NCBI GenBank assembly: GCA_919902985.1
Contig: CAKKSC010000011.1
Span: forward strand, 1-60,155
DNA: 60,155 bases
Direction of reading: 5' to 3'
DNA from: Desulfuromonadales bacterium
GTDB taxonomy: Bacteria > Desulfobacterota > JAENJC01
Below are positions 1-60,155 of this stretch, piece by piece (the stretch's first letter is position 1; each line of letters starts with the position of its first letter). Below the pieces are notes generated by a model, which saw only the letters and a program-made list of their open reading frames with translations, had not been told where the DNA came from and did not search any database. The position numbers and the translations under genes are program-made.

Positions 1-84
1 TTCAACCCGCTGGGTAAGAAAATTAAAAAAGCACCATCGTTTTGGCTGCTGCTTATATGCAATTCCCTAACCGGACAAAGCTGA
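1..84 (+). CDS. possible 3' end of an unidentified gene (partial)
   Basis: One frame is open from the first base to a TGA at 82-84 and encodes 27 residues ending LTGQS. The fragment is too short to name. The half-copy of a dispersed repeat begins right after the stop, as it does after other genes in this window, which weakly supports a real gene end. It could also be chance. Confidence 0.2.
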   Translation, partial: FNPLGKKIKKAPSFWLLLICNSLTGQS

Positions 85-106
85 GTTTGAAAGCAACTTG
101 GTATAA
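81..106 (+). repeat. family A repeat, solo right arm
   Basis: The arm TTTGAAAGCAACTTGGTAT at 86-104 matches the right arm of the full 56-bp palindromic elements elsewhere in the window, for example at 34017-34072. No left arm is visible. It is a solo or decayed copy. Confidence 0.7.
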
Positions 107-185
107 ATACTCCTAATCCAATTGTAATCGTTACAGTCTATTGGATTTCAAGATTTCGGTCAAGAAAAAAGGCAGGAAGCCGGAA

Positions 186-1013
186 TTAGTGATTCTTCAG
201 ATACTCGGTGAACCTCTTTCTTATCTCTTCACTAGCAAAGGACTCTATATGTCCAGCCCCTTTTACTATCCATAATTCTTTAGGCTCTCCAGCGTCTTTG
301 TACAGTATTTCGTTGTGATGCGCAGGGACTATCCTGTCCTGATCCCCTTGGATTATCAGCAGTGGAACTGGCGAAATCTTTTTAATCTGTTTTTCCGGGC
401 TGTATCGGTTATTAAATAAAAACGACAGGGGGTACTGGAGTGGCCAGGTGACAATAAACTGCCCAAGCTTCTCCCGTGCAATCCTTCTGTAGTCAGAAAA
501 TGCACTATCTATAATCAAGCCCTTTATGAGATCTTTATGTGGGAAGTCAGCCATTGTATAAACCGCGATGGCTCCACCAATGCTTTGTCCAAATATGAAC
601 ACACGGTTCTTATTAGCGTCCGGTAAACTCAGGAGCAACTCCAGGGCAGCCATTGAGTCGAGATGAACGCCATCTATCGTAGTTTTACCTTGTGATCTCC
701 CGTATCCTCTGTAATCAAAGGCGAAGAGGTCATAGCCTTCGTTGACCAGCCATAAAACACCGTTCACATGGGTGCTGATATTTTCAGCATTGCCATGCAT
801 AAACAGAATGGTTCCCAGGCTCTTTTTCTGGGTCTTAAAAAACCATCCATGCAGTTTCACCCCATCGGATGACATGAAATTAATATTCGTGTGTGGAAAC
901 TTTTGTAACACAGGATTGTCCCGTAGTCCTTTTTCCGGATAAAAGAACATGGAGGTACATCCGGTGTTAAAAATAAGCAGGAAAAGTAAAATCTGTTTGA
1001 AATAGCTTAGCAT
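186..1013 (-). CDS. alpha/beta hydrolase, probable lipoprotein
   Basis: This 275-residue serine hydrolase belongs to the BEM46/YfhR-like group. The nucleophile elbow is GQSIGG, the acid is likely in GDQD and the histidine in GAGH near the C-terminus, so the triad is complete. The N-terminus is a hydrophobic stretch ending NTGC, a plausible but imperfect lipobox. I chose the second ATG (1013) because it starts directly on the signal peptide; an in-frame ATG at 1034 adds seven residues. It stands alone on the minus strand. The substrate cannot be told from sequence. A family A repeat lies just upstream. Confidence 0.85.
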   Translation of the reverse strand: MLSYFKQILLFLLIFNTGCTSMFFYPEKGLRDNPVLQKFPHTNINFMSSDGVKLHGWFFKTQKKSLGTILFMHGNAENISTHVNGVLWLVNEGYDLFAFDYRGYGRSQGKTTIDGVHLDSMAALELLLSLPDANKNRVFIFGQSIGGAIAVYTMADFPHKDLIKGLIIDSAFSDYRRIAREKLGQFIVTWPLQYPLSFLFNNRYSPEKQIKKISPVPLLIIQGDQDRIVPAHHNEILYKDAGEPKELWIVKGAGHIESFASEEIRKRFTEYLKNH

Positions 1014-1065
1014 AGGAGTTTCACCAATTCGCATTCAACTAAAGACCTTTGAATGCTCAGGTATA

Positions 1066-1121
1066 CTACCAAGTAAGCTTTCATTAATCTTAAAAGCAGA
1101 TACTTGAAAGCAACTTGGTAT
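1066..1121 (+). repeat. family A palindromic repeat, full copy
   Basis: Left arm ACCAAGTAAGCTTTCAT and right arm TTGAAAGCAACTTGGTAT flank a variable middle; the whole is 56 bp. Read on the minus strand, the element begins right at the TAA stop of the DUF4105 gene, so repeat and stop codon share bases. This is one of seven copies or half-copies found. Confidence 0.8.
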
Positions 1122-3040
1122 TAGAAATACAGGTTCCAGTTTAGTTTTAATTCGTTTTGCTCAGTTTCAAAATCCCTCATCCATGAGAGATCGAGGTTCA
1201 GGCTGTTGTTCCGGCTTAATCTAACAACTTGCTGAGCACTAACCTTATATGACTTATGATTATCTCCAAGTCCATAATAAAAGGCGTTTGCCAACAGGTT
1301 CATCTTCCAGGCTTCTGTTATCTCTGTTATGATGCCGATCGATGGCCCAATGCCAAGGGAGTAGGTGTCTTTATAACTACCTCCGACATTCAGGTCTGTT
1401 TCAAACATAAAATAATACAGTCCGAGATTATCGTTTTTAAAGGCGAACCCTCCGCCGGGGTTAAGGTGATAAACCAATTTTTCGTCCCCGTCAGGCATAG
1501 TCTTCTGAATAAAACCTGTCTTCACCTTCCAGGATGTAGGTTTAAAGAACCTGTCCCTCGGAGAGATGGAAACGATGTCAATGATATCCAACCCCTCCAG
1601 CCTCAATCCCTCATCAGCAGGAGTGTTCCTGATCGCCATGCTGAAGAAAACGATCTCAGAGCCTTCTATATAGCCGCCACTCGGATCAGAAAGCTCATGC
1701 TGGGCAGCCCTGTAACGCAGTTCCTGAAAAAAGTCATTGTTTTTTAAGCCAAGCCCCATAGATAATCTGTTGGAACCATGCCCTTCATCAGGCTGCAGGG
1801 GAACCTGGATATTGTAATCGCCATCTCCGGGACTGCCCAACCGGCTCCTTGCCGTAAGCACATTAAGGAACTCCCTTTGGTACTCCTCTTTTGTTAGCTC
1901 ATTTTTATTGTATCTATACTGAATCACCTCTGAGGCGAGGTCAAGCACCTTTATCTTTCCTCCAGGATCCGATTCTTTAATCTCTTCCGGTTTCAGGCTT
2001 TTTCCCACGATCCTTAAGGTCGCGTTCTGCGCCCTCTCGTCAAGCAATGAGGCTATATGCCTTATCTTTGTCCCCTTTGATGGACGGTATTCAACTGCCT
2101 CAACAAGCCCTTCATTCTTCATGGCCCTTAAGGTATCTATAGGTATCACCCACGGTCCGAACTTATCTGTAAAGCGGAGGGCGGGTCTTGCAGCCTCGAT
2201 CATGAACAACAAACTATATGAGCAGTTTTCATCAAAGAAGTAGTAATCAGAATATATCTCCCTGAGCTCCCACAGATGCAAAAGCATCTTTGAGACCTCG
2301 TCTTCTGTCAGATTGAGTCTGTACTCCCAGATGTCTCTTTGCTCAAGGTCATTATATTCTTTTATCTTTTCGTAATATGGGAGGATGGTAAAATAACCTT
2401 TGTAATAGCCAAAGATGCCCTTGAACGCATAAAGGATACCGTTGGTATCGTCGGCATAAGCTGCATAGGTTGTGGCATATGAAAGGAGCTTGCTCTGATA
2501 GTCTCCGTCTATTCTTAACAGGGTATGGCCAAAGGTGGATGCCGGACCGTTGACGTATGCTGCAGGAAAGACCAGCACCACAGACTTAGGCCTGATCCTG
2601 CTGTACGCCTCATTGAACTCTTTACATGACTCAACCGGAAGCTGCGATTCATCTATATTAAGTTCGTTCTTGAGCCATTCATACCTTGCCACAAACCTGC
2701 ACCTTGGATGAGTATCGTCCAGTAAGTCATCCTTAAAAAACCCCTTCAAGGTTGCCGCAAGCTCGTTGCCGGGATTATCTTTCCCGTCAGGTGAAAGAAA
2801 AAACTTTGGGTCATCAATCAGGCTTTTAACACCCGTTAAAGCTTTTTTATAGTGCAGAAGGACTTCCCAGTACCTGTCCCTGTATAACTGTTTTTCTTCG
2901 GCTTTCTTTAGGAGGAGATCAAGGTAGGAACCTTCTGCTGCCCAGACAGAGGCTGTAGAAATATTTGTGATCCCTATCAGGAAAATAAAAAAGGATATGG
3001 ATGCACGAAGACAACCATATCCCTTTATAAAAAATTCCAT
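1121..3040 (-). CDS. DUF4105 / Lnb-type N-terminal domain envelope protein
   Basis: This 639-residue protein has an N-terminal signal or anchor (about residues 10-34). A DUF4105 domain follows, with the two conserved motifs FGHTLLRID (His172) and ENCSY (Cys273). These are the residues used by the lipoprotein transacylase Lnb of Gram-positive bacteria, which shares the domain. The C-terminal third (about 430-639) is rich in alternating strands and ends in NLYF, like an outer-membrane barrel. It lies 9 bases downstream of the DUF3015 gene and is probably cotranscribed. Whether it acts on lipoproteins here is unknown; the domain call is firm, the activity is inference. Confidence 0.8.
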   Translation of the reverse strand: MEFFIKGYGCLRASISFFIFLIGITNISTASVWAAEGSYLDLLLKKAEEKQLYRDRYWEVLLHYKKALTGVKSLIDDPKFFLSPDGKDNPGNELAATLKGFFKDDLLDDTHPRCRFVARYEWLKNELNIDESQLPVESCKEFNEAYSRIRPKSVVLVFPAAYVNGPASTFGHTLLRIDGDYQSKLLSYATTYAAYADDTNGILYAFKGIFGYYKGYFTILPYYEKIKEYNDLEQRDIWEYRLNLTEDEVSKMLLHLWELREIYSDYYFFDENCSYSLLFMIEAARPALRFTDKFGPWVIPIDTLRAMKNEGLVEAVEYRPSKGTKIRHIASLLDERAQNATLRIVGKSLKPEEIKESDPGGKIKVLDLASEVIQYRYNKNELTKEEYQREFLNVLTARSRLGSPGDGDYNIQVPLQPDEGHGSNRLSMGLGLKNNDFFQELRYRAAQHELSDPSGGYIEGSEIVFFSMAIRNTPADEGLRLEGLDIIDIVSISPRDRFFKPTSWKVKTGFIQKTMPDGDEKLVYHLNPGGGFAFKNDNLGLYYFMFETDLNVGGSYKDTYSLGIGPSIGIITEITEAWKMNLLANAFYYGLGDNHKSYKVSAQQVVRLSRNNSLNLDLSWMRDFETEQNELKLNWNLYF

Positions 3041-3049
3041 AATTAAAAC

Positions 3050-3523
3050 TTAGCTGTTGATAACAGATACGATGTTATCAACAACGTCAGCGGTTTCTAT
3101 CCTTTCGGATGTAAAAATGCTGGAGAAGTTAGTCTGTAGCTGGGCATACACGGCTTCCCTTCTGTCTGCAGAAATCCCCATCAATTCAGCCATTGTGTCC
3201 AGTGACTCCCCGCGCCCTGCTGCAATGTCCTTTGCCAGGCTGTCGATATTCGAAACTACAAACTCATTGAGCCTTTCATTCTCGACGATCCTTGAAGGGG
3301 TCTTGCAGTCGGATGTTCCAGATGTCATTCCGAAAGTCTGATTCCCAAAGGTTCCATTGGTTGTTGTAACGAGGAGTTGCAACCCTAATGAGTCGTTAGC
3401 TTTCTCCCCGAGAAGCATTGATCCAAGACCGCAACCAGTATTGTTCTGAGATGAACCTGCCGCAAATGCCACACCTGTGGACATCATTCCAAAAATCACT
3501 GCGCTAACTAGTAACTTTTTCAT
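3050..3523 (-). CDS. DUF3015 family periplasmic protein
   Basis: This 157-residue protein has a clear signal peptide (about 1-22, ending AFA). The mature part carries the DUF3015 hallmarks GCGLGS near its start and FGMTSGTSDC in the middle, with the two cysteines conserved. The function of the family is unknown. An AGGAGG-type ribosome site lies just before the ATG. It is the first gene of a pair with the DUF4105 gene, and a good promoter lies about 90 bases upstream. The pairing suggests a shared envelope role, which is inference. Confidence 0.85.
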   Translation of the reverse strand: MKKLLVSAVIFGMMSTGVAFAAGSSQNNTGCGLGSMLLGEKANDSLGLQLLVTTTNGTFGNQTFGMTSGTSDCKTPSRIVENERLNEFVVSNIDSLAKDIAAGRGESLDTMAELMGISADRREAVYAQLQTNFSSIFTSERIETADVVDNIVSVINS

Positions 3524-3618
3524 AACTCCTCCTTTTTTTTGATTTAGTGCTGCTTAGCAATCAAAGATGTAGAGTTCCAGACTCACCCCCTTACCTTTCG
3601 ATCTCGTCAGACGCTATA

Positions 3619-3646
3619 TCTATAACATGCTTTCACTCTTTGTCAA
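3619..3646 (-). promoter_or_regulatory. sigma70-type promoter for the DUF3015-DUF4105 pair
   Basis: On the minus strand TTGACA (3646-3641) and TATAGA (3624-3619) are separated by 16 bp. The predicted start is near 3612, giving a leader of about 90 bases before the DUF3015 ATG at 3523. Confidence 0.55.
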
Positions 3647-3684
3647 TCTCAAAATAGTTGTATGGCTATCCAGTGTTAAGATTT

Positions 3685-4941
3685 TTAAAGTCTTCCCAAC
3701 AAATCCCTGTAAAACGGGAACCTCTCGCAAAGGGCCTTTACATCAGGCTTGACTGAGAAGAGGTTCATTTCGTCGGCAGGATTGCTTAGCACCCTGTCTA
3801 TGAGATTTGCTATCTCATGCATCTCTGCTTCCTTCATCCCTCTTGTGCTTACTATGGCGGTCCCAAGCCTTATACCGCTGGTTACCTGCGGAGGTCTGTG
3901 ATCGAACGGTATCCCGTTCTTGTTGACAGTAATACCTGCCTTGTCCAGTGCCTCTTCGGCCTCTTTTCCAGTGATTCCCTTGCTGGTCAGGTCAACAAGC
4001 ATCAGGTGGTTATCTGTCCCGCCTGATACAATCCTGTAACCCTTGTCGATCAACTCCTGGGCGAGGGCCTTGGCGTTCTTCGCAAGCTGCTCCTGATATT
4101 TCCTGAACTCAGGCGTCAACGCCTCCTTGAAAGCCACTGCCTTGGCGGCTATCACGTGCATAAGCGGTCCTCCCTGGATCCCAGGGAAAATGATCTTGTC
4201 AATCTCCTTTGCAAACTCCTCCCTGCAAAGGATCATCCCGCCCCTAGGTCCCCTGAGGGTCTTGTGGGTCGTGGTTGTCACAAAGTCCGCATATGGAACA
4301 GGGGAAGGATGGACCCCGGCAGCCACAAGCCCTGCAATGTGGGCCATGTCCACCATCAGATAAGCCCCGATCTCATCCGCTATCTCCCTGAACCTCTCGA
4401 AATCGAGTATTCTTGAGTATGCGCTGGCCCCTGCAACTATCATCTTTGGAGAGTGCTCCTTGGCTATGCGCTCTACCTCGTCATAGTCTATCAGGCCTGT
4501 GTCCTTGCTTACACCATAAAATACAGCCTTGAATATCTTCCCTGAAAAGCTGACAGAGGCGCCGTGTGTTAGGTGCCCCCCGTGGGCCAGGTTCATTCCG
4601 AGGATGGTGTCACCAGGCTTCAGCATGGCAAAATAAACACCCATGTTGGCTGCGGAACCTGATATGGGCTGGACATTCACATGTTCCGAACCGAAGATCT
4701 TCTTGGCCCTCTCAATGGCCAGATTTTCCACCACGTCAACATATTCGCACCCGCCATAATAACGCCGGCCCGGATATCCTTCCGCATATTTATTGGTCAT
4801 CACGCAACCCTGGGCCTCCATCACAGCCTCAGACGCATAGTTCTCGGAGGCTATGAGGACAATCTTATCTTCCTCTCTCCTTGTCTCATCAACTATGGCC
4901 TTGTAAACATCAGGGTCAAACCCTTTAAGTCTCGATATCAT
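3685..4941 (-). CDS. glyA: serine hydroxymethyltransferase
   Basis: This 418-residue PLP enzyme interconverts serine and glycine while charging tetrahydrofolate with a one-carbon unit. The PLP lysine is in [13 protein letters not shown], and the family motifs [13 protein letters not shown] and [13 protein letters not shown] are intact. Length matches the family. The start ATG at 4941 overlaps the TGA of rpiB in an ATGA arrangement, so the two genes are translationally coupled. An alternative ATG four codons earlier lies inside rpiB and is less likely. The rpiB-glyA order is common in many bacteria. Confidence 0.97.
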
Positions 4942-5390
4942 CCCATCCCCCACATCTTTTCTATTTCCCTTATCTTATCCAGCCTTAGCTGGTGCCTTCC
5001 TCCTTCAAACCTTGCATCAAGCCAGACCTTGACCATCTCCTTTGCCAGGCCCTTTTCAGTCGTCCTTCCCCCGATAACCAGGACATTGGCATCGTTGTGC
5101 TCTCTGGCCATCCTGGCAGTGAAGGTGTCCCAGACAAGGGCAGCCCTTACCTTAGGGAACTTGTTGGCTACTATGGACATCCCGATCCCAGTCCCGCATA
5201 TCAGGATGCCCCTTTCAAACTCTCCGTCTGATACCCTCACGGCGAGCGCCATCCCGAAATCAGGGTAATCAACAGACTCGCCATTAGCGACCCCCAGGTC
5301 GGTACAGCTTATACCAGTATCCTTCAGGAAGGTTTTGAGCTCCTCTTTAAGTTCAAAACCGCCATGGTCGCTTGCAATAGCAATGTTCAT
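4938..5390 (-). CDS. rpiB: ribose-5-phosphate isomerase B
   Basis: This 150-residue RpiB/LacAB enzyme interconverts ribose-5-phosphate and ribulose-5-phosphate in the pentose phosphate pathway. It has the N-terminal IAIASDHGG, the active-site cysteine loop [12 protein letters not shown] and the motif [14 protein letters not shown]. The ATG at 5390 is preceded by GAGG at the right spacing and starts exactly at the family N-terminus. A longer reading frame running back to 5549 crosses a family A repeat and is not coding. It is the first gene of the rpiB-glyA operon. Confidence 0.96.
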
Positions 5391-5407
5391 CAATAACCTC
5401 TTAACCA

Positions 5408-5464
5408 ATATCAAGTGAGCTTTCGTTAACCTAAATAAGTAGCTGTTTGAAAGCAAATTGGTAT
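5408..5464 (+). repeat. family A palindromic repeat, full copy
   Basis: The left arm is ATATCAAGTGAGCTTTCGT and the right arm is TTTGAAAGCAAATTGGTAT. A few substitutions separate it from the copy at 34017-34072, and the middle (TAACCT..ATAAGTAGCTG) is nearly the same. It lies in the leader of rpiB, between divergent genes. Confidence 0.8.
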
Positions 5465-5478
5465 AAAAATGAGGTGAT

Positions 5479-5507
5479 AATATAAAATAAATATTAAAGT
5501 TAGTAAA
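5479..5507 (-). promoter_or_regulatory. possible promoter for rpiB-glyA
   Basis: On the minus strand TTTACT and TATATT are separated by 17 bp in an AT-rich stretch. The -35 is weak. If used, the family A repeat at 5408-5464 would be transcribed within the rpiB leader. Confidence 0.35.
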
Positions 5508-5584
5508 GGGCAAAGTGTGTACGGAACGGAAGATTTTTGTTGACACCATGATAGGTAGAAACTAAAGTTACGACAGGAGGGCAC

Positions 5585-6478
5585 ATGGAATCTATTGACA
5601 GGATAATGGCTCATTACGGTTTTACATCCAGAGACGCAGAAAACCTCAGGCAACTGCACCCGATTATGGAAAGGTTCAGGGAGCGGTTTCCAATAGAGTT
5701 TTATAACTATATAAAGAACTTTGAGGACACCCCAAGGTTTCTAAAAAATGAAGAAACCATCAAGAGACATCAGGACGGACTCAAAGTCTGGTTCATGAAC
5801 CTGTTTTCCGGAGAATACAATAACCAATATCTGAAAGACCTTGAACATATCGGTTCGGCCCATGTCAAGATAAACCTGAGCGCCCATTACGTTAACGCAG
5901 CTATGCATTTTGTTAAATGGTTCTGCGGCAAGATATTAAGGGAAGAGATAAGCGATGAAAAGGAGAGGCTCTATCTATGGGGCTCTATCGAGAAGATGCT
6001 GGACATAAACCTTGACGCATTGACAAGTTCGTATATAGAAGAGGAGAGGAAGCATTACTTCATCTCACAGAGCGTAGAGTCGCATCTTATTGATTTTGCA
6101 AGGAGGTTCAGTTATGGCCTGAACCTCTTTCTTGTGTTGGGTCTCGTATTGATGGGGATCACAGTCGTTGGCCTGTTTGTCTACGATGTGGCCCATATTT
6201 TTGCCGGTGATATAGAAAAGGGGCTTCTTGGCACCCTCGGCTCCCTTCTGATGCTGTGGGTTGTGATCGAGCTTGTTGATACCGAGGTAAAGCACCTGAG
6301 GGGCGGAAAGTTCGCCATAAAGATATTTATAGGGGTCGCCCTTGTTGCAGTTATAAGGAAGCTTCTTGTAATAATGCTCAAGGCCGAGGCTATAGAGGCC
6401 CAATTTACGCTAATTGCAGCCATTGCAGTACTTGGCGCGGTTTACTGGCTTATATCTCGGATCGAAGAACCAAAATAA
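5585..6478 (+). CDS. protoglobin-domain / PsiE-type membrane fusion protein
   Basis: The protein has 297 residues in two parts. Residues 1 to about 165 look like a protoglobin or globin-coupled-sensor domain, with His93 in EHIGSAHVKINLSAHY at the usual proximal haem position. Residues about 175-297 hold four hydrophobic segments that resemble the PsiE (phosphate-starvation-inducible) membrane family, including IELVDTEVKHLRGG and IRKLLVIML. There is no methyl-accepting, cyclase or kinase output, so the membrane part itself must be the output or anchor. AGGAGG precedes the ATG. It lies upstream, in the same direction, of a haem-copper operon and could sense O2, NO or CO for it. The domain calls are moderately firm; the role is inference. 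Confidence 0.75.
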   Translation: MESIDRIMAHYGFTSRDAENLRQLHPIMERFRERFPIEFYNYIKNFEDTPRFLKNEETIKRHQDGLKVWFMNLFSGEYNNQYLKDLEHIGSAHVKINLSAHYVNAAMHFVKWFCGKILREEISDEKERLYLWGSIEKMLDINLDALTSSYIEEERKHYFISQSVESHLIDFARRFSYGLNLFLVLGLVLMGITVVGLFVYDVAHIFAGDIEKGLLGTLGSLLMLWVVIELVDTEVKHLRGGKFAIKIFIGVALVAVIRKLLVIMLKAEAIEAQFTLIAAIAVLGAVYWLISRIEEPK

Positions 6479-6605
6479 CCAGGTTCTTAAGGCTTTTCTG
6501 TGGGGAAACCAATCCCCCTTTTATAACCTGTTTTTTCAATAACGACTTCAGACATAAACCTTTTGGTTTCCGTCTTATTAGTCACCCACCGTATTATTAT
6601 GGGAT

Positions 6606-6619
6606 ATGATTCATGTCAT
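6606..6619. promoter_or_regulatory. possible CRP/FNR-family operator
   Basis: The sequence ATGATTCATGTCAT has TGA-N6-TCA symmetry, the spacing of CRP/FNR-superfamily sites, although the flanking T/A of a full FNR box is missing. It is centred about 81 bases before the predicted start of the respiratory operon, a position used by activators. A short site like this can occur by chance. Confidence 0.3.
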
Positions 6620-6658
6620 AGTTAGGTGCGCTTTTATGAGATATCGTCCATCCGTAAG

Positions 6659-6687
6659 TTGACAGTCTTGTTGTCATAAGGTATGTT
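6659..6687 (+). promoter_or_regulatory. sigma70-type promoter of the haem-copper operon
   Basis: TTGACA (6659-6664) and TATGTT (6682-6687) are 17 bp apart. A TGACA-N7-TGTCA inverted repeat overlaps the -35 and spacer, which would suit a repressor. The leader to 6851 is about 155 bases. The rest of the 372-base gap (6479-6850) holds a weak GGGGA/TCCCC hairpin just after the upstream gene and the leader peptide described separately. Confidence 0.55.
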
Positions 6688-6753
6688 TTTGCATATTTAC
6701 TTACACGGTCGAATTAAAGTGAAGCAGGGGAATAATAAGACTTCACAGGAGTT

Positions 6754-6783
6754 ATGGTTCCAGATAAATTTGATAGGAGGTGA
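6754..6783 (+). other. possible nine-codon leader peptide
   Basis: An ATG preceded by CAGGAG opens a nine-residue frame (MVPDKFDRR) that ends TGA inside a second AGGAGGTGA motif. It lies in the leader of the haem-copper operon. It could be a leader peptide or chance. Confidence 0.2.
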
Positions 6784-6850
6784 CTCGCAGGTAAGTTATT
6801 CTTGAGGGGGTGTTACACTTTTTTGGGTCATTAAACAAGGAGGTAAAGTT

Positions 6851-7081
6851 ATGGATGAACAGAAAGCATTATCTTGGCAGGCGCTCTATGACAATATGTG
6901 GGGGATATTTGCATTAGGGATACTGGTTCCAACCTTAATCTATACTGTCTGGGGACTGATAGAAATAGCAACCCTCCCTCAGATGGACGTGAGCAAGGCT
7001 ATGGAGGCATTAAGGCCGGCAGAAGTACAGCAGGCCGCACCGGCAGAGATACCGGCGACCGAAGCTGCTCCAGTGCATTAA
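6851..7081 (+). CDS. small single-span membrane protein, putative oxidoreductase subunit
   Basis: This 76-residue protein has one membrane helix (about residues 16-41) and an Ala/Pro/Glu-rich C-terminal tail. AAGGAGG precedes the ATG. It is the first gene of an operon with the CuA subunit II (36 bases downstream) and subunit I, so it is most simply an accessory subunit of that enzyme. I do not recognise a named family. No haem-binding motif is visible. Confidence 0.75.
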   Translation: MDEQKALSWQALYDNMWGIFALGILVPTLIYTVWGLIEIATLPQMDVSKAMEALRPAEVQQAAPAEIPATEAAPVH

Positions 7082-7117
7082 GATTTATTCAAAGCATAAA
7101 ATATATGGAGGTATGAT

Positions 7118-7669
7118 ATGAGTATATCGGTTGAAAGGACATGGTGGAGGCCTCTTGACAGGGAGGAAAAGATCTGGGTCACCATAGCCCTTATATGGTG
7201 TCTCGGCACTTTTTTTATGATGCCTGTGTGGCATGTGATAGCGAAGCAGAATACGCCCAATGAAAGTTACAGGGTCTCTGTTGACGATTTTGAGAAGATT
7301 GTTGTTGCCTTTAATGAAAAATATAAGGTACGTGAAGAGAGCGGAGTTCCGGTCGTCCATCCACCTGCAGGAAGTGATATTTATCTGGCAGGGACAGGGG
7401 TCTGGCAGTGGTCCTCAATCCTTGAGCTTGAGGCTGGCAAGCAGTACAGACTTCACATCTCATCCATTAAGGGCGGCGGCACTGAGGCATGGCAGCATGG
7501 TTTCTCGATCGTTTCCGCAAAGTTTAATGTAAACTTTCAGATCGTTCCCGGATATGACAATGTATTAACAGTTACACCAACTGAGGCCGGTGAATATGGT
7601 CTGATCTGTAACGAATTCTGTGGCATTGGTCATCACCTGATGGCCAGTAAGATAATTGTGAAAGGATAG
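7118..7669 (+). CDS. CuA-binding subunit II of a haem-copper oxidoreductase
   Basis: The protein has 183 residues with one N-terminal membrane helix (about 20-41) and a periplasmic cupredoxin domain. All CuA ligands are present in canonical spacing: His127 in WQHGFS, then Cys164, Glu166, Cys168, His172 and Met175 in CNEFCGIGHHLM. The subunit therefore takes electrons from a soluble donor such as a cytochrome c. The single helix is like the short subunit II of B-family oxidases. GGAGG precedes the ATG, and subunit I follows after 11 bases. Confidence 0.93.
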   Translation: MSISVERTWWRPLDREEKIWVTIALIWCLGTFFMMPVWHVIAKQNTPNESYRVSVDDFEKIVVAFNEKYKVREESGVPVVHPPAGSDIYLAGTGVWQWSSILELEAGKQYRLHISSIKGGGTEAWQHGFSIVSAKFNVNFQIVPGYDNVLTVTPTEAGEYGLICNEFCGIGHHLMASKIIVKG

Positions 7670-7680
7670 GGGGTGCTTAA

Positions 7681-9189
7681 ATGGCTGAACAGTTTAGAAC
7701 GTGTCCTACGACAGGACTAAAGGTACACCTTCCGGCGGAGGCCCTTATAAAGGTCAATGCTGTGGCTGCCGTCGTTTGTCTCCTTGTTGGAGGTATTGCG
7801 GCATTGCTGGTTCTTCTTACCCGCTGGCCTGCAGTTCATCTTCTTAATGAAGAATGGTTTTACAGATTCCTGACGGCCCATGCGCTGGACATGCTCATCG
7901 CATGGATCATATTCTTTGAGGTGGCAGCGCTCTATTTCGGCAGTACAGTGTTGCTTAACAACAGGCTGCCTGCTCCGAAAGTAGGTTGGGTCGCATTCAT
8001 CCTGATGGTGCTTGGCGGGGCTTTAATTAACTGGCAGGTTCTTGTTGGACAGGCTACGGTTGCATTTACATCATATGTGCCGTTAAAGGCAAGCCCACTG
8101 TATTACCTTGGGATAATACTTTTTGCAGTGGGTGCACTTACTGCCGTATTCCTCTTCTTTGCAGCCCTTGTTGTGGCGAAGAAGGAAAAGACCTACGAGG
8201 GATCGCTGCCAATAGTGACCTTTGGCCTCATGTGTGCCGCAACCATTGCAACTTTCACTCTTCTGCACGGCGCAGCTTTTTACATCCCGACCTTCCTTTG
8301 GTCTGCCGGTATTTTGCCTAACCTTGATCCGATGATGTACAGGCTTGCATTCTGGGCACTCGGTCATGCATCCCAGCAGATCAATGTGTGCGCCATGGTT
8401 GCCGTGTGGTACCTTATTGCCACACTGACCACGGGGGCAAAGCCGCTCAACGAGAAGCTCTGCAGGACTGCATTCCTTCTCTATGTTCTCTTCATTAACG
8501 TTGCGTCAGAGCACCATCTCCTCACTGACCCGGCCTTAAGCATCTGGCATAAGATAGCGAACACCGGCTACGTCATGCATATGGCAGTTCTCGCCAGCAT
8601 GATCCACGCCTTTGCTATCCCTGCGATGATCGAAGTGGCGCAGAGGAAGAAAGGATTCAGCAAGGGCTGGTTTGAGTGGCTGAAGAAGGCTCCCTGGGGC
8701 AACCCGGCATTTGCATCCATGTTTATCTCCCTCATAGGCTTTGGTTTTGTCGGTGGGATCACCGGTGTGACCTTTGGTAATATGCAGATCAGTATGATCA
8801 GGCACAACACCTGGAGCATCACCGGTCACTTCCACGGAACTGTTGTTCTTGGCACAACCCTGGCCTTTATGGGTATCACGTACTACATAGTACCGCTGAT
8901 ATTCAGAAGGCAGATATTCAGCGAGACAATGGCAAAGTTGTCCCCATATTTCTTTGGAGGAGGGGTCTTCCTCTTTGCCAACGCCATGATGTTTGCCGGA
9001 GGTTATGGTATACCAAGGAGACACTGGGACGTTACCTTTGCTGGCGCTCAGTTCCCATTCCAGTTTGACCCGACAGCATTCTTCTTTATAGCGCTTACCG
9101 GGTTGGGCGGACTGCTTGCCATCATAGGAGGGGCCCTTTACGTATTGAACACAACGGCCTCTGTATTTATTGGTAAGAAGATTCAATAA
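7681..9189 (+). CDS. haem-copper oxidoreductase subunit I lacking the active-site tyrosine
   Basis: The protein has 502 residues with about twelve membrane helices. The six metal-binding histidines are present: His67 and His385 for low-spin haem, His383 for the active-site haem, and His229, His278 and His279 for the active-site metal. The helix-6 motif is GHASQQ, so the residue four after His229 is Gln233. Oxygen reductases of the A and B families have the cross-linked tyrosine there (HPEVY, HPxVY). Glu277 directly precedes the histidine pair, an acidic residue where oxidases usually have a neutral one. These traits fit the tyrosine-less, CuA-linked families proposed as nitric oxide reductases (eNOR, sNOR, gNOR, nNOR) better than an oxygen reductase. 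Subunit identity is firm; the reaction is inference. Confidence 0.9.
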   Translation: MAEQFRTCPTTGLKVHLPAEALIKVNAVAAVVCLLVGGIAALLVLLTRWPAVHLLNEEWFYRFLTAHALDMLIAWIIFFEVAALYFGSTVLLNNRLPAPKVGWVAFILMVLGGALINWQVLVGQATVAFTSYVPLKASPLYYLGIILFAVGALTAVFLFFAALVVAKKEKTYEGSLPIVTFGLMCAATIATFTLLHGAAFYIPTFLWSAGILPNLDPMMYRLAFWALGHASQQINVCAMVAVWYLIATLTTGAKPLNEKLCRTAFLLYVLFINVASEHHLLTDPALSIWHKIANTGYVMHMAVLASMIHAFAIPAMIEVAQRKKGFSKGWFEWLKKAPWGNPAFASMFISLIGFGFVGGITGVTFGNMQISMIRHNTWSITGHFHGTVVLGTTLAFMGITYYIVPLIFRRQIFSETMAKLSPYFFGGGVFLFANAMMFAGGYGIPRRHWDVTFAGAQFPFQFDPTAFFFIALTGLGGLLAIIGGALYVLNTTASVFIGKKIQ

Positions 9190-9195
9190 TCAACT

Positions 9196-9218
9196 GGGGC
9201 GGGCTTTAAACCCGCCCC
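9196..9218 (+). repeat. GC-rich hairpin between subunit I and the small subunit
   Basis: Arms GGGGCGGG and CCCGCCCC flank a seven-base loop. No T-run follows, so it is not a simple terminator. It sits between the large subunit and a very small gene, where it could stabilise or attenuate the transcript. Confidence 0.6.
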
Positions 9219-9240
9219 TATAATAACATGGGAGGTCGTC

Positions 9241-9369
9241 ATGAGTGATCATAAAGAGGGATTTGAGGCGCCTGGGACATTTGTAATAGCCCTTGTATTC
9301 CTTGCTGTTTTCGTAGTCGTTTACGTTGCTAACTTCAAGCTTCTTTCCAACATCTGGTATATCCGTTAA
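9241..9369 (+). CDS. 42-residue membrane peptide, subunit IIa-like
   Basis: The gene has a strong GGGAGG ribosome site seven bases before ATG. It encodes 42 residues: a short charged N-terminus (MSDHKEGFEAPG), one hydrophobic helix (about 13-31) and a C-terminus ending NIWYIR. Size and layout resemble the single-helix subunit IIa (CoxIIa) of B-family oxidases. It directly follows subunit I and precedes a strong terminator, so it is the last gene of the operon. The assignment to the enzyme rests on position and shape. Confidence 0.75.
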   Translation: MSDHKEGFEAPGTFVIALVFLAVFVVVYVANFKLLSNIWYIR

Positions 9370-9398
9370 GACCTGATGCGTGAGGGTTGATTGTGTGA

Positions 9399-9430
9399 AA
9401 GGGGTATGCGGCGCATACCCCTTTTTTTCT
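9399..9430 (+). terminator. rho-independent terminator of the haem-copper operon
   Basis: An 11-bp stem (AAGGGGTATGC with its complement) closes a three-base loop and is followed by a run of T. It ends the operon after the small subunit. Confidence 0.9.
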
Positions 9431-9440
9431 TGTTTGGTTT

Positions 9441-9496
9441 AGACCAAGTTGCTTTCAAACATCTACTATTAAGCCTAATGAAAGCTTACTTGGTAT
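9441..9496 (-). repeat. family A palindromic repeat, full copy, opposite orientation
   Basis: Reversed, the arms read ATACCAAGTAAGCTTTCAT and TTTGAAAGCAACTTGGTCT. The middle (AATAGTAGATG) matches the half-copy at 30149-30177. It lies between the operon terminator and the SCO gene. Confidence 0.85.
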
Positions 9497-9518
9497 TAAA
9501 TCAGAAGGGACATCCTTG

Positions 9519-10346
9519 ATGAAGAGATTTTTTTTATTGTCATTTTTTTTTCTTTATTTTCAAGCCTCTTACGCTGCTGAACCGCCTAAGTCCGAGCAAA
9601 AGACCTCTGTCGTAAAAAGCGAGGACGTCATCGGCCATAAGATCGGCGAATACAGGCTCATAGACCATAACGGGAAGGAGTTCAGCACCTCCGAATTCGC
9701 GGGAAAACCTTTTGTGGTCAGCTTCATATACACTTCCTGCATACATATCTGCCCAACCATTACACTCAGCCTTTCCAATGTTGTCAAAGAAAAAACAGGG
9801 AGGCTTGGGAAGGACTTTAATATACTGACGGTAAGCTTCGACCCTGACAAGGACACCCCGCAGAAGCTGAAGGAGTTTGGCTCAAACTTCACGAAGGACT
9901 TTGCCCACTGGCGGTTTACCACTGCCGGTAAAGAAACCATAGATAGGATGACCAGGGACTTCGGTTTCTTCTATAAGAAAGAGGGCGATACCTATCAGCA
10001 TATAAATATGGTCTCTGTTGTTGATGCAAACGGCCAGATCCTTAACCATATATATGGAATAGATTTCAAACCTGACCAGGTACTGGGCCCCATTTATCAC
10101 CCTGACAAGTTCAAGAAAGTCGACAAGGCCGGGTTTGCCGGACTTCTGGAAAAAGTGACCCTCTTCTGCTACAAATACGATCCGGCGACAAACAGCTATA
10201 GGCTTGACTATCCACTGCTGTTTCAAATTGCATTGGAAGGAACGGTCCTGTTTTCAATACTGTTCTTTGTCTGGAAAAAGGAGATTATCGGATTCTTTTC
10301 GAGATTCAGAAGGAAGAAGGTCGATGACCCTGTTTTACCTTTATAA
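9519..10346 (+). CDS. SCO1/SenC-type copper chaperone
   Basis: This 275-residue protein has a signal peptide (about 1-20), a thioredoxin-fold SCO domain and a C-terminal membrane helix (about 238-253). Copper ligands are Cys74 and Cys78 in TSCIHICPT and His161 in TYQHINM. SCO proteins insert copper into CuA of subunit II, which matches the CuA gene upstream. I chose ATG 9519 over the preceding TTG at 9516; GAAGGGA lies at suitable spacing. A terminator and a repeat separate it from the operon, so it has its own expression. Confidence 0.92.
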   Translation: MKRFFLLSFFFLYFQASYAAEPPKSEQKTSVVKSEDVIGHKIGEYRLIDHNGKEFSTSEFAGKPFVVSFIYTSCIHICPTITLSLSNVVKEKTGRLGKDFNILTVSFDPDKDTPQKLKEFGSNFTKDFAHWRFTTAGKETIDRMTRDFGFFYKKEGDTYQHINMVSVVDANGQILNHIYGIDFKPDQVLGPIYHPDKFKKVDKAGFAGLLEKVTLFCYKYDPATNSYRLDYPLLFQIALEGTVLFSILFFVWKKEIIGFFSRFRRKKVDDPVLPL

Positions 10347-10435
10347 CCCTTACCTCCTTATTAATGGCTGAATTGTAGCGATAATCCTGAACCTTATCTA
10401 CAGACGACGGTAGTATTGAAAATTAGTGATTTGCC

Positions 10436-10464
10436 TTGACTATAGAGTATGAAGGATATATATT
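10436..10464 (+). promoter_or_regulatory. promoter of the toxin-antitoxin pair, centred in an inverted repeat
   Basis: TTGACT (10436-10441) and TATATT (10459-10464) are 17 bp apart. The arms AAATTAGTG (10420-10428) and CACTAATTT (10495-10503) are exact complements and lie symmetrically about the -10, a layout that suits autoregulation by a toxin-antitoxin complex. Confidence 0.5.
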
Positions 10465-10524
10465 TTTTTAAGATGAATAGGCTATTTGCTATTGCACTAA
10501 TTTGATGTTTTTTAGGAGGCAACC

Positions 10525-10815
10525 CTGCCGTTTACCTTAGAGGATATAGTCTGGCTGGATGCGGTCGTAGACAAACTTGCATGGAAGCACAGTGTGTTGC
10601 CGTCTGAGGTAGAGGAGGTATTGACCGGCAAATGCAGGATATTCAAGAGAGAAAGCGGTAATGTGGAAGGCGAGGATTTGTATAACGCCATCGGCAAGAC
10701 AAAAGGTGGACGTTACCTGTCGGTATTTTTTATAAGGAAGCTGGGGAACAAGGCATTGATTATAACGGCAAGGGAGATGAACAAGAGGGAGCATGGGAGA
10801 TATGAAAAAAAGTAA
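10525..10815 (+). CDS. brnT: BrnT family toxin, apparent CTG start
   Basis: This 96-residue protein matches BrnT ribonuclease toxins: a conserved W near the N-terminus, KHSVLPSEVEEVL, then GRYLSVFFI and the C-terminal signature ITAREMNKREHGRYEKK. An in-frame TAG at 10513-10515 closes the frame upstream. The only start that keeps the N-terminal homology is CTG at 10525, five bases after a perfect AGGAGG. A TTG at 10594 would delete the first third of the domain. The antitoxin gene overlaps its end by 14 bases. Toxin identity is likely; the start is unusual and inferred. Confidence 0.75.
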   Translation: MPFTLEDIVWLDAVVDKLAWKHSVLPSEVEEVLTGKCRIFKRESGNVEGEDLYNAIGKTKGGRYLSVFFIRKLGNKALIITAREMNKREHGRYEKK

Positions 10816-11038
10816 ACAGGGGATGACAATTTCTGAGGCAAGCGACTTCTTTGATGAACATGATATCTTTGAGTTTGAAGATGTTGTAGAAGTCAAAGAT
10901 ATCAAGTTTGACCTGAAAAAGAAGAAATATGTGGGGTTGGATATGAGTCTGTTTGAGAAGATTAAGAACAAGGCAAAAAAGCTTCACATAAGCGAGGATA
11001 TGCTAATACAGGAATGGTTGATGGAAAAGGTTGGATGA
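10802..11038 (+). CDS. CopG/BrnA-like antitoxin
   Basis: This 78-residue partner of the BrnT-type toxin begins at ATG 10802, inside the end of the toxin gene, with GGGAGA just before it; an ATG at 10793 is an alternative. The C-terminal half, from KKKYVGLDMSLFEKIKNKAK to the end, has the strand-helix-helix pattern of ribbon-helix-helix DNA-binding antitoxins. The acidic N-terminal half probably binds the toxin. The toxin-first order is the usual brnTA order. Confidence 0.75.
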   Translation: MKKSKQGMTISEASDFFDEHDIFEFEDVVEVKDIKFDLKKKKYVGLDMSLFEKIKNKAKKLHISEDMLIQEWLMEKVG

Positions 11039-11075
11039 AGTCTAACCCTCCTCGCACCACCACCCCACGGGGGTT

Positions 11076-11246
11076 TTACCTTTTCATTGCCGCAACTTTC
11101 ATTATGCGCAAAATACATTTCATATCTCGCTCGTCAATCAACTTATAGAGCTTCAGGAGCCTTGCCTCCTCAGTATGACTCCGCTTATTCTCAGAAGCAA
11201 GAAGGTCGCTGACCCTATTTGACCCTCGGAATTCGTGCAAGAATTC
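11076..11246 (-). pseudogene. C-terminal remnant of a regulator-like gene
   Basis: The minus frame between two stops encodes 56 residues, including RLLKLYKLIDERDMKCILRI and ending KVAAMKR. This resembles the tail of XRE-type helix-turn-helix regulators, and the DNA-binding part is missing. No start codon or upstream gene exists, so it is a remnant. The family guess is weak. Confidence 0.35.
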
Positions 11247-11280
11247 TTAAATCCATTCAGCATAATTTTCCTGTAAATTC

Positions 11281-11412
11281 TGCGTCTGACGTATAATACT
11301 TGAATCGGACGCATTATGCGTCAATATAAAGGATTTTCCCAGAAAGATGAAATATATTTATTGACTTTATTCTCTATTAAATTATATATTTACTGCAAAT
11401 ACGTCAGACGCA
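11281..11412. repeat. long inverted repeat with four TGCGTC motifs
   Basis: The 14-base arms TGCGTCTGACGTAT (11281-11294) and ATACGTCAGACGCA (11399-11412) are exact complements 104 bp apart. Between them GACGCATTATGCGTC (11308-11322) is a perfect palindrome built from the same TGCGTC motif. The array sits just upstream of the cassette boundary GTTAG at 11424 and could be a recombinase or regulator binding region. Confidence 0.6.
11361..11390 (+). promoter_or_regulatory. promoter reading into the gene cassette
   Basis: TTGACT (11361-11366) and TATATT (11385-11390) are 18 bp apart. Predicted initiation near 11397 reads through the cassette boundary at 11424 into the ORF at 11439, the position a cassette promoter (Pc) has in integrons. 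Confidence 0.45.
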
Positions 11413-11438
11413 TAAAAAACACTGTTAGAAGGAGAAGA

Positions 11439-12062
11439 ATGACACCTGAGCAAATTGACAATCCGATTGCAAAAGTGGAGTCTAAAGAAGCACTAATCCT
11501 AGCGGATTTGGCCGCAATCTTCCAAGATTTGGGAGCGACGATGCACACATGTTCTCATCTTATTGAGCTACTGAAGGAGGATTCCAAAGACCAAATTCTA
11601 ATTGAATCTCTCTGGACCTCAGCGTTGATCCGATACGCCCGTTGCTTTACCGCCAGTAAGAGATTCGGTCTTTCTGAATCGATCTTTGATGGTTTACAAG
11701 GTGACCCTGTCGGAGCGCATCGGCTTTACATCAACCTCCGCAACAAGCATATTGCCCATTCAGTAAACCCATTTGAGCAAATGGAGGTAGGAGTTATTCT
11801 CTCGCCTGTTAAATCCGCTGAGAAAGAGGTGCTTGGGGTCGCAACGCTTTCTATGCGGCTGATCAGTCATGACGTAGAAGGCATTCGTCAGCTGGGTACT
11901 TTGGCAAAAGTTGTGATGGAGAAAGTTTCCAAGCTGGCGAAAGACTATGAACAAAAAGTGATAGAGGAGGCAAGAAAAATTCCCATTGATGATCTGTACA
12001 AACGGCCAAGGCTGCGCCTTGTTGCTGCCGGACCTGAGTCGGCGGGAAAACCCCGTCCATGA
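11439..12062 (+). CDS. hypothetical protein of an integron-like cassette
   Basis: This 207-residue soluble protein has no signal or membrane segment and no family that I recognise. It is largely helical, with a central LYINLRNKHIAHSVNPFEQ that recalls HEPN-like or other helical-bundle proteins (speculative). ATG 11439 follows AAGGAG closely. A start at 11316 would run through the inverted repeat and promoter and is rejected. The ORF begins 14 bases after GTTAG and ends 5 bases before an attC-like site, the compact layout of a single gene cassette. Arginine codons include more CGC and CGG than the neighbours use. Confidence 0.75.
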   Translation: MTPEQIDNPIAKVESKEALILADLAAIFQDLGATMHTCSHLIELLKEDSKDQILIESLWTSALIRYARCFTASKRFGLSESIFDGLQGDPVGAHRLYINLRNKHIAHSVNPFEQMEVGVILSPVKSAEKEVLGVATLSMRLISHDVEGIRQLGTLAKVVMEKVSKLAKDYEQKVIEEARKIPIDDLYKRPRLRLVAAGPESAGKPRP

Positions 12063-12067
12063 AAGCC

Positions 12068-12131
12068 TTCTAACAAGACGCTGAAGCGGATGCGCCATAA
12101 ACCCGCCGCACCGCTTAGCTTTGTGTTAGTG
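12068..12131 (+). other. attC-like recombination site (64 bp)
   Basis: The ends TTCTAAC and GTTAGTG are core-site-like and complementary. Inside them, CTGAAGCGG pairs with CCGCTTAG, leaving one unpaired G on the left arm, the extrahelical-base pattern of attC sites. It directly follows the cassette gene. No integrase gene lies in the window. Confidence 0.65.
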
Positions 12132-12208
12132 GGTCAGTTATACTTCCCAAACAAGCCTAGTTATTTATATTTCTTGCATCAGCCCCCAGCCCTGAGTAAA
12201 ATTCTATC

Positions 12209-13279
12209 ATGCATCTCAGCGAAATTAAGAACAGGGTTCTGAAGCTTCTCCGCCCTCCAAGGCAGCTCAGATTCACCCCTGAGGGGACCAGGTTCGTTAT
12301 TGTCGCCCTTGCCATCGGCGTGGCGGCAATAAACACAGGGAATAATCTCCTGTATCTCATTCTGGCAATGCTGCTTTCAATGATTACCCTATCAGGGATT
12401 CTGTCCGAGAGCTCCCTGAGGATGGTGGAGATAAAGAGGGGTTTGCCAAAGGTGGCCTTTGCCGGAAAACCTTTCGTTGTAAAGATTACTGCTGTAAACA
12501 ATAAGAGGCGCTTACCGTCAATATCCCTGACATTTCAGGACCATATGGATGAAAAGAGAGAGGCAGGAAGCCGGTACTTTCTTAAGATACCTCCAAATGG
12601 CAGTGAATCAGGTAACTATCACTTTACATTGGAAGGGAGGGGGTTGCACAGATTCCGGCTTGGAAGGCTGGCGACAAAGTACCCTTTCGGCCTTTTTCTC
12701 AAATCAAAGGATGCCGGAGAAGAATCAGAGATACTGGTATATCCGAGAATACTGGATGTGAAGGAGCTATTAAGGGAGACCGGGGTAAATGAAGGCGAAC
12801 TGGAGTCGAGTATAAAGGGACGGGGGACCGACCTCTACGGCCTGCGGAGTTATATATCAGGTGACGACAGGAGGGCCATCCACTGGAAGACATCTGCGAG
12901 GCTTTCGAAGCTGTATATCAGGGAGTTTGCCAGGGAAGACGCGAGGAAGGTCACTATACTTCTGGATGACTGCATCCCTGCTGGTCTTGAGGAGTCCCTG
13001 GAGAAGGGGATAGTTATTGCCGCCTCCCTTGCATCCCATTTCCTGCACAAGGGGTACCAGGTAGGTCTTGTGACATCCGGTGAGGATATCCCACTTGGGA
13101 TAGGGATGGAGCAGCTTTTCAAGATACTTCGTGCACTGGCGCTTCTCTCGCCAGGCAAGAAAAGGGGAAAGCTCCTTGCATCGGTTGAAACGGGTGGTGT
13201 CCTTATCCTTCCATACGACAGCCAGGCATGGAAGGGGAAAGAAGGGTCTTTTTCAAAGATAATAAAGGTGACTCCGTGA
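12209..13279 (+). CDS. DUF58 domain membrane-anchored protein
   Basis: This 356-residue protein has two N-terminal membrane helices (about 27-68) and an extracytoplasmic part. The DUF58 signature is DLYGLRSYISGDDRRAIHWK at about residues 210-230, followed by a von Willebrand-like segment. In most genomes DUF58 genes stand between a MoxR ATPase and a transglutaminase. Here the transglutaminase follows with a 4-base overlap, but no moxR precedes it; the cassette lies there instead. No clear ribosome site precedes the ATG. Confidence 0.9.
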   Translation: MHLSEIKNRVLKLLRPPRQLRFTPEGTRFVIVALAIGVAAINTGNNLLYLILAMLLSMITLSGILSESSLRMVEIKRGLPKVAFAGKPFVVKITAVNNKRRLPSISLTFQDHMDEKREAGSRYFLKIPPNGSESGNYHFTLEGRGLHRFRLGRLATKYPFGLFLKSKDAGEESEILVYPRILDVKELLRETGVNEGELESSIKGRGTDLYGLRSYISGDDRRAIHWKTSARLSKLYIREFAREDARKVTILLDDCIPAGLEESLEKGIVIAASLASHFLHKGYQVGLVTSGEDIPLGIGMEQLFKILRALALLSPGKKRGKLLASVETGGVLILPYDSQAWKGKEGSFSKIIKVTP

Positions 13280-15369
13280 GGTTCTATTCATATTTCAAGA
13301 CAGCATCATACCTCCTGGTTTTTTCCGCATTCCTCTCCCTGGTCCTCACAGGGGAGCTCGAAGCCCCCTATATCGCTTTCATCACTATTGGCCTGGCGGC
13401 AAGTTTAATACAGAAAAAGTTGGATCTTTCCCCTCTCTCAAAGTGGATAATCGCAGTTTCCATCCCTTTCCTTATAGTCGACTTCTTTTTTATATCAAAG
13501 GATATCCTTTATGCATTTACTCATCTACTCATCCTCCTGACCAACGCCAGACTCCTATCTCTCCGGACGGACGCCGACTACAACCAGCTATTCCTTCTGA
13601 CTTTTTTTGATCTGCTGGCCGCATCGGCCCTGACCATAAACCTCTCCTTCGCCTTTACCTTTACAATGTACCTCGTCTTTGTCACATGGGTACTCCTCCT
13701 GTTCCATATTAAAAAAGAGGTGGAGGGGCGAATTGCAGAAAACAAGGAGCAGGCGCTTGAGGGAGCTGTAACCATCCCCTTCTTCCTCGGCATAGGAGGG
13801 GTAGCTGTGCTGTCGCTGGTCATAACGCTTGGAATATTCTTCATACTCCCCAGGGCCGGGGTAGGCCTCTTTTCCAAGAAACCCGGTAAGGTCATGAAGA
13901 CTTCCGGTTTTGGCGACAAGGTCGACTTCGGCGATATAGGGGCTTTGACACTGGACCCTACGACGGTCATGAGGGTGGAGCTTCCGGATTTTGAAAAAGG
14001 GCTCGGTAGTATATATCTCAGGGGAACCGTGCTCGATTCTTTTAACGGTGTATCCTGGAAAAGGGAGAGGTCCAAACTCGAAGCCGTTAATAAAGAGAAC
14101 AACGATTTTGTTATATCAAAGGGAGCCAAGAACCTTGTAAGACAGGAGGTCATACTGGACCCGATTGACTCGCGGGTTGTCTTCGGGATGGAGAAGGTTG
14201 TGCGTCTCTCAGGGAGGTTTCAGACCCTTTTTACAGATAGCTACAAAACCGTTTATCTGCCGGTCAATCCTTCCTCAAGGTTCCAGTACACCGTATATTC
14301 CGACACAAGAGTCCCAAATGGCAAAGAGTTGGATGCAGACAGGGGTATTTATCCTCCGGATGTGGTTGACCTATACACAAGGCTGCCTTCTCTGTCGGAG
14401 AAGGTAAAGGAACTGGCATCTTCCATAACGGCAAGCTCTGAGGGTACATACCGGAAGGCATGGGCGATAGAAGACTACCTGAAAAAGAACTATTCCTACA
14501 CCCTCAGTCCCAATAGAGATGTATCCCTGCCGCCCGTGGAGGACTTTTTGTCCAAGGACAAGGCAGGATATTGCGACCACTTCTCAACAGCCATGGCGCT
14601 GCTCTTAAGGGAAGTGGATGTCCCTGCAAGGCTTGTGACCGGATATGTCACGTCGGAGTGGAACGACCTCGGAAGGTTCTATACTGTGAGGCAGAGGAAC
14701 GCGCATTCATGGGTTGAGGTATACTTCCCGTCCCACGGGTGGGTTTCATTCGACCCAACGCCTTCAGCAATGACGGTTGAGGAGAACATAACTGTAACTG
14801 CCATAAGTAGATATATCGCATACATAAGGCTCAAATGGGACCGCTATATCATAAACTTCACCTTCCAGGACCAGGTGAATGCAGCAAAGAAGGCAAGGAG
14901 AAGGACTGAGCTTGGCAGGGAGAGCGTCCTGCGGCTTATCGCCTTAATAAAGCTCAAGAGCGCTACAGTTATGAGGCCGTTTGCAGTTTCCATTGCGGCC
15001 ATCGTCCTTATCTATCTGTCTTTAAAATGGAGACGAAGTAAAAGGACTATGCGATACAAACTTAGCAATAAAGGGCCTGTGCCTTTTTACCGGGAGATGC
15101 TCTTGATACTGGCAAAGAGAGGGCTGATAAAGCATGAGGGAATGACCCCAAGGGAGTTTGCCCATATGGTTACGGCTGAAAGAGGTCCACTTTATGGCAG
15201 CATCAAGGAGATTACAGCGGCCTTTGAGAAGGTAAGATACGGTGGATTTACCCTTGGAGCGGGGGAGATGGATTCAATCAACCGAATCCTGAAAGGGATG
15301 AGGAAGGGCAAGAGGCAAAAAGGGAATGCCGCGCTGGAGGATGAAGCTCTTTGTATTCATGTCCCGTAA
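13276..15369 (+). CDS. TgpA-like transglutaminase-domain membrane protein
   Basis: This 697-residue protein has about six N-terminal membrane helices, a periplasmic transglutaminase-like core and one further helix near residue 580, followed by a DUF4129-like cytoplasmic tail. The catalytic triad is visible: Cys in AGYCDHF, His in NAHSWVEVYF and Asp in VSFDPTPS. The GTG start at 13276 overlaps the TGA of the DUF58 gene (GTGA) and follows AAAGGTGA. An upstream ATG at 13228 lies deep in the previous gene. The final residues (about 680-697) are read from DNA that in another frame encodes a Kup transporter end, so the natural C-terminus was probably lost. Confidence 0.88.
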   Translation: MRFYSYFKTASYLLVFSAFLSLVLTGELEAPYIAFITIGLAASLIQKKLDLSPLSKWIIAVSIPFLIVDFFFISKDILYAFTHLLILLTNARLLSLRTDADYNQLFLLTFFDLLAASALTINLSFAFTFTMYLVFVTWVLLLFHIKKEVEGRIAENKEQALEGAVTIPFFLGIGGVAVLSLVITLGIFFILPRAGVGLFSKKPGKVMKTSGFGDKVDFGDIGALTLDPTTVMRVELPDFEKGLGSIYLRGTVLDSFNGVSWKRERSKLEAVNKENNDFVISKGAKNLVRQEVILDPIDSRVVFGMEKVVRLSGRFQTLFTDSYKTVYLPVNPSSRFQYTVYSDTRVPNGKELDADRGIYPPDVVDLYTRLPSLSEKVKELASSITASSEGTYRKAWAIEDYLKKNYSYTLSPNRDVSLPPVEDFLSKDKAGYCDHFSTAMALLLREVDVPARLVTGYVTSEWNDLGRFYTVRQRNAHSWVEVYFPSHGWVSFDPTPSAMTVEENITVTAISRYIAYIRLKWDRYIINFTFQDQVNAAKKARRRTELGRESVLRLIALIKLKSATVMRPFAVSIAAIVLIYLSLKWRRSKRTMRYKLSNKGPVPFYREMLLILAKRGLIKHEGMTPREFAHMVTAERGPLYGSIKEITAAFEKVRYGGFTLGAGEMDSINRILKGMRKGKRQKGNAALEDEALCIHVP

Positions 15370-15445
15370 CGCCCTTGATGCTACGGCATTCTTTGGGATT
15401 CCGCCCGGAAGAGTTGTCGAATTGGATATGCAGGTAGAACTGTAA
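15326..15445 (+). pseudogene. 3' remnant of a Kup-type potassium transporter gene
   Basis: In the frame other than the transglutaminase frame, 39 codons read MPRWRMKLFVFMSRNALDAT and continue to a TAA, including FFGIPPGRVVEL and ending QVEL. This is the conserved extreme C-terminus of Kup potassium uptake proteins. The rest of the transporter is absent. It overlaps the last 15 codons of the transglutaminase gene, marking a deletion or recombination junction near 15300-15330. Confidence 0.75.
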
Positions 15446-15449
15446 CGGG

Positions 15450-16295
15450 TTACTCTATGACCGATACTTCCTCCACAGCCAGTTTCCCATTAACCTCTAT
15501 CAGATATCCCATCCTGACCTTCGGGTCATGCTCAAATATCATAAGCCAGCGGCCTTCCAGGCCTTCTCTTAAAATCCTTCTCTTTACCTCCAGAAGCTCC
15601 AGGGGATACAGGTCGTAACCCATTATATATGGCAGCGGGACATGTGCCGCTGTTGGGATCATGTCTCCAAGATAAAAGGCCGTTTTTCCATCTGACTCTA
15701 TCTTCACACTCTGATGCCCCCTGTTATGTCCAGGGGTATGCACAACGGTAACGCCTGGATAGACCTCCCTGTCGCCGTCCACAAGTTCAACAAGTCCTGC
15801 CTCCATCAACGGGATGAAGTTCTCCGGCAGGTAACTGGCCCTTGTCAGTTCATTCAGGTTTGTCGCATCCTCCCACTCCCTCTTCTGAGCTATGTATCGT
15901 GCCCTGGGAAAGGCCGGCTCATGCCTTCCATTACCGTTTACAACGGTATTCCCGCCGCAGTGATCAAAATGAAGGTGTGTGTTTATGACAATGTCTATAT
16001 CCTTCGGTCTGAGACCGGCATCTGATAACGATTTCAGAAGGGTAGGTTCTCTTTCTATCCCATAAATCTTCAGGAGCTTCTCGCTGAATTTGTCGCCGTT
16101 TCCTGTATCCACAAGGATGTTGCAACCCTCAGCCTTTATCAGGAGAGGGTTTACGCCTATAATGATCCTGTTCAGTCTATCTGCCGGGTTTGTCTTCTCC
16201 CAGAAGACCCTTGGGACAACCCCGAACATGGCCCCTCCGTCCAGCCTCATAATACCGTCGGATAGGGAGATGAGTTCGAGATTGCCGAACCTCAT
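15450..16295 (-). CDS. MBL-fold metallo-hydrolase
   Basis: This 281-residue metallo-beta-lactamase-fold enzyme has the metal motif THLHFDHCGG (His107, His109, Asp111, His112), a second histidine in HTPGHNRGH and the bridging Asp in YLGDMIP. Overall layout resembles the AttM/AiiA and related lactonase group, but the substrate cannot be assigned. No signal peptide is visible. Its ATG overlaps the TGA of arfB by 4 bases, so the two are translated together. Confidence 0.88.
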   Translation of the reverse strand: MRFGNLELISLSDGIMRLDGGAMFGVVPRVFWEKTNPADRLNRIIIGVNPLLIKAEGCNILVDTGNGDKFSEKLLKIYGIEREPTLLKSLSDAGLRPKDIDIVINTHLHFDHCGGNTVVNGNGRHEPAFPRARYIAQKREWEDATNLNELTRASYLPENFIPLMEAGLVELVDGDREVYPGVTVVHTPGHNRGHQSVKIESDGKTAFYLGDMIPTAAHVPLPYIMGYDLYPLELLEVKRRILREGLEGRWLMIFEHDPKVRMGYLIEVNGKLAVEEVSVIE

Positions 16296-16720
16296 GAAGC
16301 CTCCCTAACTGCTTTCCGCATACCCTTAGTTGCACTCCTCTGCTTCTTCCCCTCTATCCTGCGCTCTTTGGCAGCAAGGGTAGGCCTCGTCTTTTTCCTC
16401 GGCTTCGGCTTTTCCGTTGCCTTGCGGATCAGTTCAACCAGACGCTCTATTGCATCAACGCGGTTCCTCTCCTGTGTGCGGTGCTGCCGTGCCTCAATGA
16501 TGAGGATGCCGTCCTGGGTAATGCGCCTCCCTGCAAAGCGGATGAGCCGCACACGGACTTCGCCAGGCAAAGACGGAGAGTTGCCGACATCGAAACGGAG
16601 CTGGACAGCAGTAGACACCTTGTTTACGTTCTGGCCGCCGGGGCCGGACGCCCGGACAAACTGGAGATCTATCTCGCCTTCGTCGATGGATATGGTTGGT
16701 GTGATATTGATCACGGTCAT
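16292..16720 (-). CDS. arfB: ribosome-rescue peptidyl-tRNA hydrolase ArfB
   Basis: This 142-residue protein has the release-factor catalytic motif GGQ (residues 28-30, in SGPGGQNVNKV) and a basic C-terminal tail rich in Lys and Arg that would occupy the empty mRNA channel of a stalled ribosome. It lacks the codon-recognition domains of release factors 1 and 2. Length fits the ArfB/YaeJ family. A truncated second copy lies at 18740-18934. It is the first gene of a pair with the MBL hydrolase. Confidence 0.93.
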   Translation of the reverse strand: MTVINITPTISIDEGEIDLQFVRASGPGGQNVNKVSTAVQLRFDVGNSPSLPGEVRVRLIRFAGRRITQDGILIIEARQHRTQERNRVDAIERLVELIRKATEKPKPRKKTRPTLAAKERRIEGKKQRSATKGMRKAVREAS

Positions 16721-16734
16721 ACTCTCACCATTAA

Positions 16735-18265
16735 TTAAGGGAAGCGTTTCTCCGGGAACAGTGTTACTATTAAGCTCTCGCCGTTGCCGAAGAGAGAAGG
16801 CTGCTTTACTACAACAAGCTCAACTATCTCGTTAAAACCATCCTTTTTCATATCTACCACGACAAAATCCGCAACATAGCCGTTGATATTCCTTATCTGC
16901 CATCTATCTTCAAAGCCAAACTCGCCCCATAGGAGACCTCTCACATCGCCGCTCACATAGGAGATGTTCTTAAATACCCTGCCCAGCATCGTTACTGCTG
17001 GTTATTATCTCCAGCTTGCCGTTATCCACGGCCCTGCCGCACTGTATCCCGGCCTTGACATTGATCGTCTTCCGGTCAATAGAAGCCTGCCCGAACTCTA
17101 TGTTGTTAATGCTTCCACCATAGTAACTGGCGCTCTTCCATGTCTGCTTCCACGCACCGCCCTCGTCCCTCTCATAAAACCTCAGACGGTCATTCTCATC
17201 AAGGGAGATGAAGTCATCCTTTCCGTCCCCTGTGGCATCGCATATGGTAAAGCCATAGAGATCCATCCATTTCGGCATATCCAGAAGACCGTCTTCTCCC
17301 AAAGTCCCATCTTTCCATTTAAGGAACTTTACACCCCCATACAGGCCGTCTATCTCCCTGAACTTCTCGCCAACGAGTAGTGTGTTATCCGGCCCTTTGA
17401 CCTCCCTGATAAACCACGGGAGGTCATCAGCGACGACAACAAAATCTTTGCCCGTAAATTCAATAACGCGGGTTGCCGCCTTTTCCATATATTTCCTTGT
17501 CAGGTATATCTCAGGAATACCGTTTCCGTTGAAGTCACCGACTGCGATATTGTAATTCCGGGATGGACCGGTCCCTTTAAACTCCTTCTTCAGCCTCAGT
17601 CCATCTTTATCAAATAAATATATATACAGGTTCTTATCATCTATCGCCACTAATTCCATTGTCCCGTCGTTGTCAAGGTCCGCAATCCCAATTCCTTTTA
17701 ATGTCAGAGGGAGTCTCTGGGTCTTCCAGCTTTTTTCCCTCAATGTCGCCGGCAGATTCCCAATCGCCTTACCGGCAGCAGCTCCGAGGATTACCCCCCT
17801 TGCCTCAATGGATACCTTTTCGAGCATCTCAGTAAATGCCCCGACCCCCTTCCCTTTAAGGGATATGAGGGAAACATTCCATGGCCCAACCTTTACGAGC
17901 CTCACATCAAGGCTCAGATCATCCGCTATTACTGAGAGACTGCTCTCAAGGATGAAGCCCGCTCCAATCTCTCCGGCCAGCGACTTCGTCAACTCTTCTG
18001 ACCACTCTGATGCGTCGTGCTTATCTATGATTGCCCGGAGCATTGCCAGGTCCTCAATCTGAATGCCGCCTGCCGCCAGGATCCTCGCTGAGAGCACATC
18101 CATGTACGCTCCCTTCAGATAGTCCATACCTGAAGGGGCATTCAGCCGCAGCGGAAGTATGGCAAGAGAGGGTTTATCTGAGGCATCTCCCCTTCCAGTC
18201 GAGAGGAACACAAGCACAGGAATTATGGCAATTAATATCTTTAGTCTGAAGTTCATAGTCATGGA
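16735..18265 (-). pseudogene. FG-GAP/VCBS repeat secreted protein, frameshifted
   Basis: The N-terminal part (18265 to 16970) has a signal peptide, a TolB-N or FlgO-like domain (about residues 30-130) and FG-GAP-type segments such as IADLDNDGTMELVAID and VGDFNGNGIPEIYL. The frame stops after ITSSNDAGQGI. The sequence continues in another frame as MLGRVFKNISYVSGD and then VVVDMKKDGFNEIVEL, clearly the next repeat blade, ending at 16735. The two frames overlap by 20 bases. One indel near 16980 explains this: either a real mutation or a sequencing error. Start ATG 18265 or 18259; the ribosome site is weak. Confidence 0.75.
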
Positions 18266-18535
18266 GTAAATAAGACCACACAAACCGGTTAAAGTCAAGC
18301 ATCAGAGGGTACTTGCGCCAATTTATGAGTGAACTACTTTAGGCGTAGGATGGGTGAAGTGAAGCCTAACCCGTGCGACACAATTACTTTTCAATAACCG
18401 ATATGATTTTCTTATAATTCAAGAGATAACCCCCTTGGCCCAGCCCGTGGTTAAAGGCGAGGGGAAATTAGATTTGGATTTTTGTAAAAAGTGTAGGCGC
18501 GACAACTATGACTTCCCTATGGTTGGTCCATAGAA

Positions 18536-18733
18536 TCAGCTGTGAGACAGGCCGGCATCACGCGCAACCTGCGCCCTCCCCTTAGCGCGGGCGATATCGC
18601 CCTGCGCCTTGGCAATGAAAGGCGCATCGACATTAGGCTCCTCAAAGCATGCCTCAAGATAAGCGGCCATTTCCTCAAGGGTTCGGAGGTGTTCTGCAAC
18701 ATCATAGCGAGTGGTAGTTGTCTTTTTCATCAT
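18536..18733 (-). pseudogene. truncated HigA-like addiction-module antidote gene
   Basis: The 65 codons match the N-terminal part of small antidote proteins of the HigA-like or prophage DNA-binding type: TRYDVAEHLRTLEEMAAYLE, then GDIARAKGRAQVARDAGLS. It stops one residue into the recognition helix region, so the rest of the DNA-binding domain is missing. AGGAGC precedes the ATG pair. No partner toxin is present. It directly follows a truncated arfB copy. Confidence 0.6.
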
Positions 18734-18739
18734 TTGCTC

Positions 18740-18934
18740 CTATAGGTTGCGTGCAAGGCGGACTATCCGCACACGGACTTCGCCAGGTAAAGATGGGGAG
18801 TTTCCGACATCGAAGCGGAGCTGGACGGCAGTAGACACCTTGTTTACGTTCTGGCCGCCTGGGCCGGAGGAACGGACAAACTGGAGATGAATCTCGCTCT
18901 CGTCTATAGATATGGCAGGTGTGATGGTGATCAT
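18740..18934 (-). pseudogene. truncated duplicate of arfB
   Basis: The 64 codons repeat residues 1 to about 58 of ArfB at 16292-16720, including the SGPGGQNVNKV motif. The DNA is also closely similar over about 170 bases. After VRIVRLA the copy diverges and stops. The basic tail needed for ribosome binding is absent, so it is probably non-functional. Confidence 0.8.
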
Positions 18935-18978
18935 GGTGATACTTTACAGCATTAAGGAGAAAGGCTCAAGCTAAGAAG

Positions 18979-19233
18979 TTAAGCCGTGCGGATAAGGGCC
19001 TCCTTTTCTTCCCTGCTCAAACGCTTGATCTCATACTCTCTCCTGGCCGCCCCTGAGCGTGTTTTCTGAGATTCAAAATAGACAAGTCTCACCGGACGAC
19101 GGGGGCGGGTATATCTGGCGCCGAGGAGGTCGCTACCATTGTGCTCCTCAATCCTTCGATCAACATCCCTGCTAATCCCGGTATAGAGGGTTTCATCGGA
19201 ACACCTTACTATATAAACAGTCCAGTCGTTCAT
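18979..19233 (-). CDS. GIY-YIG nuclease family protein (UPF0213/YhbQ type)
   Basis: This 84-residue protein has the GIY-YIG core: TVYIVRCSDETLYTGIS at the N-terminus, the arginine in VDRRIEEHN, and the conserved ARYT...PVRLVYFE segment of the UPF0213 family. ATG 19233 fits the family N-terminus; a longer frame to 19299 crosses the tail of a CACGAAGACACAAAGGCACA-type intergenic repeat and is rejected. The cellular role of the family is uncertain. Confidence 0.88.
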   Translation of the reverse strand: MNDWTVYIVRCSDETLYTGISRDVDRRIEEHNGSDLLGARYTRPRRPVRLVYFESQKTRSGAARREYEIKRLSREEKEALIRTA

Positions 19234-19332
19234 TTTATGAGTTGGAAATATTGATTCATTCGTAAAAAATCTTTTTTTGCCACGAAGACACAAAGGCACA
19301 AAGAAAAAATCTTTATTTTAGATGTGTTAGGC

Positions 19333-19776
19333 TTAGTGTCTTGGTGCCACATTAACCCCTGCGGACAAAACAATCAGCCCTTCGGCAGAGGCGGCATCAT
19401 TCAGCTTTTTGTCAAAGGAAGAAAACGAAAAGGAGATATCGTTGTCTGATTTAAGCAGTTTTGCAGCGGAAAGGTGGACAGCATCAAATCCCCGCAGACC
19501 ATGCTTTTTTACGAGATGGCCCGCCTCAAGCTCATCAAAGTCAAGAGCAACAAGCTTTTTCCACTCCTGGGAAAATCTCTTTAATATCAGTTTGTAATCA
19601 TCCTTGGAAAGGTCTCCGCTGTTAAAGCGTCTGTTGAATGCAGAAACGGCCTCTGGGTACGCCACGCGGCAGGTTGAAACTGTCTCTGCCTCCCTGACCC
19701 ATTCCTTGACCAAGTCGGAGTATTCCTCTTCCACATAAAGCTTTACGAGGCTGCTGGTATCAAGATAGAGGATCAA
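19333..19776 (-). CDS. vapC: VapC-type PIN-domain toxin
   Basis: This 147-residue PIN ribonuclease has the acidic residues expected at the active site: Asp in YLDTSSLVK, Glu in AYPEAVSAF and Asp in GFDAVHLSAA, with a late Asp in SFDKKL. Its ATG overlaps the end of the antitoxin gene by 4 bases, the usual vapBC arrangement. In such pairs the toxin cuts RNA when the antitoxin is degraded. All key residues look intact. Confidence 0.88.
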   Translation of the reverse strand: MILYLDTSSLVKLYVEEEYSDLVKEWVREAETVSTCRVAYPEAVSAFNRRFNSGDLSKDDYKLILKRFSQEWKKLVALDFDELEAGHLVKKHGLRGFDAVHLSAAKLLKSDNDISFSFSSFDKKLNDAASAEGLIVLSAGVNVAPRH

Positions 19777-20033
19777 CGACGTTCCTCCAGGACGGTATTT
19801 GACATGGGCTTACCCTTGACCTTGACCCCCTTGAGACCCTCCGGTTTTCCACCCGACCACTTGGCTTTGCCGGAATCCATGAGCGATTTAACGGCTTGCC
19901 TTTCCTTAGAAATCGGGATAACAAGGGCGACCTCCCTTCCATGATCGGTCACAACGACCTCCTCGCCCTTCTGCACCATGCCTACATAACTGCTCAGCTT
20001 TGCCTTTAATTCCTTTACCCCTACAGAAATCAT
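19773..20033 (-). CDS. Phd/YefM-type antitoxin
   Basis: This 86-residue protein has the Phd/YefM N-terminal DNA-binding domain: VGVKELKAKLSSYVGMV, then VVVTDHGREVALVIP. The basic, Gly-rich C-terminus would wrap the PIN toxin encoded next. ATG 20033 follows GGAGGGG; an ATG four codons earlier overlaps that ribosome site and is rejected. Confidence 0.88.
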   Translation of the reverse strand: MISVGVKELKAKLSSYVGMVQKGEEVVVTDHGREVALVIPISKERQAVKSLMDSGKAKWSGGKPEGLKGVKVKGKPMSNTVLEERR

Positions 20034-20276
20034 AATCCCCTCCATCTAAAATATGGTTACTTTATAACATAAAAGGGACTACTTTGCAACAATCAAGAGC
20101 AATCACATAATTAATGGACGCTTACATGGTTTTCTCCGGGACCTCAGTGGTTAAAGCGAGGGGAATTGTGAAGGGGGTGGCTGTTGGAGATAGTTTTGAA
20201 TAGGGCAATTAAATTTGTCAATGTTAAAGATTTGACCCTCTTATGCTCTTATGCCCTTATGCCCCTTTTGCCATAT

Positions 20277-22805
20277 TCAAATCCTGCATTTTGCAAGCCC
20301 CCTCAAAACCTCGCCTATCTCCTTGATCACCATCGAAGCCTCTCCCTTTAGCACTCTGCACTCAGGCAGGGACTTTAGAAATGTCTTCCCGTAGCTCTTT
20401 GTGGCTGCCCTTACATCCAGGACAAGGACTACTCCGCTGTCTTTCCTGCTCCTGATAAGCCTCCCGAAACCCTGTCTGAACTTTATCACTGCCATTGGCA
20501 GGGAATACTCCCGGAATGCGTTGCCGCCGTTCCGCTCTATCTCATCCTGCCTTGCCGATGCCACCGGGTCGTCCGGGACCGCGAAGGGAAGCCTGGCCAC
20601 AATCACCTGCCGGAGCGCCTCCCCCGGCACATCCACCCCTTCCCAGAAAGACTCGGTCCCGAAGAGGACAGAGGTCTTGTCGCGGTTAAATCTCTCAAGG
20701 AGCTCATGCCTTGGGGCGTTTCCCTGTTTCATGATGCTGTATCCCATCCCCTGGACTGCATCCCTGGAGCCATCAAACACCTTATTCATCAGAGAGTAAG
20801 AGGTAAAGAGCACAAGGGTGCTTCCGCCGGAGGCCTTGATCGCATCAGGGATGACCCTTGACAGGATGCCCGGGAACCTTTTGTCAGTGGGCTCAGGAAG
20901 GTCTGTAGCAAGGCCAAGGACTGCCTGTTCCTTGAAATTGAATGGGGAAGGGAGCAGGGATTCGATCAAACGTTCCTTCGGGACCCGGTCAAGACCGATC
21001 CTCCCCTCCAGGAAATCAAACCTTTCCTTTACGCTGAGTGTTGCAGATGTCATGACGACAGTCCTGAAGTTCTTGTAAAGTGTCTCGTTTAATGTGGTCC
21101 CCACATTCAACGGAGAGAGATGAAGCGTGACCCTTGAAGGCCTGTTCTCTTTCGCCTCCATGATCTCCACCCAGCGGACTGCGTCATTGCTTACACCAAA
21201 GAGGATATTCTCCATAGAGATAGAAATGGCATCCAACCTCTCGGCCATTGCCTTCACCTCTATCATCTGCGGAAGAAGCTCCTTTTCCGCCTCCTCATTC
21301 CCCTTGACTCCCTGCACAAGGTCTCTGTTAAGGTTTTTCAGCCCCTTTACAAGAAACTTTATCTTGTTGGCGCAGGTCCTTACCTCCTCCGATGCCTCGT
21401 CCCATCCTGCCCTGCCCCTTATCCCTTCATCAATCCTTATCCTCAGCTCCGGTTCAGGGACCGCTTTGACGGACGCAAAGAAATAATAAACGGTATCTAA
21501 GGCGGACAGGACCGACTGGGTGCAGTCTTCAAGGAACATCGAAAGCTCGCCATTAATAGCTGTCACGATATTGTCCATAGGGTATTCGAGCCTTGAGACC
21601 TTTGCCGCGATGAAGGGAAGGAGCCCTTTCTTCCTGTCCTTCCTGTGCCTCAGCCTTCCCAGCTGTTTAAGCACCCCTCCCCTGCTCACCCTGTCCCCGA
21701 AGTAACTGGTTGCCACATCCTCCATATTGTGTGCCTCGTCTATGATGACCCTGCCGTAAGGCGGCAACACCGCCGTTTCAGAATAGTCTGCCTTTGCAGC
21801 CCGTATTGCAAGGTCAGAGAACAGGAGGTGGTGGTTGGCGACTATGATGTCTGCCGATGCTACCTCCCTCCGTGCCTTGTTGAAGAAGCAGTCAGAGAAG
21901 AGGTCGCACCTGAGCCTGAGGCATGTGTCCGCCTCTGATGCGAACTCCTCCCATATCTCATGCTTCGGCGAAAAGCTCAGGTCTGAAAGGCTACCGTCAC
22001 TGGTTTTATCAAGCCAGTCAAGGATAGAGTTCCTCTCGTTGGTCCAGCTTCCTTCAAAGAGGTCCGCCTCCCTTACCATCTCCTTGGCCTTCCTGAGACA
22101 TGCGTAATTACCCCTACCCTTCACAAGTACCGCCTTGAAGTCAATTCCCATAACTGATTGCAGGAACGGGATATCCTTTTTGGAAAGTTGCTCCTGGAGG
22201 GTTATAGTGTTTGTAGAGACAACGACCCTCTCCCTGTTCCTGACGGCCCAGAGTATTGAAGGGATAAGGTATGCCATGCTCTTCCCCACCCCTGTCCCTG
22301 CCTCAACAAGAAGGAGCTTGTCTGTATTGAATGCCTTTGCCGTCTCATGCGCCATCTGCAACTGGGCATCCCTGACTTCATAGCCTGCAAGCCTTTTCGA
22401 TATGACTCCGCCTGGACCTAGGATCCCGTCTATCTCCTTTTCATCTAAAGACGATAACGCCTCCTTCCTGAAAGGCTCGACAACCACATAGATGTCGCTC
22501 ACCGGATTGTTTATAATGTAGAACCCTATCCCGCTAGAGGCCAGGGATGAAGCCACTGAGATATCGGCGTTTGATGGAGTCAGTGCCCCGGTCGGGTGGT
22601 TATGGATCACCACATCCCCGAATCTTGCAAGCTGGACTATGGCAGGGACCATGGAGTCGTTCCCCCTCGCCAGAGGCCCAGCAGATGTTACTATTCCGTC
22701 TTCAGCGGAACAGAGGAAGAAGACCTCGTTACCTCTAGCGCTGGATATAGTGTCGTGGATGAGGGAGATGCAGTTGTCTGAGATAAGTTCTGTTACGGCT
22801 TTCAT
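20277..22805 (-). CDS. DinG/XPD-like helicase with N-terminal JAB (JAMM) domain
   Basis: This 842-residue protein joins two modules. Residues 1 to about 115 form a RadC-like JAB domain with an intact metal motif: Glu27, then HNHPTG (His68, His70) and Asp81. From about 140 follows a superfamily 2 helicase of the DinG/XPD type: Walker A EAGTGVGKS (168-176), DEAH box IIDEAHN, four cysteines for an iron-sulphur cluster (YACLRK and TCLRLRCDLFSDC) and the C-terminal motif RQGFGRLIRS. I chose ATG 22805 because the longer frame to 22895 overlaps the divergent rtcA gene. It is probably a DNA-repair helicase; the JAB role is unknown. Confidence 0.85.
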   Translation of the reverse strand: MKAVTELISDNCISLIHDTISSARGNEVFFLCSAEDGIVTSAGPLARGNDSMVPAIVQLARFGDVVIHNHPTGALTPSNADISVASSLASSGIGFYIINNPVSDIYVVVEPFRKEALSSLDEKEIDGILGPGGVISKRLAGYEVRDAQLQMAHETAKAFNTDKLLLVEAGTGVGKSMAYLIPSILWAVRNRERVVVSTNTITLQEQLSKKDIPFLQSVMGIDFKAVLVKGRGNYACLRKAKEMVREADLFEGSWTNERNSILDWLDKTSDGSLSDLSFSPKHEIWEEFASEADTCLRLRCDLFSDCFFNKARREVASADIIVANHHLLFSDLAIRAAKADYSETAVLPPYGRVIIDEAHNMEDVATSYFGDRVSRGGVLKQLGRLRHRKDRKKGLLPFIAAKVSRLEYPMDNIVTAINGELSMFLEDCTQSVLSALDTVYYFFASVKAVPEPELRIRIDEGIRGRAGWDEASEEVRTCANKIKFLVKGLKNLNRDLVQGVKGNEEAEKELLPQMIEVKAMAERLDAISISMENILFGVSNDAVRWVEIMEAKENRPSRVTLHLSPLNVGTTLNETLYKNFRTVVMTSATLSVKERFDFLEGRIGLDRVPKERLIESLLPSPFNFKEQAVLGLATDLPEPTDKRFPGILSRVIPDAIKASGGSTLVLFTSYSLMNKVFDGSRDAVQGMGYSIMKQGNAPRHELLERFNRDKTSVLFGTESFWEGVDVPGEALRQVIVARLPFAVPDDPVASARQDEIERNGGNAFREYSLPMAVIKFRQGFGRLIRSRKDSGVVLVLDVRAATKSYGKTFLKSLPECRVLKGEASMVIKEIGEVLRGLAKCRI

Positions 22806-22871
22806 TGAAGAAACATTATAGGGGTAAAGTGATGCGTTGACAACAAGCTTGCAAACCTTTAATCTTTCCCC

Positions 22872-23939
22872 ATGATCCTGATCAACGGAAGTCACGGTGA
22901 AGGCGGCGGACAGATACTAAGGACGGCACTGGCCCTGTCATGCATAACGGGGGAGCCTTTTGAGATGTACGACATCCGCATGGGGAGAGAAAAACCTGGG
23001 CTTCAGCCTCAGCACCTTACCGGCGTCAGGGCCGCTCAGGCTATATCAAAGGCGGATGTAGACAAGGCCAAACTTGGCTCTCAGAGCCTCTGTTTTTCAC
23101 CAGTGGCAGTGACAGGTGGCGAATACCTCTTTGATGTTTCAGAGATAAAGGGGAGTGCAGGCTCGGCGACACTGGTGCTTCAAGCCATCCTCCCCCCGCT
23201 GGCTACTGCCGGAACCGGCTCCAGGGTTACCGTCAAGGGCGGTACTCATGTGGAGTGGAGCCCAACTTTTCATTACATGAGGGATGTCCTCCTTCCCCTC
23301 CTGGCCAAAATAGGGATAAAGAGCAGCCTTGATATTGAAAAGTGGGGGTGGTATCCAATTGGTGGCGGGAAGCTCTCCTTGTCTGTTGAACCGGTCAAAA
23401 AGCTTTCAGCTATTAGCATAAGACAAAGAGGTCGGCTAAAAAACATTTCCGGGATATCTGCGGCATCCAACCTTCCCATTTCCCTGGCGGAGAGACAGAG
23501 GGACCATGGGAACTGGCTGCTGAAAGGAGCTGGACTTAGCGCCAATATGGAGATAGTGGCTGCCCCATCCAACGGAAAGGGGACATTTTTCTTCATTCTG
23601 GCAGAGTTTGAAAATATCAAGGCAGGGTTCTCTGCCCTGGGAGCAAGAGGGAAAAGGGCTGAGGCCGTTGCAGAAGAGGCGGTCAGGCAGTTTCTGGAAT
23701 TCTCAAACTCCGAAGGAGCCCTTGACCCGCACCTGGCAGACCAGATCATCCCTTACCTGTCAATATGTGATGCCCCTTCCAATTTTACTACCTCAAGGAT
23801 CACCAGGCATTTATTGACCAATGCCTGGGTGACAGAGAAGTTCCTGCCGGTTGAGATTAATATAAATGGGAGAGAAGGTGAGTTCGGAGAGGTAATAATA
23901 AAAAGGGCCGGCAACAGATTGTTGCCGGCCCACTCCTAA
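22872..23939 (+). CDS. rtcA: RNA 3'-terminal phosphate cyclase
   Basis: This 355-residue enzyme converts the 3'-phosphate of RNA to a 2',3'-cyclic phosphate using ATP. The N-terminal NGSHGEGGGQILRTALALS, the motif REKPGLQPQHL and the segment GGTHVEWSPTFHYM near the middle are typical. Length fits the family. No rtcB ligase or rtcR regulator lies beside it. It is divergent from the helicase gene, with a 66-base gap. Its last codons contain the terminator of the opposing cyclophilin gene. Confidence 0.93.
   Translation: MILINGSHGEGGGQILRTALALSCITGEPFEMYDIRMGREKPGLQPQHLTGVRAAQAISKADVDKAKLGSQSLCFSPVAVTGGEYLFDVSEIKGSAGSATLVLQAILPPLATAGTGSRVTVKGGTHVEWSPTFHYMRDVLLPLLAKIGIKSSLDIEKWGWYPIGGGKLSLSVEPVKKLSAISIRQRGRLKNISGISAASNLPISLAERQRDHGNWLLKGAGLSANMEIVAAPSNGKGTFFFILAEFENIKAGFSALGARGKRAEAVAEEAVRQFLEFSNSEGALDPHLADQIIPYLSICDAPSNFTTSRITRHLLTNAWVTEKFLPVEININGREGEFGEVIIKRAGNRLLPAHS
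23900..23931 (-). terminator. terminator of the cyclophilin gene inside the rtcA coding end
   Basis: A perfect 12-bp stem (GGGCCGGCAACA with its complement) with a three-base loop lies at 23905-23931. On the minus strand it is followed by TTTTTATTATTA. On the plus strand no T-run follows. It therefore terminates minus-strand transcription and is built from the last sense codons of rtcA. Confidence 0.8.
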
Positions 23940-23960
23940 ACACTATTCACAACAACTGCC

Positions 23961-24545
23961 TTACTGAACCCTCTTAATTGACTTTATAACCACTGACTCA
24001 GCAGGGACGTCCTGAAAACCCATCTTGGAGCCGGTCTTGACTCCTTTTATCTTGTCAACCACTTCCATACCTTCAATCACCTTGCCGAATACTGCATATC
24101 CGAATCCCTGGGGAGAATTGTCTCGGTAGTCAAGGAAATCGTTGTCTACAACGTTTATAAAGAACTGGGATGTTGCGCTGTCCACCACCATAGTCCTTGC
24201 CATAGCAAGGGTCCCCCTCTTGTTTCTTAGCCCGTTACCTGCCTCGTTCTTTATCTGGGCCTTTGTAGCTTTCTGCTGCATATCAGCAGTGAAGCCGCCA
24301 CCCTGGATCATGAAGTTGCTGATGACCCTGTGAAAGATGGTGCCGTCATAGAACTTGTCGTCCACATAGGAAAGGAAGTTCTTGACGCTTACTGGCGCCT
24401 TGGCCTGCTCCAGCTCTATCTTCACATTTCCCATAGATGTCTCCATCAATACTACAGGGTTCTTCTCCACAGCCATTGATTCTCCCGAAAACGCCGACAC
24501 CATAACCACCCCCGAAAAAATAAGATTTAAAATCATTAACCGCAT
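23961..24545 (-). CDS. periplasmic cyclophilin-type peptidyl-prolyl isomerase
   Basis: This 194-residue protein has a signal peptide (about 1-25, ending SMA) and one cyclophilin domain. Conserved catalytic-site segments are [20 protein letters not shown] and [10 protein letters not shown], and the arginine in FHRV is present. It catalyses proline isomerisation during folding of exported proteins. AGGAGGC precedes the ATG. It converges with rtcA, and its terminator lies within the end of that gene. Confidence 0.93.
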
Positions 24546-24565
24546 AACTGCCTCCTGTTTTTATT

Positions 24566-24594
24566 GTAGAGACGCCCCGTCAGGGCATCTCTAC
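24566..24594. repeat. GTAGAGACGCCC-type hairpin
   Basis: Arms GTAGAGACGCCC and GGGCATCTCTAC flank a short loop. It lies just upstream of the cyclophilin gene. Similar hairpins are scattered in many bacterial genomes; only one copy is seen here. Confidence 0.55.
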
Positions 24595-24610
24595 CAAAAT
24601 CGCTTCATTT

Positions 24611-24656
24611 ATACCAAGTTGCTTTCAAACATTAAATTATAGAAAGCTTACTTGAC
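24611..24656 (-). repeat. family A palindromic repeat, shortened copy
   Basis: It begins with a perfect ATACCAAGTTGCTTTCAAA and ends with GAAAGCTTACTTG; the last bases of the left arm (GGTAT) are replaced and the middle is shorter. It lies between the cyclophilin gene and the small membrane protein gene. Confidence 0.75.
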
Positions 24657-24671
24657 GTTATACCTGAGCCT

Positions 24672-24944
24672 TCATCTCTTAGCATCTGAAGGCGAATTGG
24701 TATTTGTCTTATACTTGATCGTCAGGAAATAGACAACAAGTCCCGCAAAAAAGATATAACGGTAAATCTCCTTTTCAAGGTTGTAAGAGGCAAGGCCGCT
24801 CACAATGGCCACAGCAAAGGCCACCCAGTTAACACCCTTTACAATCCTTGAGGGGGCTTTTTGTATAAAGACCCCTATGCCAAAAATTATGGCAAATACG
24901 GCTACTGTTAGTGCTATAATAGAAACTATGCCTCTATTTTCCAT
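24672..24944 (-). CDS. small three-span membrane protein, unknown
   Basis: The protein has 90 residues with three likely membrane helices (about 5-27, 37-56 and 62-78), a basic loop (QKAPSRIVKG) and a polar C-terminus. I do not recognise a family. No good ribosome site is visible. It is upstream of the cyclophilin gene on the same strand but separated by two repeats, so cotranscription is uncertain. Confidence 0.65.
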   Translation of the reverse strand: MENRGIVSIIALTVAVFAIIFGIGVFIQKAPSRIVKGVNWVAFAVAIVSGLASYNLEKEIYRYIFFAGLVVYFLTIKYKTNTNSPSDAKR

Positions 24945-25041
24945 AAGGAGGGCATTCTAATTTAAACGGCAGTCTGCGTCAAGGAGATTGTGACCTTAGT
25001 TTGCCGTAAAAAATCGTTTGTGATAAAGTCTGAAGAATCTT

Positions 25042-26244
25042 ATGACTATCATAGAAACAGTTGAGGTCGCGTTTGATGCCCTTTCGGCAAACAAGCTTCG
25101 TTCAGCGCTTACAATGCTTGGAGTGGTTATAGGCGTGGCGTCTGTCATACTTCTTGTATCCATCGGTGAAGGGGCCAGGAACTATATATCTGAACAATTT
25201 GCAGGCCTTGGAACTAACCTCCTCATAATTCAACCTGGGAAGGTGGAGACAAAGGGGATGCTTCCCCCTGTGAGCACCACAAAGAAGCTTACATATGCCG
25301 ATGCAGAGGTGTTGAAGAAAAGGGGCTATCCGATCAAACTCGTAGCCCCTCTGGTGATCGGCACTGGGACGGTAAAATACCAGAACCGCCACAGGGACAT
25401 CCCTATAATCGGCGTCACCCCCGAATTTCAGGAGGCCCGGAACCTCCGGGTTGAAGTCGGTTCCTTTATAACCGACGTGGATGTGAAGGGGGAAAGGAAT
25501 ATCTGTGTTCTGGGAAGGAAGGTTGCTTCCGAGCTGTTTGGGACTTCAAATCCCCTGGGCAGGATGGTGTCTATCAATGAGGCCAGGTACAGGGTTGTCG
25601 GTCTGATGGAAAAGAAAGGGGTATCTCTTGGCACAGATATAGACGACATCGTATTCATTCCTCTAAAAAGCGCACAGACTCTTTTCAACACTGACAGGCT
25701 GTTTGAGATAATTGTCAGCATCGCTGCATCAGAGGAGATTGAGAGAGGGATGAATACAGTCACTCAGGTGCTTAAGAAGAGGCATGACGGGAAAGAGGAC
25801 TTTACCATAACAAGTCAGGCTGCCATGCTATCCACGTTCCAGACCATACTTACATCCATGACCTTTGTCCTTGCAGGGATAGCGGGGATATCTCTGGTAG
25901 TGGGAGGAATAGGGATAATGAACATCATGCTGGTCTCCATAAAGGAGAGGACCAGGGAGATAGGTATACGGAAGGCCGTTGGGGCTACAAAGAAAGATAT
26001 ACTTTCCCAGTTTATGGTCGAGGCCTTGGCCCTTTCCTGTCTTGGCGGAGTGATCGGGATAGTCATAGGTGGAGGTATTTCCATCATTATGACAACCATA
26101 TTCCCAGCCCTCCCGACATCTGTTTCCCTTTGGTCTATCTCCCTCGCCTTTGGGTTCTCTGCAATGGTAGGCGTATTCTTCGGGGTCTATCCTGCAAAGA
26201 AAGCGGCTGAATTGAATCCTATAGCGGCGTTGAGGTATGAATAA
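25042..26244 (+). CDS. MacB-like ABC transporter permease
   Basis: This 400-residue protein has the MacB/FtsX layout: an N-terminal helix (about 20-42, in SALTMLGVVIGVASVILLVS), a long periplasmic domain (about 43-270) and three C-terminal helices. The conserved segments VGGIGIMNIMLVS and RTREIGIRKAVGA are present, and the protein ends NPIAALRYE as is typical. Such permeases work with a separate ATPase and often a membrane-fusion protein, but neither is encoded next to it here. Its substrate is unknown. Confidence 0.9.
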   Translation: MTIIETVEVAFDALSANKLRSALTMLGVVIGVASVILLVSIGEGARNYISEQFAGLGTNLLIIQPGKVETKGMLPPVSTTKKLTYADAEVLKKRGYPIKLVAPLVIGTGTVKYQNRHRDIPIIGVTPEFQEARNLRVEVGSFITDVDVKGERNICVLGRKVASELFGTSNPLGRMVSINEARYRVVGLMEKKGVSLGTDIDDIVFIPLKSAQTLFNTDRLFEIIVSIAASEEIERGMNTVTQVLKKRHDGKEDFTITSQAAMLSTFQTILTSMTFVLAGIAGISLVVGGIGIMNIMLVSIKERTREIGIRKAVGATKKDILSQFMVEALALSCLGGVIGIVIGGGISIIMTTIFPALPTSVSLWSISLAFGFSAMVGVFFGVYPAKKAAELNPIAALRYE

Positions 26245-26258
26245 GGGGACTGTTTGCA

Positions 26259-26315
26259 ATAACGCCCCGCCTTCGGCACCCCCTCTTAATTTAAGAGGGG
26301 GTTGGGGGGAGTTAG
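26259..26315 (-). repeat. family B repeat, copy 1
   Basis: Read on the minus strand the element runs from AACTCCCCCCA through a CCCCCTCTTAA/TTAAGAGGGGG hairpin to AGGCGGGGCGTTAT. The copy at 53249-53320 has the same order of blocks on the plus strand. It lies just after the permease gene and is flanked by GGGGACTGT and GACTGTCCCC, which pair with each other. Confidence 0.7.
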
Positions 26316-26364
26316 GGACTGTCCCCGCGCAAGATAAGATTGAATAGCGAATTTAGGGGGTTTT

Positions 26365-26556
26365 ATGATAACCGAAAACACAACGATTGAAGAGGTTTTA
26401 ACCAGATATGCCAAGGCAAATGAGATCTTTTTAAAATATGGCCTGGACTGTAGCGGATGTCAGATAGCAGAGTTTGAGAGCATCGGCCATGCCTGCAAGG
26501 TCTACGGAATAAAGCTTGAGGCGCTGCTGAAAGAGTTGAATGAAGCGGTTTGCTAA
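26365..26556 (+). CDS. DUF1858 domain protein
   Basis: This 63-residue protein matches DUF1858: the N-terminal TTIEEVLTRYAKANEIFLKY and a CxxC in LDCSGCQIAEFESI, with another cysteine in HACKVYGI. The family is thought to be redox-related and is often linked to hybrid-cluster or sulphur enzymes; no such gene is nearby. Its TAA overlaps the stop of the convergent DksA-like gene by a few bases. Confidence 0.85.
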   Translation: MITENTTIEEVLTRYAKANEIFLKYGLDCSGCQIAEFESIGHACKVYGIKLEALLKELNEAVC

Positions 26557-27350
26557 GCCTCTTCCTCTTCCGAGTAATTGATGTTCCTGAAAACCCCTTC
26601 TGCCTCAAACTTCTTCTGCCTGGCCTCCTGCCTTTCCTCTTCAGCCTTGCAGTTTATACATAGCCTTGTAAAAGGCTGCGCCTTGATCCTTGCCGGAGCT
26701 ATCCTTTCGCCGCAGCTCTCACAAACTCCATATTCCCCAGTATCTATCCTATGGAGGGCATCGTCTATCTCTATCAGTTTCTGTCTGTCCCTGTCGCCAA
26801 GAAGAAGTGAAAGCTCCCGATCCCTCTCTGAACTGGCATCATCGTAGATATCACCTACGTCTTTTTTGAGAGGATCACTCTCCCTTACCCTGTATTCTAT
26901 TATCTCTTTTAAAAGGTTTTCCCGGTTCTTTAGAAGAATAGCCTTCATCTCTTTCCCCGGAGCGGCTGGCCTTTGGGATTCAGTTTTCACCCTCAATGTT
27001 CCCCCTGTTTTCTTTGTTTCTTCCTGCAATACAATAACACCCTTTGGAGCCGGGACCGGCTTGACTACCTTTACTGGAATGATCTTGGACACACTTATTG
27101 TCTGTGCAGCTTTCTTAACTGGAGCAGCCTTCTTGACTGGAGCAGCCTTCTTGACTGGAGCAGCCTTGTTAACTGGAGCAGCCTTCTTAACTGGAGCAGC
27201 TTTCTTAACTGGAGCAGCCTTCTTAACTGGAGCAGCCTTCTTAACTGGAGCAGCCTTCTTGACTGGAGCAGCCTTCTTAACTGGAGCAGCCTTAGTCTTC
27301 ACTGCAACCTTCTTTGCTTGCACTTTTTTTGGCTGTACTTTTTTGGCCAT
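26553..27350 (-). CDS. DksA/TraR zinc-finger protein with histone H1-like repeat tail
   Basis: The protein has 265 residues. The N-terminus is very basic and holds ten tandem hexapeptides APVKKA (one is APVNKA) at residues 22-81, resembling eukaryotic histone H1 tails. After a Pro-rich linker comes a DksA/TraR domain: a coiled-coil from about 130 with ELSLLLGDRDRQKLIEIDDA, then a four-cysteine zinc finger (Cys210, 213, 231, 234; CESCGE and CINCKA). The core suggests binding in the RNA polymerase secondary channel; the tail would bind DNA or RNA. A near-consensus promoter precedes it. The domain call is firm; the combined role is inference. Confidence 0.9.
   Translation of the reverse strand: MAKKVQPKKVQAKKVAVKTKAAPVKKAAPVKKAAPVKKAAPVKKAAPVKKAAPVKKAAPVNKAAPVKKAAPVKKAAPVKKAAQTISVSKIIPVKVVKPVPAPKGVIVLQEETKKTGGTLRVKTESQRPAAPGKEMKAILLKNRENLLKEIIEYRVRESDPLKKDVGDIYDDASSERDRELSLLLGDRDRQKLIEIDDALHRIDTGEYGVCESCGERIAPARIKAQPFTRLCINCKAEEERQEARQKKFEAEGVFRNINYSEEEEA
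27108..27287 (-). repeat. ten tandem 18-bp units within the DksA-like gene
   Basis: The unit on the plus strand is TTCTTAACTGGAGCAGCC with few substitutions, repeated about ten times. Each unit encodes APVKKA. The near-identity at DNA level points to recent expansion, and unit gain or loss would keep the frame. Confidence 0.9.
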
Positions 27351-27426
27351 TGCACCCTCCTGAACTCGTTTGCGGGATTAGCCCATTGGCCTGCCAACAC
27401 TGCACAGGCTAAAAAATTAAGTGCAA

Positions 27427-27454
27427 ATTATAAATTAAAATATCTTTTTGTCAA
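27427..27454 (-). promoter_or_regulatory. near-consensus promoter of the DksA-like gene
   Basis: On the minus strand a perfect TTGACA (27454-27449) and a perfect TATAAT (27432-27427) are 16 bp apart. The leader to the ATG at 27350 is about 70 bases. Confidence 0.75.
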
Positions 27455-27487
27455 GAAAAAACAGTACTGCTGTGCCGCCACAATACC

Positions 27488-27516
27488 TTGACAAAAGCGG
27501 TTCTGATGATTAGATT
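27488..27516 (+). promoter_or_regulatory. promoter of clpB
   Basis: TTGACA (27488-27493) and TAGATT (27511-27516) are 17 bp apart. Initiation would be near 27523, leaving a very short leader before AACGGAGGAAAT-ATG. No CIRCE element is visible. Confidence 0.6.
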
Positions 27517-27534
27517 TACACTAACGGAGGAAAT

Positions 27535-30117
27535 ATGCGTTTTGACAAACTAACAATAAAGTCCCAGGAGGCCCTTCAGGATGCACAATCCCAGGCCGAA
27601 AAGAGGGAACATCAGCAGGTTGAGCCTGAACATCTCCTTTATTCTCTTCTGGATCAAGCTGGGGGGATCGTATCTCCTGTCCTTAAAAAGCTCGGCTCCA
27701 ACCCTGCAACCATAAAGGAGCGGATCGAAACCGAGCTGAAAAAGATACCCAAGGTATATGGCGCTTCTGAGGTCTTTATATCCACAAGGTTGAAGAGTAT
27801 CCTGGATTCTGCCCAGAGAGAGGCGGACAGGCTTAAGGACGAGTTTGTCAGCGCAGAACACCTTCTCCTTGCCATTGCCGAAGGTAAAGGCCCGGCATCG
27901 GAGACATTGAAGATTAATGGGGCTGACAAGGAGAGGATCCTTACGGCATTAACAGAGATCAGGGGAACCCAGAGGGTCAAGGACCAGAACCCTGAGGACA
28001 AATATCAGGCCCTTGACCGGTATTCTAAAGACCTTACTGAGCTTGCCAGAAAAGGGAAGCTGGACCCGGTTATAGGAAGGGATGATGAGATCAGAAGGGT
28101 CATGCAGGTGCTCTCCCGCCGCACGAAGAACAACCCGGTACTCATCGGAGAACCTGGGGTTGGCAAGACTGCCATAGTCGAAGGTCTCGCCCAGAGGATA
28201 ATCAGCGGAGACACCCCGGAGGGGCTGAAGGAAAAACGGCTTTGCGCCCTGGATATGGGAGCCCTTGTGGCAGGGACGAAGTTCAGGGGGGAGTTTGAAG
28301 ACAGACTGAAGGCACTCTTGAAGGAGATAGAGGAGTCTGATGGGAGGGTAATCCTTTTCATTGACGAGCTCCATACCATCGTTGGCGCAGGGGCTGCCGA
28401 AGGGGCCATTGACGCATCCAACATGCTGAAGCCTGCCCTGGCAAGGGGAGAGCTCCGGTGCGTGGGCGCTACCACGTTAAACGAGTACAGAAAGTATATA
28501 GAAAAGGATGCAGCGCTCGAACGGAGGTTCCAGCCGGTACTGGTGGGAGAGCCGACTGTAGAGGACACCATCGCCATACTGAGAGGGCTGAAGGAAAAAT
28601 ACGAGATACATCACGGAGTCAGGATAAAGGACGCAGCCATAGTCGCTGCAGCGACCCTCTCCAACCGTTACATCACAGACAGGTTCCTCCCTGATAAGGC
28701 AATAGACCTTATCGACGAGGCAGGCTCAAGCCTCAGGATAGAGATCGATTCCCTTCCGACCGAGATTGATACAGTGGAGAGGAAGATAATGCAGCATGAG
28801 ATAGAAAGGGAGGCGCTGAAGAAGGAAAAGGATCAGGCCTCAATGGAAAGGCTTGCCGCAATTGAGAAGGAACTGGCCAATATGAAGGAAGAGTCTGGAA
28901 GGATGAAGGCCCACTGGCAGATGGAAAAAGAGGGGATATCAAAGATAAGGACGCTCAAGGAAAAGATAGAGAATGCAAAGGTCGAAGAGCAGAAGGCGGA
29001 AAGGGAAGGGAGCCTTGGAAGGGTTGCTGAACTGAGATATGGCGTCATGACAGTCCTTCAGAAGGAGCTTGGAGATGAAAACTTGAGACTTGCCGAGATC
29101 CAGAAGGAGCAGAAGATGCTGGCTGAAGAGGTTGACGACGAGGACATAGCCAGAATAGTCGGCAAATGGACGGGTATCCCTGTGTCAAGGATGATGGAGG
29201 GGGAAAGGGAGAAACTGGTACATATGGAGGAGCGGCTATCTCAGCGGGTCGTGGGACAAGGCGAGGCGATACGACTGGTTTCAAATGCGGTAAGACGGGG
29301 AAGGTCAGGGCTTTCAGACCCAAACAGACCAATCGGATCGTTTATCTTCCTTGGTCCTACGGGAGTCGGCAAGACGGAACTTGCTAGGGCCCTAGCAGAG
29401 TTCCTGTTCGACGATGAGCAGGCCATGATAAGGATAGATATGTCCGAGTATATGGAGAGGCACACAGTAGCGAGGCTCATAGGCGCCCCTCCCGGTTATG
29501 TGGGATACGAAGAGGGTGGTCAACTTACAGAGGTAGTCAGAAGAAGGCCTTACTCCGTTATACTTTTTGATGAAATAGAAAAGGCACACCAGGACGTATT
29601 CAATCTCATGCTGCAAATCCTCGACGATGGAAGGCTTACAGACGGTCATGGGCGGACTGTGGACTTTAAAAATACCGTGGTCATAATGACATCCAATATC
29701 GGAAGCCAGTGGATACAGGAAATGTCCGGTGAAAAGGAGTATGACAGGATGAAAGAGATGGTACTGGAGTCCCTCCGCTCCCAGTTCAGGCCGGAGTTCC
29801 TTAACAGGGTTGATGATATCATCATCTTCCACTCTTTGAGCCTGGAGCATCTGAGGAGTATCATTGAGATACAGCTTGCAGGCCTCAGAAAACGGATGTC
29901 TGAACGTAAACTGAGCATAACCCTGACAGATAATGCAAAGGAGCTGCTGGCAAAAGAAGGTTTCGACCCCACATACGGAGCAAGGCCGCTTAAAAGGGCG
30001 ATCCAGAGGGTGATTCAGGATCCGCTGGCCCTCAAATTATTAGCCGGAGAATTCGGAGAAGGGGATACAATAGTTGTGGATACTGATAAAAAGGGGATGG
30101 TGTTTGAGAAGGGTTAG
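27535..30117 (+). CDS. clpB: ClpB-type disaggregase
   Basis: This 860-residue Hsp100 ATPase has the ClpB layout: an N-terminal double repeat (1 to about 145), a first AAA+ module with Walker A GEPGVGKT, a middle coiled-coil domain (about 400-520) and a second AAA+ module with Walker A GPTGVGKT. The C-terminal sensor segment [13 protein letters not shown] is intact. The middle domain distinguishes it from ClpA and ClpC. It rescues aggregated proteins with DnaK. No dnaK or small heat-shock gene is adjacent. Confidence 0.97.
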
Positions 30118-30135
30118 CAGAGTTTGTCTATACTT

Positions 30136-30645
30136 TTATTTTGACTCAATAGTAGATGTTTGAAAGCAACTTGGTATAAAAATAATTTTCGCTTCTATCC
30201 GGTTATTGGAAAAATTCAGGAGTGCAAAGCTGTTGTTGGAGTTGTTGGTAATGATACAGCCGGGGTTTAAGAAGAGGATATCTCCTATGCGCTGCTTCAT
30301 TGGGAAATGGGTATGGCCGAACAAGGCGATGTGGGCGTCTTCAAATATGGCCTTTTCTATAAGGAGATCAATCCCATGTTTGACCTTGTAGAGGTCTCCA
30401 TGGGTGATGAATGTCCTTATTCCGTTGAGCTGTAAGGTCTTCTCCCTGTCAGCCCACGGCTCAGAATTCAAGTCGGTATTTCCTGAGACGCCATCAACAG
30501 GGATACCGGCTTTATTAGCTATTTGCAGGGCGTCGTTATAATGATCTCCAAGATGGATCAATCTGTCAATATTTCCAATATGTTTCAGAACATTCACGGC
30601 AAGTTGCACATTCCCGTGGGTGTCGGACATTACGGCTATCTTCAT
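30136..30645 (-). CDS. YfcE/MJ0936-type metallophosphodiesterase with repeat-encoded tail
   Basis: This 169-residue phosphoesterase has all metal motifs: SDTHGN, HLGDH, GNTD, THGD and GHTH. Proteins of this family cleave phosphodiesters in vitro; the substrate here is unknown. It follows the oxidoreductase gene by 7 bases and ends the lpx operon. Its last 13 residues (IPSCFQTSTIESK) are translated from a family A repeat arm, so the natural C-terminus was extended by the insertion. The family normally ends near the preceding strand (IEAKIIF). Confidence 0.9.
   Translation of the reverse strand: MKIAVMSDTHGNVQLAVNVLKHIGNIDRLIHLGDHYNDALQIANKAGIPVDGVSGNTDLNSEPWADREKTLQLNGIRTFITHGDLYKVKHGIDLLIEKAIFEDAHIALFGHTHFPMKQRIGDILFLNPGCIITNNSNNSFALLNFSNNRIEAKIIFIPSCFQTSTIESK
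30149..30177 (+). repeat. family A repeat, right half, inside a coding end
   Basis: The half-copy AATAGTAGATG plus TTTGAAAGCAACTTGGTAT matches the middle and right arm of the copy at 9441-9496. It lies within the last codons of the phosphodiesterase gene on the opposite strand. Confidence 0.8.
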
Positions 30646-30652
30646 AAGGACG

Positions 30653-31618
30653 TTATTTCCCGATTACTCCATCCTTTTTCAGTATCTCCTGTACCTTCAA
30701 GGCTACTTCAAGAGAGCGGAGGTCGCTCTCAGAGGATACGGACCTTTCAGCCCCCTTCATTGCGCAGTCCAGAAAGTGCTTCACCTCAAGCTTCAGGGGG
30801 TTGTCTTTGTGGACGAAAACCCTTTCGATCATCGATTCCTGCTTGTATTTGAGCTCTTCTTTGGAGAGAAAGTACTGTGATGAGGCCTGCCTGTGGAGAT
30901 GTAACTCCTGGGCTCCGTAATCCAGGGATATATAGGCATCCTTCTGTGACACGGCAAGGGTCCTTATCTTTTCCTGGCTTACCCTGCTTGCTATCAGGCT
31001 TGCTACGCATCTATTCTTGAAATATATCTGTACATTGGCGTAGTCTCCGGTGTTGGTGAAAATGGAACCTCCTACGGCGTTTACCTTGACGATTTCTGAA
31101 TCTACAAGGTTAAGGACAATGTCGATATCGTGAATCATAAGGTCAAGGACCACGCCATCATCCTGCACCCTCTGGACAAAGGGGCCGATCCTGCGGGTCT
31201 CAACGAGAAGGGGATTCTTGATTATTTTCTTGACCTCCTGAACAGCCCCATTGAACCTCTCCACATGCCCAACCTGGAGAACCACCTTCTTCTTCTTAGC
31301 TATAGAGTAAAGTTCTTTTGCCTCTTTTAATGTAGGTGTTATAGGTTTTTCAAGGAGGACATGGACACCGGCGGAAAGGAACTCCTTTGCAACCTCATAG
31401 TGTTTGCCGGTGGGTACTGCTACGGTCACTGCGTCCACCTGCCCTATGAGCTTCCTGTAATCAGTATATCCCTTTGTCTTGAACCTTTTAGCTACCGTAT
31501 CTACCCTTTCTTTGCTTATATCTGCAATCCCTGCCAGTTTTACATTCGGCAGCTCCGAGTATACGTTTACATGATACTGCCCCATGTGACCCGTGCCTAC
31601 AACTCCAACCATTGTCAT
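30653..31618 (-). CDS. Gfo/Idh/MocA oxidoreductase, GnnA-like
   Basis: This 321-residue NAD(P)-dependent dehydrogenase has the nucleotide motif GVVGTGHMGQYH at the N-terminus and the catalytic segment LLEKPITPT, with HDIDIVLNL further on. Its ATG overlaps the stop of lpxA by 4 bases. The same neighbourhood holds gnnA in Acidithiobacillus and Leptospira, where GnnA oxidises the 3-OH of UDP-GlcNAc for amide-linked lipid A. No gnnB aminotransferase lies here, so the GnnA role is a position-based inference. Confidence 0.85.
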   Translation of the reverse strand: MTMVGVVGTGHMGQYHVNVYSELPNVKLAGIADISKERVDTVAKRFKTKGYTDYRKLIGQVDAVTVAVPTGKHYEVAKEFLSAGVHVLLEKPITPTLKEAKELYSIAKKKKVVLQVGHVERFNGAVQEVKKIIKNPLLVETRRIGPFVQRVQDDGVVLDLMIHDIDIVLNLVDSEIVKVNAVGGSIFTNTGDYANVQIYFKNRCVASLIASRVSQEKIRTLAVSQKDAYISLDYGAQELHLHRQASSQYFLSKEELKYKQESMIERVFVHKDNPLKLEVKHFLDCAMKGAERSVSSESDLRSLEVALKVQEILKKDGVIGK

Positions 31619-32424
31619 TCGTCTGTCTCCTCTTCCGTTAGTGTCTCAGGTCTTGCTATACCTCTCTTTGATCCTTCTATAAACCTCAGAAACTCTTGTA
31701 TCTGAGGGGTCTGTCTTACTTCAGACTTTATCCTTTCCAGCGCCTCCACAGTGGTCAGGCCGCTCCTGAAAAGCATTTTGTATGCCTTTTTTAAATCTCT
31801 CCTGCTCTGGCTGTCAACGCCGTTCCTCCTCAGCCCTATCACATTAAGTCCCCTTGGTGTTGCAGTATGTCCCTCTGTGGTCACATATGGGACAATGTCC
31901 CTGAGTATCCTCGACATTCCGCCGATCATGCACATAGTCCCGATTCTTACGAACTGGTGAATACCAACGAGGCCGGATATAACGGTCTTGTCGCCGATCT
32001 CAACATGACCTGAGATCCCTGCATAATTTGCTATTATTATGCTATCTCCAAGCTTACAATCATGGGCTATATGGGAGTAAGCCATAATGAAGCAATCATT
32101 TCCCACAGTTGTAAATCCGTCTTCTTTTGATGCCCTGTGGATGGTGACGAACTCCCTTATGACATTATTGTCCCCCACCTTCACAAAGGCCCTCTGCTCC
32201 TTGTAATGGATGTCCTGGGGAGGGGCCCCTATAACTGCGGAAGGGCCGATGTCGTTGTTCCTCCCAATCTCTGTCCAGCCGTCAACAACAGCATGGGGGC
32301 CTATCCTGGTCCCATTGCCTATCTTGACAAATTCCCCTATGACCGCATAGGGGCCGACCTCAACGTTTTCGGCAATCTCTGCTTTGGAGTGAATGACGGC
32401 AGTGTTATGTATTTTGGTTGACAC
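31615..32424 (-). CDS. lpxA: UDP-N-acetylglucosamine acyltransferase
   Basis: This 269-residue left-handed beta-helix protein catalyses the first acylation in lipid A synthesis. Hexapeptide repeats fill residues 5 to about 190. The catalytic histidine lies in MAYSHIAHDCKLGD, and the C-terminal helical domain contains NVIGLRRNGVD. The start is GTG at 32424 with GAGG just before it. Gene order lpxD-fabZ-lpxA is standard. Confidence 0.96.
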   Translation of the reverse strand: MSTKIHNTAVIHSKAEIAENVEVGPYAVIGEFVKIGNGTRIGPHAVVDGWTEIGRNNDIGPSAVIGAPPQDIHYKEQRAFVKVGDNNVIREFVTIHRASKEDGFTTVGNDCFIMAYSHIAHDCKLGDSIIIANYAGISGHVEIGDKTVISGLVGIHQFVRIGTMCMIGGMSRILRDIVPYVTTEGHTATPRGLNVIGLRRNGVDSQSRRDLKKAYKMLFRSGLTTVEALERIKSEVRQTPQIQEFLRFIEGSKRGIARPETLTEEETDE

Positions 32425-32505
32425 GTGGACCTCAAAATTTTAAGGCGAAAGGTAAAAGATTGTAGATCCTTTGACCCTTGACCTTTTAACTTTGGCCTAA
32501 TTAAC

Positions 32506-32934
32506 TTATTTATCAGCTATCATTGCAAGCAACTCTGCCTCTGCAACCAGGGCGCCATCCACAAGTGCACTACCCTTGAAACTATATACAGTACCGCGTT
32601 TTTTGAGCAGTTCCAGCTCAAACCTTACCTGGTCTCCAGGAATCACCGGTTTCCTGAAGCGGGCCTTGTCAATCCCCATAAAGTAGACAACCTTGTTTTC
32701 GGGTGTGGCGGATAGATTCTTAAAAGCAAAGATGCCTCCGACCTGGGTCATGGCCTCTACGATCAGAACTCCGGGCATTATTGGATGGTCTGGGAAGTGG
32801 CCTTGAAAGAAGGGCTCATTTATAGTGACATTCTTCATCCCGACAATCTTTGCTTCCCCTATCTCCAGTATCCTGTCAACCAGAAGGAACGGGTATCTGT
32901 GGGGAAGATATTTCATGATCTCGTTGATGTCCAT
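32506..32934 (-). CDS. fabZ: 3-hydroxyacyl-ACP dehydratase
   Basis: This 142-residue hot-dog fold enzyme dehydrates beta-hydroxyacyl-ACP in fatty acid synthesis. The catalytic histidine is in [11 protein letters not shown], and the acid lies in [16 protein letters not shown] 32934 follows GGAGG by five bases; an earlier ATG at 32946 overlaps the lpxD stop and that ribosome site. It shares 3-hydroxyacyl-ACP with LpxA and LpxD. Confidence 0.96.
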
Positions 32935-32945
32935 AAAAACCTCCA

Positions 32946-33974
32946 TTATTTCAGTTTTGCCTCGAGCTCCTCAACCTTCTTTTCAAGCTCTTTTATCGTC
33001 TTTCGCATATCAGGGAGATGTGAGAATAGTAAAGATGCCTTTAGCCAATCCCTGTGTGGTATGGCGGGTGAGCCTGACACTATCTGGTTGTCATGGACAT
33101 CAGAGGCCACACCGGATTGACCGCCTATCATCACGTTATCCCCGATTTTAACATGATCTACAATAGCCGCCTGTCCTCCTATTACTACGTTTGAGCCTAA
33201 CACGCTGCTTCCGGCAATCCCCACCTGGGCAACAATTATGCTGTCTTCTCCTATAACTACATTGTGAGCCACCTGTACCAGGTTGTCTATCTTTGTCCCC
33301 CTTTTTATCCGTGTCTTTTCGGATGCCGCCCTGTCTATTGTCGTGTTGGCGCCTATCTCCACATCGTCCTCTATCTGAACTATCCCTGTCTGAGGGATCT
33401 TGTAATGCCTCTTCCCGTCCCGGGCAAATCCAAAACCGTCAGCCCCGATAACAGCCCCGGCATGAATAATCACCCTGTTTCCAAGTATGCATCGATCCAT
33501 AATGGTTGTGCTCGGATATATTGCTACATCGTTCCCGATTATGCATCCGTTGCCAACAAATGCCCCGGGATACACGACAGTCCTTTCCCCTATCTCTACA
33601 TCATCTCCAATGTATGCAAAAGGATATATATTGACAGTCTCGCTGATCTTAGGCCTTCTCCCAATGTAAGCCCTCTTGTCAATTCCTTTTGCCGTGTAAG
33701 GCCTGGAATTTAAGAGGGTGAGGATCTTTGCATAGGCAAGCTGCGGATTTCTGGAGACAATAAGGTCTTTGTTTTCTACCCTTATCTCCGGTGGGGCTAT
33801 TACGGCCGATGCAGCAGTTATCTTTAGAAGATGAGCGTATTTTGGGGACGTGATAAAGGTTATATCACCCTCAGCAGCTGATTCAAGTGGCGCCACTCCC
33901 TTAATAAGTATGCTGCCGTTACCGGAGACCTCACAACCAACCAGTTCTGCAAGCTCTTTTAATGTCTTTCCCAT
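32946..33974 (-). CDS. lpxD: UDP-3-O-acylglucosamine N-acyltransferase
   Basis: This 342-residue protein adds the amide-linked acyl chain in lipid A synthesis. It has the N-terminal uridine-binding domain (to about 100), a long hexapeptide beta-helix ([19 protein letters not shown], then [16 protein letters not shown] with the catalytic His) and a C-terminal coiled helix. Length fits the family. It is upstream of fabZ and lpxA. Confidence 0.96.
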
Positions 33975-34016
33975 TTATATCCATGTAAGGCTGCCCTGAT
34001 CAAAGGGTCGCCCATA

Positions 34017-34072
34017 ATACCAAGTAAGCTTTCATTAACCTGATAAGTAGCTGTTTGAAAGCAACTTGGTAT
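34017..34072 (+). repeat. family A palindromic repeat, best full copy
   Basis: Arms ATACCAAGTAAGCTTTCAT and TTTGAAAGCAACTTGGTAT bound a 56-bp element. The arms pair except for the same two-base/one-base asymmetry (AAG versus TG) seen in other copies. It lies between ompH and lpxD, three bases from the ompH stop. Confidence 0.9.
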
Positions 34073-34075
34073 AAA

Positions 34076-34591
34076 TCATTTCTTTGTCTTGTTGTATGCT
34101 TTTATCACCTTGTCCGTTATATCAACCCCTTCTGCTGCAAAAAGGACAAAGGCATCACCCTTTTCCAGGATAATGGTGTAGTCTTCATCTGTCCCCATCT
34201 TCTTTATTACATCCTTCAGGTCCTTGATTATCTTCTTGGTCAACTCCGCGTCTTTCTGCTGGAGCTCCTCCTGAGAGTCTTTGGCAAACCTCTGTGCATC
34301 CTTGATCTTCTGCTGATATGTCTTTTCTTTTTCCCCCCTGGCATCAGGGGTCAGAAGTCCCTTCTGTTTTTCAAGCTCCTCCTGAAGCTTCTTAAGCTCG
34401 CTCTGCTTTTCATCCAAGGCCTTTTGAAGCTCTTCGACCCTTTTGTTAAAAGCGGCCTTGGCCTCTTTTCCTTGATCTGATTCATTTAAGGACTTCTGAA
34501 GGTCTATGTACCCGATCTTTACCTGGTCAGCCCCGAAGGCAATCCCTCCTGCATAAAGAAGCATCACAGCAGCTAACAGAATCTTTTTCAT
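34076..34591 (-). CDS. OmpH/Skp-family periplasmic chaperone
   Basis: This 171-residue protein has a signal peptide (about 1-21) and a long charged coiled-coil (about 35-130, rich in K, E and Q). Skp-type chaperones hold unfolded outer-membrane proteins before delivery to BamA, whose gene lies directly upstream. The strand IGYIDLQKSLNES and the C-terminal strands ILEKGDAFVLFAAEGVDITD fit the family body domain. Confidence 0.92.
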   Translation of the reverse strand: MKKILLAAVMLLYAGGIAFGADQVKIGYIDLQKSLNESDQGKEAKAAFNKRVEELQKALDEKQSELKKLQEELEKQKGLLTPDARGEKEKTYQQKIKDAQRFAKDSQEELQQKDAELTKKIIKDLKDVIKKMGTDEDYTIILEKGDAFVLFAAEGVDITDKVIKAYNKTKK

Positions 34592-34662
34592 ATTGTCTCC
34601 TTTTTGTTTATCGTTCTTATCGGTTTAAACTGTTTCAACCGTTTAAACGGCTTAAACCGTTA

Positions 34663-36918
34663 TTAAAAGAACGTTCCTATGCTGAACTCCCACCTGCTCA
34701 ACTTTTCTCCATCCTTCGGATTCAGATTATACCCCCATTCAAGCCTGAGAGGGCCTATGGGGGAATACCACCTGATTCCGTACCCTGCGCTTGTCCGAAG
34801 GCTCTCAATATCATAAACCTCATTATCCCCAAAGGCGTTCCCTGCGTCATAAAATATGACCCCTCTGAGCCCGGCCTCTTTGGCCAGGGGGAAGAGGTAC
34901 TCTACGTTGAATATAAGTTCCTTGTTCCCACCGATAACTATCCCGCTTTCGTCCTTAGGGCCTAATGATCTCGGGTCAAAACCTCTTACTGTATTCATCC
35001 CCCCGACAAAAAACCTTTCATCTATCGGGAGCGTTTTCCCTTCTGTCCCCTCTGCATATCCGATAGCGCCGTGGAGCATGACGGAGGTATCCCAGAAGAC
35101 CGGGTAAAACCATGATGAATTTCCCAGATGCTTGACAAAGGATCTGGTTCCGCCGAAGAAACCACCTGCAAGCTCGGTAGAGACGCTATTGTTTGAGCCG
35201 CTCATGGGGGCCAGATAACTGTCCCTTGTGTCCCTGACTATGCTGGCGGTGATACTGCTGAGGGTGTTTCTCCCAGCCTGATCTGTTATGTATTTTCCTG
35301 CTGACGTCGATATATCAAATATCTCGGACTCCTCATAACGGTACGTCAGATATCCCCTTGTTTCCTCAAACCACAGCGGGAAGCCCAGCCTTATGTCTCC
35401 TCCGTTGCTCTTCTTAGAAAAGTCGGTATATTGTTTCTCCATGTTGTATATGTCGAAGCCGGCTGATATTTCCGTATCCAAAAGCCTTGGTTCTGTGAAT
35501 CCCAGATTATAGGTCTTCCTTTTCTCCCCAAACTCTGCTGATAACTGTAACTTTTGCCCTCTTCCGAAGAGGTTCCCCTGGGAGACAGACCCCATCATCA
35601 TGAAGCTGTCTATAGAGCTATACCCGGCGCCTACGCTAAGCGTGCCTGTGGGCCGTTCCTTTATGTCAATGATTAGATTAAGCTTGTTGGGCGAGCTCCC
35701 CCTTTCCGTGGAGAGGTTGACTTCATCAAAGAAGCCGAGGTTGTTTATTTTCTGCCGGCTCTTTTTCAGGCGTGTTCCGTGGTATAGTTCCCCCTCACCT
35801 ACCTTGAGCTCTCTTCTTACGACCTTGTCTCTGGTTTTTACGTTCCCTGTGATAAGTATCCGCTCAAAGTATACCAACTCCCCTTTACTTATGTCGAATG
35901 TAATGTTTACTATCCGCTTTTCATGGTCGAGGGTAGTAAGAGGGACTATATTGGCAAAGGCATATCCCTTGTCGCCATACATGTCTGTGAGGCTGACAAT
36001 GTCCTGCCTCAACCTGTCCCTGCTGAAGACATCCCCTTCCTTGAGCTTTACGTTTTTATAAAGGGCGTCAACTGAATCGAGGATGTCGCCCTTGAAATCG
36101 ATCTTTCCCAGCCAGAACTTCTTCCCCTCTTCGATGCGGATGGTTATATATATCCACCTCTTGTCCGGTGTAAGGAATACCTGTGGTTCTTCGACCCTGG
36201 CCTGTATATATCCGTTATTCAGGTAATGGGAGGAGAGTATCTCGACATCTCCACGCAGCATATTCTCCTTGAAAGTCCCCTTCGAGCTTATCCATGAAGA
36301 CCAGCTTCCTTCCTTTGTCTGCATAATCTTCTTCAACGCATCGTCGCTGTAATCCTTATTTCCAAGGAGGATTATCCTTTTTACAAGGACCTTGTCGTTT
36401 TCATTAATCTCGAATACGAGCTTTATCTGGTTCTCTCCAACGGTTTCGGTCTTGTACTGTATATCTGCCACGTAGTGACCGCTGTTTTCGTATTCTGTCT
36501 TTATCTTTGAAATGCTTTCCCTTATTTTGTTTGAATCCAGAATAGTATTGGCCTTGAATGTCAGAAGTTCTTTGAGCTTGTCCTTTTCTATCTCTTTGTT
36601 GCCGCTAAACTCAATCTCCCTTATCTGTGGCCTTTCAGATACAATAAATGTCAGATCCTTCCCCCCTTCGGTATCGCTTGTCTCTGCCTGAACATCGGTA
36701 AAATAGCCCATCTCGAATATGGCCTTTATGGCATCCCGCACATCCTCAGTGATCAAGGGCTTCCCTTCGCTGATCTTTATGACGGCCTTTATGGCATCAG
36801 CCTCTATGGCCAAGTTCCCTTTGATTGCTATTTTTGCAATTGTATCTTCAGCCCACGCTGTATATGTAAATATATAGAGAGAGAGTATTGCAACAAGAAA
36901 AGAAACTGATTTTGACAT
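34663..36918 (-). CDS. bamA: outer-membrane assembly factor BamA
   Basis: This 751-residue protein has a signal peptide, five POTRA domains (about residues 24-400) and a C-terminal 16-strand barrel ending in SIGTFF with a terminal phenylalanine. The lid-loop motif VRGFDPRSLGP is present. It inserts beta-barrel proteins into the outer membrane. I chose ATG 36918 (MSKSVSFL), which starts on the signal peptide; the longer frame to 36969 has no ribosome site. It sits upstream of ompH-lpxD-fabZ-lpxA, a classic arrangement. Confidence 0.96.
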   Translation of the reverse strand: MSKSVSFLVAILSLYIFTYTAWAEDTIAKIAIKGNLAIEADAIKAVIKISEGKPLITEDVRDAIKAIFEMGYFTDVQAETSDTEGGKDLTFIVSERPQIREIEFSGNKEIEKDKLKELLTFKANTILDSNKIRESISKIKTEYENSGHYVADIQYKTETVGENQIKLVFEINENDKVLVKRIILLGNKDYSDDALKKIMQTKEGSWSSWISSKGTFKENMLRGDVEILSSHYLNNGYIQARVEEPQVFLTPDKRWIYITIRIEEGKKFWLGKIDFKGDILDSVDALYKNVKLKEGDVFSRDRLRQDIVSLTDMYGDKGYAFANIVPLTTLDHEKRIVNITFDISKGELVYFERILITGNVKTRDKVVRRELKVGEGELYHGTRLKKSRQKINNLGFFDEVNLSTERGSSPNKLNLIIDIKERPTGTLSVGAGYSSIDSFMMMGSVSQGNLFGRGQKLQLSAEFGEKRKTYNLGFTEPRLLDTEISAGFDIYNMEKQYTDFSKKSNGGDIRLGFPLWFEETRGYLTYRYEESEIFDISTSAGKYITDQAGRNTLSSITASIVRDTRDSYLAPMSGSNNSVSTELAGGFFGGTRSFVKHLGNSSWFYPVFWDTSVMLHGAIGYAEGTEGKTLPIDERFFVGGMNTVRGFDPRSLGPKDESGIVIGGNKELIFNVEYLFPLAKEAGLRGVIFYDAGNAFGDNEVYDIESLRTSAGYGIRWYSPIGPLRLEWGYNLNPKDGEKLSRWEFSIGTFF

Positions 36919-36989
36919 TAAGTTGAGAACCCCCAAATCCCGATAAAATCGCAATAATATCAGGTGCAAGGGGGGTTGTAAATAGAAAA

Positions 36990-37748
36990 CTAAGGCATGT
37001 TGCCCTTCTTATCCATCTTTTTGTCCATCTCCATGTTCCATTTTATCCAGTCGCTTTGCTCATCCATATCGTCCTTCTTGAACTCCTCCACCTTTTTTAG
37101 ACCGGAGGGAGTTATGGTGAACCTCTGCATGTCCTTTACAATATAAGTCCATTCGTCGAGTGAGACCTCCTTGGGTCCTTCAATATAACCGGGCTTTTTC
37201 ACCTCTCTCGGCGCCTCGATCTTTGTTATCGGTCCCGTTGCCTTCTGCATCGGGTTGTATATCTCGACCACTCCTTCGTACACATTTAACTGTGTTGATT
37301 TGTCTATAGCCACCTCCACCCTGAAGGTGGTCCCCCTGATAGATGCGCCTGCTATCGGTGATTCCACCTTCAGCTCCGTATTTTCGCCGAGCTTTCCCAC
37401 CTTTGCCCATAGGTTTCCCTGCTCTATCTTTATGTCCGTCTCTACCTTGTTCTGGGATTCTTCAACCAGCTTTACCAGGTCAACGGTGGTGTTTTCGTCA
37501 AGTCTGATCACCTTTCCAGCTTCTAACCTTATCTCTGCCCTGGTCTTTTCCAGGGTCTTCACCTTGTCACCGGAAGTGAGAGCCGTGTTCTCTTTTGCCC
37601 TCTCCCAATCCTCGCCCTTTGTCCCCTTCTTCTGGGCTGTCCCTTTAACGTAGGTTATGGTTCCGGCGCCTGAAGGTGTCTCCTCTGCAAAGGAATAAAA
37701 CGGCAATGCTGAAAGTATTGTAATAGCTACCAAGCCCACAAATTTCAT
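36990..37748 (-). CDS. FecR-domain periplasmic protein
   Basis: This 252-residue protein has a signal peptide (about 1-21) and a FecR-type beta domain: GTITYVKGTAQ, then LTSGDKVKTLEKTRAEIRL and the motif TPVASIRGT-like segment SPIAGASIRGTTFRVEV. The C-terminal 60 residues are charged and helical. No FecA or FecI partner is nearby, so it is not a classic iron signalling protein. It lies directly upstream of bamA on the same strand and could be an envelope structural or regulatory protein. Confidence 0.88.
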   Translation of the reverse strand: MKFVGLVAITILSALPFYSFAEETPSGAGTITYVKGTAQKKGTKGEDWERAKENTALTSGDKVKTLEKTRAEIRLEAGKVIRLDENTTVDLVKLVEESQNKVETDIKIEQGNLWAKVGKLGENTELKVESPIAGASIRGTTFRVEVAIDKSTQLNVYEGVVEIYNPMQKATGPITKIEAPREVKKPGYIEGPKEVSLDEWTYIVKDMQRFTITPSGLKKVEEFKKDDMDEQSDWIKWNMEMDKKMDKKGNMP

Positions 37749-37822
37749 AGCATCCTCCAGTATTTAAGATTTTGTAATACTGTGTTTCTTATTCCGCAAT
37801 CCGCATTCGCAATTCCGCATTT

Positions 37823-37843
37823 GGCGGGCACAGCCCACCCTAC
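37823..37843 (-). repeat. family C palindrome carrying the era stop codon
   Basis: On the minus strand it reads GTAGGGTGGGCTGTGCCCGC plus C, a GGTGGGC/GCCCGCC hairpin. The TAG at its second to fourth bases is the stop codon of era. The copy at 53676-53696 differs by one base. Just beyond it (37795-37822) are degenerate TGCGGAAT-type microrepeats. Confidence 0.75.
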
Positions 37844-38727
37844 TCTATTCCCAAGTCCCTAAGGAAGACTGGGTCCTTCCTCCAGTCCTTGTGCACCTTG
37901 ACCCACAGCTCCAGAAAGACCTTACAGGCAAGGAGTTTTTCCATATCCTTCCTGGCCTCAGTCCCTATGGTCTTAAGCATCTTTCCGCCCTTGCCGATAA
38001 TTATACCCTTTTGTGAGTCCCTTTCAACATATATGGTGGCGCTGATGGAAACAAGCTTCTCCTTTTCCTTAAACTGCTCCACCATTACTGCAATGGAGTA
38101 AGGGATCTCCTCCCTTGTCATATTTATGGCCTTTTCCCTTATTATCTCGGTTATTATAAACCTCTCCGGCCTGTCTGTTAACGTCTCTTCAGGGAAATAT
38201 CGGGGCCCTTCAGGGAGAACGTCTTTCATCAACCGTATCAGCTCTTCAATCCCCTCTCCCTTGACTGCCGATAATGGTATGACCTCCTTAAAGCCATAGG
38301 AAGATGTGTATCTGGAGATCTGAGGGAGTAGAAGATCTTTCCTGATCAGGTCTACCTTGTTTATTATAAGAAAAACCGGCGGCTTTGCAGTCTTCAGGGA
38401 TTCTATCACCAGTTCATCCTCTTCTGTCAGCACCCTTTCTGCATCAACCACTGCGAGTATCAAGTCTACTCCTTCTATGCATGACATGGCCTCCTTGACC
38501 ATGAGCCTGTCCATAAGATGCTTCCCCTTGTGGATTCCAGGGGTGTCAAGGAATATAAGCTGGCCCCCCTCAACGTTTCTAACCCCAAGTATCTTGTTCC
38601 TTGTTGTCTGAGGCCTGTTGGAGATGATTGATATCTTCTCCCCCAGGATAGCGTTCATGAGGGTAGATTTCCCGACATTGGGCCTTCCTATTATAGCTAT
38701 GAAACCTGATTTGAAGGGTTTTTCTAT
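37840..38727 (-). CDS. era: GTPase Era, apparent ATA start
   Basis: This 295-residue GTPase acts in 16S rRNA maturation and small-subunit assembly. The Walker A motif GRPNVGKST lies upstream of the first ATG, so translation must begin before 38658. Other motifs are LDTPGIHKG and NKVDL, and the C-terminal KH domain contains GIIIGKGGKMLKTIG. In frame, the stretch after a TAG stop (38748-38746) offers no ATG, GTG, TTG or CTG before the conserved FKSGFIAIIG. The only plausible initiator is ATA at 38727, six bases after AGGAG. Its stop codon is inside a family C repeat. Confidence 0.93.
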   Translation of the reverse strand: MEKPFKSGFIAIIGRPNVGKSTLMNAILGEKISIISNRPQTTRNKILGVRNVEGGQLIFLDTPGIHKGKHLMDRLMVKEAMSCIEGVDLILAVVDAERVLTEEDELVIESLKTAKPPVFLIINKVDLIRKDLLLPQISRYTSSYGFKEVIPLSAVKGEGIEELIRLMKDVLPEGPRYFPEETLTDRPERFIITEIIREKAINMTREEIPYSIAVMVEQFKEKEKLVSISATIYVERDSQKGIIIGKGGKMLKTIGTEARKDMEKLLACKVFLELWVKVHKDWRKDPVFLRDLGIE

Positions 38728-38750
38728 GGCTGACTCCTGTAAAGGACTCT

Positions 38751-38774
38751 AAGGGCAATTCATGAATTGCCCTT
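38751..38774. repeat. family D palindrome, copy 1
   Basis: Arms AAGGGCAATTCA and TGAATTGCCCTT are exact complements with no spacer, giving a 24-bp perfect palindrome just upstream of era. Confidence 0.8.
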
Positions 38775-38838
38775 ACGTAAATTCGATGCATCAATCATAT
38801 GTCCACAGGTGTATCTTGTCAATTTAAAAGGAGCATTT

Positions 38839-38865
38839 GTAGGGGCAATGTAATATTGCCCCTAC
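38839..38865. repeat. family D palindrome, copy 2
   Basis: Arms GTAGGGGCAAT and ATTGCCCCTAC flank a short loop. The arm core GGGCAAT is shared with the copy at 38751-38774. Confidence 0.75.
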
Positions 38866-38949
38866 CACAAAATCAGTTAATATTTCTTGAGCTATCTTGT
38901 TGTGTTAGGTATTATCGTTGAGTGCACAGGCGGAATAGGAAGTTAGGAG

Positions 38950-39039
38950 AAAGAGAGATGTCGCCTCACCGTTGCCGAAGAAATAGAGACCGCCATTGAA
39001 ACCAACCTCAAGCAGTCCCAGGAAGTGTCTGGGGTTTAA
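38950..39039 (+). pseudogene. fragment of a type I restriction specificity gene
   Basis: The plus frame encodes RLTVAEEIETAIETNLKQSQ and then a stop. This closely resembles the conserved helix at the C-terminus of HsdS proteins (ERRLSVAEEIE...NLKRAE). Nothing upstream or downstream continues the gene. It is a short remnant, and the assignment rests on one motif. Confidence 0.4.
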
Positions 39040-39065
39040 AATACCGTACGGAATCGCTTCTTCTC

Positions 39066-39191
39066 ATGGTGTTGCACTTCGAGGTTGAATGTGAGAAACT
39101 CCACTTTGACAGGAACCAGAAAAACCAAATAGAAGCTATAAAAGCCATCACTGGTCTGCTTGAATGGTTTCCCTTGAGAGTGGCTGGTTGA
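39066..39191 (+). pseudogene. N-terminal fragment of a type III restriction or DEAD-box helicase gene
   Basis: A 41-codon frame contains LHFDRNQKNQIEAIKAITGL, which resembles the Q-motif region at the start of type III Res subunits and related helicases, and then ends at TGA. The helicase motifs are missing. Together with the HsdS fragment it suggests decayed restriction-modification DNA in the 567-base gap between era and the binding protein gene. Confidence 0.4.
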
Positions 39192-39342
39192 GGAGATGAT
39201 TGAAAAAAAGCATGTCATGGAGATGAATGGTGACAAAGGTCAACCATCCTTATCGTAAGGATAAGAGGGCTCATGGACTTTAGATGTTGTAGCAATGAAA
39301 GAATCGGCAAGTAGGCTGCACGAAATAATGGAAGGGAAATAT

Positions 39343-40578
39343 ATGAGAATTAAGGTATTGTTTATTTTATGTTTTATGCTGATTGAGGTCTGTAATCTTT
39401 ACGCTGCCGAGGCAGTTTCCATTGGGGCCGTCCTCCCACTTAGCGGCAAGTTTGCCGCATTTGGGAATAAGGCGCTGCAAGGGGTTGAGCTGGCTCTTGA
39501 GAAGCACAACTCCACCGAGGCCGGCAAAAAAAGGCCTGTAAGGCTTTTGATAAAGGATTCTAAGGGTCTGCCAAAGGTGGCAGAAAAGGCAGTTAGTGAG
39601 TTGAACATGGATGGCGTGGATGTGATTGTCGGCCCTATCCTGGCGACTACTGCAGATGCTGCAGCTAAAAGGGCACAGGAACTCAAAATCCCGATAGTCA
39701 CCATGACGCAGAAAGAAGGAATTACAGGTATTGGCGGCTGGGTTTTCAGGAATGGAATGACCAATGCAGCGCAGGCCAAGGGCCTTGTTGATTACGCCTC
39801 CAGGCAGGGGGTAAAAAAGGTCGCTGTACTTTATCCTGATAATCAGTTTGGACGGGAACTTACAGCAGTATTTACGGCCGAGATACTCAAGCTCGGCGGG
39901 GAGGTTGTCGCTTCTAAGGATTATAAAGAGGGACAGACGGACTTTGGCCCGGAGATAAAGGCATTGGTTGGGCCGGATTTTTTAGAAAAGATGCAGGCGT
40001 ATACCGAAGAGAAGGAAAAGGAGTTCAAAGAGGCGGAAAAATCCAAAGCCAAGCCAACGCCCACACCCGAAATAGAACCAGTGGAGGAGATGGAGAGGCC
40101 GATGCCTGACTTTGATGCAGTATTCATCCCTGATTACGCCGACAGAGTAGGTCTTATCGTCCCACAACTGGCTTTTTATGACGTGAGAGATGTGAAACTT
40201 CTGGGTATCAGCGGCTGGAACTCGCCAAAGCTGATAAATATGGCAGGCGCTTTCTTAAGTGACGACGTGATGATTGTGGACGGTTTTTTCAGCGGCAGTC
40301 TCAGACCACAGGTAATGGATTTTGTGGGAGCATACCGGAAAACCTTTGGAGAAGAGCCGGGGATAGTAGAGGCTCTGGCCTATGATACGATGGGAATTGT
40401 CCTTTCTTTAATTCCTGATGGTGGAGATTCCAGAGGCGGGATCAAAAATACGATACTCAAAATCAAAGATTATCAAGGGGTGTCAGGGAATATAACCTTT
40501 TCAGGAAGTGATGCGGAGAGGAGTTTTTATTATCTTACAGTAAACAGAGGGGTGATAGAGGAGATAACCGATCATTGA
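39343..40578 (+). CDS. periplasmic substrate-binding protein (LivK/LpoA-like fold)
   Basis: This 411-residue protein has a signal peptide (about 1-22) and a type 1 periplasmic-binding fold: SIGAVLPLSGKFAAFGNKAL, then VDVIVGPILATTADAAA. A Pro/Glu/Lys-rich insertion (about residues 215-255) separates the two lobes and is unusual. No branched-chain amino acid permease or ATPase genes are adjacent, so it may be a stand-alone sensor or a LpoA-like activator of cell-wall synthesis. I chose ATG 39343, which begins the signal peptide after GGAAGGG. Confidence 0.85.
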   Translation: MRIKVLFILCFMLIEVCNLYAAEAVSIGAVLPLSGKFAAFGNKALQGVELALEKHNSTEAGKKRPVRLLIKDSKGLPKVAEKAVSELNMDGVDVIVGPILATTADAAAKRAQELKIPIVTMTQKEGITGIGGWVFRNGMTNAAQAKGLVDYASRQGVKKVAVLYPDNQFGRELTAVFTAEILKLGGEVVASKDYKEGQTDFGPEIKALVGPDFLEKMQAYTEEKEKEFKEAEKSKAKPTPTPEIEPVEEMERPMPDFDAVFIPDYADRVGLIVPQLAFYDVRDVKLLGISGWNSPKLINMAGAFLSDDVMIVDGFFSGSLRPQVMDFVGAYRKTFGEEPGIVEALAYDTMGIVLSLIPDGGDSRGGIKNTILKIKDYQGVSGNITFSGSDAERSFYYLTVNRGVIEEITDH

Positions 40579-40689
40579 AGACAATTCTGTTCTTGACAAA
40601 ATAACCATTTATAAAATAAAGTCCAAGTTCAATAATATTTCTAAGTTGCGGGATATGTTCTCACCTTGGAATATAAAAGGAGGTATCAG

Positions 40690-41784
40690 ATGAAAAGGAT
40701 CGCCCTGTTATTGGCTGTTGTTGTGCTTGTTTCCATGCCTTTGATGGCCCAGGAGGCTACGATGAGTGAAGAGGTCGGTAAAACCTATACAGTAATAAAA
40801 GGGGACACCTTGTGGGATATCTCCGGCGTATTCCTGAAAGACCCGTTTAAGTGGCCTGCTATATGGGAGAAAAACCCAAAGGTCAAAGACCCCCATTGGA
40901 TATATCCAGGGGATGTATTAATAATCCTGCCTTCAGGTGAGATAAGGAAAAAGGTTATAGAAGAAGCGGCCCCTTCTCCTGCTCCGGTAGAAAAGGTTAC
41001 AGAAGTTCAGCCGACGCAGGAAAAAAAGGAAGAGGTAAAAGAGCCTACCAAAGAGGAGGCCCCTGCGATAGTGCCTGTTGCTGAGGAGGCCCTGCCGGCA
41101 GCTATACCGGTTCAGACAAAGCAAACCCTCCGTTACCCGGGAATAGAAAGAGTGGGGTTTATATCTACGGATGGAGAGTCCTCCATAGGGAAGATCGTTG
41201 ACGCTAAGGAAGACAAGCTTATGCTGTCAACAGGCGACGATGTTTATATAGATACAGGAGAGGAAAAAGGAGTAAAAAAAGGGGATAAATTCACGATATA
41301 CAGGACGGCAGCCCCTGTTTATCATCCGATAAGCAAAATGCTGGTAGGGCATCAGGTTGATATCCTTGGGGCCGTTCTGGTGACAGCTCCCCACGACAAG
41401 GTGTCGGAGGGGCAGATTTTGGAGTCTTTCGACGCAATATCCAGGGGCGATAGTCTTAAAATGGTCGAGCCGGTTCCTGCCGAGATAGAGATCAAAAAGG
41501 GAGGGGTTCCTCTTGACGCGTTGATCATTGCAAATAAGAAGGGGACAGTTGAAATGGCCGAAGGAGACATTGTCTTTTTAGATAAGGGGAGGCGGGCCGG
41601 GGTCGAGGCAGGGAACACTCTAATGGTTTACCTTTCAGGAAGGCTTAAAGACAAACTTATGCTGCCTTCTGAGGATGTGGGAAGGCTTCTGGTCCTTTCC
41701 ACTCAGGAAGACACTTCAATGGCTCTGGTTATTGGCACAAAGAAGCCGTTCAGGATAGGTGATAAGGTAAGGATGGAAAACTAA
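40690..41784 (+). CDS. secreted LysM-domain protein
   Basis: This 364-residue protein has a signal peptide (about 1-19, ending LMA) and an N-terminal LysM domain (about 30-85: YTVIKGDTLWDISGVFL, then YPGDVLIILP) that would bind peptidoglycan. A Pro/Glu-rich linker (about 95-150) follows, then a beta-rich C-terminal region with EKGVKKGDKFTIYR and a related segment RRAGVEAGNTLMVYL. AAAGGAGG precedes ATG 40690. It is followed after 22 bases by dprA, as is common for this family. Confidence 0.9.
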   Translation: MKRIALLLAVVVLVSMPLMAQEATMSEEVGKTYTVIKGDTLWDISGVFLKDPFKWPAIWEKNPKVKDPHWIYPGDVLIILPSGEIRKKVIEEAAPSPAPVEKVTEVQPTQEKKEEVKEPTKEEAPAIVPVAEEALPAAIPVQTKQTLRYPGIERVGFISTDGESSIGKIVDAKEDKLMLSTGDDVYIDTGEEKGVKKGDKFTIYRTAAPVYHPISKMLVGHQVDILGAVLVTAPHDKVSEGQILESFDAISRGDSLKMVEPVPAEIEIKKGGVPLDALIIANKKGTVEMAEGDIVFLDKGRRAGVEAGNTLMVYLSGRLKDKLMLPSEDVGRLLVLSTQEDTSMALVIGTKKPFRIGDKVRMEN

Positions 41785-41806
41785 AGCAGGCAAAGGGTGC
41801 AAGGCG

Positions 41807-42886
41807 ATGGGCGATGGGAAAAAAGAGACTTTATATTGGGTAGCTCTTTCCATGGTCCCCGGCATCGGCCCTGTACTTTTTAAAAGGCTCTTGTCAAGGT
41901 TTGAAGACCCTGAAAGGGTATTCAAGGTGTCTATACCTTCACTTAAGGCGGTTGAAGGGATAGGCGACAGGCTGGGCACTGAGATCCGCTCTTTTAGCCG
42001 ATGGGAAGATGCGGAGGAGGAGCTGGCAAAGGCCGAAAGATATGGCGCCGCCATTGTAACAATGGTGGACAGCATGTATCCAAAAAACCTCCTGAATATC
42101 TATGATCCGCCGCCTTATCTTTACGTCAAGGGCCAGATTAACTTCGATGAGAGGTCTATCGCAGTCGTAGGTTCCAGGTTCGCCTCTACATACGGCAAGA
42201 TCACAACAGAAGGGCTTTCGAGGGACCTGGCAAAGAACGGCCTTACTGTCGTAAGCGGGATGGCCAGAGGTATTGACACAGCTGCCCACAAGGGTGCTAT
42301 AGCTGCAGGTGGAAGAACTGTTGCGGTACTTGGTTCAGGTATTGACGTTATTTATCCCCCGGAAAACAGGGAACTGTATGAAGAGATATGCCGGCATGGA
42401 GCTGTGGTGTCGGAACTGCCGATGGGGACTGAGCCCCTGAGCGAAAACTTTCCTGCGAGAAACAGGATCATCAGCGGAATATCATTGGGGGTTGTGATAG
42501 TTGAGGCGTCATTGAGAAGCGGCTCACTGATAACAGCCTCTTGTGCCGCTGAGCAGGGGCGGGACGTCTTTGCAGTTCCAGGGAATATCAACTCCAACGG
42601 AAGCAAAGGGACTAACAGGCTGATAAAAGAAGGGGCAAAGCTGGTTGAGGGAGTCGGGGACATCCTTGATGAGTTCAGTGTTGTTCCTGCCTCTTCCTGC
42701 ATGACTGTAGATCTCTCAAGGGATGAGATGGCAGTCATGGAGGTGCTGGCAGAGCCTGTTCATATAGATGAAGTAGCCAGCCTGTCGGGAATGGATGTGA
42801 GGTCGGTTTCCGCGATATTGTTAAACCTTGAGCTTAGCGGGGCCATACGCCAGCTCCCGGGTATGGTCTTTGTAAAAAACATATAA
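41807..42886 (+). CDS. dprA: DNA-processing protein DprA (Smf)
   Basis: This 359-residue protein loads RecA on incoming single-stranded DNA during natural transformation. It has an N-terminal helix-hairpin-helix segment, the Rossmann-like core with AVVGSRFASTYG, GMARGIDTAAHKGA and VIVEASLRSGSLITAS, and a C-terminal winged-helix (about 300-359). Length and motifs are intact. The order dprA-smg-topA matches many bacteria. Confidence 0.95.
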   Translation: MGDGKKETLYWVALSMVPGIGPVLFKRLLSRFEDPERVFKVSIPSLKAVEGIGDRLGTEIRSFSRWEDAEEELAKAERYGAAIVTMVDSMYPKNLLNIYDPPPYLYVKGQINFDERSIAVVGSRFASTYGKITTEGLSRDLAKNGLTVVSGMARGIDTAAHKGAIAAGGRTVAVLGSGIDVIYPPENRELYEEICRHGAVVSELPMGTEPLSENFPARNRIISGISLGVVIVEASLRSGSLITASCAAEQGRDVFAVPGNINSNGSKGTNRLIKEGAKLVEGVGDILDEFSVVPASSCMTVDLSRDEMAVMEVLAEPVHIDEVASLSGMDVRSVSAILLNLELSGAIRQLPGMVFVKNI

Positions 42887-42937
42887 GGATAGCAGGGTAA
42901 TAGGCGAAGAGTCCAAGATGAAATTAAGGAGGTTTAA

Positions 42938-43414
42938 TTGGCAGGAAGCAGATTGAAGATACTTAGGATGTTGGCAACAAATATATTAGGCAGAAGGGGT
43001 TCAGTAGACGGCAGTTCGGGCTTAAAATGGCTGTTAAACGAAGGATTTTCAGCGTATGAGATTGAAGAGGCATGTGCGTGGCTTAAAGGTCTGACCTTAA
43101 ACGGCGACCTCTATATGGCCATAAAGGACTGCAACGGAGATTTTTACAGGAACAGGGTGCTTAATACGAAGGAATCGCTCAAGATAAATGAGGAGGCTTA
43201 TGGCTTCCTGATCCGCCTGAAGGAGATGGGATTAATAGACGCCGACCTCCAGGAAGAGATCATAGAGATGGCCATGCTGGCTGCAGAGAACGATATAGGC
43301 ATGGATGATATAAAGGGGATAACGGCAATGCTGATATTTGACCATTCACCTGGCCAGTGGAAGTCGGATATAACAGATATAATTAACGACAGATGGGAAA
43401 AGATATACCATTAA
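42938..43414 (+). CDS. smg: Smg / DUF494 family protein
   Basis: This 158-residue, mainly helical protein matches the DUF494 family encoded beside dprA in many bacteria; its function is unknown. The start is TTG at 42938, with AAGGAGG six bases before it; no ATG lies near. It sits between dprA and topA. Confidence 0.85.
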   Translation: MAGSRLKILRMLATNILGRRGSVDGSSGLKWLLNEGFSAYEIEEACAWLKGLTLNGDLYMAIKDCNGDFYRNRVLNTKESLKINEEAYGFLIRLKEMGLIDADLQEEIIEMAMLAAENDIGMDDIKGITAMLIFDHSPGQWKSDITDIINDRWEKIYH

Positions 43415-43495
43415 AAGATAGTGAGAAGTGAAAAGTGAGAAGCTGAACGTTTTAAAACTTAAACTCCTTACTCCTCACTTTGATTTAAGGAGCCT

Positions 43496-46015
43496 ATGTC
43501 AAAGTCATTGATAGTTGTGGAATCACCGGCCAAGGCCAAGACCATAGAAAAATATCTCGGCAGGGATTTCACGGTAAAGTCTTCTATCGGTCATATCCGT
43601 GACTTGGCGGATGGAGACACGGGCGTGGACGTGGAAAACAATTTCAGGCCCAACTATGAAATTCCAGCCGAAAAGCGAAAAGTGGTCGCGGACTTGAAAA
43701 AAGCCGCAAAATCCGTTGATACGGTTTGGCTCGCGACGGACGAAGACCGCGAGGGAGAGGCCATTGCATGGCATTTGTCCGAGGCGTTGGATCTCGACCC
43801 GGGGAAGACTAAACGGATCACATATTCTGAGATCACCAAGGAGGCGATCCAATATGCCATCCAGCATCCGAGGACGATTGATAAACATTTAGTTGACGCC
43901 CAGCAGGCGCGCAGGATTCTGGACAGGCTGGTCGGCTATGAGATTTCGCCTATACTCTGGAGAAAGATTAAACCTGCCCTCTCTGCAGGAAGGGTGCAGA
44001 GCGTGGCCGTACGGTTGATTGTCGAGCGAGAAAGGGAGATACAAAATTTCCAATCCGTTTCGTCATATAAAGTGTCGGCGTTTTTTCTTACCGGAAAAAA
44101 TGAGGGCGTTAAGGCTGAACTGCCGGAAAAATTCCAGACCAAAGAAGAAGCAAGGATATTTCTGGAAAAATGCAAAACCGCCGCCTTCTCTGTTGCAAGC
44201 ATTACAACAAAACCCGCAAAAAAATCCCCTTCTGCCCCCTTTACCACATCGACCCTACAGCAGGAGGCTTCAAGGAAATTCGGATACTCTGTTGCCCAGA
44301 CCATGCGTATAGCCCAAGGGCTTTACGAAGATGGAAAGATAACCTACATGCGTACAGATTCGGTTAATCTCTCCGACACCGCGCTGGGTCAGGCGGAAAA
44401 AGTTGTTAAACAGTTATACGGCAAGGAGTTTGTGAATATCCGCCGTTATAAAACAAAGAGCAAAGGCGCGCAGGAGGCGCACGAGGCCATCCGTCCTACC
44501 GATCTCGGTGTTCAAATAATTACGGGAGACCCGCAGGCAAAGCGTATTTACGACCTGATCTGGAAAAGGACGATTGCCTCTCAGATGAGCGATGCACTGC
44601 TGGAAAAGACAACAGCGACAATCAAAGTGTCAACGGCAGAAGAAAAATTTGTTGCGCAGGGTGAGGTATTGAAGTTCGAGGGTTTTCTGAAAGTTTATCT
44701 CGAAGGAAAAGACGAGGAAGATGAGGAAAACGCCGAAGGCATACTGCCTCCATTGAAGACAGGCGATAAACTTTCAAACAGAGAAATAACCGCCACGGAG
44801 CGGTTCACTCATCACCCGCCGCGATACACAGAGGCCACATTGGTGCGTAAACTGGAGGAACTCGGCATAGGGAGACCTTCAACTTATGCTCCGACCATCT
44901 CCACCATTCAAAAAAGGAGTTATGTAGTCAAGGAAGACCGCGAAGGAGTGAAAAGAAATTTCTGTTGCCTCTTGCTCAAGGATAATAAGATCACCGAAGA
45001 GAGTAAAACCGAGAACACCGGCGCGGAGAAGGCTAAACTTTTTCCAACGGATATCGGCATGGTGGTAAACGATTTCCTGGTGCAAAGTTTTAACGACATC
45101 ATGGACTATAATTTCACCGCAAAAGTGGAGGAGGAGTTTGACGAGATTGCCAGGGGAAAACTCGTATGGACAAAGATGCTTGCCGGTTTTTATAAACCTT
45201 TTCATAAAACCGTGGAACTAACCGCCGAGACATCGGCAAGACAGAGCGGCGAACGTCTACTCGGCACTGACCCTGCCACAGGCAAACAGGTAATCGTGCG
45301 GCTCGGAAAGTTCGGGCCTATAGTCCAGATCGGTCATCCCGATGATGCTGAAAAACCTCGCTACGTTTCGCTCCGAAAGGATCAGCGCATGGACGCCATC
45401 ACCTTCGAACAGGCAATGGAACTGTTCAAACTCCCCCGCAATCTCGGGACCCATGAAGGCAATGAGGTGATCGTAAGCATAGGCCGTTTCGGTCCGTATA
45501 TAAAATATCAGGACGATTTTATATCCCTTCCCAAAGGCGAAGATCCTTACACGATTTCGCTGGAGCGGGTCAAGGAAATTTTAAACGGCCCCCGTCTGCC
45601 AAAGGTTTTGGGCAAGTTTCAGGGCGAAGATATCAGCGTGGCAAAGGGGAGATTCGGGCCATACATAAAATACAAAAATATCTTTGCGTCACTCAAAAAA
45701 GACGAAGACCCGTTCAGCGTAACTTTGGAGCGCGCCATCGAACTGGCGACTTCAAAGGAGAAAAAGGAACATGAGAAGCTAATCCAATCGTGGGACGCGG
45801 ATGCGCGCGTGCGCGTGGTGAACAGCAGGTTCGGTCCGCGCATACAAGCCGGAAAAAAATTCTTCCGCATCCCAGATGGTTCAAAGCCGGAGGATATTAA
45901 GCTGGATGAATGCCTTGCCATAGCGGGATTAAAAGAAGAAACAAAAAAGACGAAGACCGTAGGTGCGAAGGGAAAAACAAAAGGCGGGAAGGCTAAAAGC
46001 CGCAAGGGCGGGTGA
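43496..46015 (+). CDS. topA: DNA topoisomerase I with TOPRIM_C repeats, probably acquired
   Basis: This 839-residue type IA topoisomerase relaxes negative supercoils. The N-terminal TOPRIM domain has IVVESPAKAKTIEKYLG and ATDEDREGEAIAWH, and the catalytic tyrosine lies in GKITYMRTDS. In place of zinc ribbons, the C-terminus has at least three beta repeats (GRFGPYIKYQ, GRFGPYIKYK, SRFGPRIQAG) and a Lys-rich tail, a layout seen in Bacteroidota and some other phyla. Arginine is written mostly CGC or CGT, whereas flanking genes use AGG, which points to transfer. A zinc-ribbon remnant follows directly. Confidence 0.95.
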   Translation: MSKSLIVVESPAKAKTIEKYLGRDFTVKSSIGHIRDLADGDTGVDVENNFRPNYEIPAEKRKVVADLKKAAKSVDTVWLATDEDREGEAIAWHLSEALDLDPGKTKRITYSEITKEAIQYAIQHPRTIDKHLVDAQQARRILDRLVGYEISPILWRKIKPALSAGRVQSVAVRLIVEREREIQNFQSVSSYKVSAFFLTGKNEGVKAELPEKFQTKEEARIFLEKCKTAAFSVASITTKPAKKSPSAPFTTSTLQQEASRKFGYSVAQTMRIAQGLYEDGKITYMRTDSVNLSDTALGQAEKVVKQLYGKEFVNIRRYKTKSKGAQEAHEAIRPTDLGVQIITGDPQAKRIYDLIWKRTIASQMSDALLEKTTATIKVSTAEEKFVAQGEVLKFEGFLKVYLEGKDEEDEENAEGILPPLKTGDKLSNREITATERFTHHPPRYTEATLVRKLEELGIGRPSTYAPTISTIQKRSYVVKEDREGVKRNFCCLLLKDNKITEESKTENTGAEKAKLFPTDIGMVVNDFLVQSFNDIMDYNFTAKVEEEFDEIARGKLVWTKMLAGFYKPFHKTVELTAETSARQSGERLLGTDPATGKQVIVRLGKFGPIVQIGHPDDAEKPRYVSLRKDQRMDAITFEQAMELFKLPRNLGTHEGNEVIVSIGRFGPYIKYQDDFISLPKGEDPYTISLERVKEILNGPRLPKVLGKFQGEDISVAKGRFGPYIKYKNIFASLKKDEDPFSVTLERAIELATSKEKKEHEKLIQSWDADARVRVVNSRFGPRIQAGKKFFRIPDGSKPEDIKLDECLAIAGLKEETKKTKTVGAKGKTKGGKAKSRKGG

Positions 46016-46092
46016 AGAACTCCAAGAAAGACGGCAACTACATCGCCTGCATAAAAGAGGGGTGCGGGTACAAAAAAATGAGCGCTGAATAA
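46012..46092 (+). pseudogene. zinc-ribbon remnant of a topoisomerase gene
   Basis: In a frame shifted from topA, 26 codons read KNSKKDGNYIACIKEGCGYKK and end MSAE. This resembles the last half of a C-terminal topoisomerase I zinc ribbon (two Cys of a four-Cys site). It overlaps the topA stop by four bases. It may be what remains of the native topA after replacement, or an unread tail of the incoming gene. Confidence 0.55.
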
Positions 46093-46122
46093 TAAACTCT
46101 ATAGGTGTGCCCTTCTTCTATT

Positions 46123-46962
46123 ATGGATAATCCTTCCAAAAACGCCTCTCACAATAAACCGGCGACAGTCTATGACTCTCTCGCGGATAATTACATATCC
46201 TGGATCGAGGAAAGCGCCGGCCTCAAGATCATTTACAGGACATTTCATCAGGCTGTAGACGAGAATAAGGCGAGATTAAAAGGGCGAGTACTGGATCTCG
46301 GATGCGGCACAGGGATATTTACGCAAATTCTCAGCGATGTTGAGGGTGTAACAGAAGTCGTTGGTCTCGACATATCAAGGGAATCGGTCCTTCATGCAAG
46401 GAAGAGGTGTAATGACAGATGCCGCTTCGTTGCAGGTTCTGCCACCGAACTCCCCTTCCCTGATTCGTCGTTTGATGCGGTAGTGGCCTTCGGCGACACA
46501 ATAAGCCATATCCATAACGGTTATAAAGAGGCCATTTCCGAGGCAGGAAGAATACTGAAGCCAGGCGGACATCTACTGTTCGATGTGGACAACAAGTGGA
46601 ACCTTGGCCTTCTGTCTGAACCCCATGAGCTTAAGGCTGCTCTTCAGACAATCGGCTCAGGCCATATAAGGGAGTGGTCCTTTTTAGATGCCTTCGGGGA
46701 CCAGTGTTCCCTTCATTTCAAGACATTCAGGCCGTCCGAGATAACAGAGCTTCTCAATAACGCCGGCCTTTCCGTCCTTGATTTTCAGGGGCTCATAATC
46801 CTGCCAAATCTTATCCCTCAGCAATTCCACTACAACCATCCAGTAGAAAGGCCGATGGGTCGGGCTATTATGGCATTAAGCAGATTAGATCATCTCATCC
46901 ATAGAGTCCCTTTTTTCAGGGGGCTGGGGATTGGGGCGATGATAGTGGCAAGGAAGAGTTAA
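46123..46962 (+). CDS. class I SAM-dependent methyltransferase
   Basis: This 279-residue protein has the SAM-binding motif VLDLGCGTGIF, the acidic residue in VVGLDIS and the post-motif ILKPGGHLLFDV. The substrate cannot be deduced. ATG 46123 lacks a clear ribosome site; a GTG at 46105 is an alternative. It stands 30 bases after the topoisomerase remnant. Confidence 0.85.
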   Translation: MDNPSKNASHNKPATVYDSLADNYISWIEESAGLKIIYRTFHQAVDENKARLKGRVLDLGCGTGIFTQILSDVEGVTEVVGLDISRESVLHARKRCNDRCRFVAGSATELPFPDSSFDAVVAFGDTISHIHNGYKEAISEAGRILKPGGHLLFDVDNKWNLGLLSEPHELKAALQTIGSGHIREWSFLDAFGDQCSLHFKTFRPSEITELLNNAGLSVLDFQGLIILPNLIPQQFHYNHPVERPMGRAIMALSRLDHLIHRVPFFRGLGIGAMIVARKS

Positions 46963-47003
46963 GTATCTATTGCAGGATTTAGCTTCTATGCTAATCTTGA
47001 CAT

Positions 47004-47243
47004 ATGGTCAAGGTTTCAATAACTGTGCAGACATACTCCGGCTACAAGGCGGATCAGAGACCTATATCCTTTACTCTTGTAACCAGGCGATTTGAGGTCA
47101 GCGAGATACTCGACCAGTGGCAGGGGGTGGACCATACCTATTTTAAACTTTTTGCCGATGACGGGAACTTCTATATCATAAGGCACGACAAGGAAGCGGA
47201 TGAATGGGAGATGGTGATGATGGATGCTTTGGAGAAACCGTAG
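47004..47243 (+). CDS. small conserved-looking protein, unknown
   Basis: The 79 residues form alternating strands: KADQRPISFTLVTRRFEVSE, then a W-rich segment and FYIIRHDKEADEWEMVMM. It looks like a compact beta-fold protein with no signal peptide. I do not recognise a named function. No clear ribosome site precedes the ATG. It follows the methyltransferase by 41 bases. Confidence 0.65.
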   Translation: MVKVSITVQTYSGYKADQRPISFTLVTRRFEVSEILDQWQGVDHTYFKLFADDGNFYIIRHDKEADEWEMVMMDALEKP

Positions 47244-47288
47244 GAAGGCATTGCATCTCCCCTGCATCCGACCTGTATTGGAAGTCCT

Positions 47289-47594
47289 TCAAGCCTTGCC
47301 GCCTATATTATCGCCTATATTATCATAGGCACTCTTGTAGTAATCCTCGAGGGTCTCACCCTTCTCATTCTTGACAACAAAAGGAACTCCCTGTAACTCC
47401 TGCAAACAAAAGGCCCCTGCTAAAAGGTCCTTCATATTGTCTTTATTCTCCTCCCTCTGCTCTTTAGTTAAAACCAATTTTTCAGGGAAGGGGAACTTAT
47501 TTCCGATCGCCCTTTTCAATTCATCCTTGCCCTGCCTTAAAGTCAACTCAATTTTATCACCCGGCAACTCTCTTTCCAGAAATACTAACAGCAT
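47289..47594 (-). CDS. hypothetical protein, unknown
   Basis: The 101 residues are mostly charged and probably helical, with no signal peptide and no motif that I recognise. GGGGGGA lies seven bases before the ATG, which supports translation. The C-terminus is encoded by a short direct repeat (GCCTATATTATC twice). It is convergent with the gene at 47004-47243. Confidence 0.55.
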   Translation of the reverse strand: MLLVFLERELPGDKIELTLRQGKDELKRAIGNKFPFPEKLVLTKEQREENKDNMKDLLAGAFCLQELQGVPFVVKNEKGETLEDYYKSAYDNIGDNIGGKA

Positions 47595-47900
47595 GCTATC
47601 CCCCCATATAAAGAATGATTCTTTATCTTAACCCAACTAACCAATGATATTCAATAATTTTCATACAATAGCCCTTGCATGTCCCATATACCGGACCTCC
47701 CACGTTCTCTTCAAAAAGGCCTTCAAGCCCTGCCAAGCCTACAAGGAGAGAATATACATAGCGATAAGACAGGATATAAAGAGAAGAGAAAAGACGATGG
47801 GGAAGACCCTTCCCCCTGTTCAAGGGAGACTTTAATATAGAGGGATTCCGTTCCAACTCAAGATTTACTTTGCCTTTCAACTCTGCTAATCTGGACCCTT
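47595..47900. other. 306-base gap before mutS
   Basis: I find no convincing gene here. Short frames on both strands lack ribosome sites and family features. A CTTCCCCCTGTTCAAGGGA stretch near 47810 is a weak hairpin of the type common at gene ends. No clear promoter for mutS was found. Confidence 0.5.
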
Positions 47901-50528
47901 ATGGAAAACCTTACGCCAGCCATGAGACAGTACTGGGAGATAAAGGAAAGATACCCTGATTCTATCCTGTTTTTCAGGATGGGCGACTTCTATGAGATGT
48001 TCTTTGACGACGCAGTTACCGCATCAAAGGTCCTTGAAATAACCCTTACAAAGAGAGGAAAGAGCGGGGGGGAGGATATCCCCCTGTGCGGAGTCCCTTA
48101 TCATGCAGCGGACGGATACCTGGCCAAGCTGGTGAGATACGGCTTCAGGGTGGCGGTATGCGAGCAGGTGGAGGACCCAAAGAACGCTAAAGGAGTCGTC
48201 AAGAGGGACGTGGTCCGGGTTGTGACCCCCGGGACCGCCACCGATTCCCAGAACCTGGACGCAAAGAGCAACTCTTTCCTTATGGCGATCCATAGGGCGG
48301 ACGAGAAGTTCGGTCTGGCCTTCCTTGACCTCACCACCGGTGAATTCCTTGTCACGGAGCTTTCTGATGCACAATCACTGAAGGATGAAATAGGCCGCCT
48401 TGAACCAAAGGAGGTCATCGTCTCTGAAGGGGATGATGAACAGATCGCCTTTCTCCGGGACACCCTTGACGGGGTGCTGATAAACCGTCTTCCGCCTGAC
48501 AGGTTTGATCACGACAGGGCACTCCGAAGCATCACGGAGCATTTCAAGGTCATCTCACTGGACGGGTTCGGCCTGTCAGGTCTTAAGGCTGCCACATCGG
48601 CAGCAGGGGCGGTGCTTTACTACATAAAGGACACCCAGAAGGTTGAGACCCTTCCAATAAGCGGGATCAAGAGGTACAGCCTTGATGACTACCTTTTTAT
48701 AGATGATTCAGCCAGAAGGAACCTGGAGCTGGCAGCGAACCTCCAGAACGGAGGGAAGAAGGGGTCTCTCCTCGGACTGTTGGACGAGACCGTGACCTCC
48801 ATGGGGGGGCGGAAGATGCGGAGCTGGCTCAACTATCCGCTGATGGATGTAGACAGGATAAACGAGAGGCTTGATGCCGTCACAGAGTTGAAGGAGCGGC
48901 AACTTCTCAGGGGCAGGCTCAGGGAGACCCTTGGAGGTGTTTATGACATTGAGCGCCTCAACTCAAGGGTAACCCTCGGAAGCGCCAACGCCAAGGACAT
49001 GGTTGCAATGGCCTCGTCTCTCAAGAGGATACCTGAGATAAGAAACTCTTTAGAGAGAGGGAACGGGGAACAGGGAGCAGCAAAAATACTCAGGGATGTA
49101 GTTCAGGGGCTCGATGACCTGCCGGACATAGTAAAACTCATAAACAATGCTATTGCAGAAAACCCTCCATTTATACTGAGGGAAGGCGGGATCATAAGGG
49201 ACGGTTTCAATCGGGAGCTTGACGACCTGCGCTCTATCAGCAGGGATGGCAAGGGTTATATAGCGAGGATTGAATCGAGGGAAAAGGAGCGCACGGGGAT
49301 AAACTCTCTGAAGGTGCGTTACAACAAGGTCTTTGGTTACTATATAGAGGTCACCCAGGCAAACCTCTCCTCCATCCCTGCGGATTACATAAGAAAGCAG
49401 ACCCTGGTGAACGCTGAAAGGTTCATAACCCCTGAGCTGAAGGAGTACGAGGCAACAGTACTCACAGCCGAAGAGAGGATAAGGGATATCGAGTATCGCC
49501 TCTTTCAGGAGGTGAGGGAGAGGGTTGCGGTAGAGTCGGCGCGGATACAGAAGACATCAGAGGGGCTGGCAATAGTTGATGCCCTGGCCTCGCTGGCAGA
49601 GGTGGCGGACAGGTTTAACTACACAAGGCCTAAGATAGCAGACTCCGGCCCTCTTCGGATAGTCAGCGGCAGACACCCTGTAGTGGAGAGCATCTCCCGT
49701 TCCAACAGGTTCGTCCCGAACGACACATTCCTTGATCCCGATGAAAACCAGGTAGCCATCATTACAGGCCCCAATATGGCCGGAAAATCCACATACATAA
49801 GACAGGTGGCCCTCATCACCATCATGGCCCAGATGGGGAGCTTCGTCCCGGCAGAGGAGGCCGAGATAGGGGTGGTGGACAGGGTTTTCAGCAGGGTGGG
49901 GGCGTCGGATGACCTCTCAAAGGGACAGAGCACATTCATGGTGGAGATGATAGAGACCGCCAATATCCTGAACAATGGCACATCAAAAAGCCTTATAATC
50001 CTTGATGAGATAGGCCGGGGGACATCTACATTTGATGGACTGAGCATAGCATGGGCAGTGGCCGAGTATATATCCGACAGGGTAAAGGCAAAGACCCTCT
50101 TTGCGACTCACTATCACGAGCTTACAGACCTTGCTCTTCTCAGGGGGAACATAAGGAACTTTAACGTAGCGGTAAGGGAGTGGAACGACCAGGTGATCTT
50201 CCTGCATAAGATAGTGCCAGGCGGGGCAGACAGGTCTTACGGCATCCATGTGGCGAGGCTGGCCGGCCTGCCTCAGGAAGTCCTTGGAAGGGCAAGGGAG
50301 ATACTTCTGAACCTTGAGAAAGGAGAATTCTCCCCCGAGGGGATGCCGAAGCTGGCTCAGACAAAAAACAGGGGCCGGGGGTCAAAGGCCAGAGGTCACT
50401 TAGAGGCGCAACTGCCGTTGTTTGCCCAAAAAGATATACTCAGGGATGAACTGAAGGCGGTTGATGCGAATAACATGACCCCTCTTCAGGCACTGGCAAA
50501 ACTTGAGGAACTCAAGAGGCTTATTTGA
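47901..50528 (+). CDS. mutS: DNA mismatch repair protein MutS
   Basis: This 875-residue ATPase recognises mismatches. The N-terminal mismatch-binding motif is FFRMGDFYEMFFDDA; the Walker A is TGPNMAGKST, followed by the signature DDLSKGQSTFMVEM and the Walker B LIILDEIGRGTSTFDG. The C-terminal tail is present. Length fits MutS1. No ribosome site of note precedes ATG 47901, and mutL is not adjacent. Confidence 0.97.
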   Translation: MENLTPAMRQYWEIKERYPDSILFFRMGDFYEMFFDDAVTASKVLEITLTKRGKSGGEDIPLCGVPYHAADGYLAKLVRYGFRVAVCEQVEDPKNAKGVVKRDVVRVVTPGTATDSQNLDAKSNSFLMAIHRADEKFGLAFLDLTTGEFLVTELSDAQSLKDEIGRLEPKEVIVSEGDDEQIAFLRDTLDGVLINRLPPDRFDHDRALRSITEHFKVISLDGFGLSGLKAATSAAGAVLYYIKDTQKVETLPISGIKRYSLDDYLFIDDSARRNLELAANLQNGGKKGSLLGLLDETVTSMGGRKMRSWLNYPLMDVDRINERLDAVTELKERQLLRGRLRETLGGVYDIERLNSRVTLGSANAKDMVAMASSLKRIPEIRNSLERGNGEQGAAKILRDVVQGLDDLPDIVKLINNAIAENPPFILREGGIIRDGFNRELDDLRSISRDGKGYIARIESREKERTGINSLKVRYNKVFGYYIEVTQANLSSIPADYIRKQTLVNAERFITPELKEYEATVLTAEERIRDIEYRLFQEVRERVAVESARIQKTSEGLAIVDALASLAEVADRFNYTRPKIADSGPLRIVSGRHPVVESISRSNRFVPNDTFLDPDENQVAIITGPNMAGKSTYIRQVALITIMAQMGSFVPAEEAEIGVVDRVFSRVGASDDLSKGQSTFMVEMIETANILNNGTSKSLIILDEIGRGTSTFDGLSIAWAVAEYISDRVKAKTLFATHYHELTDLALLRGNIRNFNVAVREWNDQVIFLHKIVPGGADRSYGIHVARLAGLPQEVLGRAREILLNLEKGEFSPEGMPKLAQTKNRGRGSKARGHLEAQLPLFAQKDILRDELKAVDANNMTPLQALAKLEELKRLI

Positions 50529-50697
50529 TTTTGGTCCTTTAAGCGTCGTTTTAGCAGGGGTGGGGGGATTGCCGAGATAGCAGAAGGCCGCACAGGAAGA
50601 ATCTGGTAATAGGCCGCTGTCTGACTTATAGATGTTCTGCATTTCAAATTGCAAATGGAAAATCTATGTGATAAGGTACCTGAAAAAAGGAGGGGAC

Positions 50698-51054
50698 ATG
50701 ACCACTAAAAATCTATTTATCCAGGCATCTCTCATATTAATAGTAGCTATATTTGTTTACACTCCTGCCGGAGCCGGAGGGAACCCGGCCGATGGAGAAC
50801 AGGCCTTTGAGAGCATATGCAGTTCATGCCACGGGGCTATAGGGATAACAGAGATACCCGGTGTACCTGTTTTCTCTAATGGAGAAAGGATGGACAAGAC
50901 AGACGAACAGCTTAAGCACAGCATAAGAAATGGAGTTAATAACCCCGATAACCCGGCTGGGATGGTCATGCCGCCCTTCGGAGGAGGCCCGGTGCTCAAC
51001 GAAAAACAGTTGTCTGATGTAATAGCCTATATAAGGAGTTTAAAGAAGAATTAA
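50698..51054 (+). CDS. small secreted cytochrome c
   Basis: This 118-residue protein has a signal peptide (about 1-27) and one haem site, CSSCH at 41-45, with the likely distal ligand Met91 in GMVMPPFGG. It is a class I monohaem cytochrome of the cytochrome c551/c553 size, a possible electron donor to a CuA enzyme such as the one at 7.1-9.2 kb. ATG 50698 follows AAAGGAGG; the longer frame to 50632 has no such site. Confidence 0.9.
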   Translation: MTTKNLFIQASLILIVAIFVYTPAGAGGNPADGEQAFESICSSCHGAIGITEIPGVPVFSNGERMDKTDEQLKHSIRNGVNNPDNPAGMVMPPFGGGPVLNEKQLSDVIAYIRSLKKN

Positions 51055-51161
51055 TATACCCTCTTTAGCTAAAGACGCCATCCCTTAACCTCTCGGTTTG
51101 TCCTTTATTTTTTTGATGACTTTTTCTAAATCCTTTGATATAGTTCCGTTTCTTTAAGTTT

Positions 51162-51184
51162 AAATTGTATACTGTATACAATTT
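51162..51184. promoter_or_regulatory. perfect operator-like palindrome upstream of hppA
   Basis: Arms AAATTGTATAC and GTATACAATTT are exact complements around a single central T. It contains a TATACT that could be a -10. It lies 33 bases before the hppA ATG. TTGTATACAA-type sites are bound by some GntR-family repressors; the regulator here is unknown. Confidence 0.6.
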
Positions 51185-51216
51185 GCATTAATCAAACAAT
51201 TTTAAGGAGGAAGTAA

Positions 51217-53238
51217 ATGGAACAACTGGTAACACTATCCCCTGTATTAGGGGTGGTAGGCCTGGTAATCGCCTACCTGATCTATCTCCACATCGTCAAA
51301 CAGCCTGCGGGGACGGAAAAGATGAAAGAGATTGCCGACATGATCCACGACGGATCCATGGTCTATCTGAAGAGGCAGTATTCAATCATTGTTGTCTTCA
51401 TTGTTGTAGTAACTATAGCCCTGACCATCTTTATCAACTGGCAGACCGCAGCGGCATTCGTAGGCGGCGGTTTATCATCTATGCTGGCGGGTTTCTTCGG
51501 TATGAAGGGCGCCACAAAGGCAAACGTCAGGACTGCCCAGGCTGCAAACCTCTATAAGCCGGACACGGCCAGGGCTCTTTCAAATGCATTCCTTGGCGGC
51601 TCAGTTATGGGCCTTTCAGTTGCAAGCATAGGACTGATCGGAGTGGGCGTGTTATTCATTATTTATGGAAAGCCTGAAACAGCGGCCATAATTAACGGTT
51701 ATGCGATGGGGGCATCGTCAATAGCCCTGTTTGCCAGGGTTGGCGGCGGAATATATACTAAGACGGCTGATGTCGGTTCAGACCTTGTCGGTAAGGTTGA
51801 GGCCGGTATCCCTGAGGACGACCCAAGGAACCCCGGTGTTATTGCAGACAACGTTGGTGACAACGTTGGCGACGTGGCAGGCCTGGGCGCTGACATATTC
51901 GAATCGTATGTCGGGGCAATAATAGCTACCATAGCCATAGGCGCTACAGCCATGGCAGGGACAAGGGTTGCAGAGCTCGGCTCATCAAGTCATCTTATGG
52001 CGCTTCCTATAATCCTTGCCTTTGTGGGACTTGTGGCATCAATCATCGGCATTGCCTCCATGAGGGTACTGGAAAGCTGGGACCCTGCAGCAGCCCTGAG
52101 ATATTCAACGTTTATTGCCGCAGGTCTTTTCCTGCTTTTCGGTTTCTTTGTTGTTTATTATCTTGATGTCAACAACGGGGTTTACTGGGCGGTATTTTCC
52201 GGGTGCATCGCCGGGATTGCGATAGGTCTTATCACAGAACACTACACTTCATCGGGACCCGTTGAGAGGATAGGAGAGGCAAGCCTTACCGGAGCTGCAA
52301 CTAATATCATATCAGGCCTGGCTGTTGGCCTTGAATCCTGTGCATTGCCTGTCCTTGCAATTTGCCTGGCAATATTTATCTCAAACTATACGGGCGGTCT
52401 TTACGGAATAGGCATTGCGGCTGTGGGGATGCTGGCCACTACCGGCATCATCATGAGCGTTGATGCCTATGGCCCGATAGCTGACAATGCCGGTGGGATC
52501 TCTGAGATGGCAGGATTGGGAAAAGACGTAAGGAACATCACCGACAGTCTTGATGCCCTTGGAAACACAACGGCCGCTATCGGAAAGGGATTCGCAATAG
52601 GCTCAGCCGCTCTTACGGCCCTTGCCCTCTTCTCCGCATATAACCAGGCCATAAGCGCAAAGCTTGGCCATTCCTTCGATATACTGATTACAGACCCGAA
52701 CGTAGTTATAGGGCTTCTGATCGGCGGAATCCTGCCGTTCTTCATAGGGGCGCTGACAATGACCTCTGTCGGAAAGGCGGCCTTCAAGATGGTGAACGAG
52801 ATAAGGAGGCAGTTCAGGGAGATCCCGGGCCTTCTCGAAGGCAAGCCCGGCGTCAAGCCTGATGTGGCAAAGTGCATAGATATATGCACAACTGCTGCAC
52901 TTCATGAGATGATCCTCCCGGGCGTGATAGCTGTTGTATCCCCGGTCATTGTCGGGTTCATACTCGGCCCGGCAGCCCTCGGCGGCATGCTGGCAGGTGC
53001 CACAGTAACAGGCGTTCTCATGGCCCTCTTCATGGCCAACGCAGGCGGAGCATGGGACAATGCCAAGAAATATATTGAAAAGGGCGCTCACGGCGGGAAA
53101 GGTTCCGATGCCCACAAGGCAGCGGTTGTCGGAGACACGGTAGGAGACCCGTTCAAGGACACTTCAGGACCGGCAATGAACATCCTTATAAAGCTGATGT
53201 CCATCGTGTCATTGATTATTGCGCCTTTGTTGGTTTGA
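51217..53238 (+). CDS. hppA: ion-translocating membrane pyrophosphatase, K+-dependent type
   Basis: This 673-residue protein has about sixteen membrane helices and couples pyrophosphate hydrolysis to H+ or Na+ export. The pyrophosphate site is visible as [20 protein letters not shown] and [20 protein letters not shown]. At residues 449-458 the sequence is [10 protein letters not shown]; alanine at this site marks the K+-dependent class, where K+-independent enzymes have lysine. AAGGAGG precedes the ATG. Which ion is pumped is not decided by what I can see. Confidence 0.95.
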
Positions 53239-53248
53239 TGTAATTGAT

Positions 53249-53320
53249 AACTCCCCCCAGCCTACCCACGGGGCATAAACCCTCTTAAGATAAGAAGGGG
53301 TGACGCAGGCGGGGCGTTAT
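53249..53320 (+). repeat. family B repeat, copy 2
   Basis: The order AACTCCCCCCA, CCCTCTTAA, AAGGGGTG and AGGCGGGGCGTTAT matches the copy at 26259-26315 in reverse, with an added GC-rich insertion. It lies just after hppA. Confidence 0.7.
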
Positions 53321-53369
53321 GATAGAGTTAAATAGCGGACTGACGCGCCTGAATAAAATCGGGAGAGAG

Positions 53370-53416
53370 GGCCAGCAGTAAAACACTTAATGTGTTTCTG
53401 CTGGCCTTTTTTATTT
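53370..53416 (+). terminator. rho-independent terminator after hppA
   Basis: GGCCAGCAG pairs with CTGCTGGCC around an inner AAACAC/GTGTTT stem, and six T follow. It ends hppA transcription about 130 bases after the stop. Confidence 0.9.
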
Positions 53417-53435
53417 GGAGACGGAGGCAAAATCA

Positions 53436-54257
53436 ATGGCAAAAGTTACCATATTTTCGGACCTCGACGGAACGCTGCTCCACCCCAAGACCTATTCCTT
53501 TGAGGAAGCTAAATCGGCCATAAGGTTGATAAAAGAGACCAGTATTCCGCTTGTCCTCTGCTCCAGCAAGACGAGGGCTGAGATAGATGTTTACAGGAAG
53601 CGTCTTGGCAACAGTCATCCCTTCGTTTCTGAGAATGGCGGAGGAATATTTGTCCCAAAGGGTTATTTTAAGTCTGTAGGGTGGGCTGTGCCCACCATTT
53701 CTTATGATGAATATGAAACCATTGTCATAGGAAGTCCTTACCAGGAGATAAGAAAAACCTTCCTTGAATTAAAACTGGAATTAAATGCAAAGGTAATAGG
53801 TTTCGGCGACATGACCGCAAGAGAAATTGCAGCCCTGTCTGGCCTTATAGAAGAAGAGGCAACGCTCGCAAAGCAGAGGGAGTTCGGGGAACCATTTATA
53901 TTTGAAAGAGAAACCGACGAAAGATTTCTAAAGGCCATAGAAGAAAAGGGCCTTCACTGGACGCAAGGCCGATTTTTTCACATCATGGGGAACAATGACA
54001 AAGGAAAGGCCGTAAAGATATTGAAGCATCTTTATGAAAAGGCATTCAGAGAGATCGTCACAATAGGTCTCGGCGACGGGTTCAACGACCTGCCTATGTT
54101 GAAGGAAGTTGACCATCCGGTGCTCATCCCAAAAGAAGACGGTAGCTACGATACAAGAGTGGAGCTTCCAAATTTAACCAAAGCGAAGAGGATAGGGCCT
54201 TCAGGGTGGGATGAGGAGGTGCTTCTCGCCATAAAAGAGTTGACAACTTCCCGATAG
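53436..54257 (+). CDS. mannosyl-3-phosphoglycerate phosphatase-like HAD hydrolase
   Basis: This 273-residue HAD phosphatase begins with the nucleophile motif FSDLDGTLL, has the lysine in GNNDKGKAV and the metal aspartates in GLGDGFNDLPML. This matches the MpgP/YedP family that removes phosphate from mannosyl-3-phosphoglycerate to give the compatible solute mannosylglycerate. No synthase gene is adjacent. ATG 53436 fits the family start and follows GGAGG. Residues about 82-88 (VGWAVPT) are encoded by a family C palindrome inserted in frame. Confidence 0.85.
   Translation: MAKVTIFSDLDGTLLHPKTYSFEEAKSAIRLIKETSIPLVLCSSKTRAEIDVYRKRLGNSHPFVSENGGGIFVPKGYFKSVGWAVPTISYDEYETIVIGSPYQEIRKTFLELKLELNAKVIGFGDMTAREIAALSGLIEEEATLAKQREFGEPFIFERETDERFLKAIEEKGLHWTQGRFFHIMGNNDKGKAVKILKHLYEKAFREIVTIGLGDGFNDLPMLKEVDHPVLIPKEDGSYDTRVELPNLTKAKRIGPSGWDEEVLLAIKELTTSR
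53676..53696 (+). repeat. family C palindrome inside the mpgP-like coding sequence
   Basis: GTAGGGTGGGC followed by TGTGCCCACC forms a GGTGGGC/GCCCACC hairpin. It differs by one base from the copy at 37823-37843. It is read in frame and supplies VGWAVPT. Confidence 0.8.
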
Positions 54258-54264
54258 TGGCAAT

Positions 54265-54684
54265 ATGATAAGAACAATGAAAAGAAGACATCGCATAGGT
54301 TCCTTGCTTTTCTCTATCTGCTTCTTTGTCTATGCAGTATCCCCCCTTTCAGCCATATACCAACAGAGGGAGGTTATAGGGCAAACAACTTCCGCAGTTA
54401 ACGGCATAAGGCTGCTTGTTGTGGAACTCTTGCTTTCCCCTCTGACCCAAGGAGATGAAACTGATGAGAGCCCCTCCCGTGTCATGCTCAGAAAAAAACG
54501 GGCAACACTTTCCTCAGAAAAGTTAAAAATCTCAAAAAGACAAATAAAAAAAGTCATTGCATCAAACCATATCGTTTCATCTGAAACCGAAACCACATAC
54601 TTTGCGATAATAACTGAACATGACACCCCTCTTCGTGAGTGGGTCGTGCTGTTACATTCCGGCCTTTCCCCACCCTTAATTTAA
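54265..54684 (+). CDS. hypothetical secreted or membrane-anchored protein
   Basis: The 139 residues have an N-terminal hydrophobic signal-like segment (about 12-30) and then a basic, Ser/Thr/Lys-rich body ending HSGLSPPLI. I do not recognise a family. It starts 7 bases after the phosphatase gene, which suggests cotranscription; the ribosome site is weak. The 160 bases after it hold no convincing gene. Confidence 0.55.
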   Translation: MIRTMKRRHRIGSLLFSICFFVYAVSPLSAIYQQREVIGQTTSAVNGIRLLVVELLLSPLTQGDETDESPSRVMLRKKRATLSSEKLKISKRQIKKVIASNHIVSSETETTYFAIITEHDTPLREWVVLLHSGLSPPLI

Positions 54685-54848
54685 CTCTTCTCCAAGAAAC
54701 CCCGCGTTTTATCAGGTGCGAAGAAGTCACAACTCAAACCCTGCAAACTTGGCTCTATCTCAAGCCTATAATCAGGTTGCTGGCTGACATTGCGTATTTG
54801 GGATTTTTTATATTTCTAATAAACTAACCTATATTTACGGAGGCAATA

Positions 54849-55460
54849 ATGAAGATATTTTCAGGTATAGCTTTAATTTTAATGGTCATGGTAGTACTTG
54901 TAGGGTGTCCTAAAAAACAGACAATAGTGAGTGAAGAAGCAAAGGCCCCTGCTGTAAATTTGGAAGGGGATGCCAAGGCAGAGGCCGAAGCAAAAGCAAA
55001 AAAAGAAGCTGAGGAGAAGATAAAAGCTGAAGCAGAGGCAAAGGTTGAGGCGGAAGCCAGGGCAAAGGCCGAAGCGGCTGCAAAAGCTGAAATAGCGGCA
55101 AAGGAAGCCTTGCGGTTCGAAGACATTCATTTTGACTTTGACATGTATGAAATCAAGGGAAGCGATAAAGAGATATTAAGCGACTTGGCCGACTGGCTTT
55201 TAAAGAACAAAAACGCTAACTTCCTATTAGAAGGTCATGCCGATGACAGGGGAAATAGCGCATACAACCTGGCCCTTGGAGAGAGGAGGGCTCAAAGCGC
55301 CAAAGATTATCTGGTGGCTCTCGGGGTCAGCGCTGCGAGGATCTCCACCACCAGTTATGGACAGGAAAAACCTGTTTGCAGCGAGCCCAGCGAAGACTGC
55401 TGGTGGAAGAACAGAAGGGTCCATTTCAATATAAGGAGTGCAGGGGTAACAGGACGGTAA
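54849..55460 (+). CDS. Pal-type OmpA-domain lipoprotein
   Basis: This 203-residue lipoprotein has the lipobox LVGC (Cys20), an Ala/Glu/Lys-rich helical stretch (about 40-95) that is probably a coiled-coil spacer, and a C-terminal OmpA-like peptidoglycan-binding domain with VLLEGHADDRG-like FLLEGHADDRG and the arginine-bearing NRRVHF. The helical insert makes it longer than ordinary Pal. GGAGG precedes the ATG. No tolB is adjacent. Confidence 0.9.
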   Translation: MKIFSGIALILMVMVVLVGCPKKQTIVSEEAKAPAVNLEGDAKAEAEAKAKKEAEEKIKAEAEAKVEAEARAKAEAAAKAEIAAKEALRFEDIHFDFDMYEIKGSDKEILSDLADWLLKNKNANFLLEGHADDRGNSAYNLALGERRAQSAKDYLVALGVSAARISTTSYGQEKPVCSEPSEDCWWKNRRVHFNIRSAGVTGR

Positions 55461-55490
55461 AAGTATTTTCAGGGCAAGGGGCGAATAGAC

Positions 55491-56759
55491 ATGAAAAAGT
55501 CGTTTCTGTTTCTATATGCTGCGCCCTTACTGGCGGCATTTATTGCCTTTACAGGCAATTTTAAGACCTCTGAAGAGAGAAAGCCGGAGGAGATTCTAAA
55601 ACCAGTTGAGAGACTCAGTAAGCAGTACAGGGAGATCGCAGGCACTGTTAAGCAAGGCGAGACGCTCCACCATATATTCAGACGGTACGGTCTTGATATC
55701 CGGGATCTATTTCTAATGAGCGAGGCCTCTGCAAATTTTCACAAACTGGGGAACATATCTGCAAACCGGCCTTATAAACTCATAATAGATCAACAGAACC
55801 AGGTCCAGTCTTTCAGTTACAACATCAGTGACGGCCTTTGCTTGAACGTAAACAGGAAGGAAGACTGTTTTACTGCCAAAACGTCCGAAGTTGAATATGA
55901 AAGAAGAACAGGCCAGATGGGTGGCGTAATAAATGACAACCTTATTTCGTCTATAGGTAACGGCAGGGAAAGACTTTCACTGGCACTCAATCTGTCAGAC
56001 ATATTCGCATGGGATATAGACTTCACAACGGACCTTAGAAGAGGTGACACATTTAAGATCATAGTCGAGGAGCTTTACCAGGACAACAAGTTCAAGAAAT
56101 ACGGGAAGATAATCGCTGCTGAATTTATGAATGACGGGAAAAGCTATCAGGCATACAGGTTTGAGCATAACGGCAAGGCCGGATATTACGATAATGAGGG
56201 GAACTCGCTAAAGAGGGCATTTTTAAAGGCGCCCCTTAGCTTCAGACGGGTGAGCTCCGGTTTCTCCAGTGGGCGTTTTCACCCGGTACTGAAGAGATAC
56301 AGGCCGCACCACGGTATTGACTATGCTGCGCCTGCGGGCACGCCTGTGTCGGCAGTAGGCGATGGAACAGTGGCCTTTTCAGGCTACAAAGGGGACTACG
56401 GCAAACTTGTGACAATCAGGCACCCTAACGGTTACAAGACTTACTACGGCCATCTGTCAAGGATCGGGAAAGGGATAGCCCCCGGCGTCAAAGTTGCCCA
56501 AGAGGAGGTGATCGGGTATGTCGGAGCCACAGGGCTTGCAACAGGCCCTCACCTTCATTACGAGATGAGGGTTAATGAAGCGCCATTCAACCCGCTGCGG
56601 CTTAAACTTCCCAATGGGGAGCCGATACCCATGGCATTGATAGCCCGGTTTGAAGAAGTCAGGAATCAAATGGTTGACAGGCTTGCGTCAATCAGTCGAT
56701 CAGAAGTTGTAGCTACAAGCAGTCCTGTAAATAAAAAGGAGGCGCCGGGAGATGTTTGA
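55491..56759 (+). CDS. M23-family (LytM) peptidase
   Basis: This 422-residue cell-wall endopeptidase has an N-terminal membrane anchor or signal, a LysM-like or OapA-like segment (about 45-130) and a C-terminal M23 domain with the zinc ligands in HHGIDYAAP and in GPHLHYEM. The motif layout is intact, so it should be active in cutting peptidoglycan cross-links. Its stop overlaps the MscS start by 8 bases. Confidence 0.93.
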   Translation: MKKSFLFLYAAPLLAAFIAFTGNFKTSEERKPEEILKPVERLSKQYREIAGTVKQGETLHHIFRRYGLDIRDLFLMSEASANFHKLGNISANRPYKLIIDQQNQVQSFSYNISDGLCLNVNRKEDCFTAKTSEVEYERRTGQMGGVINDNLISSIGNGRERLSLALNLSDIFAWDIDFTTDLRRGDTFKIIVEELYQDNKFKKYGKIIAAEFMNDGKSYQAYRFEHNGKAGYYDNEGNSLKRAFLKAPLSFRRVSSGFSSGRFHPVLKRYRPHHGIDYAAPAGTPVSAVGDGTVAFSGYKGDYGKLVTIRHPNGYKTYYGHLSRIGKGIAPGVKVAQEEVIGYVGATGLATGPHLHYEMRVNEAPFNPLRLKLPNGEPIPMALIARFEEVRNQMVDRLASISRSEVVATSSPVNKKEAPGDV

Positions 56760-57792
56760 TCCCAGGGCAATCATCATCCCGTTGATAACCCTGCTTATCT
56801 CAACAGGCCTGCTGTTTCTGGCAAGAGGCATCGTTATAAGGTTCCTCCATAAGTGGGCAAAGAAAACGGAGAGCAAGATAGACGACATTGTCATCGCATC
56901 CATAAAGACGCCCTCTGTTTACTGGATATTGGCGATAGGGCTTTATATAAGCATCGGGACATCTGAACTCCCGGAAAAGTATACGTTCTATCTGACAAAG
57001 ACCCTCCATGTCCTCATCATACTCTCCGTAACAATGGTGGCTGCAAACCTGACAGGGAAGGTCTTCAGACATTATGTTGAAAGTACAGAGATCCCGCTCC
57101 CCACAACGGGGCTTGCTCATGGCCTGATAAAAGGTATAGTCCTGGCTGTCGGCTTCCTTATAATACTCGGCAGCCTTGGGATTTCCATAACGCCTCTCAT
57201 AACGGCCCTCGGAGTCGGAGGTCTTGCAGTTGCCCTTGCGCTTCAGGACACCCTGTCGAACCTCTTTGCAGGGATACACATACTTGTGGAAAAACCTTTA
57301 AGGATAGGCGATTTTATAAAGCTGGAGACGGAGCAGGAAGGGTATGTAGAGGACATAGGATGGCGCACCACAAAGGTCAGGATGCTTCCGAACAATATGG
57401 TCATCATACCCAACAGCAGGCTTTCCCAGAGCATCCTGACGAACTACTGCCTCCCTGAAAAGAGGATGTCCCTCCTGATTCCGATAGGGGTCAGCTACTC
57501 ATCCGACCCGGAAAAAGTGGAAAGAATACTGGTTGAAGAAGCAAAAAAGGGAGCGGGTGATATCCCAGGCCTTCTGGCGGAGCCTGGTCCTTTTGTAAGG
57601 TTCATCCCCGGCTTCGGAGATAGTTCCCTCGATTTCACCCTTATATGCCAGGTAAGGGAGTTTGTCGACCAGTACCTTGCCCAGCACGAACTGAGGAAGA
57701 GGATATTCAAGAGGTTCAATGAAGAGGGGATAGAGATACCGTTCCCCCACCGCACCGTCTATCTGAGGGAGGAAAAGGATTGGAAGAAATAA
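56752..57792 (+). CDS. MscS-type mechanosensitive channel
   Basis: This 346-residue channel has several N-terminal membrane helices and the pore-lining helix with LITALGVGGLAVALALQDT. A beta domain follows, with FIKLETEQEGYVEDIGWRTT and RMLPNNMVIIPNS, then the C-terminal alpha/beta domain. It would release solutes on osmotic down-shock, consistent with the neighbouring mannosylglycerate and trehalose genes. The ATG overlaps the M23 gene end, and GGAG precedes it. Confidence 0.94.
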   Translation: MFDPRAIIIPLITLLISTGLLFLARGIVIRFLHKWAKKTESKIDDIVIASIKTPSVYWILAIGLYISIGTSELPEKYTFYLTKTLHVLIILSVTMVAANLTGKVFRHYVESTEIPLPTTGLAHGLIKGIVLAVGFLIILGSLGISITPLITALGVGGLAVALALQDTLSNLFAGIHILVEKPLRIGDFIKLETEQEGYVEDIGWRTTKVRMLPNNMVIIPNSRLSQSILTNYCLPEKRMSLLIPIGVSYSSDPEKVERILVEEAKKGAGDIPGLLAEPGPFVRFIPGFGDSSLDFTLICQVREFVDQYLAQHELRKRIFKRFNEEGIEIPFPHRTVYLREEKDWKK

Positions 57793-58442
57793 GGCCCTTT
57801 GAATTCAAGCAGTGTGTGAACCTCATTAAATCCACCGGAATGAGGGCAAGAACCTTGAGAGAACTTAGGGAAAGGACCGCCGTCGTAAGCAGTGAATCCA
57901 TATTCCACCATACATACCAGTACTTTTTGAAAGGGCACGCCCTTGAGTACACTAATGACTTTGCCCATTGGGCCGGAGAAAGCCTTGAAGAGCGGGCTCT
58001 GTCGGAGCACCTTTCCAATGTCGACCCCTATGCCTTTAAAAATATAGAAGACCTGAGAATGGAGTTGCTTAACGTCATAGACGGCTATCTTAAAAACTTT
58101 CCGGAACCGAGAGAGGCAATGCCTGGAGACGAATTCTACTTCAACGAAACAGTAACCTTGACATCCCCTCTGGGGATAAAGGCCAAAAACCTGGCAGAAT
58201 TTTTAATAGCAATAAAGTACGTTGATGCGGCAGCCATATATTACCACTTCTATGAGGCAAGGGTCAGGCTCGGAGTCGATGACTTTTCAAAATGGCTTGA
58301 GGATTCACTGGACAAAAAAGAAGTGGCTGAAAGGATAAGGGGGATAGACCCTTTCATGCACAGCATAGAAGAGATAAGGAAACACATATATGAAAGTATC
58401 GAGGAAGAGGTAAGGACGGAGATGGAGGCCGTGGGACTGTGA
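57780..58442 (+). CDS. DUF5752 family protein
   Basis: This 220-residue soluble helical protein contains SIFHHTYQYFLKGHALEYTN and a second half of similar pattern (AAIYYHFYEARVRLGVDDFS), suggesting an internal duplication. It matches DUF5752, a family of unknown function usually next to trehalose genes. The start is TTG at 57780, inside the end of the MscS gene. Its TGA overlaps the GTG start of treT. Confidence 0.8.
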   Translation: MEEIRPFEFKQCVNLIKSTGMRARTLRELRERTAVVSSESIFHHTYQYFLKGHALEYTNDFAHWAGESLEERALSEHLSNVDPYAFKNIEDLRMELLNVIDGYLKNFPEPREAMPGDEFYFNETVTLTSPLGIKAKNLAEFLIAIKYVDAAAIYYHFYEARVRLGVDDFSKWLEDSLDKKEVAERIRGIDPFMHSIEEIRKHIYESIEEEVRTEMEAVGL

Positions 58443-59647
58443 TCAGTCAATATTCAGGCATATCCCCAAAGGGGGATCTGATACTTCTGGAAAGGCTCGG
58501 AGAGAAACTGAAGGGTAAATCCTTCCTGCACATAAACTCGACCCGCGCAGGCGGAGGGGTGGCCGAGATTCTCCAGAGGATGATCCCTATACTTGTTGAG
58601 CTTGGCATCGACGCCAGGTGGGAGGTCATAGAGGGGGACGAGAGGTTCTTCGATTTAACTAAGAAGATCCATAACGCCGTCCAGGGGAATTCCGAGAAGA
58701 TTACCGAAGATATGTGGAGACACCACTATGAAATCAACAAAAAGAATGCTGAGAGAATCAATCTCGATGCAGACGCAGTTCTAATACACGACCCTCAGCC
58801 CTCACCACTCATTGAATTCAGGAAGACGGGCAGGTGGATATGGCGATGCCATATAGACGTGTCGCATCCGGTAAAAGAGGTATGCGATTATCTGCTGCGT
58901 TATTGCCAGAGATATGAAGCGGCCGTCTTTTCCGTAGCAAAGTTCGCAAGGGCGATGGGGGTAGACGAGTTCATCATCCCTCCCTCCATAGACCCTGTAA
59001 GCGAGAAAAACAGGGCGATGTCCCCTGACGAGATAAATAAGACACTGGACAGGTTTCAGATACCTGCTGACAGACCGATGCTCCTCCAGGTCTCCCGTTT
59101 CGACAGGTTCAAGGACCCCATAGGGGTGATAAAGGCGCACAGGATGGTCAAAAAATATAACGACTGCATCCTGGTCCTTGCCGGGAGCCCGGCAACGGAC
59201 GATCCTGAGGGGGAGGCGGTACTGAAAGAGGTACGGGAATTTGCGGCTGACGACCCCGATATACATATATTGCTGCTCCCTCCTTTCAGCGACAGGGACA
59301 TAAACGCCCTTCAGCGGGCAGCCACGATTGTTATTCAGAAATCGCTCAAGGAGGGGTTCGGCCTCACTGTATCAGAGGCGATGTGGAAGGGGAAACCGGT
59401 GATAGGCGGAGCGGCAGGAGGGATCCCCCTCCAGATAATCCACGGGGTCACAGGATTTCTTGTCCATTCCGTAGAGGGGTTGGCCTTCAGGATCAGGCAG
59501 TTTCTCAACAACCCGGAGATGGTTCAGAGAATGGGGGAAAACGGCAGAGAGCATGTGAGGAACAATTTTCTCATAACAAGGCAGATAAGGGACTATCTGT
59601 CGGTATGGTATTACCTGGAAAACAAGGGAGCTCTTATCGAACTATAA
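58439..59647 (+). CDS. treT: trehalose synthase, glycosyltransferring (TreT)
   Basis: This 402-residue GT4 glycosyltransferase joins glucose to a nucleotide-glucose donor to make trehalose. The N-terminal acceptor domain has STRAGGGVAEIL and the segment RCHIDVSHP; the C-terminal donor domain has LLQVSRFDRFKDP and the motif SLKEGFGLTVSEAMWKGKP. The start is GTG at 58439, coupled to the DUF5752 stop. Trehalose is an osmolyte, which fits MscS and the upstream phosphatase. Confidence 0.9.
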   Translation: MISQYSGISPKGDLILLERLGEKLKGKSFLHINSTRAGGGVAEILQRMIPILVELGIDARWEVIEGDERFFDLTKKIHNAVQGNSEKITEDMWRHHYEINKKNAERINLDADAVLIHDPQPSPLIEFRKTGRWIWRCHIDVSHPVKEVCDYLLRYCQRYEAAVFSVAKFARAMGVDEFIIPPSIDPVSEKNRAMSPDEINKTLDRFQIPADRPMLLQVSRFDRFKDPIGVIKAHRMVKKYNDCILVLAGSPATDDPEGEAVLKEVREFAADDPDIHILLLPPFSDRDINALQRAATIVIQKSLKEGFGLTVSEAMWKGKPVIGGAAGGIPLQIIHGVTGFLVHSVEGLAFRIRQFLNNPEMVQRMGENGREHVRNNFLITRQIRDYLSVWYYLENKGALIEL

Positions 59648-59659
59648 ACGGAGGTAATG

Positions 59660-60124
59660 ATGAATAGATTTTTTGCGATGGGCCTGGTCTTTGCGGTATT
59701 TGCCGTAAATCCTGCTCATGCCGTTTGCGTGAGCGTGTCTAAGGCGAATGTCAGAACCGGCCCAGGTACATGGTATCAAAAACTCTGGGATGTTTATAAG
59801 TACACTCCTTTACAAAAGATAGGTGTCTCCGTGTCCGGAGACTGGTATGCAGTGCGGGATGTTGACGGAGACGTGGTCTGGATTGATAAAAAACTTGTAA
59901 CCGACAAGTTTCGCTGTACCGTTGTAAAAAGCAATAAAGTCACTGTGAGGAAAGGGCCGGGTACTTCTAAGTCGCTGAGTTCGTTGTCTCCAGCCGTTCA
60001 TTATGATTCTTTCAAGATCATGGGGAAAAGGGGAGAGTGGGTCAAGGTGAAGGATGAGAAAGGGGATACAGGCTGGATAGATAAGAGTTATTTATGGATA
60101 GGTAGAGTAAACTGCGTTGTGTGA
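59660..60124 (+). CDS. secreted protein with two SH3-like domains
   Basis: This 154-residue protein has a signal peptide (about 1-22) and two bacterial SH3 domains: SKANVRTGPGTWYQKLW to VWIDKKLV, and NKVTVRKGPGT to GWIDKSYLW. Such proteins bind cell-wall peptides. The second of two adjacent ATGs (59660) sits five bases after GGAGG and is preferred over 59657. It is downstream of treT by 12 bases and may be in the same operon. Confidence 0.88.
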   Translation: MNRFFAMGLVFAVFAVNPAHAVCVSVSKANVRTGPGTWYQKLWDVYKYTPLQKIGVSVSGDWYAVRDVDGDVVWIDKKLVTDKFRCTVVKSNKVTVRKGPGTSKSLSSLSPAVHYDSFKIMGKRGEWVKVKDEKGDTGWIDKSYLWIGRVNCVV

Positions 60125-60155
60125 ATTTTTAGGGCTGTAAAAAGGGTGTACCTCC

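Follow-up and report, generated by a model that had tools for sequence, protein, structure and literature searches.

A probable eNOR-type nitric oxide reductase with glutamine in place of the active-site tyrosine in a Desulfuromonadales bacterium

We analysed a stretch of 60,155 nucleotides (here called the window) from the genome of a Desulfuromonadales bacterium, in which the genes at 6851-9369 probably encode an eNOR-type nitric oxide (NO) reductase, a reading to which we give a probability of about 85% on sequence grounds. All of the parts named in an earlier note on this DNA were found where it had placed them (Table 1), and Gln233 of subunit I, the family alignment and phylogenetic trees support its central proposal, namely that they include a CuA haem-copper enzyme without the tyrosine, probably one of the newer NO reductases. 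Since glutamine occupies the tyrosine position, the newer NO reductase candidates can be narrowed to eNOR.

Table 1 Features of the haem-copper gene cluster and its neighbours, in window positions.
Feature	Position	Strand	Evidence or remark
Protoglobin-PsiE fusion	5585..6478	+	Pfam 83.5 and 74.9 bits; judged to lie outside the enzyme system
76-aa one-helix small subunit with Pro/Ala-rich tail	6851..7081	+	Homologues at 53/80 loci
Subunit II, membrane-anchored cupredoxin with complete CuA site	7118..7669	+	CuA ligands; CoxB-like C-terminal match
Subunit I, catalytic haem-copper subunit, Gln233 for active-site Tyr	7681..9189	+	COX1 195 bits
Gln233 codon, position of the oxygen-reductase tyrosine	8377..8379	+	Gln in 87/87 family sequences
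Glu277 codon, subclade mark	8509..8511	+	With His290 in 31/31
His290 codon, partner of Glu277	8548..8550	+	Trp in 54/56 non-subclade sequences
42-aa ORF, detached C-terminal transmembrane helix of subunit I	9241..9369	+	Matches within relatives' long subunit I ORFs
Terminator-like hairpin, 13 pairs plus T tail, 3' of the enzyme genes	9397..9425	+	Pattern match only
SCO1/SenC copper chaperone	9516..10346	+	Pfam PF02630 89 bits; CxxxC motif

Subunit I is 502 residues long and retains all six of the metal-binding histidines ascribed to it (H67, H229, H278, H279, H383 and H385). The reported helix-VI motif GHASQQ reads G-H229-A-S-Q-Q233, with Q233 aligning on the tyrosine of ba3-type enzymes, and E277 does abut the active-site histidine pair, lying directly before H278-H279. 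Scanning one genome for each species, we recovered related enzymes with the same motif at 80 loci across many phyla (53-77% identity, far beyond chance), to which a plasmid search added relatives from Thermus, Thermomicrobium and Defluviimonas (48-56% identity), giving a family set of 87 Gln-type subunit I sequences. Across all 87, the alignment shows Gln233, Q232, N235, Y244, H278, H279, S306 and H309 to be invariant. In maximum-likelihood trees a branch with 100/100 support separates these sequences from the Tyr-bearing B-family oxidases; this tree, run as a check on the earlier proposal, places subunit I outside the oxygen-reductase family and leaves the proposal standing.

A glutamine in the active site is the published mark of eNOR, while sNOR, gNOR, bNOR, cNOR and qNOR carry Asn, Asp, Asn, Glu and Glu, respectively, at the tyrosine position (PMC8756737, Table A4). 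The window's enzyme has none of these latter residues, having Gln233 instead; a gene for a cupredoxin-type subunit II adjoins that of subunit I, and subunit I is related to the B-family while falling outside its oxygen reductases. By sequence, it is thus probably a member of the recently recognised eNOR family, an assignment based on Gln233, on subunit II and on its clade rather than on a comparison with the characterised Rhodothermus marinus eNOR.

In nine Gln-type enzymes, Lys stands at position 385 (GHFK), where the HFH motif has its second His; as that His is expected to bind the low-spin haem axially, His/Lys ligation of this haem is suggested for these proteins. Seven are from Aquificota (L074, L075, L077, L080, L081, L085 and L091) and two from Thermus thermophilus plasmids (L094 and L108).

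Among solved structures, ba3-type oxidases are closest to subunit I in both fold and sequence: an AlphaFold2 model built from 32 family sequences (pLDDT 85.7, pTM 0.89) gave 7deg and 1xme as its best PDB matches, with TMq values of 0.86-0.89. Relatives are automatically annotated as cytochrome oxidases, and haem-copper NO reductases can show side activity with O2, all of which would fit a microaerobic B-family oxygen reductase using another residue, or none, in place of the tyrosine. However, the Tyr four residues past the helix-VI His that is a trait of B-family oxygen reductases is Gln233 here and is missing in 87/87 sequences. We found no conserved alternative tyrosine either, because the helix-VIII tyrosine of most relatives (Y300) is His300 in the window's protein, which rules it out as a catalytic substitute. 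Together with the 100/100 separation of the Gln-type clade from Tyr-type B-family enzymes and the NirS, NirK and NosZ context described below, this makes an oxygen reductase very unlikely, and we retain NO reduction as the probable activity. Standard profiles nevertheless label the subunit I gene as a cytochrome oxidase, so that such genomes can be counted among the oxygen respirers while their N2O production is overlooked.

The earlier note had also pointed to the lack of the K-channel lysine motif PTGIK. The motif is indeed absent, but as PTGIK is an A-family motif, the missing lysine is little informative. A single conserved proton channel is a trait of eNOR; here, positions of the B-type proton path are kept, namely E17 of subunit II (90/90) and S306 and Y244 of subunit I (87/87), whilst position 309 has changed from T to H.

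Subunit II carries the CuA motif C164-N-E-F-C168-G-I-G-H172-H-L-M175 plus H127, with E166 also in the site, so that the CuA centre is complete as claimed; like E17, residues H127, C164, C168, H172 and M175 are invariant in the 90 aligned sequences. Two small subunits had been proposed as well, and while both ORFs exist, the 42-aa one is not an independent subunit. It matches inside the long subunit I ORFs (about 550-610 aa) of many relatives and stands apart as a short ORF of its own in the window's subclade, and we therefore read it as the split-off last helix of subunit I; this subunit is shorter than 550 aa in all 31 subclade sequences and longer in 44 of the 56 others. Homologues of the 76-aa ORF lie upstream of subunit II where tabulated, and the ORF has no match in Pfam or NCBIfam. 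The ba3 oxidases have a short helix subunit, which it resembles. The SCO protein, with homologues at 69 of the 80 relatives' loci, is probably a helper of CuA assembly and the likely copper chaperone of the enzyme.

The window also contains a dispersed, roughly 60-bp repeat whose ends are inverted (ATACCAAG...CTTGGTAT), at 63-108, 1063-1125, 5423-5468, 30119-30181 and 34014-34078, with inverted copies at 9435-9498 and 24607-24640, one copy thus lying between the 42-aa ORF and SCO. Its core is present 44 times in the window's genome and 89 and 15 times in two genomes of the same genus, with none in the relative G018 and 0 in a reversed control. An array of 18-bp direct repeats (27070-27339) lies within a minus-strand ORF (26553-27350) whose protein has a repeated six-residue unit. 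FNR/DNR-type boxes are at chance level in the window (37 matches against 37 expected).

Upstream of the enzyme genes, on the same strand and separated from them by 372 bp, the protoglobin-PsiE gene proved to be a real fusion. Protoglobins bind O2, CO and NO, and with such a neighbour the protein could be imagined to sense NO or O2 and to control or serve the enzyme within one operon, as the earlier note had suggested. Synteny led us to reject this haem-sensor operon: among 198 genomes of the phylum, 28 have protoglobin-PsiE matches, none of the 80 relatives' enzyme loci has one, and three genomes that carry both genes (G018, G056 and G080) have them on different contigs. In the 79%-complete genome of a sister species in the same genus (G002), cysteine desulfurase/IscU-like genes come after the fusion, and a gene for the enzyme was not found. 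The protein also has no DNA-binding output domain, and promoter-like sites between the fusion and the enzyme genes, a weaker point, argue in the same direction. We consider a joint operon barely credible, and a chance neighbourhood is the best reading of their adjacency here.

The surroundings of the relatives' enzymes offer a link to NO. NirS-type proteins, 52-61% identical to the Cytochrom_D1 protein of G018, are encoded at 7 of the 80 loci (L040, L050, L056, L075, L076, L077 and L091), and NirK over its curated cut-off at three (L025, where it is directly upstream, L059 and L069); L040 and L025 belong to the window's own subclade. At most about half a case would be expected by chance, given loci averaging 14 kb and if each 4-Mb genome is taken to hold a single copy of nirS and of nirK. 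As some of the loci are close kin, these cases count as about seven lineages and not ten. Thermus loci encode Rrf2, DUF542 and a NirK-like copper protein below the NirK cut-off. In Ardenticatena, eNOR is reported to share an operon with NirK (PMC4653789).

The window's own genome (G000; 2.13 Mb, 95% complete) has genes for NarG, NarH and NarI, each above its cut-off, and for a lactonase-type N2O reductase of clade III (L-NosZ), which at 700.9 bits just passes the cut-off of 700. NirS, NirK and NrfA had no convincing match in this genome, the Cytochrom_D1 match on C43 reaching just 32.8 bits as compared to more than 280 bits in the relatives G001, G018, G056 and G080. The lack of an NO-making nitrite reductase among these matches counts against the NO reductase reading. 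The Gln-type enzyme is the sole complete haem-copper enzyme of the genome, because the other COX1 matches are a CuB-less homologue and two partial proteins. A bd-like protein is encoded near the Nar genes, a further counterpoint, as the organism may thus make some use of O2. The presence of L-NosZ and the Gln-type enzyme in one genome marks the organism as a candidate N2O-consuming partial denitrifier. L-NosZ (C4:61320-63061; L184:4320-6062) lies about 16 kb from the Nar operon (C4:77442-88212; L185:442-11212) on one contig, and this operon includes a NarK-like transporter.

Taken together, these data lead us to infer the following route. A periplasmic donor would deliver electrons to CuA of subunit II, from where the low-spin haem (H67/H385) would relay them to the site formed by the high-spin haem (H383) and CuB (H229, H278, H279), where two NO would be converted to N2O and water. 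With the tyrosine lost to Gln233, the enzyme would have no extra source of an electron and a proton for O2 splitting, and protons would probably arrive via a B-type path from Glu17 of subunit II. In this genome, such an enzyme would take its place between NarGHI and L-NosZ, or would scavenge NO that comes from outside.

The CuB-less homologue of the window's genome is a haem-copper oxidase-like protein with a helix VI of about GGGHILQFAN (C41:21093-22412; L149:7085-8479). Homologues lie near the Gln-type enzyme at 27 of the 80 loci, in many phyla (L014-L019, L022, L027, L038, L045, L046, L050, L051, L054-L056, L061, L063, L065, L066, L068, L069, L071, L079, L083, L088 and L092). They keep the haem ligands (equivalents of H67, H383 and H385) and the helix-VI His and are without the helix-VII His-His pair, so they should hold two haems and no normal CuB; a literature search with the terms used returned no description of such a protein. 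A cytochrome b - ferredoxin - FlpD fusion, a possible electron-transfer partner, is encoded beside the CuB-less homologue in the window's genome (L149:9339-11369) and near the Gln-type enzyme in G018 (L187:7738-9798). In G018, genes for a four-helix COX1-like fragment (133-149 aa), a cupin and an Mrp-like protein (L187:16394-19999) also lie beside the enzyme operon, a set found together with a lone PsiE gene on another contig of the window's genome (C47:4326-7034; L150).

Within the family, E277 is present in 31 of the 87 sequences, always with H290 (31/31), whilst A277 goes with W290 in 54/54. The E277 sequences form one cleanly defined clade of single origin, with 96/91 support when positions 277, 290 and 300 are masked, and 27 of its 31 members have H300 rather than Y300. 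Members come from deltaproteobacterial, Nitrospirota and Nitrospinota genomes, several of them from groundwater. As the change occurred once on the tree, the perfect pairing counts as one event and not as repeated evidence. Glu277 was rejected as a general catalytic residue, being Ala in 54/87. By helical-wheel reasoning, a residue directly before both CuB histidines should point away from CuB, and E277 is expected to do so; it could be in contact with H290. That this clade is a functionally distinct subtype of NO reductase, in which a charged pair beside a CuB ligand provides its own proton route or redox tuning, perhaps working with the CuB-less second haem-copper protein, we put forward as a doubtful proposal. 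The sharp Glu277-His290 split does offer a simple mutagenesis test of proton handling in tyrosine-less haem-copper enzymes.

The distinctness of this subclade, and the fact that no residue mark of nNOR was found in the literature searched, could also be taken to mean that the enzyme belongs to another tyrosine-less NO reductase family, such as nNOR, or that the subclade is a family of its own, with NO reduction as the chemistry in either case. Against this, Gln is reported for eNOR only (PMC8756737, Table A4), and the tree places the subclade together with the rest of the Gln-type sequences, the window's protein being 48-65% identical to those outside the subclade, Thermus and Thermomicrobium included. 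We therefore judge a different family unlikely and keep the enzyme in eNOR; of the earlier suggestion that it could be a new variant, the Glu277-His290 subclade gives slight support, and the enzyme otherwise fits the known family.

Compared to described eNOR (PMC8756737, PMC4653789), the window's enzyme shares the Gln at the tyrosine position, a cupredoxin/CuA subunit II directly upstream, the B-family relation and, at some of its relatives' loci, nitrite reductase neighbours. It differs, in a comparison that does not extend directly to the characterised enzyme, in having Glu277-His290 rather than Ala-Trp and its last transmembrane helix as a separate 42-aa ORF. With B-family oxygen reductases (Thermus ba3, 1xme; Aquifex-type, 7deg) it has in common the fold, the six His ligands, a CuA subunit II with a Glu near its start, and Ser306 and Tyr244 of the B-type proton path; unlike them, it has no catalytic tyrosine, carries His309 in place of the ba3 Thr and falls in a separate clade. 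Like sNOR, gNOR, bNOR, cNOR and qNOR, it would be a haem-copper NO reductase without the tyrosine, but one in which Gln stands where those families have Asn, Asp, Asn, Glu and Glu.
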